The notes under the pieces: model-generated
Told to the model about the DNA's origin: nothing
What the model saw: only the letters and a program-made list of their open reading frames with translations
The model's database searches: none
Source of the DNA: Chryseolinea sp. H1M3-3
Lineage (GTDB): Bacteria > Bacteroidota > Bacteroidia > Cytophagales > Cyclobacteriaceae
Assembly (NCBI RefSeq): GCF_029360725.1
Contig: NZ_JARKMY010000009.1
Coordinates: 310,001-374,000, forward strand
Direction of reading: 5' to 3'
Length of the DNA stretch: 64,000 bases
Shown: positions 1 through 64,000 of the stretch, one piece after another
Numbering within the stretch: position 1 is the first letter of the stretch
Layout of the letters: each line of letters opens with the position of its first letter
Made by a program: the position numbers and the translations under genes

Positions 1-2414
1 TGACACCATCATTGTTTTCGTCTACGGCATACTCCTCTTCCTGATCATTAAGACTTATTGCTTCAGCGGGTATCTCTGTGAATCTCGCATTGAATGCTGC
101 TGCTTTTGCATCGGTAATGTATTTGAAGTTAGAATATTTTCCAGTCGTTCCGAAAGGCTGCCCCCATGCCTGCACAGATAAGTTTGGTGTAATCATATAA
201 GTCATGCGCAGGGATAGCCTGGCCGTTGTCTGATTAATTTCACCCACAATATACCGGTCATCATTGCCGACAGAGCCGGTATTTACGTATTGCATTTTGT
301 TCTTGTTATGGCTGAAGCTTGGCGCCAACGAAATGCTCAGCGCATTAACTGGCTTATAGTTCAGTACAATATCGAAACCCCCACTTCTGGAGTAGCTTTC
401 CAGTCCGCGATTTCCATGAGGACTGAAAACCAAGTTCAATTTTTTGCGTTGATCAGTTCCAATCCATAGCCAGTAGCTATAACTGCCAGGATATCGCAAA
501 GCAGGTCCCCCGCGGAGGTTCGCGTTCGATAAAAAGTGGGTTGAGTAGGAGGCACCGGCGCTGACGGACCAGAAGTTTTTAAATTGTAAAGAAGTATTCG
601 CGTTGAACCCTTTCGATGTATTACGCCTGTCAAAATCCCAACCCAGTGATTGACCACCGTTGAATCTTAATGATCTGAAAATACCAACAGGATTTAATAT
701 GCGATATTGAAACCACGTCCATTGCGTCATTACATCGGTTTGGTTTAAGAACCCGATATCATTCAATTCCAGTTCAGGGGAAAGCCACGTATATCCAGCC
801 TCATACACAAATTTTCCACCACGTTTACCATACATAAATGTTCCTGCTGTTCCGGTCAAGGAAGTGCGCGTGGTGTCGACATCGGCGTGATCGTTGTCTG
901 GACGCTGAAAATATCGCTCCGGGGCTTCTTGCGTGACCGTTATCGCTTCAGGTGTTCCTTTTACGCTACTGACAAGCGTCTTTGCACTGATAAAATATTT
1001 TCGGTTGTTCCAGTTATGTACCACATCAACCCCACCGCTATAGGCATCCTTGTGAAGCCACTCCAGTTCTTTGTCATTCAACTGGCGGTTGGTGCTGGTA
1101 AACATGGCCCCGATTACGGTGTTCCCCTTATTGATATCCTGTTGTGTCCGTGCCACTAAATAGTTTGTCAACGGTTCAATCATTTGTGACCTTCGCACAC
1201 CCATGCTGTCGATCTTTGCCCTTTCAGGCGAGGTTACTGATTCCAACACGCCCCAGGAAAAACCTTTTTTGTTTTTGCCGGTAAGTTTTGCGGCGCCAAG
1301 AATGGTGGTGTTGTTATCAGATTTTACATACTCTTCGACACCGTCATCTTCATCCTCCTCATCGGTCAATACTTCGCCTTGCGGAGCTCTACCAATCCGG
1401 CGTGAGTAAAAGAGATTGTTGCTGTTAAATCCGGTAACGGGAAAATTAAGTGTATTATTTCCTTCAATAAAAAATGGTCTTCTTTCCTGAAAGAAAACTC
1501 GAAACGCACTTAAGTTAACTTGAGACGGATCAGCTTCTACTTGTCCAAAATCCGGATTGACTGTTAGGTCAAGCGTTATGTCACTGGTAATACCAATCTT
1601 AGCATCAAGACCGACATCTACCGATGACGATTTACCGGTGACAAATGGATTACCCTCCTCTTCCTGAAACCGTTCAGCCTTCGCTACGATATAAGGTTGA
1701 ATTTCCACTTGCTTCTGAGGTCGTATGCCTGTGATTCCTCTCAGCTCACCAAATAAATGTACCCAGCCTGTTGCATCTGGTGGAATGTATTGCCAGAGCG
1801 ACTGTTCCTGATTCCTAAAAAACTGCCTGCTAATTTGCAAGCCCCAGGTATGTTCTTGTTTATCTGCAAACCGTAATTGACTTAAAGGGATTCGCATTTC
1901 AGCTATCCAACCTTCGTGATCGATCTGCGTATGCAGGTACCAGATAGGGTCCCAGTTGGCGTCCCAGTTTCCGCCGTTGTTAGACACATATTCATCTCCT
2001 TTAACGCCTGCTACTGAAGCCGAAAAGGAAAACGCAGTCCTTTTATCGTTATAACTATCAATATTTATTTCTACCTGGTCACCTTCAAATCCATCGCGCC
2101 GCGACATACGGCTTACTATTTTGCTCGGGTCCGGGTCAAAATTCTTCAAAAGGATATAGAGATTTTTATCGTCGTATAAAATTTTGAATTGTGTTTGTAC
2201 GGATGCCAAACGGCCAGCATCAGGAGAACGTTGCTTAAAATTTCCTCCTCCCCACGGCACCTCATTCCACGCCGCATCCTCAGCGTGCCCATCAATTTTT
2301 GGTGGTTCACCGGTAACGCGTGCCGTTGTATAAAATTTTATTGAATCATTTTGAGCCCATATGCTGCTTGTAGTTATGCATATCAGACTAAAAATAATTA
2401 AGAAACACTTCATG
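1..2414 (-). CDS. DUF5916 family outer-membrane protein with N-terminal CBM9-like domain (3' end outside window)
   Basis: Reading leftward from an ATG at 2414 the frame is open to the window edge, giving about 804 residues without a stop, so the C-terminus is missing. Residues 1-20 form a signal peptide (hydrophobic core, cleavage after WAQ). Residues about 30-230 look like a family 9 carbohydrate-binding domain (PPKIDGHAEDAAW at the start). Then comes the DUF5916 hallmark NPDFGQVEADPSQVNL followed by FFQERRPFFIEG, and a long stretch of alternating amphipathic strands that fits an outer-membrane beta-barrel. Family function is unknown; members are common in Bacteroidota and Gemmatimonadota and are often annotated as TonB-dependent-receptor-like. 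The coding sequence has no visible frameshift. The family call is firm; ligand and role are not known. Confidence 0.85.
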
Positions 2415-2740
2415 GTCGCGGTCCGGGGTCTAAGCTTTTTGTTCGAATTTTATTAAGCTGGCAAATTGTTATTTCAACAGCAAAAAATATTCTAAAATTC
2501 CTGCAAGATCTTACTTTAATGCGATCACTACATTAAAGGCGCAAATTACAATGGTTATTAACGATTTTACCAGAAAGAAGTGTTAAATGGTTTTATACGA
2601 TGAAGAAATCGTTGGAAGAAAAAAATATAAAGTCAATCGGCAACCGTTCATGCCAACACGCGCGCACATGTTACTTGATTGATTTTCATGAACCCATGAC
2701 CAAGAGAAGCGTGGGTTTAACGACTGCAAGAGCGAAATTT
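2415..2740. other. non-coding interval upstream of the DUF5916 gene
   Basis: This 326-base AT-rich stretch lies between the start of the DUF5916 gene and the end of the TerB-like gene, both read leftward. It should hold the promoter of the DUF5916 gene, but I see no clean TAnnTTTG box. A short complementary pair (AACCCA near 2691 and TGGGTT near 2712) could form a weak hairpin after the TerB-like gene. Nothing else is recognisable. Confidence 0.4.
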
Positions 2741-3094
2741 TTATCGCCTTTTATATCCGCAGTGAGTTTCTAAAATGAGGTCAAGTTCTTTTTTGGTAAA
2801 CCCAAGTTTTTCAGCCACCATTTCGATAAGTTCTAGCTCGGCAGGCGCAAAATCGTCATCGACCAGAGCGAGCTTAATCATTTCCTCTAGCTGCTTTTCT
2901 CTTTCTTCAGTGTTTTGAGGGATTAAATAAATGTACTCATTGGCACGGTTGAGCATAAGATTTAAGCGGTCCAATGGCAAGCCTTGTTCAAAAGCAATTT
3001 TAGAAAGTGCAACTCTTTCAACATCTTCAATTTTTCCATCGATGGCCGAAAGCGATACGAGGTTCCTAAAGTGTTCGAGTTTAACGGTATTCAA
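2741..3094 (-). CDS. TerB-like small acidic protein
   Basis: The 117-residue product is all-helical and acidic, with the pattern of the TerB/tellurite-resistance-like fold: an N-terminal helix followed by AIDGKIEDVE, and a second acidic turn LVDDDFAPAELELIE, the two metal-binding-like loops typical of TerB. It has no signal peptide and should be cytoplasmic. The only available start is TTG at 3094; a stop lies a few codons upstream in frame and there is no early ATG. In Bacteroidota such stand-alone TerB domains are common and uncharacterised. There are no other ter genes nearby, so tellurite resistance should not be assumed. Fold assignment is moderately sure; function unknown. Confidence 0.6.
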   Translation of the reverse strand: MNTVKLEHFRNLVSLSAIDGKIEDVERVALSKIAFEQGLPLDRLNLMLNRANEYIYLIPQNTEEREKQLEEMIKLALVDDDFAPAELELIEMVAEKLGFTKKELDLILETHCGYKRR

Positions 3095-3551
3095 GGGTAG
3101 ACGGGTTTAAGTTTAAAAAATGCGGTTCGGTTTACTTAGTGAAAATAGTAGAAATGCTTAGAAAAACAATCACACGGTGCACACGTTTCCTTTGAACGAC
3201 CTTATTCCGCCAGGAATCAGGCGTAAAATGCCGTTGGACTTCCCTATAAACTTGGCAAGTTTGAATTGAGGACTGTTTGGAGCGGAACCAATTCCATTGG
3301 AGAGGATAACACGGCTCATATCAATTCTTGGACATTTTACGTTCAATAACACCTAACTTATTAAACAAGTAAAGCGTAAGCGAAGCAGCCTCAGAAATGA
3401 AACATAGAGCTACTAATGACGGCAAATGAACTTGTGTAACATGGTGAACCATGTTAGAAGAAATCGTTATCAATCGATGAACGTGCGGCCGCATAGCTGC
3501 CCCGAGATTTAACACTGGAAAAATAAAGGCCGCGGTTAAGCAACGGTATGG
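3095..3551. other. non-coding or degenerate interval between the TerB-like and sigma-factor genes
   Basis: About 457 bases without a convincing gene. Two short leftward reading frames (3321-3515 and 3170-3352) overlap end to start but have no recognisable protein character, no start signals and no plausible family, so I do not call them. A tight palindrome, AACATGGT-GA-ACCATGTT at 3438-3455, has 8-base arms and a 2-base centre, which looks more like a protein-binding site than a terminator. The interval may be decayed coding sequence. Confidence 0.35.
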
Positions 3552-4250
3552 TTACTCGCTCAGGTTCCCGAAAGGATAGTTGATCCTGGAGTTAATATGT
3601 TCCATCACTCTTTCTGCAATAAGGGTGCACCGGGATGCATGGAAAGGAAATAAATCAAGCGAGTTAAGTTCTGACCGTAGCATCTCCTTCAGCATTATTT
3701 TAGCGCGATGGAGGCGAATCTTGACGTTCTCTTCTGAGATGTCCAATATCAATGCCGTGTCAGCTACTGAAACTTGTTCCATTTCCCGGAGCACAAATAC
3801 AACTCTATACTTCGGCGAAAGTTGACTTATCGCCGACTCAATGGCCTTCTTTAAATTTTCTCCAACCTCTGGATTACTCTCTTCGCTTATTTCCTGGAGG
3901 TGATCCATTTCATCGCTTGCCAACGCATCAAGACTCACATAGGACTTTCTTTTCGCTTTATTCAAATGTTGCAAAGCGCAATTGATGAGTATACGACTAA
4001 GCCATGTGGAAAACCTGGCTTCGCTTCTAAACTGATGAAGCTTTTCAAAACCTCTTATATAAGCTTCCTGCATAACATCTTCAATGTCTTCTTCATCAGA
4101 AAGAATTCCACGTGCAGTTTTGTAGAACAAACTGTTATACCTTCTTACTAAAATTTCATAGTACTCACGTTTGCCCAGCAAGATTTTGTTGATTATAAAA
4201 TCATCTGTCAGACTATCATCGGCTGCAAGCAATGCCACGTTATTCAGCAT
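3552..4250 (-). CDS. ECF-type RNA polymerase sigma factor
   Basis: Sigma-70 family, extracytoplasmic-function class: it redirects RNA polymerase to a small regulon. Region 2 spans about residues 25-100 (EILVRRYNSLFYKTARG, EDIEDVMQEAYIRGFEKL, then FRSEARFSTWLSRILIN). Region 4 spans about 130-190 (LSPKYRVVFVLREMEQVSVADTA with the helix-turn-helix EENVKIRLHRAK). A C-terminal tail with FPFHASRC and an amphipathic helix is typical of a Bacteroidota subgroup of these sigmas. I chose the ATG at 4250; the reading frame extends to a TTG at 4277, which is less likely. No anti-sigma gene is adjacent, which is unusual for ECF sigmas, so regulation may be transcriptional or through the C-terminal tail. 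Family certain; regulon unknown. Confidence 0.9.
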   Translation of the reverse strand: MLNNVALLAADDSLTDDFIINKILLGKREYYEILVRRYNSLFYKTARGILSDEEDIEDVMQEAYIRGFEKLHQFRSEARFSTWLSRILINCALQHLNKAKRKSYVSLDALASDEMDHLQEISEESNPEVGENLKKAIESAISQLSPKYRVVFVLREMEQVSVADTALILDISEENVKIRLHRAKIMLKEMLRSELNSLDLFPFHASRCTLIAERVMEHINSRINYPFGNLSE

Positions 4251-4638
4251 AACAATGTGTTTTTTATTAGATAGCAATGCGACTAAACGGTTACATTTCC
4301 TAGAAGAAAATTTAATTGCGCGAGAAAGTTCCGGCAGACCAGGATTTGGGGCGCTTAATTACCTGATCCTTGCGAAATCTTACGCCTACCCGAAATAAAC
4401 CTTGATGTTTCCTTGATGGCCAAAAGAACATGTTGTGACATGGGTATCTTGTAAGACAGCATGTTCTAGTGAGTTCTCATATTGTCCTTATGTCATTTGT
4501 AAGGGCACGAACCGCAATAAAAGCCGTTGCCGCGTGAATCGTTTTAAAAAAACTAAATTTCAAAATCAGAACTGACCCTGGTTTTTTATAGGATATTTTA
4601 CCTCTAAAAACTCTTATTCACCGCGCTAATTTTGGGTC
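4251..4638. other. divergent intergenic region between the sigma factor and a secreted protein
   Basis: 388 bases, AT-rich, between two divergently read genes, so promoters for both should lie here. AGAACATG near 4426 and CATGTTCT near 4460 form an 8-base inverted pair enclosing about 27 bases, possibly an operator. No clear consensus promoter, RNA gene or reading frame is visible. Confidence 0.4.
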
Positions 4639-5232
4639 ATGAAAATCCTACCCATGCTTTTCGGACCGTTGCTGATTTGTTTTTCAATTAGCTGTTACGC
4701 CCAATCTTATTCGCTCGAAGTTGACCGCTTTAAAACTACCGACAATTTTATTGTGAGCATTAATAATCCCGTTGCTGTCAAACTCACGGTTCACATCAAA
4801 GACAAAGATGGAAAAGCGGTATTCCAGGAATCTTTTATGTTCGTGGAGAAAATTAAGAAAGTTCTTTTTCTCGGGAGTCTGCCCCCAGGGCCTTATATAG
4901 TAGAAGTATTCAACGGCGTGGAAACCAAAACCGCTAACATTAAGATTGATGGTCTTGACAAAATGGTCCACCCTGAGAATGGCAAGGGATTGGTAGTAGG
5001 CTTTTCTAAACTGAAAGCAGACAATTCCATTGATGTTATCGTGCAAAATAAATTAGATAAAAACGTATCCCTGAAAGTATACAAGGAGAACGCTTTGCTC
5101 AGCAGTGAAGATCTTGGTCAGGGAGGCGAAATTGTGAAAAAAGTCCTTAAACTGAATAAGGCTGAAAAAGGTGATTTTATTGTAAGGGTGGGAACAAAAG
5201 AAAATCTCTACCAGTACAAAATTACTTTGTAG
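4639..5232 (+). CDS. small secreted beta-sandwich-like protein of unknown function
   Basis: 197 residues starting at ATG 4639. A signal peptide covers residues 1-21 (hydrophobic core LLICFSISC, cleavage after YAQ). The Cys at residue 19 is within the signal peptide and does not make a good lipobox because Y-A-Q follows. The mature part has alternating beta-strands in two similar halves; each half has a KLTVHIKDKDG or VSLKVYKENALL pattern followed by a loop with G and P (SLPPGPYIVEV and KGDFIVRVGT). This resembles immunoglobulin-like or T9SS-type secreted domains, but I recognise no family. It stands alone, upstream of a tRNA on the other strand. Confidence 0.6.
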   Translation: MKILPMLFGPLLICFSISCYAQSYSLEVDRFKTTDNFIVSINNPVAVKLTVHIKDKDGKAVFQESFMFVEKIKKVLFLGSLPPGPYIVEVFNGVETKTANIKIDGLDKMVHPENGKGLVVGFSKLKADNSIDVIVQNKLDKNVSLKVYKENALLSSEDLGQGGEIVKKVLKLNKAEKGDFIVRVGTKENLYQYKITL

Positions 5233-5251
5233 CTTCTAGTTTAAAAATTCG

Positions 5252-5325
5252 TAGCGCGGGGGAGAGTTGAACCCCCGACCTTTGGGTTATGAATCCAACG
5301 CTCTAACCACCTGAGCTACCGCGCC
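5252..5325 (-). tRNA. tRNA-Met (CAU anticodon)
   Basis: The reverse strand folds as a 74-base cloverleaf. The 7-bp acceptor stem pairs GGCGCGG with CCGCGCT (one G-U at the first pair). The D arm contains AGCTCAGGTGGTTAGAGC. The anticodon loop is TTCATAA (anticodon CAU). The T arm is GGGGG-TTCAACT-CTCCC, and the discriminator base is A. CCA is not encoded. CAU could be elongator Met or an Ile tRNA modified to lysidine; elongator Met is the more likely call, and initiator is excluded because the first acceptor pair is G-U rather than mismatched in the usual way. Confidence 0.9.
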
Positions 5326-5432
5326 ATTTACTTTCTTTTAACAATCTCCCAATCTTATTTCTGAATCGTCATTTCGATTTGGGAGCGCAAACTTAACACG
5401 TTGTGTTTAATTTTCACAAATTTCCTAAAATT

Positions 5433-5867
5433 CTATTCGATTTTTCTGGTGTTGTAGGCATAAAAGTCCGGTAATTTCCGCTTGTAATCACTGAAAAGCA
5501 GTGGCGAAGAAAAAAGAAAGTCGGCTGTGGCCCTGTTGCACGCAATGGGTATATTCCAAACGACGGCTAACCTTAGCAACGCCTTTATATCCGGATCATG
5601 AGGCAATGGCTCCAGCGGATCCCAAAAAAATATGAGTATATCGACATTTCCCTCCGCAATCAAGGCTCCAATTTGTTGATCACCTCCTAGTGGGCCGCTT
5701 TGTAAACATGTAACCGATATGCCCACCTCCTGCTCTAACATACGCCCCGTTGTACCGGTGGCATAAACTACACTTTTTAACATACTTGACTCATTATATT
5801 TTACCCATTCTACGAGCTCGCGCTTTTTATTATCATGCGCAATTAATGCAATCCTTTTTTTGGTCAT
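5433..5867 (-). CDS. mgsA: methylglyoxal synthase
   Basis: Converts dihydroxyacetone phosphate to methylglyoxal and phosphate, a bypass used when triose phosphates pile up. The 144-residue length fits the family. Conserved signatures are present: ALIAHDNKK at the N-terminus, the phosphate-binding ATGTTG, the catalytic-Asp motif SGPLGGDQQIGA, then IFFWDPLEPLPHDPDIKALLR and IACNRATADF. It starts at ATG 5867 and is cytoplasmic. It is divergent from tex across an 84-base gap that contains a consensus promoter for tex. Its presence near pgi, pfkA and the maltose/glycogen genes fits control of sugar-phosphate overflow, but no direct operon link exists. Confidence 0.95.
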   Translation of the reverse strand: MTKKRIALIAHDNKKRELVEWVKYNESSMLKSVVYATGTTGRMLEQEVGISVTCLQSGPLGGDQQIGALIAEGNVDILIFFWDPLEPLPHDPDIKALLRLAVVWNIPIACNRATADFLFSSPLLFSDYKRKLPDFYAYNTRKIE

Positions 5868-5904
5868 ATCTTTTTTATCAGCTTTTAAAAATACAGTATT
5901 GCTG

Positions 5905-5935
5905 ATTGTATTCCTTAATCCTTATTCTAATTTTG
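5905..5935 (+). promoter_or_regulatory. Bacteroidota-type promoter for tex
   Basis: An upstream ATTG at 5905-5908 and a -7 box TAATTTTG at 5928-5935 are separated by 19 bases, matching the Bacteroidota consensus TTTG/TTG-N19-21-TAnnTTTG. Transcription would begin near 5942, leaving a roughly 10-base leader before the ATG at 5952. Confidence 0.6.
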
Positions 5936-5951
5936 CCTGCCTGTTTAAATT

Positions 5952-8261
5952 ATGGATCAAGACAATATAGCGCGTTGGGTTGAGCAGATTGCCAGAGAGT
6001 TTTCTTTGCCCTTAAAGAATGTTAAAGCGGTAGCCACCCTCCTTTCCGAAGATGCCACCATTCCTTTTATATCGAGATATCGAAAGGAAATGACTGGAAG
6101 CATGGATGAGGTGATGATCAGTAAGATACGTGATCGTATTGAACAATTAAGTGAACTGGATAAACGCCGTGAAGCCATCATTGCATCAATAGAAAAGCAA
6201 GATAAGCTCACACCGGAATTGATGCAGACCATAGTTATGGCTGCAACACTGGCGGAATTGGAAGACATTTATTTGCCCTTTAAACCGAAGCGGAAAACGC
6301 GGGCGAGCGTTGCTAAAGAAAAAGGTCTTGAGCCCCTTGCGCAAAAAATATTCAACCAGGAAAATTTTAATCTGCAAGAAACCGCATCAACATTTATCGA
6401 CTCCGACAAAGGTGTATCCAGCAGTGAAGAAGCATTAGATGGCGCACGCGACATAATTGCAGAATGGGTAAATGAAAACCAGGACACCAGAAAAAATGTT
6501 CGTGAATTATTCTGGCGTGAAGGGATCATCGAATCTCGTTTGCTGAAGGGTAAAGAAGCTGAAGGACAGAAGTATAAAGATTATTTTGAATGGACTGAAC
6601 CGATCTCGAAAACTCCATCGCACCGGTTACTCGCGATGCGGCGAGGCGAGAAGGAAGGAATTCTTTCACTGGACATTTATCCGCCGGAAGAATTGGTCAT
6701 CAGCACCATGGAACGCCAATACATTAAAAATGAAGGTGTATGCGCCGATCAACTAAGACTTGCGATCAAGGATTGCTATAAACGATTGTTAAAGCCATCG
6801 TTGGAGACTGAGGTCAGGATGGAGTCCAAAATGAAAGCAGATGAAGAAGCGATTCATGTTTTTGCAGACAATCTAAAAGAACTTCTTTTAGCAGCACCAC
6901 TTGGACAGAAAAATGTTCTTGCATTAGATCCAGGTTTCAGAACCGGATGCAAAGTTGTTTGTCTGAACCGTCAGGGAAAATTGCTGCATAACGATGTCAT
7001 TTATCCCCATGAGCCGCAGCGGGAGACCATGAAAGCAGGAGCCCTGATCAAATCTCTTTGCGAAAAGTTCGACATCGAAGCCATATCCATAGGTAACGGG
7101 ACGGCTGGGCGTGAAACGGAAGCCTTTGTGAAGGCTCTCGGCCTTCCGCACAAAATTCTTATCGTGATGGTCAATGAAAGCGGTGCATCTGTTTATTCTG
7201 CATCGGATGTTGCCCGTGAAGAATTCCCTGATCAGGATGTAACAGTAAGAGGTGCTGTTTCTATTGGTAGAAGACTGATGGATCCGTTGGCGGAACTCGT
7301 TAAGATTGACGCGAAATCAATTGGTGTTGGTCAGTATCAACATGACGTAGATCAGACGAAACTTAAACAAGGTTTGGATGATGTGGTGATGCGTTGCGTT
7401 AACTCTGTAGGTGTTGAAGTAAATACAGCCAGCAAGGAACTCCTCTCCTATGTATCAGGACTGAGTCCGTCACTCGCAAAAAATATCGTAGAATTTAGAA
7501 ATCAAAATGGGCCGTTTAAAGACCGCGATTCGTTAATGAAAGTCGCCAGGCTTGGAGAAAAAGTTTTTGTTCAGGCTGCAGGTTTTTTACGCATACAAGA
7601 AGCAGCGAATCCGTTGGATGCCAGTGCTGTGCACCCCGAGAGTTATCCGATCGTCCAGCAAATGGCTTCAGATTTAGGTTGTTCTGTTAAAGACCTGATG
7701 ACAAGCGCTGAACTCAGAAAACAACTCGATTTGAAGAAGTATGTTTCTGATAAAGTCGGACTGCCTACTCTGACCGATATCCTGATTGAACTTGAAAAAC
7801 CTGGACGAGATCCGCGAAAGGAGTTTGAATTCTTCAGTTTCACCGAAGGTGTGAATACCATCAACGATCTTAAGATAGGCATGTCGTTGCCGGGCATTGT
7901 AACAAATGTAACCGCTTTTGGTGCTTTTGTGGACGTTGGTGTTCACCAGGATGGATTGGTTCATATAAGTCATCTGGCCGATAAATTTGTGAAGGATCCA
8001 AAAGAGGTTGTTACCGTTCAGCAAAAGGTAAAAGTCACCGTTGTTGAAGTAGACGTGCCACGAAAACGAATTGGATTATCAATGAAGAGCGATCCTTTTG
8101 CTGATACCATTCCACAGCAGGCACCTGCACGTGACAAGAGTCCCAAAAATCAGCCGAAGAAGCCTGGACCTTCCCGGCCAAATCCATCCTCTAAACCACA
8201 ACAAAAGGAAATGACGATGGAGGAAAAGCTAGCGATGTTGGTTAACAAGTTTAAAAAATAG
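5952..8261 (+). CDS. tex: Tex family RNA-binding transcription accessory protein
   Basis: 769 residues, typical Tex length. Order of domains: an N-terminal helical Tex region (residues about 5-300), a YqgF/RNase H-like domain (about 320-455, starting VLALDPGFRTGCKVV), a helix-hairpin-helix pair (about 490-565, with YVSGLSPSLAKNIVEFR), and an S1 RNA-binding domain (about 642-712, GIVTNVTAFGAFVDVG, DGLVHISHLAD). A Pro/Lys-rich tail and a short final helix follow. Tex binds nucleic acids and affects transcription and stress tolerance in several bacteria. It starts at ATG 5952 and lies convergent with the PorP/SprF gene, with only 20 bases between the stops and no hairpin there. Confidence 0.95.
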   Translation: MDQDNIARWVEQIAREFSLPLKNVKAVATLLSEDATIPFISRYRKEMTGSMDEVMISKIRDRIEQLSELDKRREAIIASIEKQDKLTPELMQTIVMAATLAELEDIYLPFKPKRKTRASVAKEKGLEPLAQKIFNQENFNLQETASTFIDSDKGVSSSEEALDGARDIIAEWVNENQDTRKNVRELFWREGIIESRLLKGKEAEGQKYKDYFEWTEPISKTPSHRLLAMRRGEKEGILSLDIYPPEELVISTMERQYIKNEGVCADQLRLAIKDCYKRLLKPSLETEVRMESKMKADEEAIHVFADNLKELLLAAPLGQKNVLALDPGFRTGCKVVCLNRQGKLLHNDVIYPHEPQRETMKAGALIKSLCEKFDIEAISIGNGTAGRETEAFVKALGLPHKILIVMVNESGASVYSASDVAREEFPDQDVTVRGAVSIGRRLMDPLAELVKIDAKSIGVGQYQHDVDQTKLKQGLDDVVMRCVNSVGVEVNTASKELLSYVSGLSPSLAKNIVEFRNQNGPFKDRDSLMKVARLGEKVFVQAAGFLRIQEAANPLDASAVHPESYPIVQQMASDLGCSVKDLMTSAELRKQLDLKKYVSDKVGLPTLTDILIELEKPGRDPRKEFEFFSFTEGVNTINDLKIGMSLPGIVTNVTAFGAFVDVGVHQDGLVHISHLADKFVKDPKEVVTVQQKVKVTVVEVDVPRKRIGLSMKSDPFADTIPQQAPARDKSPKNQPKKPGPSRPNPSSKPQQKEMTMEEKLAMLVNKFKK

Positions 8262-8281
8262 TTTAACTAACAATTCCATTT

Positions 8282-9406
8282 TTATCTCGGCTTTCTGTTT
8301 GGCTTATGGCGTGAGCTTGTTCGTTTTTTCGTTACCTTCTTTGTATTCAGTTTTTTGCTCGCATCCATGCGGTAGTTCGGTGATTTAATGTAATTGCGTT
8401 TGATCGTCTTTTTGTATTTCTGGCTTCTGCTAAAAGAAGAACCTTTCGACGGCTTAGACAAAGTTTTTCTTCTTAATGCAAGTGCTTTCGTGCTGATTTC
8501 ACGAGCGTTTTTCTTTTTTGTATAATAATTATGGTCGCGAAAATCTAAGCGAATGGTAAACTCATTGGATGCACCGAGGCTCTTCGAAAAATCACCCGAA
8601 AGTACTTCCCTGCTATAACCGATGAGGAAACTTTTGTTAATACGCAACGCCGCCGTAAGCCCTATGGCGCCGCCCGTCCTATAGGAGCCTCCCAGTGTAG
8701 CAATGTCTTTATAGGTATAGTATAATCCTCCATCTATTTGCTGCGTTCCATTTTCGAATTTTCTAAAATAAACGATGGGTTCGAGTACGTCTCGTTCGCC
8801 AGCCAACGGTAATGTAAAGTTGGCAAAAGCTGAATAAAATTGTGAAAACTGCGAAGTCACATCACTCAACCCAACGAGGCTGCTTAAACGATTGGCCGAC
8901 GCTCCTATCTTTAGATATTTTGATGAATAGCTGAGCCCAAAGGAGAAGTCAATCTGATTGGCATTGGGTTGATTTCCATTCAGCAGATCGTCATCGGTAT
9001 CAATCACGTCAATGGCACCATAATTTATTTTGGTGTTAATGTATTCTACCGATACACCCATCGAAATCATGTTTCGATCTGTGAAGCGGAGATGATAAGC
9101 AAATGCTCCTGACGCAAAAATATTTTCGTTAACGCCTGATTTTTCCTGATACACATTGAAGCCGGTTCCAAACCGGTGGCGCGCAAAAGGTGTATGCAGG
9201 CTCATAAAAACCGTTCGCGGCGAGCCTTCAACACCTGCCCACTGTTGCCGGTATGATAAAGTAGCCGAGCCTAACGTATTACCTGCAACGGAAGGGTTAT
9301 ACAAAAATGAGTTCGTAAGCTTTTGGCTGTAAACAGGAACATCCTGGGCTTTTGCAAGCTGAAAAAATAGGATGTAAAAAATAAGCGACTGTAAAAGTAT
9401 TTTCAC
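8282..9406 (-). CDS. PorP/SprF family type IX secretion membrane protein
   Basis: An outer-membrane beta-barrel that in gliding Bacteroidota works with type IX-secreted proteins bearing type B sorting domains, as SprF does for SprB. Signature: after signal peptide cleavage (KAQ) comes DVPVYSQKLTNSFLYNPSVAG, then SYRQQWAG and strands of a 14-strand-like barrel. I prefer a GTG start at 9406, two bases after the upstream stop, because it gives a clean signal peptide; an ATG at 9460 would add 18 charged residues and overlap the upstream gene. The last roughly 85 residues are unusually rich in Lys and Arg, unlike typical PorP/SprF proteins. It is coupled to the upstream giant gene. Confidence 0.88.
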   Translation of the reverse strand: MKILLQSLIFYILFFQLAKAQDVPVYSQKLTNSFLYNPSVAGNTLGSATLSYRQQWAGVEGSPRTVFMSLHTPFARHRFGTGFNVYQEKSGVNENIFASGAFAYHLRFTDRNMISMGVSVEYINTKINYGAIDVIDTDDDLLNGNQPNANQIDFSFGLSYSSKYLKIGASANRLSSLVGLSDVTSQFSQFYSAFANFTLPLAGERDVLEPIVYFRKFENGTQQIDGGLYYTYKDIATLGGSYRTGGAIGLTAALRINKSFLIGYSREVLSGDFSKSLGASNEFTIRLDFRDHNYYTKKKNAREISTKALALRRKTLSKPSKGSSFSRSQKYKKTIKRNYIKSPNYRMDASKKLNTKKVTKKRTSSRHKPNRKPR

Positions 9407-9407
9407 T

Positions 9408-12400
9408 CTATTTTCGTTTAATGATGGATACCGTTCTGGAAAGTACTTTGCCTGTGTCATTTATTTTTACGACGCATACATATTGCCCAGCAGGTAAAAA
9501 TTCTCCATTGTTACGAGCGTCCCAATCATTTACATAATTATCTTTTCTAAAAACCTGTACTCCCCACCGGTCCAACAATACAACTTCGTTAGAAGGATAT
9601 TTTTCAATATTTTCAATATATAAGAAACCATTCTGACTGTCGCCATTGGCGGTGATCACATTCTTAATATTGAAGTCACTTAATTCTGGTAGCGGCAAAA
9701 TTTTAATCGTAACTGCATCGGTGGCTTCACAATTAGAATCATCTTGAAGGGTCAACGTTACTTGAAAATCTCCCGAGGCCGCGTATTGATGCTGAGTTGA
9801 CGCTTCATTGGATGTTGCATTATCCCCAAAATCCCAGAGAACAGATTTGAACGATGTGTTTGAGGGCTCAAACGAAAAGCTTGCAGGCTCGTCTATCCCG
9901 AGTTCGACAGGGGCAACGATATTTATTACAGGTGTGGGCAGCACTTGAATTGTCAGGTTTGCATTACCGCCGGTGCTGCAGCTATTTTCGCCCGTAACGG
10001 TAATGGTCTCTGACGTTCCTGATACTGCCTTGATAACAGCGGATGTGTTGCTTTGTGATTCGATCTGAAGCCCGGAACTAACTTGCCATTGATAACGCAA
10101 CGCATTGGATATTCCGGTTATCGTATACGTGGACGAGCTGTTGCTACACAAAGCCAGCGCTCCGGATATTATTCCCGAACCGCTCGGTTTGACATTTACA
10201 GTTATCCCAGCCGTTGCAGAATTAACACATCCCGTTGAGGTATTTGTAACCCTCGCATAAAAAATTGTATTATTACTGGCAGCAACATTTGTGGCGTTCG
10301 CAACCGGAGTTGTCAGCCCACTGTTTGTAAACCATGCCACAGTAACACCGCCTGCGCCCCCCGTTATGCCAGGGTTTAGAGAAGTCAGATCGATTGAAGC
10401 CAAACCGGACCCAGCAACATTCTCACAAAAAGATTGCGCCTGGTTGTTAGCCACCGGCCTTGTATTCACAATTATCGGAACTGCGGCGGAGGTCACGGGA
10501 CAAGCTGATGCAGTGGTTACGATACATTGATAACGCACATTATTTAGCCCTGAGGAATTGGAGATCTGAAGCTGATTTGTTGTAGCACCCGAGTACACCC
10601 CTCCATTAGAAAGACTGACATAACCTGCTCCCAAGTCTGCTTGCCATTGGTAATTTAACGATGTACCGGTTGCATTGATGGAGAATGTCGCACCAAGCCC
10701 ATCACAGGCTTGTTGAGGCGTTGGTTGAGCCGTTATTACAGGGGTTGTAATCACATTTATCATAACCGGATTGCCAGGTTGCAGACAGGTTGCCGATCGG
10801 GTTACTCTACGGTAATAAGTCGTCTGTGTAATGCCTGACGGAGGATCATAAGTCGTACCCAAAGCTCCTGGAACGGAAGAGTACGGACCGGCAGATGCGC
10901 TGGCCGACTCCCAATGGTAAGTATATGCGCCCGTACCACCCGAAGCAGTACCACCATCGATAGCCGTGGGATCTCCCCCGCTGCATATGTTCTGATTGGC
11001 TGAAGGTGTGCCTGCCAGCAGCGGTGGGTGCAACGTTAGCGTTACTGCTGTTCTGGTTGCACTTGAGCAAAGCAAAGTTTCGTCGTAAGTTTCAGCATAA
11101 AAAGTTCCTGAAGGTGCATTGGGTAGAAATACACCTCCTAATCCGTCTCCGCCGCTGGAATTTCCTGGTGCAATATTACCACCCGTTGGCGCATCATACC
11201 ATCGTATTTTCTTTCCCACACCAGGGCTATTGACATTGAGCGTTGGTTTTGCATCGCCCGTACAATATTGTGCATTTACTGCACCAGAAGGTGCAGGAAG
11301 AACGATACAAGACGTTGCTGAGGATAATTGATAATTCTGGACGCTGTAACAACCGCCAATGCTGGTGCTATAACTATACAAATCAAATTCATAGTACGTA
11401 CCAGCTGTGAGGCCAGTGATAGTTACTGTATTACCCGAGCCGCTATACACTAAAAAATTTCCTGTACCTATTGCCGAGCCGGTTCCGAAAGCGGCATTTG
11501 CAGTATACGCCTGACCGAACTGCGGCTTAAACGCTGTTGATCCGGCACGTCCAACTACAAAAGCCTGACCGCCACCGGCAGTCCACGAAAGTGTAATGCT
11601 TGTTTGCGTGATGTTGGAAAAAACGGGAACGGTTGGAGATGGCGTAGGTGGTACACAGATTTGAAATCCGTTGGTGTTTATCGTGCCACCTGATACCGAC
11701 TGAATCCCATTGAGCGCAACTACATGTGTATGAATATTGGCCTCAGAACCCGGAACTTCGGAAATGCCGTAGTGTATTTCATTAAAAACAGGTATGCCAC
11801 TCGTTGCATAAAGATCGAACACACCGGATAACACGCCACCATTGATTAGCTGCCCATCGATCGTAAGAGCTCCCCACACTTCGAGTTCATAGGATGCCGC
11901 ATCTAGGATGCCGCCACTTGCAATGGTTGTTCCTGTGGTATTGGCAACGACGCCGGTGGTGCTGGTCAAAGTAACGGTGTGTCCGTTGCCAATAACTACA
12001 TCGCTGCCAGTTCCGGGCGTGAGCGTAGCGGCTGGTCCCGTATGACTTAGGTGTGACCATGTTGCAGGACTGTCCCAATTACCACTTTGTCGGGAATAGA
12101 ATTTACTCTCATCAATTTGTGTCTTAAATGTCCAGCCGGTTGTAAATACAATTCCAATAAAATCATTGGACACGTCATCGCTAAAGACTTTGTTACCGAC
12201 CAACACGTAGTAATCCGTGTTATACAATGGCGTAGTGAGGCCGGAAATCGTCACAACATTGTTAGTGATGCTTATATCCGTTGACGCTCGGGGAATGGTT
12301 TGCACCAACACATTTCCCGTTGTTTGAAAGATTCGTATAGAGGTTTCGTTAGCTGTCCCAGATGTTGTTGAAACCTTGACATTTTCACTGAAGGTCATCG

Positions 12401-13298
12401 AAAGATCTGAATTGACAAAAACATCAGTCGCTCCATTGGCCGGTGATAGCGCAGTGAAGACCGGACTTGTGATATCATAGGCCAACGCCATGTCTCCCAG
12501 ATTTGAACCACTATATATGTTTGTATGACCCGTACCAGTATAACTTACTTTGAAGAGACCATCATATTGTGCAAAAAATATTGTGTTCAGTTCTGGATAA
12601 ACATCCAGACTTATGATCTCATTGTTACCATTATTCCATACCACCGCTGATGCGAACGTGGTAAGATTTAACCTTACGATCTCATAATTGGTGGTGAGCC
12701 GCTGCACGTAGTACAAAACATTGTTTTTGTAGTCCACAGATAATGGTCCCGTTGCAAAGTTTGAAACAAGCGGCTGGTAGAATGTAGCTCCTAAATCGGA
12801 CTCATAAATATTTCCATTGACATCGGAGAAATATAGGTTGTATGTATTTCGATTAAATGAAACGTCGGTAAAATCCTCTTCGGGAATCGGCGCAGGTTTG
12901 ATATTCGTTTGCGGATCGCTGGGCGTGTCGTAAAAGCTACCGAGCCAAAGGTCATCCTGATCATCGTTAACACCGACATAAATGATCTGTTGATCATCAG
13001 GAACAAGATCCATTTGTGCATATCCCGCAAAGACGTAAAACTGACCAATCTGCGTTTCACCCGAACCGTCTAAAGCCGAACGATAAATTTCTTGTGTATT
13101 GGAATAAAACAAATACCCCTCTCCGGCATCAACCGAAAGGTACCTGCCCCCACTTCCAGGCAGCGCCTGTAAGCCAGTTCCATTAAAATTGATGGTTTTA
13201 ATTACATCGTTCTCCGAAAAAAAGAGTTTTTGGGCCAAGCCTACATTACCAAGGTATACACACAACAGTATGGTAATTAGAATCTTAAGTTTGAGCAT
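9408..13298 (-). CDS. giant secreted modular protein with PKD and type B T9SS C-terminal domain
   Basis: 1296 residues with a signal peptide (cleavage after GLAQ). Domains in order: a beta-propeller-like region with YWTD-style repeats (about 25-270); a Big_5/SbsA Ig-like domain beginning FTALSPANGATDVFVNSDLS (about 275-395); a beta-helical G8-like stretch with SGNWDSPATWSH (about 405-540); an Fn3 domain (ITQTSITLSWTAGG, about 565-665); several Ig-like cell-adhesion repeats; a PKD domain (VLWDFGDNATSNEAS); and the gliding-motility/CHU_C type B sorting domain (VITANGDSQNGFLYIENIE, VVLLDRWGVQVF, GQYVCVV). It is exported by the type IX system and probably displayed on the surface. The PorP/SprF gene starts 2 bases after its stop. 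Ligand unknown. Confidence 0.9.
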   Translation of the reverse strand: MLKLKILITILLCVYLGNVGLAQKLFFSENDVIKTINFNGTGLQALPGSGGRYLSVDAGEGYLFYSNTQEIYRSALDGSGETQIGQFYVFAGYAQMDLVPDDQQIIYVGVNDDQDDLWLGSFYDTPSDPQTNIKPAPIPEEDFTDVSFNRNTYNLYFSDVNGNIYESDLGATFYQPLVSNFATGPLSVDYKNNVLYYVQRLTTNYEIVRLNLTTFASAVVWNNGNNEIISLDVYPELNTIFFAQYDGLFKVSYTGTGHTNIYSGSNLGDMALAYDITSPVFTALSPANGATDVFVNSDLSMTFSENVKVSTTSGTANETSIRIFQTTGNVLVQTIPRASTDISITNNVVTISGLTTPLYNTDYYVLVGNKVFSDDVSNDFIGIVFTTGWTFKTQIDESKFYSRQSGNWDSPATWSHLSHTGPAATLTPGTGSDVVIGNGHTVTLTSTTGVVANTTGTTIASGGILDAASYELEVWGALTIDGQLINGGVLSGVFDLYATSGIPVFNEIHYGISEVPGSEANIHTHVVALNGIQSVSGGTINTNGFQICVPPTPSPTVPVFSNITQTSITLSWTAGGGQAFVVGRAGSTAFKPQFGQAYTANAAFGTGSAIGTGNFLVYSGSGNTVTITGLTAGTYYEFDLYSYSTSIGGCYSVQNYQLSSATSCIVLPAPSGAVNAQYCTGDAKPTLNVNSPGVGKKIRWYDAPTGGNIAPGNSSGGDGLGGVFLPNAPSGTFYAETYDETLLCSSATRTAVTLTLHPPLLAGTPSANQNICSGGDPTAIDGGTASGGTGAYTYHWESASASAGPYSSVPGALGTTYDPPSGITQTTYYRRVTRSATCLQPGNPVMINVITTPVITAQPTPQQACDGLGATFSINATGTSLNYQWQADLGAGYVSLSNGGVYSGATTNQLQISNSSGLNNVRYQCIVTTASACPVTSAAVPIIVNTRPVANNQAQSFCENVAGSGLASIDLTSLNPGITGGAGGVTVAWFTNSGLTTPVANATNVAASNNTIFYARVTNTSTGCVNSATAGITVNVKPSGSGIISGALALCSNSSSTYTITGISNALRYQWQVSSGLQIESQSNTSAVIKAVSGTSETITVTGENSCSTGGNANLTIQVLPTPVINIVAPVELGIDEPASFSFEPSNTSFKSVLWDFGDNATSNEASTQHQYAASGDFQVTLTLQDDSNCEATDAVTIKILPLPELSDFNIKNVITANGDSQNGFLYIENIEKYPSNEVVLLDRWGVQVFRKDNYVNDWDARNNGEFLPAGQYVCVVKINDTGKVLSRTVSIIKRK

Positions 13299-13545
13299 TG
13301 TATTGGAGGATAAAACAATACGTTTTTATACGGTTATCGTAGCGAAAGTAATCAATTTGCTAAAGGTTTGGTATAATTAGTTCCCAGCAAACCGTTGAAT
13401 GAATCACCTTTATTTGATAAAAACATACATCAAAAAATAAAACCATCCGAAGACACATGTCATCATAATTTTGTGGTAATCACAACCGGTTTTTACAACT
13501 TTCTTTTCTAAAACCTATCTTCGCATTTTTAAAAAACCTAACAGC

Positions 13546-15198
13546 GTGCTACCAACCCACAACCCAACAGAAACCTCCGCCTGGAAACGGCTCGAAGTTC
13601 AGTTCCTCACCATGCAGGCAACATCAATGCGGGAGCTATTCTTGGAAGATCATGAGCGCTTCTCCAGAATGCATTTGACTTTCGAAGATATATTGGTTGA
13701 CTATTCTAAGAACTTAATTGTTGATGAAACTTTAAAAGACTTGGTCGCTCTAGCCAATGAAGTTGAACTGAAAGATGGCATCAGGGCAATGTTCCGAGGC
13801 GATAGAATTAATCAGACTGAAAACAGATCCGTTCTCCATACCGCCTTACGCAACAGATCTAACCATCCCATTCTCGTTAACGGAGAGGATATCATGCCTG
13901 AGGTGAACAAGGTTCTCAGCCAGATGAAGACCTTTTCTGATAATTTAATTCGCGGCACGTGGAAGGGGTTTACGGGAAAGGCCATTACCGATATTGTAAA
14001 CATCGGTATCGGTGGTTCTGACTTGGGCCCTTATATGGTAACGGAAGCACTGAAGCCTTATTGGCAATCCATAACGCCTCACTTCGTATCGAACGTGGAT
14101 GCTACGCATATTGTTGAAACGCTCAAACACTTAGACCCTGAGACAACATTATTCATTATCGCATCCAAAACTTTTACCACCCAGGAAACCATGACCAATG
14201 CAGCATCTGCGCGGGCATGGTTTCTTGAAAAAACAAATGGTAAAGGCGAGGTTGCAAAACACTTTGTGGCGGTATCAACAAACCAGGCGGAGGTAACGAA
14301 GTTTGGAATTGATGCCCAAAACATGTTTGTCTTTTGGGACTGGGTAGGCGGACGTTATTCATTATGGTCATCCATCGGATTGTCAATTGTCTGTACCATC
14401 GGCTTTGAAAATTTTGAGAAACTTTTGGAAGGTGCGCATGCGATGGACACGCATTTCAAGGAAGAACCTTTTGAGAAAAATATACCAGTTATTCTGGCGC
14501 TCATTGGAATTTGGTATAATAACTTCTTTGGCGCTGCATCCGAAGCCATCCTGCCCTACGACCAATCGCTGCACCGGTTTGCTGCATACTTCCAACAAGG
14601 AAATATGGAGAGCAACGGAAAGTCTGTAGATCGTGAAGGTAATCCAGTGATGTATCAGACAGGACCCATTATTTGGGGCGAACCCGGCACTAATGGGCAA
14701 CATGCGTTCTATCAACTGATTCACCAGGGAACCAAACTGATACCGTGTGATTTCATAGCGCCGGTGCTGAGTCAAAACGCTGTTGGCGATCACCACGATA
14801 AACTACTCTCCAATTTCTTTGCCCAGACTGAAGCCCTGATGCAAGGAAAAACGCAAGATGAAGTTGAGCAGGAATTGTTTGCCTTGGGAATGGATAAGGA
14901 GGCGGTGAAGTGGCATGCCCCGTTTCGTGTTTTTGATGGCAACAAGCCCAGTAACAGCGTCATGTTTAAACTACTCACGCCAAGAACATTGGGTAGCCTG
15001 ATTGCTTTGTATGAACATAAAATTTTTGTACAAGGTGTGATCTGGAACATCTTCAGTTTTGATCAGTGGGGCGTTGAATTGGGAAAGGTGCTAGCGAAGA
15101 AAATTCTGCCAGAATTGAAATCTCCTGAAAACATCACCTCGCACGATTCATCCACTAATGGCCTAATCAATTATTTCAAACGTTTGAAATTCAATTGA
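13546..15198 (+). CDS. pgi: glucose-6-phosphate isomerase
   Basis: Interconverts glucose-6-phosphate and fructose-6-phosphate in the cytoplasm. The 550-residue length is normal for the long Pgi family. Signatures: [14 protein letters not shown] for substrate phosphate binding, the Pgi motif [13 protein letters not shown], the [14 protein letters not shown] segment with the catalytic Glu, and [12 protein letters not shown] with the catalytic His. The C-terminal motif [10 protein letters not shown] is intact. The start is GTG at 13546; it precedes [11 protein letters not shown], the usual N-terminus, and no ATG lies close. It is followed by pfkA and a glucokinase on the same strand, a compact glycolytic entry cluster. 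Confidence 0.97.
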
Positions 15199-15210
15199 TT
15201 AATTAGTGTG

Positions 15211-15240
15211 TTGCAAAGTACGCTACGTCCATTATTTTTG
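15211..15240 (+). promoter_or_regulatory. Bacteroidota-type promoter for pfkA
   Basis: TTG at 15211-15213 and TATTTTTG at 15233-15240 are 19 bases apart, an exact match to the TTG-N19-TAnnTTTG pattern. It lies in the 59-base gap between pgi and pfkA, so pfkA and the kinase after it can be transcribed independently of pgi. Confidence 0.6.
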
Positions 15241-15257
15241 ATGGATTTTAGATATTA

Positions 15258-16241
15258 ATGGACAATAAAATTTCGAGAATTGGGGTCTTTACTTCCGGAG
15301 GTGACGCCCCAGGAATGAATGCAGCTATCCGTGCCGTGGTGCGCGCTTGCGCTTACTACAAGAAAGAGTGCTTTGGAATCATGCGTGGTTATGAGGGGAT
15401 GATTGAGGGTGATATCGTGAAACTTGGTGCCCGTTCCGTAGGGAATATACTTCAACGTGGCGGTACCATTTTGAAGACAGCCCGCAGTGAAGAATTCCGC
15501 ACTGAGGAAGGTCGTGCTAAGGCATTTAAAAACTTAAAGGACGAAGGAATCAATGCATTGATTGCTATTGGCGGGGACGGAACCTTTACGGGATTACACA
15601 AGCTTTATGAGCAGTTTCAATTGCCCTCAGTCTGTATTCCCGGCACGATAGACAACGATTTAGCCGGAACAGATTATACCATCGGTTATGACACGGCCAC
15701 GAACATAGCCGTGGAAGCCATAGACAGGATCCGAGATACAGCGCTTTCGCACAACCGATTGTTTTTTATTGAAGTAATGGGAAGAAACTCCGGTTACATT
15801 GCCATCAACAGTGGCATTGCAGGAGGCGCAGCAGCGATTGTAATTCCGGAAGAGGATCTCACCTTCGAGCAGCTCTATGCAGTGCTTGGTGAAGGAGGAA
15901 AAACCAGTAAAAGCTCAAACCTGATTGTCGTTGCCGAAGGTTCGAAAATTGGTGATGCACATACGCTGGCAAAGCAGGTCGCTTCCCGTTCCAACTATTT
16001 TGACATTAAAGTTACCGTATTGGGCCACTTACAACGGGGTGGCTCTCCGACGTATTTCGATCGGGTATTGGCATCGCGTATGGGAGTAGCTGCCGTCGAA
16101 GGTCTGCTGGCAGGGAAAACCGACGTAATGGTAGGTGTCAATGATAAAAAAATGGTATACAATGCCTTTAATGATATCATGAACAGACATCACGTTATCG
16201 ACAGTGAATCGCTAAGAATCGCAAAGATCCTATCCATCTAA
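15258..16241 (+). CDS. pfkA: ATP-dependent 6-phosphofructokinase
   Basis: Phosphorylates fructose-6-phosphate to fructose-1,6-bisphosphate. 327 residues, normal bacterial PfkA length. Signatures: TSGGDAPGMNAAIRA at the N-terminus, IGGDGTFTG with Gly after GGD (ATP-type rather than the PPi-type), PGTIDNDLAGTDYTIGYDTA with the catalytic TIDND, EVMGRNSGYIA, and LGHLQRGGSPTYFDRVLASR. It starts at ATG 15258, has its own promoter, and is 7 bases upstream of the ROK kinase, so the two probably form a transcriptional unit. Confidence 0.97.
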   Translation: MDNKISRIGVFTSGGDAPGMNAAIRAVVRACAYYKKECFGIMRGYEGMIEGDIVKLGARSVGNILQRGGTILKTARSEEFRTEEGRAKAFKNLKDEGINALIAIGGDGTFTGLHKLYEQFQLPSVCIPGTIDNDLAGTDYTIGYDTATNIAVEAIDRIRDTALSHNRLFFIEVMGRNSGYIAINSGIAGGAAAIVIPEEDLTFEQLYAVLGEGGKTSKSSNLIVVAEGSKIGDAHTLAKQVASRSNYFDIKVTVLGHLQRGGSPTYFDRVLASRMGVAAVEGLLAGKTDVMVGVNDKKMVYNAFNDIMNRHHVIDSESLRIAKILSI

Positions 16242-16248
16242 ACCACCA

Positions 16249-17247
16249 ATGAAAGAAAGTAATATGAGAGAATTAACTATCGGGATTGATATTGGAGGAA
16301 CCAATACAAAATATGGAATTGTGGATCGCGACGGAAATGTGGTCTATCAAGGGAGTATTTCTACCGCGCAGTATGAAGAATTTCAGGATTACTTTAACGG
16401 GCTTTCTGCCGCGTTAAGAGAAGCAATAAAAACTGTTCCGGGTGAGCATAAACTAATGGGCGTTGGTGTTGGTGCTGCCAATGGTAACTATTATAAAGGT
16501 ACCATTGAACGGGCAACGAACTTAAAGTGGAAAGGAATTATTCCATTGGCAGATATGATCAAACAAGAATTTGATCTTCCTGCTATTATTACCAATGATG
16601 CCAACGCGGCGGCCGTAGGCGAGATGGTTTATGGTGCAGCAAAAGGCATGAAAGATTTTGTTGTCATTACCTTGGGTACAGGGCTTGGCAGTGGGTTTGT
16701 TACGAATGGTCAACTACTCAATGGCAAACATGGAATTGCAGGTGAAGTTGGTCATACGTCCGTAAATCCCGCTGGCCGTTTTTGCAACTGCGGCAAACGT
16801 GGCTGTCTTGAAACATACGTTTCTGCAACCGGAATTAAGAGAACCGTTTACAAGCTTTTGGCAGACCATTTAGAACCAAGTGAACTTAGAGGTATCAGTT
16901 TTGACAATCTGACCACAAAGATGATCACCGAATCAGCAGTTCGTGGTGACATCGTTGCATTGGCGGCTTTTGAATATACCGGCCGAATCCTTGGGATGAA
17001 ATTGGCGGAGACTATTGTCCATACAGACCCGGAAGCAATCTTTTTGTTCGGCGGACTTTCATTGGCAGGTGACCTGATTTTCAAACCTACCATCAAACAT
17101 ATGGAAGCCAACCTGATGCCATTGTTCAGAGGTAAAATTAAAGTACTACCATCCGGACTTCAAAATCAGGCGGCGCCAATTTTAGGTGCTAGCAGTTTGG
17201 TTTGGAATTACCTTGATAACAAGCACCCGCAAGAAGCGATTGCTTAA
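16249..17247 (+). CDS. ROK family sugar kinase, probably glucokinase
   Basis: 332 residues. It has the N-terminal ATP-binding loop IGIDIGGTNTKYGIVD, the active-site segment ITNDANAAAVGE with the catalytic Asp, the GTGLGSGF phosphate loop, the ROK sugar-binding motif GIAGEVGHTSV, and the zinc site CNCGKRGCLE. It lacks the N-terminal DNA-binding domain of ROK repressors, so it is an enzyme. Placement after pgi and pfkA makes glucokinase the most likely role, supplying glucose-6-phosphate to pgi; other hexose specificities cannot be excluded. Start ATG 16249; an ATG at 16264 is an alternative. It is convergent with the HTTM-like gene, 3 bases between stops. Confidence 0.88.
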   Translation: MKESNMRELTIGIDIGGTNTKYGIVDRDGNVVYQGSISTAQYEEFQDYFNGLSAALREAIKTVPGEHKLMGVGVGAANGNYYKGTIERATNLKWKGIIPLADMIKQEFDLPAIITNDANAAAVGEMVYGAAKGMKDFVVITLGTGLGSGFVTNGQLLNGKHGIAGEVGHTSVNPAGRFCNCGKRGCLETYVSATGIKRTVYKLLADHLEPSELRGISFDNLTTKMITESAVRGDIVALAAFEYTGRILGMKLAETIVHTDPEAIFLFGGLSLAGDLIFKPTIKHMEANLMPLFRGKIKVLPSGLQNQAAPILGASSLVWNYLDNKHPQEAIA

Positions 17248-17250
17248 ATG

Positions 17251-18135
17251 CTACTGCTGTAAGCTGGTCTGTTGACGGCTGAAAAAAGATTTCAAATATT
17301 TCAAGTCAGCATCTTTCAAGAAAAGAATATAAGACACCATCATCGTGCTGGCAAAATCCGGGAGGCTGACCACGATCCATATAAACAGGTGAAAGAACAA
17401 TCCTATTATCAGGATCGGAATCCTTGTTTGTTCCCACCATACCAAGATCACAAACGCCAACTCAAAAATGATGGTCATCCATGACAGTATAAATTGTATC
17501 GTTGGATTTTCAAACATTCCATTGAATGCAGGGTTGAACATTGAATTGAAATGAACAACATAGTCAAAGGCCTGACCAGACTGCCAGGATCTGGTAACCA
17601 ATTTATCCCAGCCAGAAACAAAATAAATGATTACAACCTGGAGCTGACACAAAAACAAGCCGCTATTGTAAGCTGCTTTCTGAATTACTGAGCCGGTATT
17701 GGATTTGAACTTAGGGTGTTTTGCCATCGGAATACACCAAAAGGCAAGAATGAGCAGTAGCATATCCGCACCGTTAGCAAATGGCAGATAAACAACATAT
17801 AAATTCAGCGCAAGCCAGAAGAAAATGGATGTTGTGATATAATGCCTTTTGAAAAAGAAAATGAAAATCATTAGTGCGACAACAGCCGTATTAAAAACGC
17901 TGATATTATGGTCTGCTAAAAAAGCTGGTGCGAGCATAATTTTACCAAACCATGATTTCGGAAGCGTAATATCATGATGGTCCATAACCTGCTGGCTAAA
18001 TGACCAAAGCATGACTACTTTGATCATGGTGAGAAGAACAAGCGATCTAAAAAAAATGCCTGTCGCTCTCGGATTGTTAAAATTCCGGACAAAAGAAAAA
18101 CTTAACTCAATGATCCTATTCCTTAATTTTTCCAA
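17251..18135 (-). CDS. HTTM-like multi-pass membrane protein
   Basis: 294 residues with about 7-8 hydrophobic segments. It shows features of the HTTM superfamily (horizontally transferred transmembrane domain, related to vitamin K-dependent gamma-carboxylase): ATGIFFRSLVLLTM early, and the mid-protein YFVSGWDKLVTRSWQSGQAF. Full carboxylase domains are absent. It starts at TTG 18135, overlapping the last 20 bases of the upstream gene, so the two are translationally coupled. Role unknown; the pair trails the alpha-glucan locus but may be independent of it. Confidence 0.65.
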   Translation of the reverse strand: MEKLRNRIIELSFSFVRNFNNPRATGIFFRSLVLLTMIKVVMLWSFSQQVMDHHDITLPKSWFGKIMLAPAFLADHNISVFNTAVVALMIFIFFFKRHYITTSIFFWLALNLYVVYLPFANGADMLLLILAFWCIPMAKHPKFKSNTGSVIQKAAYNSGLFLCQLQVVIIYFVSGWDKLVTRSWQSGQAFDYVVHFNSMFNPAFNGMFENPTIQFILSWMTIIFELAFVILVWWEQTRIPILIIGLFFHLFIWIVVSLPDFASTMMVSYILFLKDADLKYLKSFFSRQQTSLQQ

Positions 18136-18676
18136 CCGTATTAGGATTATAAGTAAACATAAAAAGGGTGTCGAACGAAAATGATTTTTGTTGCAGATGG
18201 TAATGGTCTAGCCCATACAAAATCCGAATGGAATCTACAGGAAATTTTATCAGCTCATTGGTGAGAAAAGAATTCATTTCCCGAAAAGATGAACTCTTCA
18301 GAACCAGTTCCATGGTATGCTTTTCAGTAACCTGCGCGATTTCTGCTGCTAACATTTTTTCATAGCCGATATAGGCGAGATGTTGTACTTTCCAGGGCTG
18401 ATCAATGTATGCGGCAAAACGCTCCTTTCCAAATTCCCTGGGCTGAGACCAGACGTTATCATGTTTATATTGTATGGCAAGGCGGTGAGAATACTTAATT
18501 CTGGACTCTGTAAAGAAGGGGCCTAACAAAACAAGCTGGCGATAAAGATTTACAACCCTATTGTGAGGAAGAATCTGTTCGGGGGCAAAAAAAACAATCA
18601 CAGACAAAAAAATGTGAATGGCCACAATTACCAATGCAATGAAGCCAATGCGAAATTGTTTTGACTTACTGATCAT
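18116..18676 (-). CDS. membrane-anchored protein of unknown function coupled to the HTTM-like gene
   Basis: 186 residues starting at ATG 18676. One N-terminal membrane segment (residues about 10-30, GFIALVIVAIHIFLSVIVFF) is followed by a soluble region with many charged residues, probably outside the cytoplasmic membrane. I recognise no catalytic motif. Proteins of this size are often encoded directly before HTTM-like proteins, and here the genes overlap by 20 bases, suggesting that the two work as a pair. The upstream GH57 gene ends 16 bases before its start. Confidence 0.55.
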   Translation of the reverse strand: MISKSKQFRIGFIALVIVAIHIFLSVIVFFAPEQILPHNRVVNLYRQLVLLGPFFTESRIKYSHRLAIQYKHDNVWSQPREFGKERFAAYIDQPWKVQHLAYIGYEKMLAAEIAQVTEKHTMELVLKSSSFREMNSFLTNELIKFPVDSIRILYGLDHYHLQQKSFSFDTLFMFTYNPNTVGKIKE

Positions 18677-18692
18677 GCGTGAATAAATAAAA

Positions 18693-21104
18693 TTAATCGC
18701 CTATTGGCGACAATTCAATCTTTACCCTTAGGTTTTCGCCCAGTAACGTAAATTCTCTAATCCATTCGGCAGAATGCCCTTCATACGTCGGGTTTGCCTT
18801 TGATATCTCAAAATATAAATTCTGACTTTTGTAAAGATTGGGAGACAAATTCAATTTAGACAACAAAGGGAACAGTCTGTTCAAACGTTCAATTCTCAGA
18901 TAGTTGTCCCCTTCCTGGGTGAAGCGTTTTAATTCCCGGATAATAGTCTCCCCTACTAAACGCTCGAGCCGGTCCGCATCCTCAATATTCAAACGCCATT
19001 TGACAAGCTCATTTGCTATGCGTTCTATTTGCCGGATATTGAGCCTTTCCAACAGAAACGACCGTGTTAAATCAGCATTGAGAATATATTCAAACGTGGT
19101 TTTATAAGCATTAGGAATGGGGGCATCATTATTAGCCAGCGCCATCACCAACGGGTAATCACGGTTGTAAATTCTGCGCAGCGAATTTTCAAGGTCACGC
19201 ATACTCTGGTAGGTAATTAAATCAAATACCTTTCGTTTCTCATCCTGGAATAATTGCCAGATTGTATACTTATCAGGACCAAAGTACATTTGCATTAATC
19301 CAATGATATCACCCAGGCGGGCTTCGTCAAATGCCTTTACAATCAAAGATTGCATTACATTAAATTTCTCCAGGGCCATATCAATGGAAATGTTTCCAAT
19401 GATATTGTGCTGGCCCATATAAATTACCGCAAAGGTAAATTTTTGCTCCGACCGTGTAACATTCGACTTAACGCGCGTAATTCCAATTACCAACTTCTGC
19501 TCACCGGCTTCCTTGCGAATGAAAATTTCGTTTTGTGTCGTGTAGTTAAAGACTGGAAATGATTCAGGATCTTCCTCAAAGATTGACGCCACAGCGTAGT
19601 GCATACCCACACGTTGCAAGTTAGTTTTCGATGGAATCACATATTTCCGATAAACCTCCTTTCCATTGCCGAGAGAAGGCACATTACTAGGCGCCAATTC
19701 TATGCGTTTTAAGAATTCCTCTTCCAGTCGAATTTCACTCACCTGACTTACAAGCTGCATGGCGCGACACGCATATTGCATGATTTGCGTTGTCTCTATT
19801 CCGGATAAGTCATCAAAGAACCAACCGCAGCTGGTATACATTAACATCGCATTTCGCTGAACCTCCATCATTCGCAAAACCCGGTTATGTTCTACTTCAA
19901 TGAAACAATGTTCTTTCAGAAACTTAGTGATGTTTTCTTCACTTCTATTCAAGATCACATGAATATATTCTTCCCTTGCGCGCCATGGATCTTTAAGGAA
20001 ATTTGACGTTTCCTTTACATAAATTGATATCAGTTCATCTCTCAACCAATCCAACGTCTCCCTTAGTGGTTTTCGCCACAATTGATGCCAGTTAGGTTTC
20101 CCTGAATTACAGCCGCAGTTGTCTCTCCAACGCTCGACGCCGTGTACACAACTCCATGAACTGCTCTCATGAATTTCCACTTCATATGTCGGCGGAAACT
20201 TGGAGAGAAATTCCGCATAGTTGGTAAGATGTGAGTGATTATGGCGTTCTATGTAGTCGAGGGCATATGCCAATGCCATATCACCGTGTTTATGATGATG
20301 GCCGTAGGTCTCGCCGTCTGTTGCAATATGAACTAACTGAGGCTCCACGGATTGATTGTCAAATCCATCCAACAAGCGATGGGCAAACTTCTTTCCGTCA
20401 TTTAATAACCCATCGAATGCCACCCCCTGAGAAATATCACCATCGTAAAAAAATAATGCGATGGTTTTTCCTGATTTCAAATTATAGAGATATGGCCTTC
20501 TGGTTTCTAACGTTTCAGTATTTACTGGTGTCCATGCAGCGCTACCTTTTAAACGGAATGCCTTTGCCTGGCGTGGTGCTAAAACTGTAAATTTAATTCC
20601 ATGCTTCGCCAACAATTCAAGTGACTCCACGTCGACTGCTGTTTCGGAAAGCCACATGCCCTCTGGCTTTCGCTTAAACCTGCTTTCAAAGTCAGCAATG
20701 CCCCAGATGATCTGCGTCTCCTTATCACGGGCGTTGGCCAAAGGCATAATCATGTGATTGTATACCTGTGCCATAGCCGAACCGTGGCCGTTAAAATTTT
20801 TTACACTTTCAACGTCTGCCTGAAGGATAGCCTGATAGGTTTCCGGGTCGTGCCCTTCCATCCATGAAAGAAGTGTTGGCCCGAAATTAAAACTGATTTT
20901 TGTGTAATTGCTGATGATGTTTTTTATGACGGACTTCTCATTCAAAATGCGGGAGGCCGTATTGGGCGCGTAGCATTCAGCGGAAATTCGTTCGTTCCAA
21001 TCGTGATAGGGATGTGCTGAATCCTGGACTTCTATCACTTCAAGCCAGGCATTTTCACGTGGGGGCTGATAAAAATGCCCATGAATACAAATATATTTTT
21101 CCAA
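18693..21104 (-). CDS. glycoside hydrolase family 57 protein with DUF3536
   Basis: 803 residues. The N-terminal half is a GH57 alpha-glucanase-type barrel: YICIHGHFYQPPREN at the start, GMWLSETAVD with the candidate nucleophile Glu154, HIATDGETYGHH with the candidate acid Asp263. The C-terminal half is DUF3536, typical of a GH57 subgroup found near glycogen genes. It has no signal peptide and should act in the cytoplasm on alpha-glucans, for example in glycogen trimming or branching. The start is TTG at 21104, giving the expected conserved N-terminus with no ATG closer. It lies downstream of glgB in the same direction, with a 168-base gap. Family certain; exact reaction not known. Confidence 0.88.
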   Translation of the reverse strand: MEKYICIHGHFYQPPRENAWLEVIEVQDSAHPYHDWNERISAECYAPNTASRILNEKSVIKNIISNYTKISFNFGPTLLSWMEGHDPETYQAILQADVESVKNFNGHGSAMAQVYNHMIMPLANARDKETQIIWGIADFESRFKRKPEGMWLSETAVDVESLELLAKHGIKFTVLAPRQAKAFRLKGSAAWTPVNTETLETRRPYLYNLKSGKTIALFFYDGDISQGVAFDGLLNDGKKFAHRLLDGFDNQSVEPQLVHIATDGETYGHHHKHGDMALAYALDYIERHNHSHLTNYAEFLSKFPPTYEVEIHESSSWSCVHGVERWRDNCGCNSGKPNWHQLWRKPLRETLDWLRDELISIYVKETSNFLKDPWRAREEYIHVILNRSEENITKFLKEHCFIEVEHNRVLRMMEVQRNAMLMYTSCGWFFDDLSGIETTQIMQYACRAMQLVSQVSEIRLEEEFLKRIELAPSNVPSLGNGKEVYRKYVIPSKTNLQRVGMHYAVASIFEEDPESFPVFNYTTQNEIFIRKEAGEQKLVIGITRVKSNVTRSEQKFTFAVIYMGQHNIIGNISIDMALEKFNVMQSLIVKAFDEARLGDIIGLMQMYFGPDKYTIWQLFQDEKRKVFDLITYQSMRDLENSLRRIYNRDYPLVMALANNDAPIPNAYKTTFEYILNADLTRSFLLERLNIRQIERIANELVKWRLNIEDADRLERLVGETIIRELKRFTQEGDNYLRIERLNRLFPLLSKLNLSPNLYKSQNLYFEISKANPTYEGHSAEWIREFTLLGENLRVKIELSPIGD

Positions 21105-21272
21105 AGTAGCTTTTGCCGTTGTTCGTGGTCCGCAATCCGCAGTTCCTAAAGGCCTCAGTTATATTCAATGTTGCTTATCGCTCCATACCTTTTAACTGTG
21201 ACCAATAAGAATTTTACATTTCATTATCAGCTACGCCTACGGATACGGTTAATGGATAACTGATAATCACTT

Positions 21273-23249
21273 CTATGTGCTTAATTCATTTAAGTCAAAT
21301 TCATTGATCTCTTTCTCGAGTTTAAATACGGATATTCCTAACGGCGGTAAAGTTAATGAAATGGAGAAATCCCTGCCATGATATTTTACGGGAGACGTCA
21401 TGACCGACGCCATATTCACGAGTCCGCTGCCACCGTACTTTTGGTCATCTGAATTAAATACTTCCATCCAGGTGCCCCGGTACGGAACACCTATGCGATA
21501 GTGTTGGCGGGTTTCAGGGGTAAAATTGCACACGACAATGAGCAGATCATCTTTTGTTTCTCCTTGACGTTGGAAGGCGATGACACTATTTTCATGATCG
21601 GCATAGTCAATCCATTCAAAACCCCGGTGTTCGAACTGGTGCTTATATAACGCGGGGTGCGACTTATAGAAGGTGTTTAGATCCCTTACCAATTTTTGAA
21701 CCCCGGAATGATAGTTATATTGAAGTAAATGCCATTCCAGGCTTCCATCGTGATTCCATTCGGAGGATTGGCCGAATTCACCTCCCATAAACAAAAGTTT
21801 GGATCCCGGATGCATGAACATATAGCCGAACATAAGCCTCAGATTGGCAAACTTGCGCCACTCATCGCCAGGCATTCGTCCCAGCAGTGATCCTTTGCCA
21901 TGCACGACTTCATCGTGAGATAACGGGAGCATGAAGTTTTCGGTAAAGGCGTACATAATGCTGAAGGTGATTGCATTTTGGTGATACTTCCTGAATACCG
22001 GATCCAGCTTAAAATATTTCAGCGTATCGTGCATCCAACCCATCATCCATTTTTGTCCAAACCCGAGTCCACCGAGGTACGTCGGCCGGGAGACACCACT
22101 CCAGGATGTCGATTCTTCTGCGATCGTAATTGCATCGGGAAATTGTTTATACACTACCTCATTCATTTCTTTCAGGAAGGTGATCGCCTCGATGTTTTCG
22201 TTGCCACCATATTCATTTGGAATCCATTCGCCAGCGTTGCGGGAATAATCCAGGTAAAGCATAGATGCAACGGCGTCTACACGCAAACCGTCGATGTGAT
22301 ATTTTTCTAACCAGAATAAAGCATTGCTAATAAGAAATGATCTTACCTCATTACGCCCATAATTAAAAATATAGCTCTTCCAATCAGGATGAAATCCTTT
22401 ACGGGAATCCTCATGTTCATATAAGTATGTCCCATCGAATTTGAAAAGGCCGTGCTCATCGCCTGGAAAATGCGAGGGCACCCAATCTAACAGTACACCA
22501 ATTCCGGCTCGATGAAAACAATCTATTAAATATTTAAAGTCTTCCGGGCTTCCATATCTGCTGGTAGGCGCGAAATATCCCGTGAGCTGATATCCCCATG
22601 AGCCGTAGAACGGATGCTCCATTAACGGAAGAAATTCTACATGCGTAAAACCCATATCGCTAACATATTGCACCAACTCGTTGGCCATTTCCGGATATGT
22701 CAGTGAACGATTTCCATCTTCCAGTTTTCGTTTCCATGAGCCATAATGCACTTCGTAAACAGAATATGGTTTGGGCTTCCCACTGACTTTTTTCCTTTCT
22801 TCAAGCCATGCGTCGTCTTTCCAATCATACTTTGAATCCCACACAATGGAAGCGGTTTTAGGAGGTGTTTCGCAATAGGAAGCAAAAGGATCTGATTTAA
22901 CCATGTATTCACCCGTGTTCGAATGAATGGCATATTTATATACTTCTCCATGGTTTATGTCGGAGAAGAAACCTTCCCAAATTCCAGAGCCATCCCATCG
23001 GGGATTTAACCGATGTTGCTTGTCTTGCCAGTGATTGAAATTACCCAGGATAGAAATTTCTTTGGCATTTGGCGCCCATACCGCAAAATATGTACCCGCA
23101 TACTCATTGGTATTGATTACGTGGGCACCAAGTTTTTCATAGAGCTTATAATGCTTGCCCGATTTGAATAAATAAATATCAAACTCTGTTAGCAAACTGA
23201 AGCCTTCAGAAATTGATGGTGTGGATGTTGAAGATGCTTTCTTTGCCAT
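21273..23249 (-). CDS. glgB: 1,4-alpha-glucan branching enzyme
   Basis: Makes alpha-1,6 branches in glycogen-like glucan. 658 residues: an N-terminal CBM48 domain (AVWAPNAKEISILGNFNHW, about 50-150), the GH13 barrel (about 170-540) and a C-terminal beta domain. Catalytic residues are all present: Asp325 in DGLRVDAVASM, Glu in TIAEESTSW, Asp in LSHDEVVHGKGS. GH13_9 landmarks VYEVHYGSW and LLDWVPSHFPGDEHGL are present. Start ATG 23249. The upstream TreS-maltokinase gene ends 60 bases before it, so it is likely in the same operon; branching follows GlgE-made linear glucan. Confidence 0.96.
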   Translation of the reverse strand: MAKKASSTSTPSISEGFSLLTEFDIYLFKSGKHYKLYEKLGAHVINTNEYAGTYFAVWAPNAKEISILGNFNHWQDKQHRLNPRWDGSGIWEGFFSDINHGEVYKYAIHSNTGEYMVKSDPFASYCETPPKTASIVWDSKYDWKDDAWLEERKKVSGKPKPYSVYEVHYGSWKRKLEDGNRSLTYPEMANELVQYVSDMGFTHVEFLPLMEHPFYGSWGYQLTGYFAPTSRYGSPEDFKYLIDCFHRAGIGVLLDWVPSHFPGDEHGLFKFDGTYLYEHEDSRKGFHPDWKSYIFNYGRNEVRSFLISNALFWLEKYHIDGLRVDAVASMLYLDYSRNAGEWIPNEYGGNENIEAITFLKEMNEVVYKQFPDAITIAEESTSWSGVSRPTYLGGLGFGQKWMMGWMHDTLKYFKLDPVFRKYHQNAITFSIMYAFTENFMLPLSHDEVVHGKGSLLGRMPGDEWRKFANLRLMFGYMFMHPGSKLLFMGGEFGQSSEWNHDGSLEWHLLQYNYHSGVQKLVRDLNTFYKSHPALYKHQFEHRGFEWIDYADHENSVIAFQRQGETKDDLLIVVCNFTPETRQHYRIGVPYRGTWMEVFNSDDQKYGGSGLVNMASVMTSPVKYHGRDFSISLTLPPLGISVFKLEKEINEFDLNELST

Positions 23250-23309
23250 AGTTCAGTAGTTGATGGTACACATAGCGTGTTTAAATTTCATGCCACGCTA
23301 TTTAAAACG

Positions 23310-26300
23310 TTATTTTTTCTTTCGCTCCTCTTTCTCCTCGTGATACCGTTTCATAATATAATGAATTCCCCTTAAAGGAATGATTGTCCAGTCAGGCCTT
23401 CCATTAAGTTCATATCCCAATTCATAGATTGCTTTTTCAAGCAGGAAGGTACGAATGAGCACGTCATCCTCCGCCGACAATGACACACCCATATTCATTC
23501 GCTCCATGTAGGCGCCCAGGTAAAAACGGCTTACATAATGTTGCCATTGTTCGGCCCAATTTTCTAAGAATTCGCGATCACGTTCGCGGTAATTTTCATT
23601 CAGTAAAATTTTACCGAAGGCGGCATAATGAATTGAACGCATCATTCCGGCCACGTCTTTAAGTGCACTTTTCTTCAACCTTCTTTCGCTAAAAGATAAG
23701 CCTGGTTCGCCTTCAAAATCGATGATAACAAAATCTTTTCCAGTAAACAAAACTTGTCCGAGATGGTAATCGCCGTGAATTCTGATCTTACTAGCTTTGA
23801 TCTTCAATTGGTATACTTCACTGAAACACTCCAGAATATCATCCTCGAGGTCCAGAACTTTTTTAGCAAACTCCTGCACTTCGGGTGGAAGCTTAGATAG
23901 GGTACTGTTCAACAAATTAAATCTGTCCTTCACCAATCTTCGCAACGATGAGTATAGTGAACGCTGGTAGTTCGCTGTAAAGTTTTCGGGCGCAAATGAC
24001 GGATCTGCTGAATTGGATGCTAATGCTAAATGCATTTCTGCGGTACGGGTACCCAGGCGTACCATTCGTTCATAAAACCCGCGGCCAATGAATTCCTGGA
24101 TGACATCCGGCGCGTCTTCAAACCTGATAGATGCTTTGTTGATCAGCTTAGGGAGTTTAATTGTCTTTGCCTTAGCCATTACACGTTCGTAGAATCTTCC
24201 AACAGAATCCACAGACATGGTCCATGCTTCACCTTGGTTTTCAACACGCTCCTGCAAAAGACCAAAAACGATAACCTTGCCGTCCTGATGGTATTCCACA
24301 CTGCCCGCATACCGGGGCGAGTTTCTGAAGGTCGTATGCTCAGACAAAAATCTAACAATCTCAAGTTCAGGATTGATTTCATGCTCCAGTTTCCTATAGA
24401 ATTTGAAAAAGTATTGATCGTTGAATATGATAGCCGTATTACTCTGATCTGCCTTTAGAATTTTAGAGTCGATTATTTTATTAACATCAATCTTGGCAAA
24501 TACACCACTATTAAATAACAACGTGCCGCCTTCATCATCTCTCAATTTCAACTCCTTACCCATACTTATAAACAGGAAGTCACGGAAATGTTTATCATAA
24601 CTGCTATCCATGATAAACCCGGCCTTGCCTTGAATTTCTGCGCGGCAGACCACACTTTGTACCGTATACTCTACACGCTCCATGATGCTGTCGGATGGAA
24701 GAAAAGCAAGGGGGAGAAAATATAACTCCGGCAAGCCTTGTGCATAGTGCACTTCAATGACGGAAAGGAAGTGTGTATCACCGTCGACCTTAAGGGAAAC
24801 GGCTTTCTGGATACTTACTTTACTTACCACTTTTGCCTTTCCTCCAAACCAGCGGCATTTCTTCATGAATGGCACCAGAATTTTTCTTTCGAGAAAACGC
24901 AGTTCATTGTAGTTGTCAAATAATTTTTCCCACGATACTTCAGTTTTTAATAAATGTAATTCCCCACTGGCTTCTTTTTCTTTTTTCTCAGGCACATCGG
25001 CCTGGAACCAGAAGTATCCATAAGGTCCGATGGTTATCGGGTAATCTCCATTCTCGACATTCAGGAAACGGTTTTGGCTAAAAACTTCAGTAATGTCGCA
25101 TCCCTTGTATTCCGAAAGATTGATGATGGTAGATTGAGAAAACTGAGATAAGTTAGCAACAACAATGATGCGTTGCTTTTCATAGGTTCTTACAAACGCC
25201 AGTACTTTGGCGTTTGTACTTTCTAAAAACTTCATCTCTCCGCGCCCAAATATGTTTAGTCGGTTGCGCATTGAAATGATGTTCTTCATCCACCATAAAA
25301 ATGAAGAGGGGTTTTCCTCCTGGGCAGCGACGTTTACAGTTTCATGTCGATAGGCTGGATCTGTAATGATGGGTAAATACAGGCGCTGCGGATTCGCTGT
25401 TGAGAATCCTGCATTTAAATTCATATCCCACTGCATGGGTGTACGCACGCCATATCTGTCGCCGAGGTACACATTGTCTCCCATTCCGATTTCATCGCCA
25501 TAGTATAACACCGGAGAGCCGGGCAATGAAAAAAGGATCGCATGGAGCAACTCTGCTTTTCTCCTGTCATTGTTCATCAATGGTGCCAGCCGGCGGCGAA
25601 TACCCATGTTGAATTTTGTATTGGCATCATTGGCATAGGCTTTAAAGAGGTAGTCCTTTTCCTCTTCCGTTACCATTTCAAGACCAAGCTCATCATGATT
25701 GCGTAAGAAGAGTGCCCACTGACTATTCGGAGGCGTTTCCGGCGTCTGCTCCATGATGTCGATGATTGGATAACTATCTTCTGTACGCAACGCCAGGAAC
25801 ATACGCGGCATTAAAGGATAGTTAAAGTTCATGTGGCATTCATGTCCTTCACCAAAATAATCGGCAGCGTCTTCCGGCCATAAATTTGCCTCTGCAATGA
25901 GTATTCTGTTTTTATAATTTTTATCGATGTGGGCACGCAGCCGTTTCAGGAACACGTGTGTCTGAGGAAGATTTTCACAACTCGTTCCCTCCGCTTCATA
26001 CAGGTAGGGCACAGAAGAAAGCCGAAAGCCGTCGACTCCGAGCTTCATCCAGAAATCAACAACTTTGATCAGTTCCAGTTGAACTTCGGCGTTGTCGAAA
26101 TTCAATTCAGGCTGGTGACGGAAAAACCTGTGCCAGTAATAAGCTTTCGCATCTGCATCCCATGTCCAATTGCTATTTTCTTCAGATGTGAAAATGACGC
26201 GTGCTTCTTTGTATTTTTCAGGCGTATCACTCCAAACATAAAAATCGCGATAACGGGTTCCTGGTTTTGCTTTGCGAGATCGCTTAAACCATGGATGTTG

Positions 26301-26639
26301 ATCAGACGTGTGATTTAAAATCAATTCGGTAATAACGCGCAGGCCCCTGCGATGAGCCTCTTTCAAGAATTGCTTTAGATCCGATAATGTGCCGTAATCA
26401 GGATGAACATCCATATGATCCACAACATCAAAGCCGTCATCTTTTAAGGGCGATGGGTAAAAAGGCAGCAGCCAAATAGTGTTGATGCCCAGGTCTTCCA
26501 GGTAGTCGAGTTTCTGAATCAAGCCCTGAAAATCTCCAATTCCATCAGCGTTGCTGTCAAAAAAAGCCCGCACCGATACTTCATAGATAATAGCATCTTT
26601 AAACCAAAGTGCGTCGTTGCTTTTAGGTGGTGTAGTCAT
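23310..26639 (-). CDS. TreS-maltokinase fusion with a defective TreS active site
   Basis: About 1109 residues. The N-terminal half (to about 560) is a GH13_16 trehalose-synthase-like domain; the C-terminal half (about 590-1105) is a Pep2/Mak maltokinase with RWFGGKA, HGDYHLGQ (catalytic Asp) and IIDFEGEP (metal-binding Asp). In the TreS half the nucleophile motif, normally GFRLDAVPYL, reads GFRLSSVPYL: Asp is replaced by Ser (codon TCT at 26016-26018). The general acid (LIAEANLWPED) and third Asp (LRNHDE) remain, and the loop normally LGDR(D/N)GVRTPMQW has Tyr at the variable position. Inference: maltose-trehalose isomerisation is probably lost, while maltose phosphorylation is kept. I chose ATG 26639, which shares one base with the glgE stop; a GTG at 26642 is also possible. 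Confidence 0.92.
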   Translation of the reverse strand: MTTPPKSNDALWFKDAIIYEVSVRAFFDSNADGIGDFQGLIQKLDYLEDLGINTIWLLPFYPSPLKDDGFDVVDHMDVHPDYGTLSDLKQFLKEAHRRGLRVITELILNHTSDQHPWFKRSRKAKPGTRYRDFYVWSDTPEKYKEARVIFTSEENSNWTWDADAKAYYWHRFFRHQPELNFDNAEVQLELIKVVDFWMKLGVDGFRLSSVPYLYEAEGTSCENLPQTHVFLKRLRAHIDKNYKNRILIAEANLWPEDAADYFGEGHECHMNFNYPLMPRMFLALRTEDSYPIIDIMEQTPETPPNSQWALFLRNHDELGLEMVTEEEKDYLFKAYANDANTKFNMGIRRRLAPLMNNDRRKAELLHAILFSLPGSPVLYYGDEIGMGDNVYLGDRYGVRTPMQWDMNLNAGFSTANPQRLYLPIITDPAYRHETVNVAAQEENPSSFLWWMKNIISMRNRLNIFGRGEMKFLESTNAKVLAFVRTYEKQRIIVVANLSQFSQSTIINLSEYKGCDITEVFSQNRFLNVENGDYPITIGPYGYFWFQADVPEKKEKEASGELHLLKTEVSWEKLFDNYNELRFLERKILVPFMKKCRWFGGKAKVVSKVSIQKAVSLKVDGDTHFLSVIEVHYAQGLPELYFLPLAFLPSDSIMERVEYTVQSVVCRAEIQGKAGFIMDSSYDKHFRDFLFISMGKELKLRDDEGGTLLFNSGVFAKIDVNKIIDSKILKADQSNTAIIFNDQYFFKFYRKLEHEINPELEIVRFLSEHTTFRNSPRYAGSVEYHQDGKVIVFGLLQERVENQGEAWTMSVDSVGRFYERVMAKAKTIKLPKLINKASIRFEDAPDVIQEFIGRGFYERMVRLGTRTAEMHLALASNSADPSFAPENFTANYQRSLYSSLRRLVKDRFNLLNSTLSKLPPEVQEFAKKVLDLEDDILECFSEVYQLKIKASKIRIHGDYHLGQVLFTGKDFVIIDFEGEPGLSFSERRLKKSALKDVAGMMRSIHYAAFGKILLNENYRERDREFLENWAEQWQHYVSRFYLGAYMERMNMGVSLSAEDDVLIRTFLLEKAIYELGYELNGRPDWTIIPLRGIHYIMKRYHEEKEERKKK

Positions 26640-28579
26640 CACATGAATGATTCGTGTACTTCTAATTTAAATAGGTGGAATGGCATCTTATAGGGATCAA
26701 GCTCAATATAATTCCATTCCTGAGTCCAGGTGTATTGTTCATCGGTAATAACATCATGAACTTTTACATTAACTCCACCATTAATTCGCAGCGTGCCTAA
26801 TGGAAGCTGCAGGTATCCGGATTGTCTTGTATTGGGGTCGAGGTTGACAACAACCAACATGATATTTGATAAATCATCGGTTGCTTTAAGATAAGCCAGC
26901 AGATTCTCATTCTCTATAAAACAAAACTGAAGATTCCAGGTTGACTGCAATGCCTTATTATTTTTTCTTGCCGCATTAACAAGGGCGATGATGTCAGTCA
27001 TCCGATTGGTCTTTTTCCAATCATGGTGTTTGACTTCGTATTTCTCTGAATTATAATATTCTTCTTTACCCTGCACGGGAATGTTATCATGCCATTCATA
27101 CGCAGGTCCATAGATTCCATAATTGGAAGCAAGCGTTGCCGCCAGCGCCAGTCGAATGATAAAAATATTTTCTCCCTGATATTGTAAATGATATGGCAGA
27201 ATATCAGGCGTATTTGGCCAGAAATTTGGCCTGAAATAATTTCGTGACGGACCGAACACCAATTCATTCATGTATTCTGTCAGCTCTTGTTTTGTTACAC
27301 GCCACGTGAAATAAGTATACGATTGCGTGAACCCGATCTTGGCCAGCGATGCCATAACTTTAGGACGCGTAAAAGCTTCTGCCAAAAAAATTATATCGGG
27401 ATATTCTTTGTTCACCTCATGTATTGCCCACTCCCAAAAAGGAATAGGTTTAGTATGTGGATTATCGACGCGAAAAATCTTAACGCCTTGTTCAATCCAA
27501 AAAGTGATCACGGATTTTAATTCATTCCATAGAGAAAGCCAATTCTCTGTTTCAAAATTAAAAGGATAAATGTCCTGATACTTCTTGGGTGGGTTTTCTG
27601 CGTACTGGATCGATCCATCGGGGCGTTGTTTAAACCATTCCGGATGATCCTTTACATAAGGATGATCGGGTGCGCACTGGAAAGCGATATCAAGTGCTAT
27701 ATCGATGTTGTGTTTCTTAGCTTCCAAAATCAACCGCCGGTAATCATCAAGGGTGCCCAGCGCCGGGAGAACAGATTCATGGCCCCCCTCATCACTTCCA
27801 ATCGCCCAGGGAGATCCAGGCTCGCCAGCTTCAGCCGTCACGTTGTTATTCTTTCCTTTACGATTCACTTTTCCGATGGGATGAATAGGCGGAAGATACA
27901 GCACATCAAACCCCATGGAAGCCACCCGTGGTAGTAGCCGGATTACATCATTGAAATTCCCATGTTCACCATGGAGAGAGGCTGATCTCGGAAAAAGTTC
28001 ATACCATGCGCTGAAATTTGCTTTATCATGTTCAGCAATTACTTTTAACTGCTTATGATAGGTATGCGCATGTTGTATTAGTGGATTGTTATGAACAACT
28101 GCAGCAAACTCCTGAGTCATCACATAGTCGACCGCCGAAGCATACTCAGCTTTGAGTTTTTTTGAAATAGTCTTGAGGCCAGCATTATTATTGGCAAGGT
28201 TTTGCAAAAAATGCGCACCTTCCTCTAACTCAAGGTGAACGTCTACGTGTGCATTTACCTTCTTCTTGAATCCGTCGTACCACGTATCAAAGTGATCAAT
28301 CCAGGCTTGCAGGGTGAATCGGTACAAACCTTTTTCTTCTACATAAAAAGACGCACGCCATTCATCATTCATGACGTGTTGCATTTCCTTTTCGTGCCAT
28401 TTCGCCTCGCCTTCTTTTTTGTACAACAGTCGGGCACGAATGTGATCATGCCCGTCTGTAAAAATATCCGCTGAGACATCAACACGTTCTCCTATCGTCC
28501 TTTTTGCTGGATATAACCCCTCGTCTACCTGCGGTTGAACATTTTCTATGATTACACGTGATTGTCCTTTTAACTCCAT
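26639..28579 (-). CDS. glgE: alpha-1,4-glucan:maltose-1-phosphate maltosyltransferase
   Basis: Transfers maltosyl units from maltose-1-phosphate to growing alpha-1,4-glucan. 646 residues, GH13_3: an N-terminal beta domain (DGHDHIRARLLYKKEGEAKWHE) and a barrel. Catalytic and diagnostic motifs are intact: FRVDNPHTKPIPFWEW (nucleophile Asp), IIFLAEAFTRPKVM (Glu), TPDILPYHL (third Asp), and the GlgE-type VLYLPPIHPIGKVNRKGKNN. It is cytoplasmic. Its ATG at 28579 directly abuts the stop of the amylase gene upstream, and its own TGA overlaps the ATG of the fusion gene, so the three are tightly coupled. Its substrate would come from the maltokinase half of the next gene. Confidence 0.96.
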   Translation of the reverse strand: MELKGQSRVIIENVQPQVDEGLYPAKRTIGERVDVSADIFTDGHDHIRARLLYKKEGEAKWHEKEMQHVMNDEWRASFYVEEKGLYRFTLQAWIDHFDTWYDGFKKKVNAHVDVHLELEEGAHFLQNLANNNAGLKTISKKLKAEYASAVDYVMTQEFAAVVHNNPLIQHAHTYHKQLKVIAEHDKANFSAWYELFPRSASLHGEHGNFNDVIRLLPRVASMGFDVLYLPPIHPIGKVNRKGKNNNVTAEAGEPGSPWAIGSDEGGHESVLPALGTLDDYRRLILEAKKHNIDIALDIAFQCAPDHPYVKDHPEWFKQRPDGSIQYAENPPKKYQDIYPFNFETENWLSLWNELKSVITFWIEQGVKIFRVDNPHTKPIPFWEWAIHEVNKEYPDIIFLAEAFTRPKVMASLAKIGFTQSYTYFTWRVTKQELTEYMNELVFGPSRNYFRPNFWPNTPDILPYHLQYQGENIFIIRLALAATLASNYGIYGPAYEWHDNIPVQGKEEYYNSEKYEVKHHDWKKTNRMTDIIALVNAARKNNKALQSTWNLQFCFIENENLLAYLKATDDLSNIMLVVVNLDPNTRQSGYLQLPLGTLRINGGVNVKVHDVITDEQYTWTQEWNYIELDPYKMPFHLFKLEVHESFM

Positions 28580-30172
28580 CTATTTTAAAATTACTGTAGT
28601 GTGAGCAGGAAGTTCTAATATTCCCTCCTTTAATATGTAGTTCTCGCTGGTGGCAAAAGCAACCTCTTTGAGATCGATGTTCTTTTCTTTGAGATTAATC
28701 GTTACTTCAACATCAGAAACATTGTGCATTACAAATTCTGTCTGGTCGTTAAATATTCTTTTAAAACTTACAATTTCAGAAACATCGATTCCGGAATATT
28801 CGATGTCTCCACGTGTCAGCGGCAGACTTGCATTCCGATACCGGATCATTCGTTTATAAAAATTTAACAGGGAATTTGGATCATCCTCTTGCAGTTTTGC
28901 GGGCACTACTGTTTCATCCGTGCTGAACGCCGGTTTCTCCCACGAGGTTTGAGCTGGGTCCTTTTGATCCATATCCCAAATAAAAGGCTCTCGCACGTAT
29001 GCATCAGGGCCAAAAAAATCTTCGTATGTTTTTAACTTGTCTCCCAGCATGCCAATTTCTTCGCCGTAATACAAATAAGGTGTTCCAGGTAAAGTCAGTA
29101 AAAGCGAAGCAGCCATCCGCGCCTTGTTTTGATCACCCTTCAACTCAGTTAACAAACGAGTCTGATCATGGTTCTTGACAAAAGTGGCGTCCAAATATTC
29201 TGAGGTAATCGATTTGTAGTAATCGCTGATGTCTTTGTAAGTTTTAACCAGTCCGATGGTATCTCTTTGAGCATTTGCCACATTTGTTATAGCGTAACCA
29301 AGATCAAAATTGAATAAGGAAGGAAGACCTTTGAGATAAGGCGCCACGGTCTTCGCATCCGACCATACCTCTCCTACCAGGTACACATCCGGTTTTATTT
29401 TTTCCATCTCCTCCTGAAACCAGACCCAAAAATCATGATTGTCTTTTGCTCTTTCATCCATGAAAATGTGGCGGGCAGCATCAATGCGAAAGCCATCAAC
29501 CTTAACATCGTTGAGCCAGAATCTTGCGATGTCTAGAATTTCTTCTTTCACCTTCGGATTATCCAGGTTCAAATCGGGGCAAAGACCATTGAAGTATCCG
29601 TAATAATGCTCGCTTAATGTATCTCCATTAACCGGGTGCCACTTGCGTATGTTATCCGAATCAAATGAAACAGGTTTTTTAAAAATCTGATTTCTGATGG
29701 AATCTTTATTTGCCCATACATAATAATCCCGGTAAGGATTGTCCTTTCCTTTTTGTGCTTCGAGAAACCACGGGTGCAAATTCCCAGTGTGATTGATTAC
29801 AAAATCAGTTATAACCTTTATACCACGCTTATGCGCTTCATCAATAAATATTTTGAAATCTGCCAACGTTCCGTAATCAGGGTCAATATTTTTATAGTCG
29901 ATAACGTGGTACTTGTGATAAGTATCTGAAGGCATGATAGGCATCAGCCATATTCCGTTTATCCCAAGCTCTTTCAGATAATCCAACTTGCTTGTAAGTC
30001 CCCGGAAATCTCCTTTGCCATTGCCGTCGCCGTCTGCAAAAGACATAACGAAGATTTCATATTTTACACCGTAAGGCCATTCTGCTACAGTCGATTGATT
30101 TGTTCTTTTACAGGAAAAGGTTGCCGCGCAAATCAGTAAGGCGCTTATGAAAGTTGTCGGCTTCAAATGCAC
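28580..30172 (-). CDS. GH13 alpha-amylase-family lipoprotein
   Basis: 530 residues with an N-terminal lipoprotein signal (LLICAATFSC, lipidated Cys near residue 21). The GH13 barrel has all catalytic residues: GFRIDAARHIFM (Asp), LVGEVWSD (Glu), FVKNHDQTR (Asp), plus YYGEEIGMLGDK. It resembles oligo-glucan-cleaving or neopullulanase-like amylases and would act in the periplasm or at the outer membrane. The start is GTG at 30172, 4 bases after the stop of the upstream amylase gene. It is part of the glgE operon, where it may release maltose for the maltokinase. Exact bond specificity is not readable. Confidence 0.88.
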   Translation of the reverse strand: MHLKPTTFISALLICAATFSCKRTNQSTVAEWPYGVKYEIFVMSFADGDGNGKGDFRGLTSKLDYLKELGINGIWLMPIMPSDTYHKYHVIDYKNIDPDYGTLADFKIFIDEAHKRGIKVITDFVINHTGNLHPWFLEAQKGKDNPYRDYYVWANKDSIRNQIFKKPVSFDSDNIRKWHPVNGDTLSEHYYGYFNGLCPDLNLDNPKVKEEILDIARFWLNDVKVDGFRIDAARHIFMDERAKDNHDFWVWFQEEMEKIKPDVYLVGEVWSDAKTVAPYLKGLPSLFNFDLGYAITNVANAQRDTIGLVKTYKDISDYYKSITSEYLDATFVKNHDQTRLLTELKGDQNKARMAASLLLTLPGTPYLYYGEEIGMLGDKLKTYEDFFGPDAYVREPFIWDMDQKDPAQTSWEKPAFSTDETVVPAKLQEDDPNSLLNFYKRMIRYRNASLPLTRGDIEYSGIDVSEIVSFKRIFNDQTEFVMHNVSDVEVTINLKEKNIDLKEVAFATSENYILKEGILELPAHTTVILK

Positions 30173-30176
30173 AAGG

Positions 30177-31976
30177 TTATTTGATTTTAAAGATATATGA
30201 ACTGTAAGGTTTGCAATTCAACTCGAATAAAAAATCCTTGTTGAATCCTACTTCTGCTTCCCTCCATAATAAATCACGGGCGATATAGGCGCCGGATGGA
30301 TCGAGGCCCAGGGTGGCGATGGCATCCTGTGAAAGTTGAACTTTAATAGGCTGGTTTTTTGCGTTGAAACTATTGACAATGAGCAATCGCTCTTCGCCGG
30401 CAAAACGAATGAATGCATGTACTTTATTATCGAAGTTACCTGCGGCAATATTGAATGCGGTCAAATCAAGATAACCTCCCTGATTGATCGCTGGATTTTT
30501 ACTTGCTAAATTTAACAAGTCACTATAAAACTGGCGAAGTTGTTTCTGCTCCATGCTCAAGGAATCACCGTTGAAGGCACCACCATTCATCCACTTCTGG
30601 TGTTCCGGCATGCCCCAATAATCGAAGATCGTGGTACGTCCATCATCACTTTGAAACCCTTCAGCTCCAGCGCCTGGCTCACCCACTTCCTGTCCACAAT
30701 AAATCATCACTGGCCCTCGGTCTATCGTCGCGCTGATCACCATGGCGGGTGCAGCTTTCCACATGTCGCCTGCAAAGAATTTCGACGCGATACGTTGCTC
30801 ATCGTGGTTCTCCAGGAAATGGAGCATGTTGTCATTGATGCCGGAAAGGCTTTGATAAATATCATGGATATCCGTTGTACTTCGTTCACCATTTATTAAC
30901 AACCGAAGTGTATCATATAGCTGAACTTTATCATACAGAAAATCAAACTTTCCGTTGGTGATGTAATTCTTATATTCACCAGGGTTATAAATCTCTGCAA
31001 TAAAAAGAATCTCAGGATTAATTTCTTTTATCTGGGGAATGACCCAATTCCAAAACTCAACGGGCACCATTTCGGCCATGTCGCATCTAAAGCCATCTAC
31101 TTTTTTATTTGTCCAAAATACAAGGATGTCTTTCATTTTTGTCCAGGTATCAGGAATAGGATCAAAATTTTTTTTGTTCCCGTTTAAAACGTCAACCCCA
31201 TAGTTCAGCTTCACTGTTTCAAACCAGTCTGTTATTTTGGGACTGCCATCAAAGACGTTGTTGCCGGTAGCCTTCGCGGGAGTTTCTTCAAACTTTCCAT
31301 CTTTTGTTGGAAAACTATTTCCCCGCCCCAGTGATTCATAGCCACGAGGTACTTGAAATGATTGACCGAGTAAATAATAAAAGTTGTTGTTAGGACTGAA
31401 GGATAAAGAGTCGTCATCATTTTCTCCAAGATCTTTAATGCCCGCAGGTTTGGCATCTGATTTATATTTGCGCGCTACATGGTTGGGCACAAAATCAATA
31501 ATGACCTTCATATCTTCCGCATGGGTGCGGCTGATCAGCTGTTGAAATTCTTTCATTCGGGCCGTGACACTCATGGCTAAATCCGGATCTACATCATAGT
31601 AGTCTTTGATAGCATAAGGAGATCCTGCTCTTCCTTTGACAACATCTGCATCGTCCAATGGAATTCCGTAAGAAGTATAATCAGTGAGCGTGGCATGTTC
31701 GATGATACCTGTATACCAGATATGAGAAACTCCCATCTCCTTAATGGACTTTAGCGCCTTCGAGTTTATGTCGTTAAACTTCCCAACGCCGTTTTCGTCT
31801 CGCGTGCCATAAGGAGTATTATCTGATTTTTTATTTCCAAAGAGTCTTGGCAACAATTGATAAATCACAATTTTTCCTGATGATTTTTCCACCATAGCTA
31901 CCGGAGGGATTTTTTCCATTGGCTTACTACAAGAAGTCAGTAAACCTGCCATGAATAACACCAAAATTTTCCTCAT
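30177..31976 (-). CDS. GH13 alpha-amylase-family lipoprotein, second copy
   Basis: 600 residues from ATG 31976, giving a typical lipoprotein signal (MRKILVLFMAGLLTSC). An upstream ATG at 32042 would put 22 charged residues before the signal and is unlikely. Catalytic motifs are present: KVDGFRCDMAEMVP (Asp), EILFIAEIYNPGEY (Glu), FLENHDEQR (Asp). It differs clearly from the neighbouring amylase and has a different substrate-binding loop region. Envelope-located, in the glgE operon, first of the catalytic genes. Likely to cleave starch- or glycogen-derived maltodextrins; the product pattern is unknown. Confidence 0.86.
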   Translation of the reverse strand: MRKILVLFMAGLLTSCSKPMEKIPPVAMVEKSSGKIVIYQLLPRLFGNKKSDNTPYGTRDENGVGKFNDINSKALKSIKEMGVSHIWYTGIIEHATLTDYTSYGIPLDDADVVKGRAGSPYAIKDYYDVDPDLAMSVTARMKEFQQLISRTHAEDMKVIIDFVPNHVARKYKSDAKPAGIKDLGENDDDSLSFSPNNNFYYLLGQSFQVPRGYESLGRGNSFPTKDGKFEETPAKATGNNVFDGSPKITDWFETVKLNYGVDVLNGNKKNFDPIPDTWTKMKDILVFWTNKKVDGFRCDMAEMVPVEFWNWVIPQIKEINPEILFIAEIYNPGEYKNYITNGKFDFLYDKVQLYDTLRLLINGERSTTDIHDIYQSLSGINDNMLHFLENHDEQRIASKFFAGDMWKAAPAMVISATIDRGPVMIYCGQEVGEPGAGAEGFQSDDGRTTIFDYWGMPEHQKWMNGGAFNGDSLSMEQKQLRQFYSDLLNLASKNPAINQGGYLDLTAFNIAAGNFDNKVHAFIRFAGEERLLIVNSFNAKNQPIKVQLSQDAIATLGLDPSGAYIARDLLWREAEVGFNKDFLFELNCKPYSSYIFKIK

Positions 31977-32052
31977 AATGGCTGAATTTAAAAAGAAAAG
32001 GCAGCTTTTTGTTAAGCTCCGAGACATTATCGTTTGCGGCAACTGTTTAGAC

Positions 32053-32421
32053 TCAGCGGGTTGCGCTCCTTGAACGGACTAAAAAAACAACGAGCACAAT
32101 AATGCATATCAGCAGACCTAAGAATTCCCGCGCTTCCTCGATATAAGGAAATTGCATTTTTGCTATGTTATCAAACAACAACGCTTTATCATCTTGCCTT
32201 AGCCACTCGGCGACGCCCGGCATAAACACAAAGCTGTAAATGATATATAACACAAGAAGTCCTATAATGAATTTTTTCGGATAAAATTCGAAGATCGCCA
32301 TAACACTTAATACTGCCATTGCGCCATAAATCAATATCCAAATCACTGGATCAGGATCGTTGATCTGAACAAAAGCAAAAGCCAGGAACATGATGGCCAG
32401 GATAAAATTTACGATTCGCAT
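32053..32421 (-). CDS. TMEM220-like small membrane protein
   Basis: About 122 residues from ATG 32421 with four hydrophobic segments: RIVNFILAIMFLAFAFVQIND, then VIWILIYGAMAVLSV, FIIGLLVLYIIYSFVF and LGLLICIIVLVVFLV. The NDPDP motif after the first segment is typical of the TMEM220 family found in bacteria and animals. Function unknown. The amylase reading frame opens 10 bases after its stop (ATG used there is 76 bases on), so it is probably the first gene of the alpha-glucan operon. A TTG at 32445 would add eight residues. Confidence 0.7.
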   Translation of the reverse strand: MRIVNFILAIMFLAFAFVQINDPDPVIWILIYGAMAVLSVMAIFEFYPKKFIIGLLVLYIIYSFVFMPGVAEWLRQDDKALLFDNIAKMQFPYIEEAREFLGLLICIIVLVVFLVRSRSATR

Positions 32422-32524
32422 AGAGGAGAAATTGAGTGTTTGCAATATGCAAAAAAACTATATAGGAAGCAGCAAGGGCTTATCGGTTACCGTCCGAAGA
32501 CGGCATTGCTTAAAGTAGAGCAAA

Positions 32525-32554
32525 AAAAATGTCGGGCTTTCACCCGACATTTTT
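32525..32554. terminator. strong bidirectional intrinsic terminator
   Basis: Twelve-base perfect arms AAAAATGTCGGG and CCCGACATTTTT enclose a 6-base loop, with A and T runs on either side. It sits 23 bases after the stop of the exported TIM-barrel gene, ending the leftward keto-sugar operon and separating it from the alpha-glucan operon that begins just beyond. Confidence 0.88.
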
Positions 32555-32577
32555 GAAAATAAACCTGTAGAAAAATC

Positions 32578-33426
32578 TTAAAGACTCTTTAAAAATTTAG
32601 CGCTGGCCGCCACGCTATCAATAGGCGTTCCCGGAAAATTGTCATACTCAACATACCAATGCTTCATTCCTGAAAGTTTTGCTTTTTCAAATATTGGTTT
32701 GTAGTCGATTGAACCAGTCCCGATATCTGCATTTTTGTTACGATCATTTTTGTCCATTCCTTTTACGTGCCATTGTTCGAACATCCCCGGATACTTTTCA
32801 AAGTATTTTATCGGATCGTGACCAGCATTGATCAACCAAAAAATATCCAGTTCAATGCCAACTTTTTTAGAATCGAGCTCTTTCATCATTACATCAAATG
32901 GAATTTGACCATCAAGAGTCTCGAATTCAAAAGCATGGTTGTGATATTGAAAACGGATACCGTTTTTATTACAGACCTCACCGGCCGCATTCAAATCAGC
33001 ACAGATTCTTTTATAGTCGTCAATGGTTTTGCGCTGAGGTTCTGCGATGTATGGCATCACCATGAACTTCTGGCCATTCTTTTTCGCATCCTCTACCGCC
33101 TTTTGCCAGGTGTCACCTTTGATTTTATCCAAACCATAGTGACCACTGGTAACCTTCATTCCCAGCCCTTTTGCATACTTGCAAAATTCCGTGAAATCCA
33201 TTCCAAATATTTTTCCGTCGGCATAACTGAAAGTCTCCAACTCTTTATAGCCGAAGCTTGCTACTTTGTCTAATACGCCTTTAGGATCTTTGCCAACAGT
33301 ATCACGCAGGGTGTAAAGTTGCAATCCCATATTTTTCATTCCTTTTCCTGCAGCCAAAAAGGAAGGCAATGAGAGCATCCCGACTGCGGCAAATGATGCA
33401 GTTTGAACAAATTCTCTTCTTTTCAT
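32578..33426 (-). CDS. Tat-exported TIM-barrel sugar phosphate isomerase/epimerase-like protein
   Basis: 282 residues. The N-terminus MKRREFVQTASFAAVGM is a twin-arginine type signal. The rest is a xylose-isomerase-like TIM barrel (AP endonuclease 2 superfamily): GLQLYTLRDTVG, VTSGHYG, FQYHNHAFEFE (metal His), GIELDIFWLINAG (metal Asp/Glu region), WHVKGMDKNDR, WYVEYDNF. Members of this superfamily act as isomerases, epimerases, hydratases or lyases on sugars and keto-sugars. Last gene of the operon and followed by a strong terminator. Export means it would work on periplasmic glycosides or keto-sugars rather than sugar phosphates. Reaction unknown. Confidence 0.83.
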   Translation of the reverse strand: MKRREFVQTASFAAVGMLSLPSFLAAGKGMKNMGLQLYTLRDTVGKDPKGVLDKVASFGYKELETFSYADGKIFGMDFTEFCKYAKGLGMKVTSGHYGLDKIKGDTWQKAVEDAKKNGQKFMVMPYIAEPQRKTIDDYKRICADLNAAGEVCNKNGIRFQYHNHAFEFETLDGQIPFDVMMKELDSKKVGIELDIFWLINAGHDPIKYFEKYPGMFEQWHVKGMDKNDRNKNADIGTGSIDYKPIFEKAKLSGMKHWYVEYDNFPGTPIDSVAASAKFLKSL

Positions 33427-33452
33427 GGTTCTAGTGGTTAGGGTTTAGCTGG

Positions 33453-36400
33453 CTATTTATTTTCTAATCGCATCCCCGTAAAGGTAAACATAGGTCGGTC
33501 CTTCACGGCAGAATTTTTAAATACAATGTATAAATCGTGATGACCGGTAGTTGACTGGATTGGTGTTGTTATCGCCGATACTCCAGGCGCAACAACCGTT
33601 GCAGAACCTAACAAAGGACCATCGATTTTATCCAGGTGAATTTCAGCAGTTCCACCACCGGAAAATTCCCTCGGATCAATGAACGCCATCAGCGTTGCTT
33701 TTTTAACGCCGGTAAGATCAAGGTTTTTATACATAGCGAAGGCACCGTTTAACAGGTTCTGGAGCGAATGATTACCCTGCCAGCTTGCCTTTCTTGCTAT
33801 CCGGATGGCATCAGCTTCATTAGGACGTAAGAATGAACTCCTTAGAACAAGGGCATCTGTTGACGTTAAAGACGGAACATTATTAACCGCCTTATCCATA
33901 TACGTAGAGGTCAATACATACACGCCATCTTGTTCTTTTCCAGGAGTAGCTGAACCAGCTAGCGGTAATTTCTTTGCCGCTTTGGAGTCAGCTAAGGACA
34001 AAATATATTCTACCATTTTCGATGCGTCGGCATCGCTGATCTGCGGATGCGCCGCCATCTCAGTAGTGCCCCATACGCCGGAACCACCTTTGATAACTTT
34101 TGTCGCCAGCAATTCTACCGCGCCCTTTTGCGTATTGTATTTTGCTGCTACATCCTTGTAACTCGGACCGGCAGATTTCTGGTCGATCAAGTGACAGGAT
34201 TTGCAATCACTTTTTTCAATCAGCGCTTTGCCGGGCAATTCTACAGGTGCAGCCTGATGACCCTGTGCAATATGCGTCATGTCAAAGCCCTTCATGTAAT
34301 CAAAAGTGACAGTTACTTCTTCAGGCTTTATCTTTCCTTGTTCTGTTGACCCGTCTTCCTTATCGCTTACCGTTACTTTGTATTTTACCGGTGTACCAGG
34401 GAAGAAGAAGGTTTTATTTCCTTCTGAGATCTCTGTTTTAACTACAGGTGCCTCGTTACCTACAACTACTCTGGCTGACGCCGTATGACTTGATCCCTTG
34501 TCATCTTTTACCGTGAGTACGGCGTTGATCACTTCCGGCTTATCAAATGTTATCGAGAAATTTCCGTCAGCAGAAGAATGTTTTTTACCCCCTGCCTCAA
34601 GCTCATACGTTACTTTATCCCCATCGGGGTCAATAGAACCTTTGGCTGAAAAGTTAACGACTACAGGCGTTGAACCGGAAGTTTTATCTGCTTTCAAATC
34701 AGCTACCGGAGGACGATTACCTTTATTGAAATCAATTCTAACAAGCCTTGCGTCAAGATTTCTGGAAAACCATTTCGTGCCGTACTCAAGCATATAAAGC
34801 TTTCCGTCAGGGCCGTATGCCATATCACTAATGTTGTTAAATGTTGTATTCGGCATGAACGGTTCGATGTCGGTGATGGCCCCTTTGTCATTCATCGTTG
34901 CGAGGTAAATCCAGTTCCGCATCCAATCAAAAAACATCAGCTTGCCATCAAAATATTCGGGGAAGGCTGTTTCAACTCCTTTATAATTTTCAGAATAGTA
35001 AATTGGTCCGGCCATGGCATTTCTTCCACCGACTTTCGCCATTGGAAATTCATCTGATCGGTCGTAAGGATAGAAGATAAACGGTGGACTGACAGGTGGC
35101 AATTCTTTTTTACCCGTATTGTTTGGTGATTCATTGAGAGGAGCCTTCGCGTCCCATTTCTTGGAAACTTGTTTCGTAGCGAAATCATATTTTCCATAGG
35201 GATAATTATTACCCACAAAATACGGCCATCCAAAAAATCCGGGCTTTTGCGCCTGGTTTAGTTCGTCGTAACCTCTTGGCCCACGAAGGGAATCATTTTG
35301 TCCGGCGTCGGGTCCAACATCGCCCCAGTATACAAAACCTGTCTTTTGATCAACGGAAATGCGGTACGGATTACGACATCCCATAACATAAATTTCAGGT
35401 CTGGTGTTAGGTTCGCCTTTCGGAAAAAGATTTCCCTCGGGAATGGTATAACTTCCATCGGGTTCAGGATGGATACGCAATATTTTTCCCCGAAGGTCAT
35501 TCGTGTTTCCGGATGATTTCTGTGCATCGAAGGGTGAACGTCCGGGGGTCTCATCAGAAGGACTATAGCCATCGGACTCGAACGGGCTGGTGTTATCACC
35601 TGTTGAAATAAATAGATTACCGTTGGGGCCGAAAGCCAACGATCCCCCTGTATGACAACAGGTCTCACGTTGGGTAGCTACTTCCAGAATTTCTTTCTCG
35701 GAGCTTTGATCGATTTTACCATCTTTAAAAACAAAGCGCGACACGATGTTCGCTGAACGTTGTGGATGTGAATAGAAAACGTACACCCAATTATTTTTCT
35801 CGAAGTTTGGATCCAAGGTTAAACCAATTACCCCGTCTTCGAACTTTGTTCCTACACTAAAGGTATTGATGAGATTAACCTTGCCATCCGACGGTGTGTA
35901 AAGTTTGACAGCGCCTTTTCGCTCGACGAAGATTATTTTGCCATCTGGCATAATGGCCATTTCTGTTGGCTCATCCAGGTTAAAATCCAAAACCGTTTTT
36001 GTAAAGCGGTTTTCTTCGGGCGCACGTACTGTTTTAGCTTTTGAGTAATCTGGTTTATTAGAACCGATAGCATACTTTATGCCTTGCAATAAGTGATCTC
36101 TGAAAAGTGGATCAGCATAACTTTCAGGCGTGTGTCCCATGCCTGTGTAAAAAGAACGGCCTCCGTCAAATTCATGATACCAAGCGATAGGATGGTAATC
36201 TCCGTTTTCTCCGCCTTCGTATGAAGTCTCATCGAGCGTATACAGTACGTTAATGTCCTTGGAAATCCTTTTGTAATTATACAACTCGTCCGTACGAACC
36301 CACTCTTTCGGCTGATTCTTTACCAGGTCATCTTCTTTGGCTTTTACGAATTTTGCTTCTTGCGTTTTAGGATGGCTTTTGAAATAAGCGCCTAAAAGAT

Positions 36401-36767
36401 CTCCGTACCAGGGCCACTCATACTCAGTATCGGCTGCGGCATGAACACCCATGAACCCACCACCTGCCTGGATAAAACGCTTGAAGTCGGCCTGCTGCAC
36501 AGGATCCAGTACGTCCATGGTGGTATTCAGAAATATAACGGCCCGGTAACGTTTGAGGGAATCTTCATTAAAAAAAGCTGCATTCTCCGTTGTATCAACT
36601 TCGAAGTCATTTTGCTTTCCAAGTTCAATCAGGGTGAGTTTGCCCACGCCAATCGCCTCATGACGGTATCCTTTTGTTTTTGAGAATACAAGGACTTTTG
36701 CCTTTTGCTTTTCCCCACAGGAAAGCAAAAGGCAAAACATTACGAAAATCGCTAAGTAAGATTTCAT
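33453..36767 (-). CDS. ThuA-GSDH-PKD-cytochrome c-CBM fusion lipoprotein
   Basis: 1104 residues with a lipoprotein signal (MFCLLLSC). Domain order: ThuA/trehalose-utilisation domain (about 22-235, GGGFMGVHAAADTEYEWPWYGDLLG); GSDH/HHIP-like beta-propeller, the fold of soluble PQQ glucose dehydrogenase (about 255-690, GLTLDPNFEKNNWVYVFYS, VMGCRNPYRISVD); PKD domain (about 695-785); a second Ig-like segment; cytochrome c with CKSCH (about 880-960); and a C-terminal CBM6-like lectin domain. Inference: a surface or periplasmic enzyme that binds glycan, oxidises sugar and passes electrons to its own heme. Whether PQQ is used cannot be told from sequence alone. Operon with DUF1080 and cytochrome c. 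Confidence 0.88.
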   Translation of the reverse strand: MKSYLAIFVMFCLLLSCGEKQKAKVLVFSKTKGYRHEAIGVGKLTLIELGKQNDFEVDTTENAAFFNEDSLKRYRAVIFLNTTMDVLDPVQQADFKRFIQAGGGFMGVHAAADTEYEWPWYGDLLGAYFKSHPKTQEAKFVKAKEDDLVKNQPKEWVRTDELYNYKRISKDINVLYTLDETSYEGGENGDYHPIAWYHEFDGGRSFYTGMGHTPESYADPLFRDHLLQGIKYAIGSNKPDYSKAKTVRAPEENRFTKTVLDFNLDEPTEMAIMPDGKIIFVERKGAVKLYTPSDGKVNLINTFSVGTKFEDGVIGLTLDPNFEKNNWVYVFYSHPQRSANIVSRFVFKDGKIDQSSEKEILEVATQRETCCHTGGSLAFGPNGNLFISTGDNTSPFESDGYSPSDETPGRSPFDAQKSSGNTNDLRGKILRIHPEPDGSYTIPEGNLFPKGEPNTRPEIYVMGCRNPYRISVDQKTGFVYWGDVGPDAGQNDSLRGPRGYDELNQAQKPGFFGWPYFVGNNYPYGKYDFATKQVSKKWDAKAPLNESPNNTGKKELPPVSPPFIFYPYDRSDEFPMAKVGGRNAMAGPIYYSENYKGVETAFPEYFDGKLMFFDWMRNWIYLATMNDKGAITDIEPFMPNTTFNNISDMAYGPDGKLYMLEYGTKWFSRNLDARLVRIDFNKGNRPPVADLKADKTSGSTPVVVNFSAKGSIDPDGDKVTYELEAGGKKHSSADGNFSITFDKPEVINAVLTVKDDKGSSHTASARVVVGNEAPVVKTEISEGNKTFFFPGTPVKYKVTVSDKEDGSTEQGKIKPEEVTVTFDYMKGFDMTHIAQGHQAAPVELPGKALIEKSDCKSCHLIDQKSAGPSYKDVAAKYNTQKGAVELLATKVIKGGSGVWGTTEMAAHPQISDADASKMVEYILSLADSKAAKKLPLAGSATPGKEQDGVYVLTSTYMDKAVNNVPSLTSTDALVLRSSFLRPNEADAIRIARKASWQGNHSLQNLLNGAFAMYKNLDLTGVKKATLMAFIDPREFSGGGTAEIHLDKIDGPLLGSATVVAPGVSAITTPIQSTTGHHDLYIVFKNSAVKDRPMFTFTGMRLENK

Positions 36768-36814
36768 TGAATTACAGTTTTAGGTTTTCAAGCCTCGAAA
36801 AAATTTTTGAGACC

Positions 36815-37525
36815 TTATTTTAGTTCACGGATTTTGATATTCCGAAACCACACGGGATCCCCGTGATCCTGTAATGCAATATGACCTTCTAAAGACTTGC
36901 CGAAGCCAGGCATGGTGCTGAATTTGCTTTTTGCGACCATCGCGTCCCACTCCGGGGTGTGCATGGTAAACTCGACCACCTTAGTGCCATTGAGCCAAAA
37001 TTCCATTTTAGCATTTTTTGAAACGATGCGAACTGAATTCCACTCGCCTGCTGGCTTCACAGTTTCTTTGGAACAAGAAATCAGATCATACAGATCACCG
37101 GCACGATGTTTAATGATCTTTGCGTCGGGATGGCAGGTGTTGTCAAGCACTTGCATCTCAGGTCCGGTGTGGTAAGTGTTTTGATATTGATCATCTTCAA
37201 CCACATTGAAGATGATGCCGCTATTTCCACACGCACCTATTTTCCAATCCATTGCCAGTTCATAATCCTGGTATTCCTTTTCCGTGATAATGTCGCCAGT
37301 TTCTTTGACGGTTTTGTCAAGGTAGAGCTCTCCGTTAGAGACTTTCCACCGTGTGTTAATTTTATCACTCCTGTAGTTTCTCCAGCCCGATGTTGACTTG
37401 CCATCGAACAGCAACTGCCATCCCTCCTTTTTTTCCTTCGCCGTAAGTGTATTTTGTGCTGAACTGGTCACTGAAGTACAAGTGAATAGGAGTACCACAA
37501 AAATCGCATGGTAGAAATATCTCAT
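36815..37525 (-). CDS. DUF1080 (3-keto-disaccharide hydrolase family) secreted protein
   Basis: 236 residues with a signal peptide (cleavage after SSAQ). The concanavalin-like DUF1080 fold shows WQLLFDGKSTSGWRNYR, GDIITEKEYQDYELAMDWKIG, CGNSGIIFNV, TGPEMQVLDNTCHPDA, GEWNSVRIVSKNAKMEFWLNG and HIALQDHGDPVWFRNIKI. The Pfam family has been linked to cleavage of 3-keto-glycosides after C3 oxidation. Periplasmic. It lies between the cytochrome c and the ThuA-GSDH fusion with 30- and 47-base gaps, so co-transcription is likely. A related copy is at 61242-62039. Confidence 0.88.
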   Translation of the reverse strand: MRYFYHAIFVVLLFTCTSVTSSAQNTLTAKEKKEGWQLLFDGKSTSGWRNYRSDKINTRWKVSNGELYLDKTVKETGDIITEKEYQDYELAMDWKIGACGNSGIIFNVVEDDQYQNTYHTGPEMQVLDNTCHPDAKIIKHRAGDLYDLISCSKETVKPAGEWNSVRIVSKNAKMEFWLNGTKVVEFTMHTPEWDAMVAKSKFSTMPGFGKSLEGHIALQDHGDPVWFRNIKIRELK

Positions 37526-37555
37526 AGCCTCTACGTTGGTTTAGTTTAAATATGA

Positions 37556-38029
37556 TTAATCTTTAGGTTTTTCGCCGTCTAAAGAAAGGACGTACATCGC
37601 CATTTTTTCAGCATCAGCCTTGGGTAGATCAGCATGTGGAGACATTGGAATTTCACCCCAAACACCGCTTCCGCCATTAATAATTTTTCCGGCCAGTAAA
37701 CTCACGTTGGCCTTTGTGAATTCGTATTTTTTTGCCACTTCTGCGTGGGCTGGTCCTACAAGTTTATTGGTTGGATGGTGACATGTTTTGCAATCACTTG
37801 CATCAACAAGAGCCTGTCCTTGCGAAATCAGATCCTCCGGAGAAGCATTGCTTTGTTCTGGAGCAGCGGCAGCATCGTCAGCTGGTTTATCTTCATCTGC
37901 GGTTTCATAATCATCATATGCCTCTTCAGTGTTTTCTTCTTTCGCTTCTTCTTTTTTTCCACCGCCACAGGAAGTAAGTCCAAAGGTGACAGCGCCAATC
38001 ATAACGATACTAAAAAATATTCTTTTCAT
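37556..38029 (-). CDS. class I cytochrome c lipoprotein
   Basis: 157 residues. Lipoprotein signal (AVTFGLTSC), then an acidic, low-complexity linker of about 45 residues, then a c-type cytochrome with CKTCH heme site and a distal Met region (IPMSPHADLPKADAEKM). The domain is close to the heme domain of the neighbouring ThuA-GSDH fusion: both have GGSGVWG and the same C-terminal helix pattern. Likely accepts electrons from an envelope sugar dehydrogenase and hands them to the respiratory chain. ATG 38029; the upstream TIM-barrel gene is 246 bases away. Confidence 0.9.
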   Translation of the reverse strand: MKRIFFSIVMIGAVTFGLTSCGGGKKEEAKEENTEEAYDDYETADEDKPADDAAAAPEQSNASPEDLISQGQALVDASDCKTCHHPTNKLVGPAHAEVAKKYEFTKANVSLLAGKIINGGSGVWGEIPMSPHADLPKADAEKMAMYVLSLDGEKPKD

Positions 38030-38275
38030 CTGGTTTTAATTTAATGTTTACTTGATTTGACTTTGTTTGTAAAAAGCAGTTAACGATCCTGCATCGGTTA
38101 CTAACGAATTGTCTGTGCGCATGCTTTTTGTAAGACGATTCGCGGAAGACATTTCATAGATTTGATTAAAAAATGAAGGTTTTAAATTACGACTTTTTAT
38201 TTCACTTGCTCCAAATTTTGATTTAAAAAAACAAATGAGGGAAATCGATAACAATCTACCCCATTTGTAGGTTTC

Positions 38276-39328
38276 TTAAATGCCCAACACTTTTTTATTG
38301 AACTTTGTATCCTTTCCGGTTGCTGCAAAATCATCGAATGCCTTCTCAGTTACCCGGATCATGTGATCCTTAATAAATTTAGAGCCTTCAGCAGCACCCT
38401 GCTCCGGATGTTTCATTGCGCATTCCCATTCCAGTACTGCCCAACCATCGTAGTCATATTGTGCGAGCTTAGAAAAGATTGTTTTGAAATCCACCTGACC
38501 GTCGCCTAGTGATCTAAATCTGCCCGGACGGTTAATCCAGCTTTGATAGCCACCATACACGCCGCTTTTCCCGGTAGGATTAAATTCAGCATCCTTCACA
38601 TGGAACATCTTAATAAAGGTGTGATAGAAGTCAATGTACTGCAGATAATCCAATTGTTGCAATACAAAATGGCTTGGGTCGTACAATAAGTTGCAGCGTG
38701 TGTGTTTACCTGTTGCTTCCCAAAACATCTCGAAGGTGATACCATCGTGAAGATCTTCTCCCGGATGTATTTCGTAGCAGAGGTCGACGCCTGCTTTATC
38801 AAAGGAATTTAATATTGGGAGCCATCGTTTTGCAAGCTCTTTGAAACCATCATCGACCAGCCCGGCAGGACGTTGTGGCCAGGGATAAACTGTATGCCAC
38901 ATCAGTGCTCCGGAAAAAGTCGCGCAGGCATTCAAGCCCAAATTTTTACTTGCCTTTGCTGCGTATTTCATTTGATCTACCGCCCAGGCTGTACGCTCTT
39001 TATTGTTTCCACGAACTGCCTTAGGTGCAAACCCATCGAACATATCGCCGAACGCAGGATGTACAGCGACAAGCTGTCCTTGCAAGTGAGTTGACAATTC
39101 CGTTACCTGCAAACCACAGGATTCGACGGTACCTTTGAATTCATCACAATAATCTTTGCTCTCAGCAGCCTGTTTCAGATCGATGCAACGGCTATCCCAT
39201 GCGGGAATCTGTACACCAACATATCCAAGCGAAGCTACCCACTTACAAATAGTTTTAAGATTATCAAATGGAGGCTGATCCCCCATGAACTGCGCCAAAA
39301 ATATTCCGGGCCCCTTAAGATTTTTCAT
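38276..39328 (-). CDS. cytoplasmic TIM-barrel sugar phosphate isomerase/epimerase
   Basis: 350 residues, no signal peptide. AP endonuclease 2/xylose-isomerase-like barrel: GPGIFLAQFMGDQPPFDNLK, YVGVQIPAWDSRCIDLKQ, the metal-binding CYEIHPGEDLHDG, NLLYDPSHFVLQ, FHVKDAEFNPTG, and VLEWECAMKHPEQGA. This subgroup is regularly found next to Gfo/Idh/MocA oxidoreductases, as here (45 bases downstream of one). Probably acts on a keto-sugar or isomerises an inositol/hexose derivative in the cytoplasm. Substrate not readable. Confidence 0.87.
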   Translation of the reverse strand: MKNLKGPGIFLAQFMGDQPPFDNLKTICKWVASLGYVGVQIPAWDSRCIDLKQAAESKDYCDEFKGTVESCGLQVTELSTHLQGQLVAVHPAFGDMFDGFAPKAVRGNNKERTAWAVDQMKYAAKASKNLGLNACATFSGALMWHTVYPWPQRPAGLVDDGFKELAKRWLPILNSFDKAGVDLCYEIHPGEDLHDGITFEMFWEATGKHTRCNLLYDPSHFVLQQLDYLQYIDFYHTFIKMFHVKDAEFNPTGKSGVYGGYQSWINRPGRFRSLGDGQVDFKTIFSKLAQYDYDGWAVLEWECAMKHPEQGAAEGSKFIKDHMIRVTEKAFDDFAATGKDTKFNKKVLGI

Positions 39329-39373
39329 TTAACTCAACAGATACTTTATAAGATTAAACATTGATTTTTTCGC

Positions 39374-40528
39374 CTACTTTAGGGTAGTCCATTTCCGGGT
39401 GGAGTTCGCTGATTTTACAACGGTCTGAACAAAGTTCATTCCGCGCACACCATCTGCTACATCAGGAAAATCATACTTTGCAATGTTCAGCTTTTTGCCA
39501 GGCTTGAAGTCACGTACTGCTCTTGTAAATGAACGATAGATATTGGCAAAAGCTTCCAGGTAGCCTTCTGGATGCCCAGCAGGAGTTCTTGTAAACGCCT
39601 TGGCATCATCAGACAAATACTTTTGTCCTGCACGGATAATTTCTTTAGGCCGATCAAGCCATTTCAAAATCATTGTATTTGGTTCTTCCTGTTTCCATTC
39701 CAGACCGCCTTTCTCTCCATAAATACGGATGTTTAAATTATTCTCTTCACCTGCTGCTACCTGTGTCGCCATTAACACGCCAGAAGCACCATTGTTAAAG
39801 CGTAATAACATAGAACTATCATCGTCCAGGTGACGACCTTTTACTACGGTGTTTAACATCGCGCATACCTCAGTAATTTGCAGACCGGTAATGTACTCAG
39901 CAAGGTTTGCTGCATGCGTTCCAATATCACCAATAGCACCACCCATACCCGACTGTTTAGGATCGGTTCTCCAGGATGCTTGCATATTGCCGGTTTTCTC
40001 CAGCAATGTTGAAAGCCAACCCTGTGGGTATTCGACATATATTTTTCTGATTTTTCCAAAGGCACCATCGGCAACCATTTTACGCGCTTCTTTTACCAGC
40101 GGATAACCCGTATAGGTATGTGTTAGTCCTAATAAAAGTCCGGTTTTGCCGACAGTTTTTTCTAAGGTTTTTGCTTCTGCAAGCGAAAAGGCAATGGGTT
40201 TTTCTACCAGCACATGGAAACCACTTTCGAGCGCCATCTGCGAGGGACCGAAGTGAACATGGTTTGGTGTTACGACTGAAACGAAATCAATACGCTGATC
40301 AGGGGGCAAATTTTTTTCCTTTTCAAACATCTCCTGGTAGCTTTCATATACCCGGTTCGGGTTCAGGTACAAAGCTTCACCGGTTTCTTTCGATTCACCA
40401 GGTATGATACTAAAGGCGCCACATACCAATTCAATTTCTCCGTCGATGCCAGCTGCCTTACGATGAACAGGACCAATAAAAGAGGTAAGCCCGCCGCCTA
40501 CCATCCCCATGCGTAGTTTTCTTTTCAT
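39374..40528 (-). CDS. Gfo/Idh/MocA family NAD(P)-dependent sugar oxidoreductase
   Basis: 384 residues, cytoplasmic. Rossmann domain: MGMVGGGLTSFIGPVHRKAA, then VSVVTPNHVHFGPSQMAL and the EKP motif VLVEKPIAFSLAEAK. Substrate domain with GGAIGDIGTHAANLAEY, where the Asp and His are the usual catalytic pair. Likely oxidises or reduces a hydroxyl of a sugar or a keto-sugar. First gene of the leftward operon. A LacI-like palindrome sits 64 bases upstream, so sugar-responsive repression is plausible. Confidence 0.9.
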   Translation of the reverse strand: MKRKLRMGMVGGGLTSFIGPVHRKAAGIDGEIELVCGAFSIIPGESKETGEALYLNPNRVYESYQEMFEKEKNLPPDQRIDFVSVVTPNHVHFGPSQMALESGFHVLVEKPIAFSLAEAKTLEKTVGKTGLLLGLTHTYTGYPLVKEARKMVADGAFGKIRKIYVEYPQGWLSTLLEKTGNMQASWRTDPKQSGMGGAIGDIGTHAANLAEYITGLQITEVCAMLNTVVKGRHLDDDSSMLLRFNNGASGVLMATQVAAGEENNLNIRIYGEKGGLEWKQEEPNTMILKWLDRPKEIIRAGQKYLSDDAKAFTRTPAGHPEGYLEAFANIYRSFTRAVRDFKPGKKLNIAKYDFPDVADGVRGMNFVQTVVKSANSTRKWTTLK

Positions 40529-40591
40529 TAGTTAATGATTTTTGGATTTCAATTAAGGCCTAAAGATTGAAAAATAAAACAATAAAAATAA

Positions 40592-40607
40592 TCGGAAACG
40601 ATTGCGA
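40592..40607. promoter_or_regulatory. LacI-type operator candidate upstream of the Gfo/Idh gene
   Basis: TCGGAAACGATTGCGA is centred on CG, with six of eight positions symmetric. The right half GATTGCG is identical to the half-site of the perfect palindrome at 46685-46702. It lies 64 bases before the Gfo/Idh ATG and 106 bases before the divergent Rieske gene ATG. LacI-family proteins bind CG-centred palindromes of this size; no LacI gene is in the window. Confidence 0.45.
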
Positions 40608-40712
40608 CAAAGATAACAGGGGGAATTTTTTTTCAATACAGATTCTTACAGGTGGTTTTTGGAAACTACGCCATTAGTTGTTTACTTACCTTTTTCACCC
40701 AATTTTCTGCAC

Positions 40713-41753
40713 ATGACAGAATCACTTTTTCTTAAAAACCTCTGGTATTTTGCGATGCATGGCTCCTTTTTAAAACAAGGTAAGTTGATCGCAAAAGAAG
40801 TGTTGGGTGAAAGAATTGTTTTCGGAAGAGACGAAAATGATGTACCCTTCGCTTTGAAAGATAACTGTCCGCATCGCGGGGTTCCTTTGTCGCAAGGTTG
40901 GTATGACGGCAAAACTTTACAGTGTTGCTACCACGGATGGAAATTCGATCATACCGGTGTATGTACTGGAATTCCCGCGCTTGCTGATGAAACATTCGAC
41001 ACAAAAAAAATCAAAGTCTTTAAGTATCCGTGCAAAGAAATTAGCGGAACCGTCTGGGTTTACATTCCTCAGAATAAAACACAACTACAGGGTGCGGATG
41101 AACATATTCCAAACCTGCTCGCACCGGCTAGCAAAAAATTCCTTTTTGTAGAGAAGGTAATTATGCCTGCTGATATTGACCATTCTGTAATCGGTTTAAT
41201 AGATCCAGCGCACGTTACCTTTGTTCATCAATCCTGGTATTGGCGCTCGGCAAAAAAATTAAAGCTGAAAGAGAAAAAATTCGAACCCATCGATCTGGGA
41301 TTTATCATGAAGCGGCATAAGCCTTCTTCCAATTCCAAAGGCTATTCGATATTGAAAGGTGAAACTTCTACGGAAATTAATTTTCAATTACCTGGCATAC
41401 GCACAGAGCATATTCAGGTGGGAAAGAATGAGATCATTTCCATCACATGCCTGACGCCGATCAATGATCATGAAACCGAACTTAATCACATCTTTTATAC
41501 TTCCCTGGATTTTGTCAAGTTCATCTGGTGGCCACTGCGGCAATTAGGAAAGCAGTTTATTCACCAGGATCTGGGCGTTTTCAAAAAACTTGGGGAAGGC
41601 TTAAAATCAAAACCCACGCTGATGCTATTGGGCGAGCCTGATGCACAAGCCCGCTGGTATCATGAATTGAAACGGCAGTGGGACCTTTCCCAGCAAAGCA
41701 AAACGCCTTTTAAAAATCCGGTTGAACCGAAGACCCTGCATTGGATTACGTAG
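40713..41753 (+). CDS. Rieske-type ring-hydroxylating oxygenase
   Basis: 346 residues from ATG 40713; an upstream ATG at 40659 would add 18 unlikely residues. An N-terminal Rieske [2Fe-2S] domain (CPHRGVPLSQGWYDG, then LQCCYHGWKF) is followed by a catalytic domain with the non-heme iron region (ADIDHSVIGLIDPAHVTFVHQ). It resembles the VanA/pheophorbide a oxygenase branch that hydroxylates or demethylates aromatic or cyclic compounds with a separate reductase. No reductase gene is nearby. Divergent from the Gfo/Idh gene. Substrate unknown. Confidence 0.87.
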   Translation: MTESLFLKNLWYFAMHGSFLKQGKLIAKEVLGERIVFGRDENDVPFALKDNCPHRGVPLSQGWYDGKTLQCCYHGWKFDHTGVCTGIPALADETFDTKKIKVFKYPCKEISGTVWVYIPQNKTQLQGADEHIPNLLAPASKKFLFVEKVIMPADIDHSVIGLIDPAHVTFVHQSWYWRSAKKLKLKEKKFEPIDLGFIMKRHKPSSNSKGYSILKGETSTEINFQLPGIRTEHIQVGKNEIISITCLTPINDHETELNHIFYTSLDFVKFIWWPLRQLGKQFIHQDLGVFKKLGEGLKSKPTLMLLGEPDAQARWYHELKRQWDLSQQSKTPFKNPVEPKTLHWIT

Positions 41754-42074
41754 TCGTTTGTTCGGGGTTTAAAAGGTTCAGAACATGGAATGGCGGCGCA
41801 CATGTTGCGAGGGAGTTTTCTTTTGACTGCTGCCCATCAGCTTTACATTAGTCCAGCATGCGTCGAGCTTCGTTCAAGCTTGCGTCACGCATGCATATTC
41901 GTTCGATCGGCTTCGTAAAAGCACGATTCTGACGCAAGGATTACAAAGGCTACACTGGCCCTAGAAGGATGATAGACTAGAAGTCCACGGGGTAGCATTG
42001 GATTAATAGGGATTCGAAACCACAAGAGGTTACGAATTAAATGTAGAAAAACTAGGAAAATCAAGATCCCTGAT
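41754..42074. other. non-coding interval after the Rieske oxygenase
   Basis: 321 bases between convergent genes. It contains an imperfect inverted repeat, GCATGCGT near 41856 and ACGCATGC near 41887, with inner GAGCTT and AAGCTT also complementary, which can form a hairpin of moderate strength. No reading frame or RNA is recognised. Confidence 0.4.
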
Positions 42075-42380
42075 TTACTCGGGTAGTTTGCTCAAAATTT
42101 TCTTGTCGATATAAAACGTGCCAAAGGGAAGAACTGAGGATGCCATAACCATAAGCACTCTGCCGATGTTCCATTTTTGTAAGATGCTGATGAAGAGCGT
42201 TGCAAAAATAAACAGGACAAATAAAATTCCATGGATAAGTCCAATGGCTTGCGTTGCCTCTGGAACTTTCAACAAGTATTTCACAGGCATAGCGATAAAC
42301 ACTAGCAAGAGCAACGAGCAGCCTTCTAGAAATGCAATAATTCGAAGTCGTCCTGTATGAGATTTAAGTAAGTGTGTCAT
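42075..42380 (-). CDS. DUF3817 small membrane protein
   Basis: 101 residues with three hydrophobic segments: FLEGCSLLLLVFIAMPVKYL, IHGILFVLFIFATLFISIL and VLMVMASSVLPFGTFYID. The pattern RIIAFLEGCSLLLL, AIGLIHGILF and SSVLPFGTFYID is the DUF3817 signature, an integral membrane family of unknown function. ATG 42380. Stands alone; the following gene on the other strand is 124 bases away. Confidence 0.85.
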   Translation of the reverse strand: MTHLLKSHTGRLRIIAFLEGCSLLLLVFIAMPVKYLLKVPEATQAIGLIHGILFVLFIFATLFISILQKWNIGRVLMVMASSVLPFGTFYIDKKILSKLPE

Positions 42381-42504
42381 GATTTTTTAAGTGCTCAAAA
42401 GTAAGGTTAATCGTGAACAGTTAAAAGTTAATACGTGCGGTAAACAACGCCATTAACTTTTAACATTTATCACTATATATTGCATCAGCTAATAAAACCC
42501 GTCT

Positions 42505-43215
42505 ATGGAACAAATAAAAAATAAAGTTATTCTCATCACCGGAGGAAGTAAAGGTATTGGCTATGGTGTTGCGGAAGCACTGGTCAAAGAAGGTGCAAAA
42601 GTTGCCATTACCAGCAGATCACAGAAAGCTGCGCAGGAAGCTGCTGAAAAGCTTAACAAAATAGGAAACGGTGAATCAATCGGAATAGAAGCTGATGTTC
42701 GAAATGCTGGGGCACAACAAAAAACGGTTGATGCCGTCGTGAAAAAATGGGGATCGCTCGATGTATTGGTCGCCAATGCAGGGCTGGGTCATTTTGGTAA
42801 CATTGAAACATTGACGATTGAACAATGGAACGAAACTATTGATACCAACTTAACCGGTGTGTTCTACAGCATAAAAGCGTGTATTCCGGCGTTAAAAAAA
42901 TCGAAAGGTTATATTATTACCATGGCCAGCTTGGCGGGGACTAATTTCTTTGCGGGCGCATCTGCCTACAATGCCAGCAAATTTGGCCTGGTCGGATTTA
43001 CACAAGCGGCAATGCTCGATCTCCGCAGTTATGGAATAAAAGTGGCGACCATCATGCCGGGTTCGGTAGCGACAGAATTCAGTTCGAATTCAAAAGGTGA
43101 TGAGTCCTGGAAAATTCAACCGGAAGATATTGGCCAGATCGTAGTTGACTTATTGCAGATGAATCCCAGAACGCTCCCAAGCAAAATAGAAGTAAGACCC
43201 AGTATGCCGAAATAA
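42505..43215 (+). CDS. SDR family oxidoreductase (3-ketoacyl reductase-like)
   Basis: 236 residues. Classical short-chain dehydrogenase: TGGSKGIGYGVA cofactor loop, NAG at VLVANAGLG, catalytic Ser in ITMASLAG, Tyr-x3-Lys in AYNASKFGLVGF. A Thr-Ser-Arg after the second strand (ITSRSQK) favours NADP. It resembles FabG-like and sugar-alcohol or glucose dehydrogenases. The next gene, a ThuA-domain protein, follows 17 bases later, so it may reduce or oxidise a sugar-derived compound; fatty-acid reduction cannot be excluded. Confidence 0.88.
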   Translation: MEQIKNKVILITGGSKGIGYGVAEALVKEGAKVAITSRSQKAAQEAAEKLNKIGNGESIGIEADVRNAGAQQKTVDAVVKKWGSLDVLVANAGLGHFGNIETLTIEQWNETIDTNLTGVFYSIKACIPALKKSKGYIITMASLAGTNFFAGASAYNASKFGLVGFTQAAMLDLRSYGIKVATIMPGSVATEFSSNSKGDESWKIQPEDIGQIVVDLLQMNPRTLPSKIEVRPSMPK

Positions 43216-43232
43216 TTTTTATCAATCACATC

Positions 43233-44069
43233 ATGAAAAAATTTCCATTCTTTATCGCATTCCTGCTGATGCTCTGTGTAGGAGTCTTTGCTCACGCACA
43301 AAAAAACGGCGACATAAAATGGAAGAATGTTAAGGTTCTTGTCTATACGAAAAATGGAAAAGGATATGTTCACGACAATATTGAAAGTGCAGTTAAAGCA
43401 ATTGAGAAGCTAGGAAAGGAGAAAGGCTTTTCTGTGGTGGCCAGTAACGATGCCGCTGTTTTTACAGAAGATAATTTAAAACAGTATACGTTTCTGTTAT
43501 TTGCTAACACAAATAATGACGTTTTCGATACCAATGATCAGCGCCTGGCATTTCGAAAATATATCGAGGCCGGCGGTGGATTTGTTGGCCTGCATTCTGT
43601 GCTGGGCACGGAAAGAAACTGGACGTGGTTTAAAATGATGCTTGGCGGATCCTTTGCATGGCACCCGAAATTTCAACCGCTTTCGATTAAAGTAATAGAT
43701 CCTTCGCATGCATCGGTTAAAAATGTTCCTTCAACATGGAGCAAAGAAGATGAATGTTATTTCATGAAAGAAATGTACCCTGGCATCAAGGTTACCCTTG
43801 CTCACGATTTAACTTCACTCCGAAAGGATGAAGAAGAGAAAATGAAAGCAAACGCTGGTTCATTCGCGCGTTACTACCCTGCTTCCTGGTACCACACCTT
43901 TGATGGCGGTACAATTTGGATCACGACGCTGGGTCACGACAAAAAGGATTATGAAGATCCTACTTACTTAAATCATATTTTGCAGGGAATGCAGTTTGTA
44001 GCTTTAGCGTCGCAGAAGCGCGATGAAACAAAAGCGTATGCAAAAGAGATGAATGAGGACGTGCGGTGA
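43233..44069 (+). CDS. secreted ThuA-domain protein
   Basis: 278 residues with a signal peptide (cleavage after AHAQ). The ThuA fold, a class I glutamine amidotransferase-like sandwich, covers most of the protein: VLVYTKNGKGYVHDNI, the FLLFANTNNDVFD turn, GGGFVGLHSVLGTERNWTWF, SWYHTFDGGTIWITTLGHD. ThuA proteins are tied to trehalose and other disaccharide use, in which 3-keto sugars are formed, but the reaction is not defined. It is 17 bases after the SDR gene. Similar to the ThuA domain of the 1104-residue fusion. Confidence 0.88.
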   Translation: MKKFPFFIAFLLMLCVGVFAHAQKNGDIKWKNVKVLVYTKNGKGYVHDNIESAVKAIEKLGKEKGFSVVASNDAAVFTEDNLKQYTFLLFANTNNDVFDTNDQRLAFRKYIEAGGGFVGLHSVLGTERNWTWFKMMLGGSFAWHPKFQPLSIKVIDPSHASVKNVPSTWSKEDECYFMKEMYPGIKVTLAHDLTSLRKDEEEKMKANAGSFARYYPASWYHTFDGGTIWITTLGHDKKDYEDPTYLNHILQGMQFVALASQKRDETKAYAKEMNEDVR

Positions 44070-44219
44070 AATGTTCGATGATCCACAAGGCAGACGGTGA
44101 AGTTGAAAAATTGCTCGTGCAATTTCGTGGCACATTATCGGCGGAAAATAAGTGCATTTTTGCTGTGTCATTATTTAGCGCATTATCGTATACACCTATC
44201 GTTGGGTAGTTCATGGTTT

Positions 44220-44247
44220 TTTGCTTGCATCAGTTACCTTATATTTG
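44220..44247 (+). promoter_or_regulatory. candidate promoter for the outer-membrane lipoprotein
   Basis: A perfect TATATTTG -7 box lies at 44240-44247. TTTG is at 44220-44223, giving a 16-base spacer, a little shorter than the usual 19-21. It is about 60 bases before the ATG at 44309. Confidence 0.4.
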
Positions 44248-44308
44248 CAAAAGGGTATAAAGTCTGAACAACGGATCGTTAGCAGAACTAGTTTTTGCGT
44301 TAACAGTT

Positions 44309-45148
44309 ATGTATTTCCTTAAACATATGTTATTACAATCGCGACCGCTGGCGTGGTGGGTATTTTTCCTTTTGCTCCCTGGCTGTTCGGGGTATCAATA
44401 TGTTGCCAGCCCACGGTATCTGCCGTCAAATGAAAAAAAAGGGAACCTGACTGCCAATGTCTACCTAAGCGGGGCCCAAATTGGCTATGCTTTTAGCAAC
44501 AATTTCTCTGTGTTTACAACCGGCTACATGCGATATAAGACAGTAGGAGCTGTCAATCCTTTTATCGGCACTGAGGGTACCGATGACCGAAGTGGCGATT
44601 CACGCGAGATCAATCTTGGATTGAGTTACTTCGGAAATAAGAATAAATTTCTTTATGAAGTTTTGGTTGGCGGAGGATTTGGAGACATGACCTTTAGAAA
44701 TGATCATCATGGTGCCAAGAATCGCGACCTGGACTATCTATTCGAGATGCAAGCTGATCGAAGTAATATTTTTATACAACCAAACCTTAGTTACAAACTT
44801 TTTAATAATGCTAAAAAATTTAAAATCACGGTAGCTGCCTTTACTAAGTTTAACAAAGTTTATTATCACAATATCAAGACACAAACTGTGTCAGGATTTC
44901 CTACCAACCCAACGAAACCCGACTTTGATTCCGGAATCGAATATTTTAGCGCACGGCAACAAGCCCATCTCTTTTTTATTGAGCCAGGAGTACATGTAAA
45001 CATTGGATGGAAGACCTTTAGGGGAATCGCTCAAATTGCACCTGTTATTAACGCAAGTGGCCATGCCCTCCACTACCAGATGATTTCAATAAATGCAGGA
45101 TTGTCTATGAGTCTTAATTTATTGAAGAAAAAAAACTCACTCGAATAG
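44309..45148 (+). CDS. outer-membrane beta-barrel-like lipoprotein of unknown function
   Basis: 279 residues. Lipobox FLLLPGC (Cys near residue 26), then alternating beta-strands with glycines and aromatics (AQIGYAFSNNFSVFTTGYMRY, INLGLSYFGNKNKFLYEVLVGGGFG, FFIEPGVHVNIGWKTF, INAGLSMSLNLL). The strand count fits an 8-10-stranded barrel or a barrel-like sandwich at the outer membrane. ATG 44309; an ATG at 44327 is also possible. No family recognised and no obvious partner; its neighbours on both sides concern sugars. Confidence 0.62.
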   Translation: MYFLKHMLLQSRPLAWWVFFLLLPGCSGYQYVASPRYLPSNEKKGNLTANVYLSGAQIGYAFSNNFSVFTTGYMRYKTVGAVNPFIGTEGTDDRSGDSREINLGLSYFGNKNKFLYEVLVGGGFGDMTFRNDHHGAKNRDLDYLFEMQADRSNIFIQPNLSYKLFNNAKKFKITVAAFTKFNKVYYHNIKTQTVSGFPTNPTKPDFDSGIEYFSARQQAHLFFIEPGVHVNIGWKTFRGIAQIAPVINASGHALHYQMISINAGLSMSLNLLKKKNSLE

Positions 45149-45277
45149 CCCGGTGATGCTCCGATGGCATGGTAAAAGACTACGTCATAAACTAGATCAG
45201 CACTGCTTTGTGCAATCCGCTACCATCAACCAAATTCCTTTGGGCGCCTACCAAATTTATTCGCAGATGCGAACCCT

Positions 45278-46645
45278 TTAGATTGAGGCCGATTGTCTCT
45301 TAACGCCAGGTTTAATACTGGTAAGATCCGCAATCTTAACAACCTGTCCTGTCTCACAGCTTTTACGCGCCGCGATTCCAATCAGAATTGACAACGCACC
45401 ATCTCGGACATTGGCCGATTGGTTTAACGGATCCTCTTTAACACCTGCAAAAATCTTGTCCTTCAAAAGTTTGTCACCACCACCGTGCCCACTTCCTTGC
45501 GGAATACGGATGAATTCGCGAGGCCCAAAATTCTTCGTTACCATAATTTCATCGTATGGCTTATCTTCTACCGGGTTGCTTTCTTCAATCCAAACATCAA
45601 TGCGGCCCTTTGTTCCATTAAATGCAATTCGATAGCCTTCATAAGGAGAATAAGTTGTTAACGAATAGGCTACGTGTACGCCATTTGCATACTTGATTGT
45701 AGCCGCCATCTTATCATAGATATTGATATCCTCCTTAAAGACACAACCATCTCTTAAGTATCCGTCATGCTTTTCATGATCCACATACAACTCCATGTTC
45801 CCTTTGTCTTTTGTAATATCGTAATAGAATTTACACTTGTCTTTATGCGGGCATGGACGGCAATTGGTATGACGGAAGCTATTATTCTTTCCATAAAAAT
45901 TCAATGCGCCCGATGCATACACTTCTTCGGGATCGGACTCCAGCCACCAGTTGAGCAAATCAAAATGATGTGTTGCTTTATGAACCCATAATGTTCCACC
46001 TTTTTCTTTTAAGCGGTGCCAGCGTCTGAAGTAATCAGCGCCATGACTTGTATCGAGATACCAATGAAAATCAACAGAAGTAATATCACCAATAGTACCA
46101 CTGCGCAGTAATTCGTAAACCCGTGCACGATGAGGAGAATAGCGATAATTGAATGTAACGGTAACTTTCTTTCCTGTCTTCTTCTCCGCTGCTAAAATGG
46201 CTTCACATTTTTGCTCGTCTGTTGTCATCGGTTTTTCTGTGATGATGTCAGCGCCAAGCTCCATTCCCCGGATAATAAATTCGTGATGGGTAGCATCAAC
46301 TGTTGTTACAATGAGTGAATCCGGTTTCACTTCCTTCATCATCTTTTCAAAATCCGTAAATGTGGGACAAGTAAAGCCAGTCCATTTTTTAAAATATTCA
46401 ACTCTGCCGGGATTAATATCGCACAACCCAACAAACTCCACTTTATCTTTATATGCTTCCTGTACACTCTTCGACCACATACCTCTTGCACGTACCCCTG
46501 TTCCGACAATGGCAATTCTCATTTTCTTTTCTGCATGTAGCGGTATACCGGCAACTGAACTTAACGGATCCAGCATCATCGTACCAGCCAATGCTCCCGT
46601 AGCAGCAATGAAGTTTCTTCGTGTAACACTTTTTGTCATTTTCAT
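45278..46645 (-). CDS. Tat-exported Gfo/Idh/MocA oxidoreductase with a cysteine cluster
   Basis: 455 residues. The N-terminus (VTRRNFIAATGALAG) is a twin-arginine signal, so it would be exported already folded with its cofactor. Rossmann domain: IAIVGTGVRARGMW, LIVTTVDATHHEF, EKP at DIITEKPMTTDEQK. The substrate domain has a Cys set at about residues 262, 265, 271 (NCRPCPHKDKC) and 301 (DGCVFKE), spacing that could bind a metal. This subgroup is seen in keto-sugar and glycosaminoglycan-like loci. A perfect 18-base palindrome lies 40 bases upstream of the ATG. Substrate unknown. Confidence 0.87.
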   Translation of the reverse strand: MKMTKSVTRRNFIAATGALAGTMMLDPLSSVAGIPLHAEKKMRIAIVGTGVRARGMWSKSVQEAYKDKVEFVGLCDINPGRVEYFKKWTGFTCPTFTDFEKMMKEVKPDSLIVTTVDATHHEFIIRGMELGADIITEKPMTTDEQKCEAILAAEKKTGKKVTVTFNYRYSPHRARVYELLRSGTIGDITSVDFHWYLDTSHGADYFRRWHRLKEKGGTLWVHKATHHFDLLNWWLESDPEEVYASGALNFYGKNNSFRHTNCRPCPHKDKCKFYYDITKDKGNMELYVDHEKHDGYLRDGCVFKEDINIYDKMAATIKYANGVHVAYSLTTYSPYEGYRIAFNGTKGRIDVWIEESNPVEDKPYDEIMVTKNFGPREFIRIPQGSGHGGGDKLLKDKIFAGVKEDPLNQSANVRDGALSILIGIAARKSCETGQVVKIADLTSIKPGVKRQSASI

Positions 46646-46684
46646 TGGGATAAGATTTTGATAAGGGTTAATATTTTGTCAAAA

Positions 46685-46702
46685 TGCGCAATCGATTGCG
46701 CA
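46685..46702. promoter_or_regulatory. perfect 18-base LacI-type operator candidate
   Basis: TGCGCAATCGATTGCGCA is fully palindromic, centred on CG, 40 bases upstream of the Tat-exported Gfo/Idh ATG. CG-centred palindromes with GCAA/TTGC arms are typical of LacI-family sugar repressors. Its right half GATTGCGC recurs at 40600 and 63561. Confidence 0.6.
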
Positions 46703-46797
46703 ATATATAGTTTTTTTACACAAAGGGTAAAATTTTACAGATAAGTTCTCTGGAAAAATTTTGAATACCGGCGAGGATATATCTTGCCGACTGAAGC

Positions 46798-48933
46798 CTA
46801 AGGCATTTTTCGCAGTCCTTCCCAACGCACGTTCCAATTTCCGTCTTTTGGAAACCCCGGGTTATTCCCGTCACTTCCATCCCACCCTGCGGCCATCATG
46901 GCCACTGCAGCCAACAGCCCTCCATTACCAGGCAGATAAAGTCGAAGGCGCATATCCTGATAGTTGTGACCATTTACCAGATATGTGTTTTTCTGTCCAT
47001 TCATTAATAGAGCGTCGATAGCTTGTCCAGGTTTATCAAGTCGCGCGGCAGTCATGGCTAACAATGGATAATCCCAGCCCCAAGTACTTTCCCATTGCCA
47101 GCGATTCATGATGTTATCAAATGTGTTGCTCATGATGGCCGTGTCGATTCGTTCATTCCAGGGTAAAAAACCATATGCGCCCACGACCGCAGGATGGTCT
47201 CTCCGATATTGATCGTCGGTATATGCTTCAGGTGTGGTGGCATTGGGTAAGTACAAATTATCCTTTACAGGCAGGGGACTAAGATTATCAAGAATGTCGT
47301 TCCATTTTTCCACTGCCGGCAATCCCAGGCGTTTTCGCCACTCCCTTGCGATTGACAAACCGTAGTACCAATACTGTAATTCATAAGCGGGATCATCTGT
47401 TTCCATCGGTTTAAAAATTTCCTGTGCCGGAATCAACGGATGGCATAGACGGTACTTCCCATCGCGCAATTTCACAAAGGAGGCCATAAAATCTGCAGTA
47501 TTAAAAACAAGATCTTTGTACTTCTCCAACGTCTTCTTGCTGGAATCATTTCGATATAATAACTCGGCTAAATATATAGGATGTGGCTGCTGCCAAATGA
47601 TAAATGCGCCAATATCAGATGGGCTTTCATCTCCGTGAGGATCTGTCATCTTTTGCCACCGGGCCCCGTCATAACCCTGCCATTGTGCAGTTGCTTTTGC
47701 CTCTGGCGTTACCGTGGTGTACCAGGGCATTGACTTTTCCATCCATGCCGCACGATTCCACAAGGCAAAATGAGCGGCATGCCACCAATGCATCTCCAGG
47801 TGAAACTTGCCGTACCAACTGTTCATTGTCAGTCCGGTTTCTTGCGGAGGCAACGAACCTGCACACTGAATTTTCGTAAGATATTGCGACAGTATTATGC
47901 GCCTTTCCAACTCCTTGGCTCTTGGGTCCGTACAAGCTGAAAAATCGATGGCGCCTCCTGAAGTCCAGAAACTTTCCCATTGTTTTACACTGCTTTCCTG
48001 GGTTGATTTGAAATCCAAATTCTTCCTCACATCATCCATTCGAAACGAAACTGAAAATTCGAAATGTTGACTTCCGTCGGAAGGATTCAAAATAAACGTA
48101 TGTTGATCCTGGGCGATTTGCCCTTCGCTCCAGTTGAGATGGGCAAAGTACGTTGTTGAATCCAATGTTCTCTTGATGGCAGCGCGATTGCTTTCCGATA
48201 ATATCAGGTCAGATGTATGTTTTTCCACATTGTCCCAATCGTATCCGGGGCATACGTGACATTCTTTTCCATAAGGGAATGTAACTTTAATTCTTAAACG
48301 GTCTTTCGAAATTAACGGTGACTCTATACGTGCAGCGATCGCATCGGTTTCCTGATGGGCATACAAAGTCACTTTTACAGGAATGCCTTCCACTTCATAG
48401 GAACTTTCTATTTCGCCGGTCCAGAGGTCAAGTTTCTGGTGAATATTTTGTAGTTCATTCAGTTGTGCTTCCTTCCCATTTTCTTTTAACAGGCTTAAGC
48501 CGATCAGTCCAAGGTGAAGCCTGTGCGGATTTGCGCGGAGCACATCGGTGATTTCTCGTGCTTTTCCACTCGAGTGTTGAACTGCATAAGGGATCATTGC
48601 ACCATCGCACGACGAAAATTCCTCCGCCACATCTTTGACATTGTATAAGTTTCTTGATGGAACACTGTGCCAGCCCCATTGTGATTGTGTCCCTAAAGAA
48701 ATACCACCTTCATAGTCTTCAGGAAAAGATTGAAGACCACTTACATCTACCGTAAAAGCAAATTCTCCATTTCCAACAGAGAGTGATCCAAGCGTATCGG
48801 ATTGATGAAGCACTACATTATGACGGGATACCAGTGCGAATCTATCAATCTTTTCTACGTCGGTTTTTGGGGAACAACACTGGAGGAAGATAGCTAGAGA
48901 AGAAAGTAATATGGTAGATCGAACGGTGATCAT
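46798..48933 (-). CDS. six-hairpin glycosidase-like lipoprotein
   Basis: 711 residues with a lipoprotein signal (SLAIFLQC, Cys near 19). An N-terminal beta-sandwich region (VVLHQSDTLGSLSVGNGEFAFTVD) is followed by an (alpha/alpha)6-type barrel with MNSWYGKFHLEMHWWHAAHF, EHPD-like segments and QWESTWGWDYPLLAMTAAR, the layout of GH65/GH95-like enzymes. Candidate acid/base residues are Glu in FHLEMHWW and Asp in WGWDYP; these are inferences. No CAZy family is certain. Envelope-located, 152 bases upstream of the Tat Gfo/Idh gene in the same direction, so the two may handle the same glycan. Confidence 0.75.
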   Translation of the reverse strand: MITVRSTILLSSLAIFLQCCSPKTDVEKIDRFALVSRHNVVLHQSDTLGSLSVGNGEFAFTVDVSGLQSFPEDYEGGISLGTQSQWGWHSVPSRNLYNVKDVAEEFSSCDGAMIPYAVQHSSGKAREITDVLRANPHRLHLGLIGLSLLKENGKEAQLNELQNIHQKLDLWTGEIESSYEVEGIPVKVTLYAHQETDAIAARIESPLISKDRLRIKVTFPYGKECHVCPGYDWDNVEKHTSDLILSESNRAAIKRTLDSTTYFAHLNWSEGQIAQDQHTFILNPSDGSQHFEFSVSFRMDDVRKNLDFKSTQESSVKQWESFWTSGGAIDFSACTDPRAKELERRIILSQYLTKIQCAGSLPPQETGLTMNSWYGKFHLEMHWWHAAHFALWNRAAWMEKSMPWYTTVTPEAKATAQWQGYDGARWQKMTDPHGDESPSDIGAFIIWQQPHPIYLAELLYRNDSSKKTLEKYKDLVFNTADFMASFVKLRDGKYRLCHPLIPAQEIFKPMETDDPAYELQYWYYGLSIAREWRKRLGLPAVEKWNDILDNLSPLPVKDNLYLPNATTPEAYTDDQYRRDHPAVVGAYGFLPWNERIDTAIMSNTFDNIMNRWQWESTWGWDYPLLAMTAARLDKPGQAIDALLMNGQKNTYLVNGHNYQDMRLRLYLPGNGGLLAAVAMMAAGWDGSDGNNPGFPKDGNWNVRWEGLRKMP

Positions 48934-49611
48934 TTCGTTTGGCTGAATGGCGCGATTATAAAGTCTAATTCGTCAAACATAAATAAGGGGTAATAGGAAA
49001 CTGTCATGTGCTTACCCACCCGTCGACGATGATCCGTGGACTATGGGAGTGACCATTGGAGTTCCTTAACCATGGCTTGAATATTTTCTGCATCAGTTGT
49101 TTACATAGCGCTATCGCCTTTGCTAGAATTTACATTCCTCGATGGCGGTGCCTTGTTGTTTAATTTGCCGATATTCCCAGTAACGGACACTTCAAAATTA
49201 TTAACAGCCTATTTGCGTTCGGTTAGCATTCAGCAAACAGTCGTTTGCCACTTACCGGTCTCCTGAAAATCTTACACACGCTATTATTGCATATCGGTTT
49301 ATGGATTAGGTTAGAGGCATTCATTCGACTCGGTTAAAGGAATCTGTTCGACAAAAACAACCGGTTGTCTCGTAAATGGTGAAGCACACATGCTCTGGCA
49401 TCTTTGGAAGCGTGCTGGAAACGACTGATAGACCCGCCTACATTACATCAACTTTTGGTACGAAGGTGTCTATCAAAGATGATAACTTTCTATATCAAAG
49501 TATGTAGCTGTATATTCGGTTATTAATAAACTTTTTTAACCGCTACTCAGTGCACTGACACTGGAATTTTTAGAAAAATTGAAAAATGGTTTTTAATGCG
49601 AATCAACTCTT
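48934..49611. other. long gene-poor interval
   Basis: 678 bases with no plausible gene on either strand and no recognisable RNA. The base composition is mixed rather than strongly AT-rich, so decayed coding sequence is possible. A partial -7-like box TATATTCG lies at 49511-49518, without a matching upstream element at the right distance. It separates the glycosidase-like gene from a very small reading frame. Confidence 0.4.
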
Positions 49612-49770
49612 ATGAAAAAAACAAAACGCTATCGTATGGCGGGTGCTAACCCGTATTCCATCTACGAAGTATTTACGATGAATGAAATTATTAACCGTTT
49701 CGCGTATCAATATCGTCCCTGGGAAATTCATCGCTTCGAAGAAATCTCTGTAATTCATTTCTTAAATTAA
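49612..49770 (+). CDS. possible 52-residue small protein of unknown function
   Basis: A short open frame from ATG 49612 to TAA 49770 encodes a basic, aromatic-rich peptide (MKKTKRYRMAGANPYSIYEV, then YQYRPWEIHRFEE). No family recognised, no signal peptide, no clear ribosome-binding site. In support of a real transcript, a perfect 16-base inverted repeat that works as a terminator starts 8 bases after its stop. The evidence is weak without conservation data. Confidence 0.35.
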   Translation: MKKTKRYRMAGANPYSIYEVFTMNEIINRFAYQYRPWEIHRFEEISVIHFLN

Positions 49771-49778
49771 CTTATGAT

Positions 49779-49818
49779 CACCACAGAGAAATGATTTAAT
49801 ACTCATTTCTCTGTGGTG
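49779..49818. terminator. perfect 16-base-arm hairpin, bidirectional terminator
   Basis: CACCACAGAGAAATGA at 49779-49794 and its exact complement at 49803-49818 enclose an 8-base AT loop. It lies between the small rightward reading frame and the leftward cupin gene, where it can end both. Confidence 0.75.
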
Positions 49819-49838
49819 AAAATTCCAATCGTCGGCCA

Positions 49839-50199
49839 TTATTTTTTTACAGGCTTCACCACTCCTTTATTCACCCATTTCATTACAAAAAACTTCAACG
49901 TATCAGAGGAAGTATTAGAGATTCCATGCATATCCCATGGTTTGGCATACATAAGATCTCCTTTCTTAATCGGCGATTCTTTTCCATTCAACGTCCACGT
50001 ACCACTTCCTGAAATCACATGCTGAAACTCCTCCTCGGCATGCTCGTGCGGAGGTTGCAATTGTTTTTCCGGAAGAAATTCCAACACCGCTGATATGACT
50101 TTCAAGATCAGGTTTTGAATTCCGTACTTGCCATAGCGTTCCTGCAGCGAAAGAAATAATACTGCATATCACAACAACGGGAATGGGCCATCTTTTCAT
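49839..50199 (-). pseudogene. secreted cupin protein with an apparent frameshift
   Basis: Two leftward frames overlap. The upstream frame begins at ATG 50199 with a good signal peptide or membrane anchor (VVVICSIISFAAGTLW). The downstream frame holds a cupin domain (QLQPPHEHAEEEFQHVISG, GTWTLNGKESPIKKGDLMYAKPWDMHGI), which ends at 49839 and has only a TTG at 50105 as a start. The frames are offset by one base, so removing one base between about 50105 and 50165 would join a signal peptide to the cupin. The segment normally between them in related secreted cupins also looks short. Either a true pseudogene, a sequencing error, or a TTG-started cytoplasmic cupin. Confidence 0.6.
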
Positions 50200-50230
50200 A
50201 TTGTATTTTTTAATTTGACGGTGTCACGCG

Positions 50231-51094
50231 TTACACCGGCGCGAGTGTCTTAGCCTTTCTAAAGACAGTGGGTGTTTGTCCATGATATTTTCGAAACATT
50301 TTTGTCAGGTGACTTTCATCGGTAAAGCCTAGTTCAAAGGCGATTTCATTGATCCGCATGTCGCTGTATTGTAAACGGATCTGCGCCAGTTTTAATTTAT
50401 AATTAATAATATATTGCTGCAGGCTTTCTCCGGTATGCTTTTTAAAATATTCACTCACATAATTAGGCGAAACATTGAAATGAGAAGCGATGGTTTCCGC
50501 TTTCAAATGATCCGGATGATAAATATGCTGGTGAATATAAAAGATCATTTGTTGTGATAATTTATCCTGAACCTTTTTCAATTCCGGCAAGTACATTGAA
50601 ATATTTCGTGCCACAATGGTTATAACGGTGTTGACTAGCTGCTGCACCAGTTCTTTATGCCAATGACTTTGGTTTACGTATTCATGAATGATTGATTCGG
50701 CTAACGTTCTTACCAAAGGCTTATCGCTTTTATTCCTGATGACACATCCGATCGGCGAGTGATTGTTCTGAAAAATATACTCCAATTTTTGAATCCAGTC
50801 CCCAAGATCGCTATGCACTTCTTTTGCTCTTTGTGCCTTAAGAAAAATATTATTGAATCTGATTAAAAGAAATGTCGTCGTTTCATTTACTTCAAAATGA
50901 TGCGGCACTTCAGGCATGATCAAAAAAAGGTGCTCAGCCGAATAATCAAATTTGTTGCCGCTGATTTTGTGGCTTCCCTTTCCCTGCATGATGTAGATCA
51001 GCTCAAAAAAGGTATGGCGGTGCTGTTCTACAGGGCATTCGTTTGATTTCTTAATGGTGATCTCAAAAGGTTGGAAGAGCTGTTCGGTATGCAT
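50231..51094 (-). CDS. AraC family transcriptional regulator
   Basis: 287 residues. N-terminal cupin-like sensing domain (VEQHRHTFFELIYIMQGKGSHKISG), C-terminal double helix-turn-helix of the AraC type (AETIASHFNVSPNYVSEYFKKHTGESLQQYI and IAFELGFTDESHLTKMFRKYHGQTP). ATG 51094. It is divergent from the MDR reductase gene with an 86-base gap; AraC regulators of this type often control the gene they diverge from, here a quinone reductase-like enzyme. Inducer unknown. Confidence 0.92.
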   Translation of the reverse strand: MHTEQLFQPFEITIKKSNECPVEQHRHTFFELIYIMQGKGSHKISGNKFDYSAEHLFLIMPEVPHHFEVNETTTFLLIRFNNIFLKAQRAKEVHSDLGDWIQKLEYIFQNNHSPIGCVIRNKSDKPLVRTLAESIIHEYVNQSHWHKELVQQLVNTVITIVARNISMYLPELKKVQDKLSQQMIFYIHQHIYHPDHLKAETIASHFNVSPNYVSEYFKKHTGESLQQYIINYKLKLAQIRLQYSDMRINEIAFELGFTDESHLTKMFRKYHGQTPTVFRKAKTLAPV

Positions 51095-51180
51095 ACCCCG
51101 TAAAGTACAGCATTAACCTGAATTTTTACAAGAATACTATCGCATGGAGGTGGCAATTTTACGCCATAAATTTTTAATCT

Positions 51181-52131
51181 ATGAAAGCATACACATTGAA
51201 ACAGATTGGGGGCGTAGAGAACCTCGTCCAAAAAGAAATTCCAACACCACAAATAAAAAATAACCAGGTGCTTGTAAAGGTAAAAGCTATTGGAATTAAC
51301 CCTGTTGACGCCTTTGTGAGAAGCAGTGAGCAAGGACTTTCGATTTTTGTAAATCCGGGCAAGGGTGAAGAAGTAATTTTGGGCTGGGATATCGCTGGTA
51401 TAATCGAAACGGTTGGATCAGAAGTTAATGGACTAAAAACCGGGGACGAAGTATTTGGCCTGATCAACTTTAAAGGTCATGGAAAAGCATACGCGGAATA
51501 TGTGGCTGTTGATGCGGCGCAAGTTGCGTTGAAACCCGGTAACATTTCATTCGAAGCGGCAGGTGCTGCTACGCTTGCTGCCCTTACCGCATGGCAAGCA
51601 TTGGTCACGCATGCGCAAATTAAAAAAGACGACAAGGTACTTATTCATGGAGCCTCAGGCGGGGTTGGGCATTATGCCGTGCAAATCGCCAAGCATGTTG
51701 GCGCGTTTGTCATTGGCGTAGGATCTTCCGAAAACAAGGACTTCATTCTTTCGTTGGGAGCCGATCAGTTTATCGACTATAAAAAAGAAAAATTTGAGGA
51801 GATCGTAAGGGATGCAGATGTTATTCTGGATTCGCTGGACAAGGAAAACTTGAAACGTTCTTTTTCCGCGCTAAAAACCGGCGGCAGACTGGTCAGTCTT
51901 ATTACTTTCTTTGATGATGAATTGAAAGCCTTGATTGCCCATAAAAAAGCGCAGGCGTATAGAATGACCGTGGAATCGAATGGCAATGATATGAAGTCAC
52001 TCGCCGACTTATTGCAGCAAGGCGCGCTCCGATCACACGTCACGAAAGTTTATCCATTTGATCAACTTCCGGACGCCCACATCCAGGTGGAGACGCATAA
52101 AACGAGAGGGAAAATCGTTGTTACGGTTTGA
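51181..52131 (+). CDS. MDR-superfamily quinone oxidoreductase-like enzyme
   Basis: 316 residues. Zinc-independent medium-chain reductase: N-terminal GroES-like domain (VENLVQKEIPTPQIKNNQVLVKVKAIGINPVDAF), Rossmann loop (VLIHGASGGVGHYAVQIAKHVGA), no zinc-binding Cys set. Quinone oxidoreductase or enoyl reductase activity with NADPH is typical. ATG 51181. Divergent from an AraC gene that probably controls it. The substrate, quinones or reactive aldehydes, is unknown. Confidence 0.88.
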   Translation: MKAYTLKQIGGVENLVQKEIPTPQIKNNQVLVKVKAIGINPVDAFVRSSEQGLSIFVNPGKGEEVILGWDIAGIIETVGSEVNGLKTGDEVFGLINFKGHGKAYAEYVAVDAAQVALKPGNISFEAAGAATLAALTAWQALVTHAQIKKDDKVLIHGASGGVGHYAVQIAKHVGAFVIGVGSSENKDFILSLGADQFIDYKKEKFEEIVRDADVILDSLDKENLKRSFSALKTGGRLVSLITFFDDELKALIAHKKAQAYRMTVESNGNDMKSLADLLQQGALRSHVTKVYPFDQLPDAHIQVETHKTRGKIVVTV

Positions 52132-52146
52132 CGGGAACGGTATATC

Positions 52147-53133
52147 TTATTTAATAAATCGAACATTTTCAGGAGAGCAGTGTACGTATACTGCTTCTCC
52201 TTTTTTAACGTTATTTTTTCGAGTTGTTACTGTTATCAAAATATCACCTACCGATATCGCGATTTCATAATGGCTTCCAAAAAAGGTGATGTGGATCACC
52301 CTGCCTTCTAAGGCATCAGATTTCTTCTTCGTGATTTTAAAATGTTCCGGGCGGACAACAAGTTTTTTTTCCTTTGGTTCTTTTCCCCACATTTTGTAGA
52401 ACAAGTGTGCTTGAGATTTCTCTATCAAATTGTAATTACCGAATAGTCCTGCAACGTATTCATTCAAAGGCCGTCGATATATCTTTTTAGGAGAACCTTT
52501 TTGAAGGATTTTACCATCCTTCATCACAATGATTTTGTCTGCCCAGGAGAGCACGTCCATCGGTTCGTGAGAAACCAGTATACACGTTATATCAAGACTT
52601 TTGTAAATACGCTTCAATACCTTCTTCAATGTATTTCTGTGAACCATATCCAGGTTTGAAAATGGTTCATCTAACAACAGCAAATCGGGCGACGTAATCA
52701 ACAATTTCGCCAGTGCAATGCGTTGCTTCTCCCCTCCCGACAATTCATCCGTTTTCCGTTCTAAAAGATGCGCTATCTCACATACTTCAAATAAAGCTTT
52801 TGCTTCATCGTTGCTAAGGTGATTCGCGTACGATAACACTTGCTCAACACGCAAAAATTTTGGTAGCAGAAAATCTTGTGTCAGATAAGCAATTGAGGAG
52901 TGGCCAGGGATCAAATTATCCTCAGGACCTTTTACAATTTCTCCTTTAAAAATCACTTCACCTGCATCAGGTTGTTCAAGTGCTGCAATAATTTTTAGGA
53001 GGGTACTTTTACCCGATCCAGTTTCTCCTGCGATAGCAATTTTTTGATTTTTGCTTTGCGTGAACGTAATATCTTCCAGCTTAAAGTTACCCAGGCCTTG
53101 CTTTGAGATGTTGAAAACGGATAGGAACCCCAT
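52147..53133 (-). CDS. ABC transporter ATP-binding protein with TOBE-like domain, no permease nearby
   Basis: 328 residues. Complete ATPase: Walker A GETGSGKST, Q-loop YLTQDF, signature LSGGEKQRIALAK, Walker B LLLLDEPFSNLD, H-loop LVSHEP. The C-terminal 80 residues (VRPEHFKITKKKSDALEGRVI) form a TOBE-like domain, as in MalK/PotA-type importers. No membrane subunit or binding protein is nearby. The ATG at 53133 abuts the stop of the zinc-ribbon gene upstream, so the two are coupled. Partner unknown. Confidence 0.85.
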   Translation of the reverse strand: MGFLSVFNISKQGLGNFKLEDITFTQSKNQKIAIAGETGSGKSTLLKIIAALEQPDAGEVIFKGEIVKGPEDNLIPGHSSIAYLTQDFLLPKFLRVEQVLSYANHLSNDEAKALFEVCEIAHLLERKTDELSGGEKQRIALAKLLITSPDLLLLDEPFSNLDMVHRNTLKKVLKRIYKSLDITCILVSHEPMDVLSWADKIIVMKDGKILQKGSPKKIYRRPLNEYVAGLFGNYNLIEKSQAHLFYKMWGKEPKEKKLVVRPEHFKITKKKSDALEGRVIHITFFGSHYEIAISVGDILITVTTRKNNVKKGEAVYVHCSPENVRFIK

Positions 53134-53847
53134 CTAGTTATGTTTCTGGTTTTGCCTGTTTTCCCAGGTGTCCATTTTGATTTTTTCAATCATCAGCGAG
53201 TTTTTAAATTCGTGTAACAGTCGCTCCATCTCTTGTTCACGCGCCTGTAGAGCCTGATAATCTTTTTCATGAGCGTCAATTACTGGTTTTAACTTATCAA
53301 GATTACCTTGCATGCTAGCGATTGCCTGGATGGACTGGCTTTTTTCTTCCGCTGATCCGTTTTCAGCTTTCGCTTGCATGTCTCCTAATATCTGCTGAAT
53401 GTATTCGATCATATGCCAGGGGTTGTTAGGCATATTCCAGGTGAATTCAATGTTGCACTTTCGGCATCGGTAACGATTACTTTTCCAACCTTTGTCATTT
53501 TTTTCTGTTCCCACGACTTTAAGTTTGTCACTGGTATGACACTTGGGACATTGTGCATTATCCTTTACCAACTTATTCAGGTAATCGCGTTGCTCCAAAA
53601 TAAATGCACGTGTATTTACATGATTCTCCAGGTGCTCGAGGAATCGGTCAACGGCATCCTGAACACCTTTATGCTCTTCGCCCAACTTTCCTTCGTTCAT
53701 TAAACGAATACTTTCTTTCTTGAAAAAGCCGGCAAGCTTTACCAGGTCACGCTCTTTCTGATTGAAATTTTTGTTCATAACGTCCAAAAATAGGAAATCT
53801 TTATTTCGTGCCTCACGGAATGAATAAAAGATTTGCAAGGCATCCAC
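53134..53847 (-). CDS. zinc-ribbon coiled-coil protein of unknown function
   Basis: 237 residues. Helical N-terminus, a zinc ribbon in the middle (AQCPKCHTSDKLKV and RYRCRKCNIEFTW, four Cys), and a long charged coiled-coil at the C-terminus (LDKLKPVIDAHEKDYQALQA). Cytoplasmic. The start is GTG at 53847. It shares a stop/start junction with the ABC ATPase gene. No function recognised; the coupling suggests a common role. Confidence 0.65.
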   Translation of the reverse strand: MDALQIFYSFREARNKDFLFLDVMNKNFNQKERDLVKLAGFFKKESIRLMNEGKLGEEHKGVQDAVDRFLEHLENHVNTRAFILEQRDYLNKLVKDNAQCPKCHTSDKLKVVGTEKNDKGWKSNRYRCRKCNIEFTWNMPNNPWHMIEYIQQILGDMQAKAENGSAEEKSQSIQAIASMQGNLDKLKPVIDAHEKDYQALQAREQEMERLLHEFKNSLMIEKIKMDTWENRQNQKHN

Positions 53848-53978
53848 TCCGTTAATTATATTTAACCATCAAAAAATCCTTATAAAAACTCGGACCCAGT
53901 ACACAGTTACATCCTGTGACATGCCGTGCTTCCTGCAAGAAGCATGCTTTTTTCTATTTAAATTTTATAAGGAAATAT

Positions 53979-54620
53979 ATGAATCAGAACTCAACAATAG
54001 CCGTACTTGGCGGCGGTGGCAGAACCGGTAAATTTCTTGTCACCCAATTACTTCAACAAGGTTACTCACTTAATGTTCTTCTTAGAAAACCATCCAACTT
54101 TGTTAATCATGAATCATTGATTGAGATAGTCGAAGGCGATGCGTTAGATATAGAAGCAATCCGGCAGTTGCTTAAGGGTTGTACTGCGGTACTAAGCACC
54201 ATTGGCCAACGGGCGGATGAGCCACTTGTGTCGTTACAAGCCACTTCAAATATCAATAAGGTAATGCACGAGATTAATATCCGTCGATACATACTTGTTG
54301 CCGGAATCAACATCGATACACCGTTTGACAAGAAAGGACCTCAGACATTGGCGGCAACTGAATACATGAAAACACACTTTCCTGCCATCCACGAAAACCG
54401 CCAAGAGACCTATAGGCTGTTGAGCAGGGATGAGCGCCTAGACTGGACGTTGGTAAGAGTGCCGATGATCGAATTCTCAGAAGGGAAAGGGGATATAAAA
54501 GTTAGTTTGGATGATTGTCTCGGTACAAAAATTACCGCCGGTGATATTGCGCAATTTATGATTCAACAACTGCATGATGACCGATTTGTAAGGAAGGCAC
54601 CGTTCATTGCAAATGAATAG
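53979..54620 (+). CDS. NAD(P)-binding atypical short-chain reductase
   Basis: 213 residues from ATG 53979, preceded by AAGGAAA. NmrA/atypical SDR fold with a Rossmann loop (IAVLGGGGRTGKFLVTQLLQQG), an NADP-type Arg (LLRKPSNF) and the conserved AVLSTIGQRADEP and YILVAG segments. Related to NAD(P)H-binding flavin reductase-like or divinyl chlorophyllide-like proteins. An ATG at 53916 would add an unlikely 21 residues. It ends at a strong hairpin. Confidence 0.85.
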   Translation: MNQNSTIAVLGGGGRTGKFLVTQLLQQGYSLNVLLRKPSNFVNHESLIEIVEGDALDIEAIRQLLKGCTAVLSTIGQRADEPLVSLQATSNINKVMHEINIRRYILVAGINIDTPFDKKGPQTLAATEYMKTHFPAIHENRQETYRLLSRDERLDWTLVRVPMIEFSEGKGDIKVSLDDCLGTKITAGDIAQFMIQQLHDDRFVRKAPFIANE

Positions 54621-54630
54621 TTAAGAAAGT

Positions 54631-54669
54631 TGTAAGCTTCAATGTGGAATTTTCTCATTGAAGCTTACA
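54631..54669. terminator. 14-base-arm hairpin terminator
   Basis: TGTAAGCTTCAATG at 54631-54644 and its exact complement at 54656-54669 enclose 11 bases. It lies between the stops of convergent genes (54620 and 54685), ending both. Confidence 0.8.
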
Positions 54670-54684
54670 GCATTGTTCACTTTT

Positions 54685-55224
54685 TTATAAGCTCGTATTT
54701 TTTTGCAATAACTGTAACATCAGCTCCTTAGGAACAGAATATTTTTCCGATGTCACTTCGAGTGGTGCTTTGACCAGTTGGTTGTTTATACGATATCCTA
54801 GCTCCATGGCAGAGATGTGTGCAGGGCCCCCTTCGTTTGCAACGAAATATTTTATAATGTGAACGAATTCATTCATGGTGCCGAGAACCCGTTTGTTATT
54901 ATTTGTCCTGGTAAGACGAATGTCTGTTAGTGAATTTCTAAGTTCAATTTCCTGGCGCTCATTGATTCTTACATCGTTGTCGAGCTGACGGATCAATGAT
55001 TCTCTAAACAAATGGTCGAAATCCTTCAGATCGGCCTTACGGATATCGATAAAGACAATCGAATAGGTAGTTCTGTCGTTGGTAAAAAGGATAAATCTTT
55101 TCCGCTCGATTAAAAATGTGTGGGCGTTCCAGTTACCAAACTTGTTTCCATAATCGGGTTCTAAATATGGATCAGAATTATTTAAAAACCCCTCTAATTT
55201 TTTGGAGCAAAATATTGTTGTCAT
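54685..55224 (-). CDS. DUF6933-like protein of unknown function
   Basis: 179 residues from ATG 55224, soluble, no signal peptide. The pattern TTIFCSKKLEGFL, WNAHTFLIERKRFILFTNDRTTYSIVF and DFDHLFRESLIRQLDND matches the DUF6933 family. No catalytic motif visible. It follows lgt with a 16-base gap in the same direction, so co-transcription is likely but probably not functional linkage. Confidence 0.6.
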   Translation of the reverse strand: MTTIFCSKKLEGFLNNSDPYLEPDYGNKFGNWNAHTFLIERKRFILFTNDRTTYSIVFIDIRKADLKDFDHLFRESLIRQLDNDVRINERQEIELRNSLTDIRLTRTNNNKRVLGTMNEFVHIIKYFVANEGGPAHISAMELGYRINNQLVKAPLEVTSEKYSVPKELMLQLLQKNTSL

Positions 55225-55240
55225 TGCAGTATATCACGGA

Positions 55241-56101
55241 TCAAATGCTCTCCGGCTCAGGGCTTTCCTTTAAAGTAGCGGTTTCCATATCAGCATGCGG
55301 TTGGTTTTTGTATCTGCTCCATAAAAGAATAAATATGCCCGCAATAACAAATGGAATACTCAGGATTTGACCCATGTTTAATAATAGATCTGCTTCAAAC
55401 GCTTCCTGGTCTATTTTGAAGAACTCATCAATAAACCGGAGTGTAAATAAAATGATCAGGAACCAGCCAGTAAGCGTACCGTTGTTTATGCTGCTTCGGT
55501 TCTGATACCAGTACCAAAACAAAAACACAAATAGAAAAAAGCAATAGATTGCCTCATACAATTGGGCTGGGTGCCTTGGCGTATTGTCAATGCTGGTAAA
55601 GATAAAGCCCCAGGGTAACTCCGTTGGTAATCCAATCACTTCGGAATTCATCAGATTTCCCAACCGAATAAAGCATCCGGCTAAGGCGGAAACGATTACC
55701 AGCCTATCGACTATCCACAAATATTTTACATTCGTTTTTCGCGCGAAAAAATACAGTGCTATCAAAGTTCCAATAGCAGCACCATGACTTGCCAACCCAG
55801 CATATGGAGGCAATAGAATAAAAAGTGGATCAGTGATAAACATGGAGGGGTCATAGAAAATGAAATGCCCTAACCGAGCGCCGAGAAATGCCGCAAGAAG
55901 GATATATAAGGTTAACGTATCTACATCCTTGGAGAATTTTCCTTCCTTTCGGTAGATGTAATACATAAGCTGTTGACCGATTAATAATCCCAGCGCCCAT
56001 GAAACTCCGTACCATTTAACAGGATGGTTCAAAAAGGGAATTGTGAAGATATCGCTATCAACATTCCAAATGATGTAAGCAAAAAGGAAGGAAAAATCCA
56101 T
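55241..56101 (-). CDS. lgt: prolipoprotein diacylglyceryl transferase
   Basis: Transfers diacylglycerol to the lipobox Cys of prelipoproteins in the inner membrane. 286 residues with seven hydrophobic segments. Family motifs: PVKWYGVSWALGLLIG, LGARLGHFIFY, GLASHGAAIGT, GCFIRLGNLMNSEVIG with the critical Arg and Asn, and PRHPAQLYEA. ATG 56101. Many lipoproteins in this window need it, although it is in a housekeeping context here. Confidence 0.95.
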   Translation of the reverse strand: MDFSFLFAYIIWNVDSDIFTIPFLNHPVKWYGVSWALGLLIGQQLMYYIYRKEGKFSKDVDTLTLYILLAAFLGARLGHFIFYDPSMFITDPLFILLPPYAGLASHGAAIGTLIALYFFARKTNVKYLWIVDRLVIVSALAGCFIRLGNLMNSEVIGLPTELPWGFIFTSIDNTPRHPAQLYEAIYCFFLFVFLFWYWYQNRSSINNGTLTGWFLIILFTLRFIDEFFKIDQEAFEADLLLNMGQILSIPFVIAGIFILLWSRYKNQPHADMETATLKESPEPESI

Positions 56102-56278
56102 TAGTCAAATATTTAATACAAAGTAAAGGATTGTGGGGCGAGATACAATATGCCTATGAGACGCATATACGATGGAATGTCTGACCTTTATTAAAGCCTT
56201 AGCAAAGATTTGCGCCTGGTTCCCTGATCTTTCGAAGTGGGTCCAAACATTAATTAAATCAATTCAAAAGTCAATGGA

Positions 56279-56995
56279 TTATTCCAGTCTTATCCATCCG
56301 ACCCAAGATCGTTCATTATTCTCCGGATAAAGAACAAGCCACCACGGCCCCGATCGATTTATTTGAATGATGTCTTTAAACTCATGAATGCGGGTTAACT
56401 GGTTTCCTTTGATGGAGTTATTACACAGATCACGCTTTACCACATCATTTATATGCGGCGTGGTACGCAGTGTACCCATGACTTTGTCTTCCTTAAATTT
56501 ATTACCAACAGCAATCTTTGTTTTCGCTCCGAAAACAATGGTATGCTTTGTTACCTGTGACTGATGATTGATAACAACCTGGATAAATTGAGAATAGAAA
56601 TCACAATCAGCCGCTTCTTTCAAAATGTTTATTGTGGTTATCGATGAATTTTTTTCGACAGAAACTATTTTACCAGGGTAATCGAATACCTTTTTGAGTG
56701 ATTTTCCTGTGTTCAGAAATATGCCGGTTTGATGATGGGGTGAACATGGCCCGGAAAAAATTAGATCCGGCAAATCATCAGAGTTGATGTCTGTCACATG
56801 AAAATATTCAGACCCAGCTTTATTTTTTCTGTCGCAACGGAAATCGAACTTGGGCAGTAAAGAAAATCCGGCGGTGTCGTATTTAAAATCTGTCTGCTCC
56901 TCCAACAGTTTCAACCGTTTCCCAATATCCATGTAAGACTGCCCGTACAGAAGAACCGGCAGCAATACTATCAGTAAGACGAATACAGCTCTCAT
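56279..56995 (-). CDS. secreted VCBS-like protein of unknown function
   Basis: 238 residues from ATG 56995 with a signal peptide (VFVLLIVLLPVLLYGQ). A single calcium-binding FG-GAP/VCBS-like motif (HVTDINSDDLPDLIFSG) and a C-terminal beta segment resembling an SH3-like domain (SGPWWLVLYPENN, SWVGWIRLE). TTG 57007 is possible but less likely. No family assigned and no operon partner. Confidence 0.55.
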   Translation of the reverse strand: MRAVFVLLIVLLPVLLYGQSYMDIGKRLKLLEEQTDFKYDTAGFSLLPKFDFRCDRKNKAGSEYFHVTDINSDDLPDLIFSGPCSPHHQTGIFLNTGKSLKKVFDYPGKIVSVEKNSSITTINILKEAADCDFYSQFIQVVINHQSQVTKHTIVFGAKTKIAVGNKFKEDKVMGTLRTTPHINDVVKRDLCNNSIKGNQLTRIHEFKDIIQINRSGPWWLVLYPENNERSWVGWIRLE

Positions 56996-57423
56996 GATTT
57001 CCCACAACTTTTGCTATCAACCTTTGACAGTCTGTGATGATAATACACGGCTAAATCAAAATTGTTTCTCATTCATTATAAGTTAGGCGATTTTATCAGC
57101 ATTTCGATGAACAAGAAAAATTTGATTTAAATTATTTACGTGTCAACGTCCAGTCAAATTTTGGTCAACATGTTGATATAGGATTTCGGAACAAAAATAC
57201 CCGACGGTTGCCCCTACTATTTTGCTTCGTTGGTGTGGCCCAAAAAGACGGTAAGGTATTGTGATGAGGGATCAGGGCATATAAACATTTGATTTTCTAC
57301 AACGGTCTATTTCGCCCCCTCAGGGCTTGATGTCGTTTGTTGATTTTAGCGCAGGCCTGAAGACCTGCGTCAGTGATCACGGCCCTTCAGGCCTGCAATA
57401 GATTTTTACTTCAGAATGCGGCG
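56996..57423. other. intergenic interval containing a REP-like element
   Basis: 428 bases between two leftward genes. The part near 57300-57400 is notably GC-rich and palindromic, described separately; the rest holds no recognisable gene. Confidence 0.6.
57351..57396. repeat. REP-like palindromic element
   Basis: GCAGGCCTGAAG at 57351-57362 and its exact complement at 57385-57396 enclose 22 bases. Just upstream, CCCTCAGGGCTTGATG resembles the leading part of REP-type repeats. The style, with GGCCTGAAG and CTTCAGGCC arms, is like repeat units moved by REP-associated tyrosine transposases in Bacteroidota and Planctomycetes. Only one copy is in the window. Confidence 0.45.
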
Positions 57424-58422
57424 TTACCGCTGGCTCAGCATTTCCATTACCGCGTTCGTCCGGGCGCCAGATACACCCGTGCTGGGACACTGCCCGGTTC
57501 CCCGCAATTCATCCACAATAGTTTGAATTAACGGCTGTTGAATGTTAACAGGAATATCAAATTTCATAACTTCCTTTTCTTTGCCTTCAACTTCAAGGGT
57601 AACAGAATGATCACTAAAAAATGGAAAAGAGATCTGTCCTTTGCTTCCTACAATCGTGGTGACTTCTTTATCGGAAACCTTTGAGGTAGTAAAACACCAC
57701 GTACCCTGCCCGATGATACCACTTTCAAACTGAAAATTCCCCATCACGATATCTTCTGCCTGGTATAAACCAGCTTGATTTCTAGCAATTCCCCTGGCAT
57801 CTTTTATCGGACCAAAAAGAAAATCCATCATATCGAGTTGGTGTGACGCGAGGTCAAAAAAATAACCTCCTCCGGAAACTTCCGGTACGATTCTCCAATT
57901 GTCATCATTACCACTGGCCCAAACGATATCAGGTTGAAGAGTTTTGTTAAGCAATATATTTACATAACGAACATCGCCAATAACGCCATCTCTAATCAGG
58001 GATTGTATCTTTAGAAAATTAGGAAGGCTTCTCCTGTAATAAGCTGTGAACAACGGTACGTTTGCCCGCTGACAAGCTTCAACCATCGAAATGCATTCCT
58101 TATGCGTTCGAGCCATGGGCTTCTCTACATACACAGGTTTGCCTGCCTTTGCAGCCATTAACGTATATGTTTCATGCGAGCCGGGAGGCGTCGCGATGTA
58201 AATGGCATTTATCTCCGGATCATGGATTAATTTTTCTGCGTCATCATACCACTTTGGAACCCCATGACGGGTTGCAAAATCTTGTGCCTTAGCAGCGTTT
58301 CGCCGCATGACTGCAACCAATTTAGAATGTTTGATCTTGCTCAATGCGGGACCGCTTTTTACCTCGCATACATCACCCGCTCCAATAATACCCCAACGTA
58401 CCTCGTTTAAATTTACCGACAT
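57424..58422 (-). CDS. Gfo/Idh/MocA family oxidoreductase
   Basis: 332 residues, cytoplasmic, ATG 58422. Rossmann domain: RWGIIGAGDVCEVKSGPAL, YIATPPGSHETYTL, EKP at PVYVEKPMARTHKEC. Substrate domain: GGGYFFDLASHQLDMMDFL with the usual Asp and His. Closer to glucose-fructose or dihydrodiol-type dehydrogenases than the other two copies here. Separated from the downstream GSDH gene (read first) by a terminator hairpin, so it is transcribed apart from it. Substrate unknown. Confidence 0.88.
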   Translation of the reverse strand: MSVNLNEVRWGIIGAGDVCEVKSGPALSKIKHSKLVAVMRRNAAKAQDFATRHGVPKWYDDAEKLIHDPEINAIYIATPPGSHETYTLMAAKAGKPVYVEKPMARTHKECISMVEACQRANVPLFTAYYRRSLPNFLKIQSLIRDGVIGDVRYVNILLNKTLQPDIVWASGNDDNWRIVPEVSGGGYFFDLASHQLDMMDFLFGPIKDARGIARNQAGLYQAEDIVMGNFQFESGIIGQGTWCFTTSKVSDKEVTTIVGSKGQISFPFFSDHSVTLEVEGKEKEVMKFDIPVNIQQPLIQTIVDELRGTGQCPSTGVSGARTNAVMEMLSQR

Positions 58423-58461
58423 GATTTGGTTAAGTTGGCCGCTAAGATAATGAAAGTGTTG

Positions 58462-58516
58462 AAGTGTTGAAGTCCGAAGGGTTGAAGTTAGGCTGGTACT
58501 TCGAACTTCAACACTT
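58462..58516. terminator. terminator hairpin after the GSDH lipoprotein gene
   Basis: AAGTGTTGAAGTCCGAAG at 58462-58479 pairs with CTTCGAACTTCAACACTT at 58499-58516, 18-base arms with one mismatch and a 19-base loop. The left arm sits in a direct repeat of AAGTGTTG. It is a few bases after the GSDH stop, read leftward. Confidence 0.7.
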
Positions 58517-58521
58517 AGACA

Positions 58522-59826
58522 CTATTCATTAATCTTATAAACCTTGCCTGAATTCTCAGCGCCTGCCTTGGTAAGCACATAGACCTCGCCGGAATTGTCC
58601 TGACCAAACCCGAGGATATATTCGTCAAGCTCATTGTTGGCCTTATTGGTGATGCTCAACTTTTCATAATTCCATGTGGTTCCATTACGGTCGGCAGCAA
58701 ACACGGCGCCATCCATACCGTTTGGATTTTGCGTGAGTACTCCGAAGATATATTTTCCATTTAGATCTGAATCATCATCTCCCTGATACACAAAGCCTCC
58801 GATGGATACATTTCCAAGGCCATCGCTGAAGCTCCTTGAATTCTTAAATTCGATAACAGGGTCCCTCAGTTGATTTCCATTGGCATCTTCATTTGCGCAA
58901 GAACTGGGAGACGTATCCGGGTTATTATGATCAAAGCAATGTGCTCCTTCTTTAATATTCCATCCGTAGTTGCCACCTTTTTCAATTACATTGATTTCTT
59001 CGTATAATTCTTGTCCCGCATCTGCCACGATAACACGGCCCTCGGGATCGAAACAAAATCTATAGGGATTTCTTAAACCGAACGCAAATATTTCATCGAA
59101 CCCGTCAACATTTACAAAAGGATTGTCGGCCGGTATACCATAATCTTCCGTGTTGTCGACATCAATACGTAAAATTGAACCTAATAAGTTGTCGGTAATA
59201 TCCTGGCCATTGCCTCCAGCAACATGCCCCTCATCCGTGTCGTTGGCACCACCCCCATCTCCTACAGAAATGTATAAATATCCATCAGGTCCAAAAGCAA
59301 TCATTCCTCCGTTATGATTTGCCTGCGGATGATCCATTGACAATATTATCCGCTCAGATGGTTCATTGGCTTCATCGGAACCAGGCATGACGGAATACTC
59401 GGCCACATAATTGGTGTGATCCCATCCAGCCGGTCCGTTAGCGCTTAACGGTCCACTATAGAAAACAAAGAAACGACCGTTATTCTCAAACTCGGGGTGA
59501 AAAGCTAATCCTAATAGCCCCCGCTCGTCCTGAGGACTTTCCCGAGGTACAATCTTGTCCGATATGTCCAAAAACGGTTGTTGTAATCGTTCATCGTCTT
59601 TAACAATATAAATTTGACCACCCTGATCGACAATGAATAATCTGTCAGAGTTATCAGGCGGTGTTACCACCACCAATGGAGAAGACAATCCATCTGTTAC
59701 CAGATCGAGCGTGATGGCATTGTCGCCTGTCATGTCGGTACCATCGTTATCATCATCACAGGAGATACCGATTACCAATAAAGCACTGATGCATAAAATA
59801 CTGTAAAACCTAAATTTTAAATTCAT
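58522..59826 (-). CDS. GSDH-family sugar dehydrogenase-like lipoprotein
   Basis: 434 residues with a lipoprotein signal (VIGISC) followed directly by Asp-Asp-Asp, an acidic patch like the surface-export signal of Bacteroidota lipoproteins. Six-bladed GSDH/HHIP-like beta-propeller: GLLGLAFHPEFENNGRFFVFYS, NHNGGMIAFGPDGYLYISVGD, FAFGLRNPYRFCFDPEG, EKGGNYGWNIKEG. This is the fold of soluble PQQ glucose dehydrogenase, but cofactor residues are not certain. Likely on the cell surface, oxidising sugars. Similar to the propeller of the 1104-residue fusion. Confidence 0.87.
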   Translation of the reverse strand: MNLKFRFYSILCISALLVIGISCDDDNDGTDMTGDNAITLDLVTDGLSSPLVVVTPPDNSDRLFIVDQGGQIYIVKDDERLQQPFLDISDKIVPRESPQDERGLLGLAFHPEFENNGRFFVFYSGPLSANGPAGWDHTNYVAEYSVMPGSDEANEPSERIILSMDHPQANHNGGMIAFGPDGYLYISVGDGGGANDTDEGHVAGGNGQDITDNLLGSILRIDVDNTEDYGIPADNPFVNVDGFDEIFAFGLRNPYRFCFDPEGRVIVADAGQELYEEINVIEKGGNYGWNIKEGAHCFDHNNPDTSPSSCANEDANGNQLRDPVIEFKNSRSFSDGLGNVSIGGFVYQGDDDSDLNGKYIFGVLTQNPNGMDGAVFAADRNGTTWNYEKLSITNKANNELDEYILGFGQDNSGEVYVLTKAGAENSGKVYKINE

Positions 59827-60213
59827 AGTAAAACATAAATTGAATTGAATACACGGATTTAAGCCGTAAACACATTTACATTCAACGCACTATTGCTCTG
59901 TGTATCAACACTACATTGATAAGCTATCCTGTTGCTGGATAGTACCTGTAAGCACTTCAAACAAAGTCTTCTGTTAGACTTTTGATAATTTATAGACTTG
60001 GATCGATCCGATGAGGCATTGTCAATTTCTATTCCAAGCAGGCTTGTTCGAAAATGTTTGTTTTAACAAATAAAATATTATTAGCTGAGAATAATATTCC
60101 ACGCAACATGGGAAAACAGACACACATATAAGCCTTTCGTATAGGTTAATTCAAATTTATTGGGCGGCCGTTGGCTGTATTTAAATACTCGCTTTATGTG
60201 TACATTTAAATTT
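59827..60213. other. divergent intergenic region
   Basis: 387 bases, AT-rich, between the divergent GSDH and TIM-barrel genes, so it should contain promoters for both. The stretch TTTGTTTTAACAAATAAA near 60058 has a short palindrome. No clear consensus promoter or gene is visible. Confidence 0.4.
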
Positions 60214-61086
60214 ATGAATCGAATCCTTTACACCTGTGTATTAGTCGTTGCTGCACTAAGTGCAGCGAAAAGCCAAAAGAAAATCAATAGCCCGGAAATT
60301 GGCATCGTCCAAAGTATTGAGCATGATAGTCTGCTTCATGCGTTTGGCTATCGTTATTTAGTAGAGTCCGTCGGACGAATGGTATCCCCAAAGAGCGTGA
60401 GCGAAGAACAGTTTCAAAACAACGTTCAAAGAATTAAGGACATGAGCATACCCATGTATGCGTTAAATATTTTCATTCCCGGGGAATTGAAAGTCGTTGG
60501 TCCTGATGTTAACGAAGCAGCTATCCTGCAATACGTAGAGGTTGTTTTTCAACGTTGTAAGAAAGCTGGTGTAAACAGAATTATCTGGGGAAGCGGTGGA
60601 TCGAGGCGAGTACCCGAAGGATTTGATCCTGCAAGGGCGAAAGAACAATTCATCGGAGTAGCAAAAAAAATTGCCGCACTAGCGGAACGTTATAATATTA
60701 TGCTAGCGCTAGAGAATCTAAACAGTACGGAAACCAATTTTATTAACACTGTGGCGGAAGCAGCTGATGTTGTCAAAAAAGTGGATCACAAAAACATGAG
60801 GTTATGCGTTGATATTTATCATATGTTGAAAGATGGAGAAGGGCCTGCGTCCATTGAGAAGGCGAAAGGCTTTGTTGTTTATTGTGAGGTTGCAGAAAAA
60901 GAGGGACGCACGCCACCGGGAGTTCAGGGAGATGATTTCAGGCCCTACTTTGCTGCACTTAAGAAAGTAGGCTATCATGACAAAATCGTAATTGAATGCC
61001 GTTGGGAAAATGTTGCAACACAGGGACAAGCGGCGATTCAAAATCTGAGGAAGCAAATTGACGATGTTTATTTAAACGCAAATTAA
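60214..61086 (+). CDS. secreted TIM-barrel sugar isomerase/epimerase-like protein
   Basis: 290 residues from ATG 60214, which gives a good signal peptide (LYTCVLVVAALSAAKS); upstream ATGs at 60160 and 60196 would put extra charged residues before it. AP endonuclease 2-like TIM barrel: RIIWGSGGSRRVPEGF, LALENLNSTETNF with the metal Glu, LCVDIYHMLKDGE with the metal Asp and His, KIVIECRW. In the periplasm it would act on free or keto-sugars. DUF1080 follows 155 bases later on the same strand. Confidence 0.82.
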   Translation: MNRILYTCVLVVAALSAAKSQKKINSPEIGIVQSIEHDSLLHAFGYRYLVESVGRMVSPKSVSEEQFQNNVQRIKDMSIPMYALNIFIPGELKVVGPDVNEAAILQYVEVVFQRCKKAGVNRIIWGSGGSRRVPEGFDPARAKEQFIGVAKKIAALAERYNIMLALENLNSTETNFINTVAEAADVVKKVDHKNMRLCVDIYHMLKDGEGPASIEKAKGFVVYCEVAEKEGRTPPGVQGDDFRPYFAALKKVGYHDKIVIECRWENVATQGQAAIQNLRKQIDDVYLNAN

Positions 61087-61241
61087 GTTTGTGAAAGCCT
61101 CCTACGGCTTGGAAGCATGGGGGCCTTTATATCAGTCAGCACACAACACATTATCGACAAGACATTCACCACTTCAAAAAGTAATATTTTCTGAAGTGGA
61201 ATATATTTTAATGATTATCTTTTGACACTAACAACCAACTT

Positions 61242-62039
61242 ATGCATCGGAAAAATAATTTACGTTTTACGGTGGTGATAGGGCTCGCTGCGCTGTTACC
61301 GCTCGCATGTGAAAAGAAATCAACGCAAGACGTACCGTCGGCAGATAGTACAGCAGCTTCGACTGAGGAAACAACAGGTTTAAACGCACTGACTGAGCAA
61401 GAAAAATCTGAAGGCTGGGAACTTCTTTTCGATGGAAACACGCTGAATGGATGGAAGCGATACAACCAGGACTCTATAGGCCCGCTCTGGACAGTTGAGA
61501 ACGGAACGATAAAATGCGACGGCACAGGACTCACGGAAGGGACCGCCAATAACGGTGGATCTCTGATCACTATAAAACAATATGATAATTTCGATTTGAC
61601 ACTCGAATGGAAGGTATCACCCGGTGGCAACAGTGGGATTCATTATCATGTTGTAGAAAAGCCGGAGTACAAACATGAATTTGATACAGGACCTGAATAT
61701 CAGATCATGGATGATAAAGGATGGAAGGATCCATTGAAGCCTGAACAGTTGGCTGGAAGCAATTATGATATGCATGCGGCACCGGTGGATAAGAAAATAA
61801 ACCCTGTCGGCGAATGGAATTCAGCGAGAATCGTCTACAATAAAGGTCATGTTGAACATTGGCTGAACGGTGAGAAAGTTGTCGAGTTCGAAGATGGTGA
61901 TGCCGATTTTATGGAACGTTACAAGAAGAGTAAATGGGTGGAATATCCGGGATGGAATAAATTCAAAAAGGGATCGATCGCTTTACAAGACCATGGAGCC
62001 CCCGTATATTTCAGAAACGTTAAGATTAAAGCACTTTAA
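61242..62039 (+). CDS. DUF1080 (3-keto-disaccharide hydrolase family) lipoprotein
   Basis: 265 residues with a lipoprotein signal (LAALLPLAC) and a Ser/Thr-rich linker. The DUF1080 domain: GWELLFDGNTLNGWKRYN, GSLITIKQYDNFDLTLEWKV, GGNSGIHYHVVEKPEYKHE, TGPEYQIMDDKGW, GEWNSARIVYNKGHVEHWLNG, GSIALQDHGAPVYFRNVKI. It is close to the copy at 36815-37525 but longer and lipid-anchored. Likely cleaves keto-glycosides in the envelope. It ends at a hairpin. Confidence 0.9.
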   Translation: MHRKNNLRFTVVIGLAALLPLACEKKSTQDVPSADSTAASTEETTGLNALTEQEKSEGWELLFDGNTLNGWKRYNQDSIGPLWTVENGTIKCDGTGLTEGTANNGGSLITIKQYDNFDLTLEWKVSPGGNSGIHYHVVEKPEYKHEFDTGPEYQIMDDKGWKDPLKPEQLAGSNYDMHAAPVDKKINPVGEWNSARIVYNKGHVEHWLNGEKVVEFEDGDADFMERYKKSKWVEYPGWNKFKKGSIALQDHGAPVYFRNVKIKAL

Positions 62040-62053
62040 AGCATAAAGTACGA

Positions 62054-62090
62054 AGCTGCGAACTAGGAGTTGCAACCTTGGTTCGCAGCT
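62054..62090. terminator. 10-base-arm hairpin terminator
   Basis: AGCTGCGAAC at 62054-62063 and its exact complement GTTCGCAGCT at 62081-62090 enclose 17 bases, between the stops of the convergent DUF1080 gene and HNH-like gene. Confidence 0.65.
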
Positions 62091-62099
62091 CCGGCCTTG

Positions 62100-62645
62100 C
62101 TAAATTTCCACGTGAGACCAGTTCTCACCTGTTTTGATTCGATGTACCTGCATATCGGTAATGCCGAATTGGCTTGCAATTGTTTTCAGCGTTGATTTGC
62201 CGGCCTTCAATCTCTTTTTTATCATGCGCACCTGGCTTTCTTTGAGCTTTTGATTTCCAATGCGCTTCCGGTTCGGGTTAAGTGTAGCGTGTTTAAATTT
62301 TTCTTCGTGCGTTACCCATTTCAGATTCTTATAAAAGTTGTCATCCTTGATGTAGTTGAGATGAATAACGAATTTATGTTTTGAACTTGGTTGCTTCACA
62401 AAATGTTTTGCTACGAGGCGATGGATAAGAAAAGTATAGTTCTTGTCCTTAGAGCGTACGGCGATACCTGGATAGTTGGATATAGACCCATGTTTTAAAA
62501 AATGTCCCTCCTCCGGTTTGGTGGTATAACTTATTACGCGGCCATAATTTGTTAACGCATAAGCATTTCCCTTCGGAGATTTCTTAATGGGAAGTAAAAC
62601 ATATTTTTCCTTTGGAAGAAGCTTCAACTTTTTGATCACTGCCAT
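62100..62645 (-). CDS. HNH/NUMOD4-like DNA-binding protein
   Basis: 181 residues, basic, ATG 62645. An N-terminal NUMOD4-like part (YALTNYGRVISY) is followed by an HNH-like core (HRLVAKHFVKQP, then VIHLNYIKDDN and NLKWVTHEEKFKH) and a C-terminal helix-turn-helix (LKTIASQFGITDMQVHRIKTG). In active HNH_3 proteins the core reads VNHIDGN; here Asn before His and Asp after it are altered, so nuclease activity is uncertain. It could be a DNA-binding regulator derived from a homing-type endonuclease. It is not inside an intron or mobile element as far as visible. Confidence 0.65.
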   Translation of the reverse strand: MAVIKKLKLLPKEKYVLLPIKKSPKGNAYALTNYGRVISYTTKPEEGHFLKHGSISNYPGIAVRSKDKNYTFLIHRLVAKHFVKQPSSKHKFVIHLNYIKDDNFYKNLKWVTHEEKFKHATLNPNRKRIGNQKLKESQVRMIKKRLKAGKSTLKTIASQFGITDMQVHRIKTGENWSHVEI

Positions 62646-62852
62646 AGTAGTCTTTACTGCGTTAAAAATTATACTTATAAATCAAACTTTTTATAACCTC
62701 GTCTTCAATGGAACAGGTCATAATAATAAATGTTTACCGAGGCACTGTTTATCCTGCCTCTTGACATTCAAAATAATATAAATGTGATTTGACTATACAA
62801 CGTTCGAATTAGTGTAGTCGTTCTTTTTCTTAGGAAAAAGTCACTCGAAATT

Positions 62853-63452
62853 CTACACTGTATGTTGAACCTTTTCTGCTTTTAGCTGTACGCCAAAATC
62901 ATCAAACTGTTTCAAATAATCCCTGACTTCCATTAAGGCAAAGCCCAGGAGATTTAGTCCGTTCCAAGTATAAGGATTTTTTGCAAACTTGGAGTCATTC
63001 GCCAGACCGATGCCCCAAATCTCATCGACCGGGTTCGCTTCCACTAATATTGATTCCCGCGTGTTCAACAAATATGCGCGTAGCTTTTTGTTTTGATGAA
63101 ACTTGTGAAAATTGCCTTCCTTGACGATCTCATATTTCCACTCGCTCCACTTCAATTCATCAAAGCCCTTAATCTTTTGGCAAAGTGCTCTTACATCCTC
63201 CGGCCTATCCGCTTGGATAATTTTCTTAAAAGCATCGCGATCGCCAAATAAATAAGCCTTTCGGGCCATCATCCAATGCCCCGCAGTTTTATAAACAATT
63301 TCATTTACGGAAAAAGGCGAATAGTACCATTGGCTCAACATAAACTCGCCAACGGGTTTTAGGCCTTTGTTCGTGTGTCCCCAAAAGAAAATATAGTCCA
63401 GGGATTCTCCATTATCAAACTTTTCGGTCAACCAACTGAGATGGTAACGCAT
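62853..63452 (-). CDS. NADAR family N-glycosidase-like protein
   Basis: 199 residues from ATG 63452, which gives the standard NADAR N-terminus (MRYHLSWLTEKFDNGE, YIFFWGHT). Family motifs: LSQWYYSPFSVNEIVYKTAGHWMMARKA, NPVDEIWGIGLA and NGLNLLGFALMEVRDYL. NADAR enzymes cleave N-glycosidic bonds, such as those in riboflavin-pathway intermediates or ADP-ribosylated nucleobases. A TTG at 63527 could extend it by 25 residues but is unlikely. Confidence 0.9.
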   Translation of the reverse strand: MRYHLSWLTEKFDNGESLDYIFFWGHTNKGLKPVGEFMLSQWYYSPFSVNEIVYKTAGHWMMARKAYLFGDRDAFKKIIQADRPEDVRALCQKIKGFDELKWSEWKYEIVKEGNFHKFHQNKKLRAYLLNTRESILVEANPVDEIWGIGLANDSKFAKNPYTWNGLNLLGFALMEVRDYLKQFDDFGVQLKAEKVQHTV

Positions 63453-63553
63453 GGGTAGAGCAAATATGCCCGAAGTTAATTCATAAAATGAAAAAACCTT
63501 TAATGGGGACTTATTAAATATTTTCAATCAACAAATTTTTGATAATTATATGC

Positions 63554-63567
63554 CGCGATCGATTGCG
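63554..63567. promoter_or_regulatory. weak palindrome resembling the LacI-type operators
   Basis: CGCGATCGATTGCG is symmetric at six of seven pairs around CG. Its right half GATTGCG matches the two operator candidates at 40600 and 46694. It is 102 bases upstream of the NADAR start, so a regulatory role there is doubtful. Confidence 0.25.
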
Positions 63568-63588
63568 CTAAGACATAGGGTGGTGAAA

Positions 63589-63915
63589 TCACTTCTTTTT
63601 ATTCTTTAATGCTGCGCCGTTGTACGCAGTGCTTAAGGCGTCCAACATAAATTCTTTGGGAATTTTCTTAACCTCAAAGGTGGTCCAACCTTGAACCCCC
63701 CATTTATTGGGGGTAGGGTAAATAGAACTTTTATCATATAAGCAAAAGACAGATTGATCAACCGGCGTTAACTTCAGGTTTGCCGTTTGACTCGCTTCGT
63801 GTAACGTTGCAAAGATTCTTTTGCCGACAACCTTAAACGCCCTCCGGTCAAAATGAGGATTTTCTTCCGTGCCTGGAAAGGATAGGGCGAGCGTTGCAAA
63901 TTCCTGAATACTCAT
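63589..63915 (-). CDS. MmcQ/YjbR family protein
   Basis: 108 residues from ATG 63915; the frame extends upstream but the family starts here (MSIQEFATLALSFPGTEENPHF). Motifs: DRRAFKVVGKRIFATLHE, LKLTPVDQSVFC, WGVQGWTTFEV. The YjbR/CyaY-like fold is small and often suggested to bind DNA, without a defined role. Separate from the NADAR gene by 137 bases. Confidence 0.85.
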   Translation of the reverse strand: MSIQEFATLALSFPGTEENPHFDRRAFKVVGKRIFATLHEASQTANLKLTPVDQSVFCLYDKSSIYPTPNKWGVQGWTTFEVKKIPKEFMLDALSTAYNGAALKNKKK

Positions 63916-64000
63916 TTCATTTTTGAATAGAATGTCTATTAAAGCTACCAATTTTCCCCGAAATAATTGGAGGGAATAAACTTCGAAGAATTCAATAGAA

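Follow-up and report, generated by a model that had tools for sequence, protein, structure and literature searches.

A TreS–maltokinase fusion of Cyclobacteriaceae that lacks the TreS nucleophile: a probable non-catalytic platform for the maltokinase of a GlgE pathway

Described TreS and maltokinase systems

A TreS–maltokinase fusion is a two-part enzyme whose usual task is the conversion of trehalose into a building block of glycogen. In Pseudomonas aeruginosa PAO1 the genes glgE, treS/pep2 and glgB lie in one cluster, and the TreS/Pep2 fusion also takes trehalose-independent maltose via MalQ, according to the accessible part of PMC8084333, so a trehalose-independent supply of maltose to such a fusion is already known. 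A TreS-Mak fusion is also described for Estrella lausannensis (accessible part of PMC11046441). Both fusions have the same domain order as the one analyzed here; their TreS halves are active (at a low level in P. aeruginosa), whereas the clade described below has lost the nucleophile and, in most members, shows a changed +1 site. In the Mycobacterium smegmatis TreS:Pep2 complex (PDB 5jy7) TreS is the platform for the maltokinase, with docking that includes the C-terminal beta-sandwich; the affinity is moderate and the complex was proposed to be transient (PMC6509496). Those are two separate proteins and the TreS keeps its catalytic residues, in contrast to the fusion without a nucleophile reported here. 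Reports differ on whether TreS has any role besides supplying maltose to its kinase partner: M. tuberculosis TreS gave a modest rate enhancement of Pep2 and M. smegmatis TreS essentially none, the activity of its Pep2 being virtually unchanged or slightly depressed (PMC6509496). The TreS of Deinococcus radiodurans (4tvu; PMC4257617), from which we assigned residue roles, has no kinase half and carries Asp209-Ala210 where our protein has Ser-Ser.

Among the open-access papers listed by our searches, no title or abstract opening described a TreS half without its nucleophile. GH13-fold subunits that back a partner protein are found in rBAT and 4F2hc (SLC3A1 and SLC3A2), and the plant isoamylase ISA2 is a non-catalytic GH13 member that serves as a regulatory subunit in alpha-glucan metabolism. 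The former are heavy chains of membrane transporters, unlike our fusion; rBAT is also among the PDB sequence matches of our protein. ISA2 belongs to a debranching enzyme family and is a separate polypeptide, whereas the TreS half here is fused to a kinase.

The fusion gene and its neighbors

The window is a stretch of 64,000 nucleotides from Chryseolinea sp. H1M3-3, and all features below lie on its minus strand. The fusion gene (23310–26642) encodes 1110 residues from a GTG at 26642 and matches NCBIfam TIGR02456 and TIGR02457 and Pfam Alpha-amylase, Malt_amylase_C and Mak_N_cap. An ATG at 26639 (gene 23310–26639), sharing one base with the glgE stop, is the likelier start; residues are nevertheless counted from the GTG (V1), which makes the numbering coincide with that of D. 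radiodurans TreS at the nucleophile. The GH13_16-like TreS half (residues 11–548; 24999–26612) matches TIGR02456 over residues 13–547 at 837 bits, above the curated cut-off of 678. It also matches the TreS chains 5x7u, 5h2t and 3zo9 by sequence, and its predicted model matches TreS chains in Foldseek. The maltokinase (Mak/Pep2) half (residues 575–1097; 23352–24920) scores 438 bits against TIGR02457, whose cut-off is 375, and, as the earlier note on this DNA had reported, keeps the motifs HGDYHLGQ (23754–23777) and DFEGEP (23703–23720), such that profile, Mak N-cap and kinase motifs are all present. The predicted structure of the whole fusion (mean pLDDT 82, pTM 0.60) has stretches of low confidence, including residues 340–352, 382–390 and 392–440, and for this reason its domain placement was left unused.

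Directly upstream of the fusion is the maltosyltransferase gene glgE (26639–28579; Pfam GlgE_dom_N_S and GLGE_C; FRVDN and LAEAF intact) and directly downstream, after a gap of 60 bases, the branching enzyme gene glgB (21273–23249; NCBIfam GlgB above cut-off), an order that is that of a GlgE pathway operon. The GH57 gene with DUF3536 (18693–21104) carries HGHFY and ETYGHH, motifs that it shares with Pontibacter PoGH57, for which the accessible part of PMC11206854 suggests 4-alpha-glucanotransferase activity. Two GH13 genes with lipoprotein-like N-termini and the catalytic Asp kept were also identified, one SusG-like (28580–30172; GFRID) with none of its listed family matches above cut-off, and one amylase-like (30177–32042; GFRCD) with weak PDB matches to amylases and a neopullulanase and with relatives in 16 clade loci.

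Active-site residues of the TreS half

The claim of the earlier note that the GH13 nucleophile is replaced by Ser was borne out when the gene was re-read: residue 209 is Ser (TCT, 26016–26018), where all 119 aligned TreS-maltokinases from outside the clade have Asp. Its neighbor, residue 210, which belongs to the +1 subsite of the D. radiodurans enzyme (PMC4257617), is likewise Ser (TCT, 26013–26015) in place of the Ala present in the same 119 sequences. The acid/base Glu251 (25890–25892) and the transition-state stabilizer Asp317 (25692–25694) lie 42 and 108 residues past position 209, the spacing that had been reported, and the Tyr noted in the loop that normally reads LGDR(D/N)GVRTPMQW is Tyr397 (25452–25454) of GDRYGVRTPMQW, a position that is Asp or Asn in 119/119 non-clade sequences. 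The GH13_16 catalytic triad (Asp209, Glu251 and Asp319 in D. radiodurans) is thus incomplete, with Ser for the nucleophile and the other two residues present.

The remainder of the -1 site is retained. The residues equivalent to Asp63, His106, Arg207, Glu251, His318, Asp319 and Arg398 of D. radiodurans TreS are identical in the window protein, and D68, H111, R148, R207, E223, N253, H316, D317 and R396 are invariant in all 90 aligned clade rows; they include Arg207 (26022–26024), the salt-bridge partner of the now missing nucleophile (PMC4257617). Apart from the nucleophile, the only -1 changes in the clade are from Glu to Asp at the acid/base position of two members (L277 and L285). Compared with the background of conserved positions, however, the retention of the seven listed -1 residues is not significant (P = 0.10), and sugar binding by this pocket accordingly stays an inference.

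Most clade members have changes in the +1 site, whose conservation is below expectation (P = 0.02, in a set of 24). Alanine variants of D. radiodurans Tyr213, Glu320 and Glu324, E320A among them, had no detectable activity (PMC4257617). The window protein has the equivalents of all three, including Tyr213 (26004–26006), but Phe replaces Tyr213 in 83/90 clade rows, Ser replaces E318 (D. radiodurans E320) in three, and Asp replaces the Glu324 equivalent in 16. Residue 210 is Ser or Asn in 89 of the 90 rows, and the Asp or Asn of position 397 is replaced in every one (Phe 61, Tyr 15, His 9, other 5). With Asp317 invariant, these substitutions could be read as changed chemistry rather than lost chemistry, for example through Ser210 or an external nucleophile acting in the cavity vacated by Asp. 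We consider that very improbable, in view of the acid/base Asp of two members, the Ser at E318 in three and the variation of residue 209 among four residues; to our knowledge no GH13 enzyme works in this way.

Clade-wide loss of the nucleophile

The earlier note had proposed an alignment to see whether Ser at position 209 is conserved across a clade. The nucleophile Asp is absent from 89/89 distinct clade sequences, so the loss does extend across the clade; Ser is not the conserved state, the residue being Pro in 36, Ala in 28, Ser in 17 and Gly in 8, which rules out a specific new function tied to Ser at this position. In the samples searched the clade was seen in one GTDB family only, Cyclobacteriaceae, under nine genus labels, and it is monophyletic in the full, TreS-only and Mak-only trees (support 1.0, 0.974 and 0.986), which implies a single loss of Asp with no reversal. 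On the whole tree, Fitch parsimony gives 22 changes at residue 209, made up of the loss itself and changes among Pro, Ala, Ser and Gly, and the position is confined to small uncharged residues. Judged from these trees, the Asp loss is an event of the clade ancestor and not a recent one. The alignment took frames of 1000 to 1300 residues. Also left out were L044, L292, L317 and L321 (judged by length to be the same contigs as L009, L038, L039 and L040), L268 and L280 (identical cores), the partial genes G998 and G1004, and L112, L113, L114, L116 and L117 (without a frame).

A sequencing error, or early pseudogenization in a single strain, can be discounted almost entirely as the origin of the Ser: codons 209 and 210 both depart from the usual D-A, which a single read error does not explain, the loss is common to the whole clade, dN/dS is far below 1, and we found nothing in favor. 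Since the TreS half lacks a key residue and is yet closely preserved, it is suggested to support or control the kinase half. The earlier inference that TreS catalysis is lost while the maltokinase and a non-catalytic TreS half survive is backed by the comparison. It is well supported that the fusion protein would not isomerize trehalose and would still phosphorylate maltose with ATP, supplying GlgE with maltose 1-phosphate.

Nearly all clade members retain intact kinase motifs (L272 has D958N and E977Q), and GlgE adjoins the fusion in 26 of the 28 other clade loci inspected, the exceptions being L272 and L277. Kinase decay in these two loci is suggestive only, as L271, which has glgE, nearly equals L272 in departures (17/178 versus 22/168); the higher or similar counts in L329, L322 and L326 stem from genes cut at contig ends.

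Constraint on the two halves and the proposed role

Strong purifying selection acts on the dead TreS half (dN/dS 0.004–0.027 in four clade pairs; intact TreS halves gave 0.022 and 0.046 in two pairs). The host genome also encodes an intact TreS-maltokinase (L002; GFRLDAVPYL) that is 51% identical to the window fusion, and among 21 clade genomes surveyed 13 have the dead form only and eight have both copies. In seven genomes in which the two copies were compared, the divergence of the TreS half was 0.153 for the dead form and 0.148 for the intact paralog, and that of the kinase half 0.202 versus 0.452, with the TreS/Mak ratio higher in the dead form in all 21 genome pairs. By region, the dead/intact ratios were 0.17 for the linker, 0.31 for the kinase N-cap and 0.56 for the beta-sandwich, all with bootstrap intervals below 1. 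The barrel core, at 1.20 (0.90–1.60), is if anything slightly less constrained in the dead form, and the ratio for the S7 lid was 2.84 with a very wide interval (0.63–12.75). Operon position was ruled out as the cause, because operonic intact copies have a median TreS/Mak ratio of 0.31 versus 0.76 in the clade. A relaxed kinase half in the orphan intact copy was ruled out as well, its median of 0.35 being normal for intact fusions (other groups 0.24–0.36). Expression level might explain why the kinase half is under stronger constraint, and the barrel would then be relaxed relative to that half.

The same orphan bears on a division of labor between duplicates, in which the operon copy is the kinase, the orphan the isomerase and the dead half has no new role. 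The co-occurrence of both copies in eight genomes, with GlgE beside the intact copy at none of those eight loci, would suit such a division; it is nonetheless most unlikely, the intact copy being missing from 13 of the 21 genomes and the orphan kinase half being unrelaxed.

The explanation that we favor, with a probability of about 0.6, is that the TreS half, without catalysis of its own, is a platform, probably a sugar-responsive one, for a maltokinase that stays active and serves a maltose-fed GlgE pathway. It would have become a pseudoenzyme in the ancestor of the Cyclobacteriaceae clade, in a gene that holds the slot between glgE and glgB. With less certainty, its -1 pocket may still bind a sugar that contains glucose, either maltose or the end of a glucan, and kinase assembly may take place on this half. 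Its state might be relayed to the kinase via the C-terminal beta-sandwich, the linker and the kinase N-terminal cap, and we propose that maltokinase activity would thereby be coupled to sugar supply. The maltose would come from alpha-glucan breakdown by the operon amylases and the GH57 protein, not from trehalose. Only tentatively do we extend this to a catalytic GH13 domain converted once, in one bacterial family, into a sugar-sensing regulatory platform, in which the -1 pocket would still bind maltose or a glucan end, the parts under constraint would no longer be those of catalysis but those that transmit the signal (beta-sandwich, linker and kinase N-lobe), and the GlgE route to glycogen would be maltose-fed, maltose-gated and free of trehalose.

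A purely structural platform, in which the dead half folds, oligomerizes and holds the kinase and the pocket residues persist as supports of the barrel, appears rather unlikely, but it accords with several of the results: in M. smegmatis TreS is a tetramer core with Pep2 mostly on the C-terminal beta-sandwich (PMC6509496), constraint is raised in the beta-sandwich, linker and kinase, and retention of the -1 residues does not exceed background. It does not readily account for the invariance of R207, whose salt-bridge partner is gone, and of the sugar contacts D68, H111 and R396, nor for residue 209 being held to four small residues across about 21 changes. In this fusion the isomerase step has probably been lost by natural means and everything else kept, which makes a platform or allosteric role separable from maltose supply. 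The results also suggest that the automatic TIGR02456 annotation, maltose alpha-D-glucosyltransferase, misnames this half throughout the clade, and that models built from these genomes should carry no trehalose-to-glycogen link through the fusion gene.

Trehalose and maltose genes in the clade genomes

The earlier note had also proposed a trehalose-independent, maltose-fed GlgE route. For the host alone this is not plausible, since beside the intact TreS-maltokinase its genome has a TreS-like gene without a kinase, OtsA, TreY and MalQ; trehalose metabolism is not lost there. The proposal is plausible for the 13 genomes with the dead form only, in which TreY was found in none, MalQ in none, OtsA in two and GlgC in three. 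The absence of a MalQ match from all 13 rules out MalQ as their maltose source. Supply of ADP-glucose by GlgC and GlgA was ruled out as a general substitute, with GlgC in 4 of 27 genomes and GlgA above cut-off in 0/27. A GlgA/GlgM-like frame, below cut-off, adjoins GlgC in all four GlgC genomes, and in the three of these that have the dead form only ADP-glucose could also yield maltose 1-phosphate.

The TreS-maltokinase fusion and its operon

The fusion gene (23310-26642, minus strand) was identified by matches to TIGR02456 (837 bits) and TIGR02457 (438 bits), both above cut-off, and likely starts with the ATG at 26639, which shares one base with the glgE stop codon (residues are numbered here from a GTG start). 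The residue change reported in the earlier note was confirmed: the nucleophile codon at 26016-26018 of the minus strand is TCT, making residue 209 Ser; Glu251 and Asp317 stand at the spacing it had described, and the altered loop has Tyr397. Residue 210 is also Ser. A predicted model of the protein (mean pLDDT 82, pTM 0.60) supports a TreS-like fold for the first half, with the first 28 of 50 listed matches being chains of trehalose synthase, either by itself or bound in a complex. The minus-strand gene order is GH13b, GH13a (both GH13 genes), glgE, the fusion, glgB and GH57, the last of which (18693-21104) ends the operon and has DUF3536 and the motifs HGHFY and ETYGHH.

Distribution of the nucleophile loss

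Genomes were searched in the family (118, later 390), genus (6), order (390) and phylum (395), in overlapping samples that, except for the genus, were drawn from larger groups. Matches at E 1e-250 or better were found in 123 of 390 family genomes; 93 of these had a match of at least 60% identity, and 19 of the 93 also listed a second at 47-52%, while nothing outside the family was listed above 55% identity in the order and phylum samples. A scan of named genomes (80 loci kept) gave four members of the clade of fusions without the nucleophile Asp, titled Cyclobacteriaceae (two), Bacteroidetes and Chryseolinea, which overlap the sampled genomes. After duplicate removal, the alignment comprised 89 clade sequences, all lacking the Asp (Pro in 36, Ala in 28, Ser in 17 and Gly in 8), and 119 other fusions, all retaining it. 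The clade was monophyletic with support of 1.0 for the whole protein, 0.974 for the TreS half and 0.986 for the maltokinase (Mak) half, and its sister group was 55 intact fusions; twelve of these are named per tree, and they belong to the samples of family and order, to Salinimicrobium and to a Taibaiella record. On the whole tree, Fitch parsimony gave 22 changes at residue 209, comprising one loss and otherwise exchanges among the four small residues, with no reversal to Asp on the tree. On these sequences, the loss is old and extends across the clade. The earlier note had proposed such an alignment to learn whether Ser was conserved across a clade; the loss is indeed common to the clade, but Ser itself is not fixed. 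One genus label (g36) was mixed, with three loci having an intact operonic fusion (L273-L275) and three the dead form (L270-L272).

Gene neighbourhoods

Clade neighbourhoods were compared at 17 loci besides the window and then at 11 more. At the first 17, GlgE adjoined the fusion in all, as did GlgB (truncated where the contig stops in L220); GH57 and GH13b were each seen at 16 loci and were missed where a contig ended, and GH13a was present at seven. At the further 11, GlgB (two frames in L270) and GH57 were always present, bringing GH57 to 27 of 28 overall, and GlgE was beside the fusion in nine. The two fusions without it have kinase changes: G601D, K602H, D958N and E977Q in L272, and Q963R in L277. 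One listed kinase motif position was changed in each of L297 and L323. No GlgE was found beside the intact copies of both-copy genomes (eight loci, two on short contigs), nor a close GlgB, the one match (L194) being 21% identical. In intact-only family members, the order glgE-fusion-glgB was found in 6/6 and in 4/6 more. The glgE operon slot is thus occupied by the dead form. The three catalytic motifs of GH13b were kept in 16/16 loci, 15 of which also matched a loose lipoprotein pattern, and GlgE had its acid motif in 17/17 and FRVDN in 16/17 (not L213).

Trehalose and maltose genes

The genome of Chryseolinea sp. H1M3-3 contains a second full-length TreS-maltokinase (L002, G000:C6:165014-168289), which is 51% identical to the window protein and intact (GFRLDAVPYL); neither glgE nor glgB was found in the 19.9 kb around this fusion (L002/L192). 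A TreS-like gene without a kinase (L003, G000:C12, 1492-3126) is 40% identical, has GFRMDAVPHM and scores under the TIGR02456 cut-off (603 versus 678 bits); downstream of it is a 187-aa frame, membrane-spanning in appearance. OtsA, TreY and MalQ are all present; GlgC was not found in a search of the genome. With the intact L002, L003 and these three enzymes, trehalose metabolism is not lost in this organism.

The census covered 21 of the 93 clade genomes and six intact-only controls. An intact fusion was also present in eight clade genomes and missing in 13. In the both-copy, dead-form-only and control genomes, respectively, OtsA was found in 8/8, 2/13 and 6/6, TreY in 7/8, 0/13 and 6/6, MalQ in 6/8, 0/13 and 6/6, and GlgC in 1/8, 3/13 and 0/6. 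A GlgA/GlgM-like frame, below cut-off, lay beside GlgC in all four genomes with GlgC. Short frames (~270-316 aa, below cut-off) resembling only the N-terminal half of GlgA occurred in 26 of the 27 census genomes. OtsA, TreY, GlgC and an intact TreS over cut-off were all missing from nine of the 13 dead-form-only genomes, among them G024, whose completeness is only 89%. Going by the enzymes covered in the census, the one way into maltose 1-phosphate that we can point to in those nine would be the maltokinase half. The trehalose-independent route suggested in the earlier note does not suit the source organism taken by itself, which keeps its trehalose enzymes, but is plausible for the 13 dead-form-only genomes. 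A trehalose-independent maltose supply is known for the TreS/Pep2 fusion of P. aeruginosa (PMC8084333). The window GH57 shares DUF3536, HGHFY and ETYGHH with the Pontibacter enzyme PoGH57, which has been suggested to act as a 4-alpha-glucanotransferase or by hydrolysis (PMC11206854); it is a possible replacement for MalQ.

Residues altered and kept in the dead half

Residue roles were taken from the account of Deinococcus radiodurans TreS in PMC4257617, and residues were tallied in 90 clade rows, including one duplicate (L292). The -1 subsite residues D68, H111, R207, H316, D317 and R396 and the gate residues R148, E223 and N253 were invariant. Residue 210 was Ser or Asn in 89 rows, residue 213 was Phe in 83, and residue 397 was Phe (61), Tyr (15), His (9), Gln (3), Ala (1) or Ser (1), never Asp or Asn. 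Ile150 and Tyr213 are both present in the window protein, which leaves Ser210 and Tyr397 as the changes at its own +1 site. E251 is Asp in two members (L277 and L285) and E318 is Ser in three (L270-L272), so that the loss of catalytic functions goes further in places, with the sugar-contact shell preserved. In an earlier set of 24 sequences, with residue lists that we compiled from PMC4257617, the seven -1 residues on the list were not retained significantly more than background (P = 0.10), and conservation of the +1 site was below expectation (P = 0.02).

Selection and a proposed role

In four clade pairs, dN/dS was 0.004, 0.012, 0.025 and 0.027 for the dead TreS half and 0.013, 0.016, 0.050 and 0.038 for the kinase half; for two intact pairs the values were 0.022 and 0.046 (TreS) and 0.082 and 0.119 (kinase), with two more clade pairs and one intact pair left out for unusable dS. 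The dead-form gene is not decaying. In both-copy genomes (n = 7), TreS-half divergence was 0.153 in the dead form versus 0.148 in the intact, and kinase-half divergence 0.202 versus 0.452. By region, the dead/intact ratio was 1.20 (interval 0.90-1.60) for the barrel core (residues 11-312), 2.84 (0.63-12.75) for the S7 lid, 0.92 (0.40-1.99) for S8, 0.56 (0.39-0.85) for the beta-sandwich, 0.17 (0.04-0.33) for the linker, 0.31 (0.19-0.44) for the kinase N-cap, 0.37 (0.27-0.49) for the rest of the N-lobe and 0.58 (0.48-0.71) for the C-lobe. The median TreS/Mak ratio was 0.76 in the clade versus 0.24-0.36 across intact groups, and intact fusions elsewhere, operonic or not, had the usual fast kinase half. 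Either constraint is tighter on the kinase and on what joins it to the platform, or it is tighter on the whole gene with the barrel relatively relaxed.

In Mycobacterium smegmatis, TreS tetramers bind Pep2 at their C-terminal beta-sandwich and its surroundings, the interface and the ATP site have elements in common, and the closest active sites are ~53 Angstrom apart (PMC6509496). Compared by region, the raised constraint of the dead form (beta-sandwich, linker and kinase) includes this contact zone, and for this reason our preferred reading is that the dead TreS half would be a sugar-binding platform with coupling to the kinase; the main rival is a platform of purely structural function. The same paper reports modest activation for the M. 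tuberculosis proteins but none for those of M. smegmatis. A table in a review marks some archaeal isoforms as inactive (PMC11046441).
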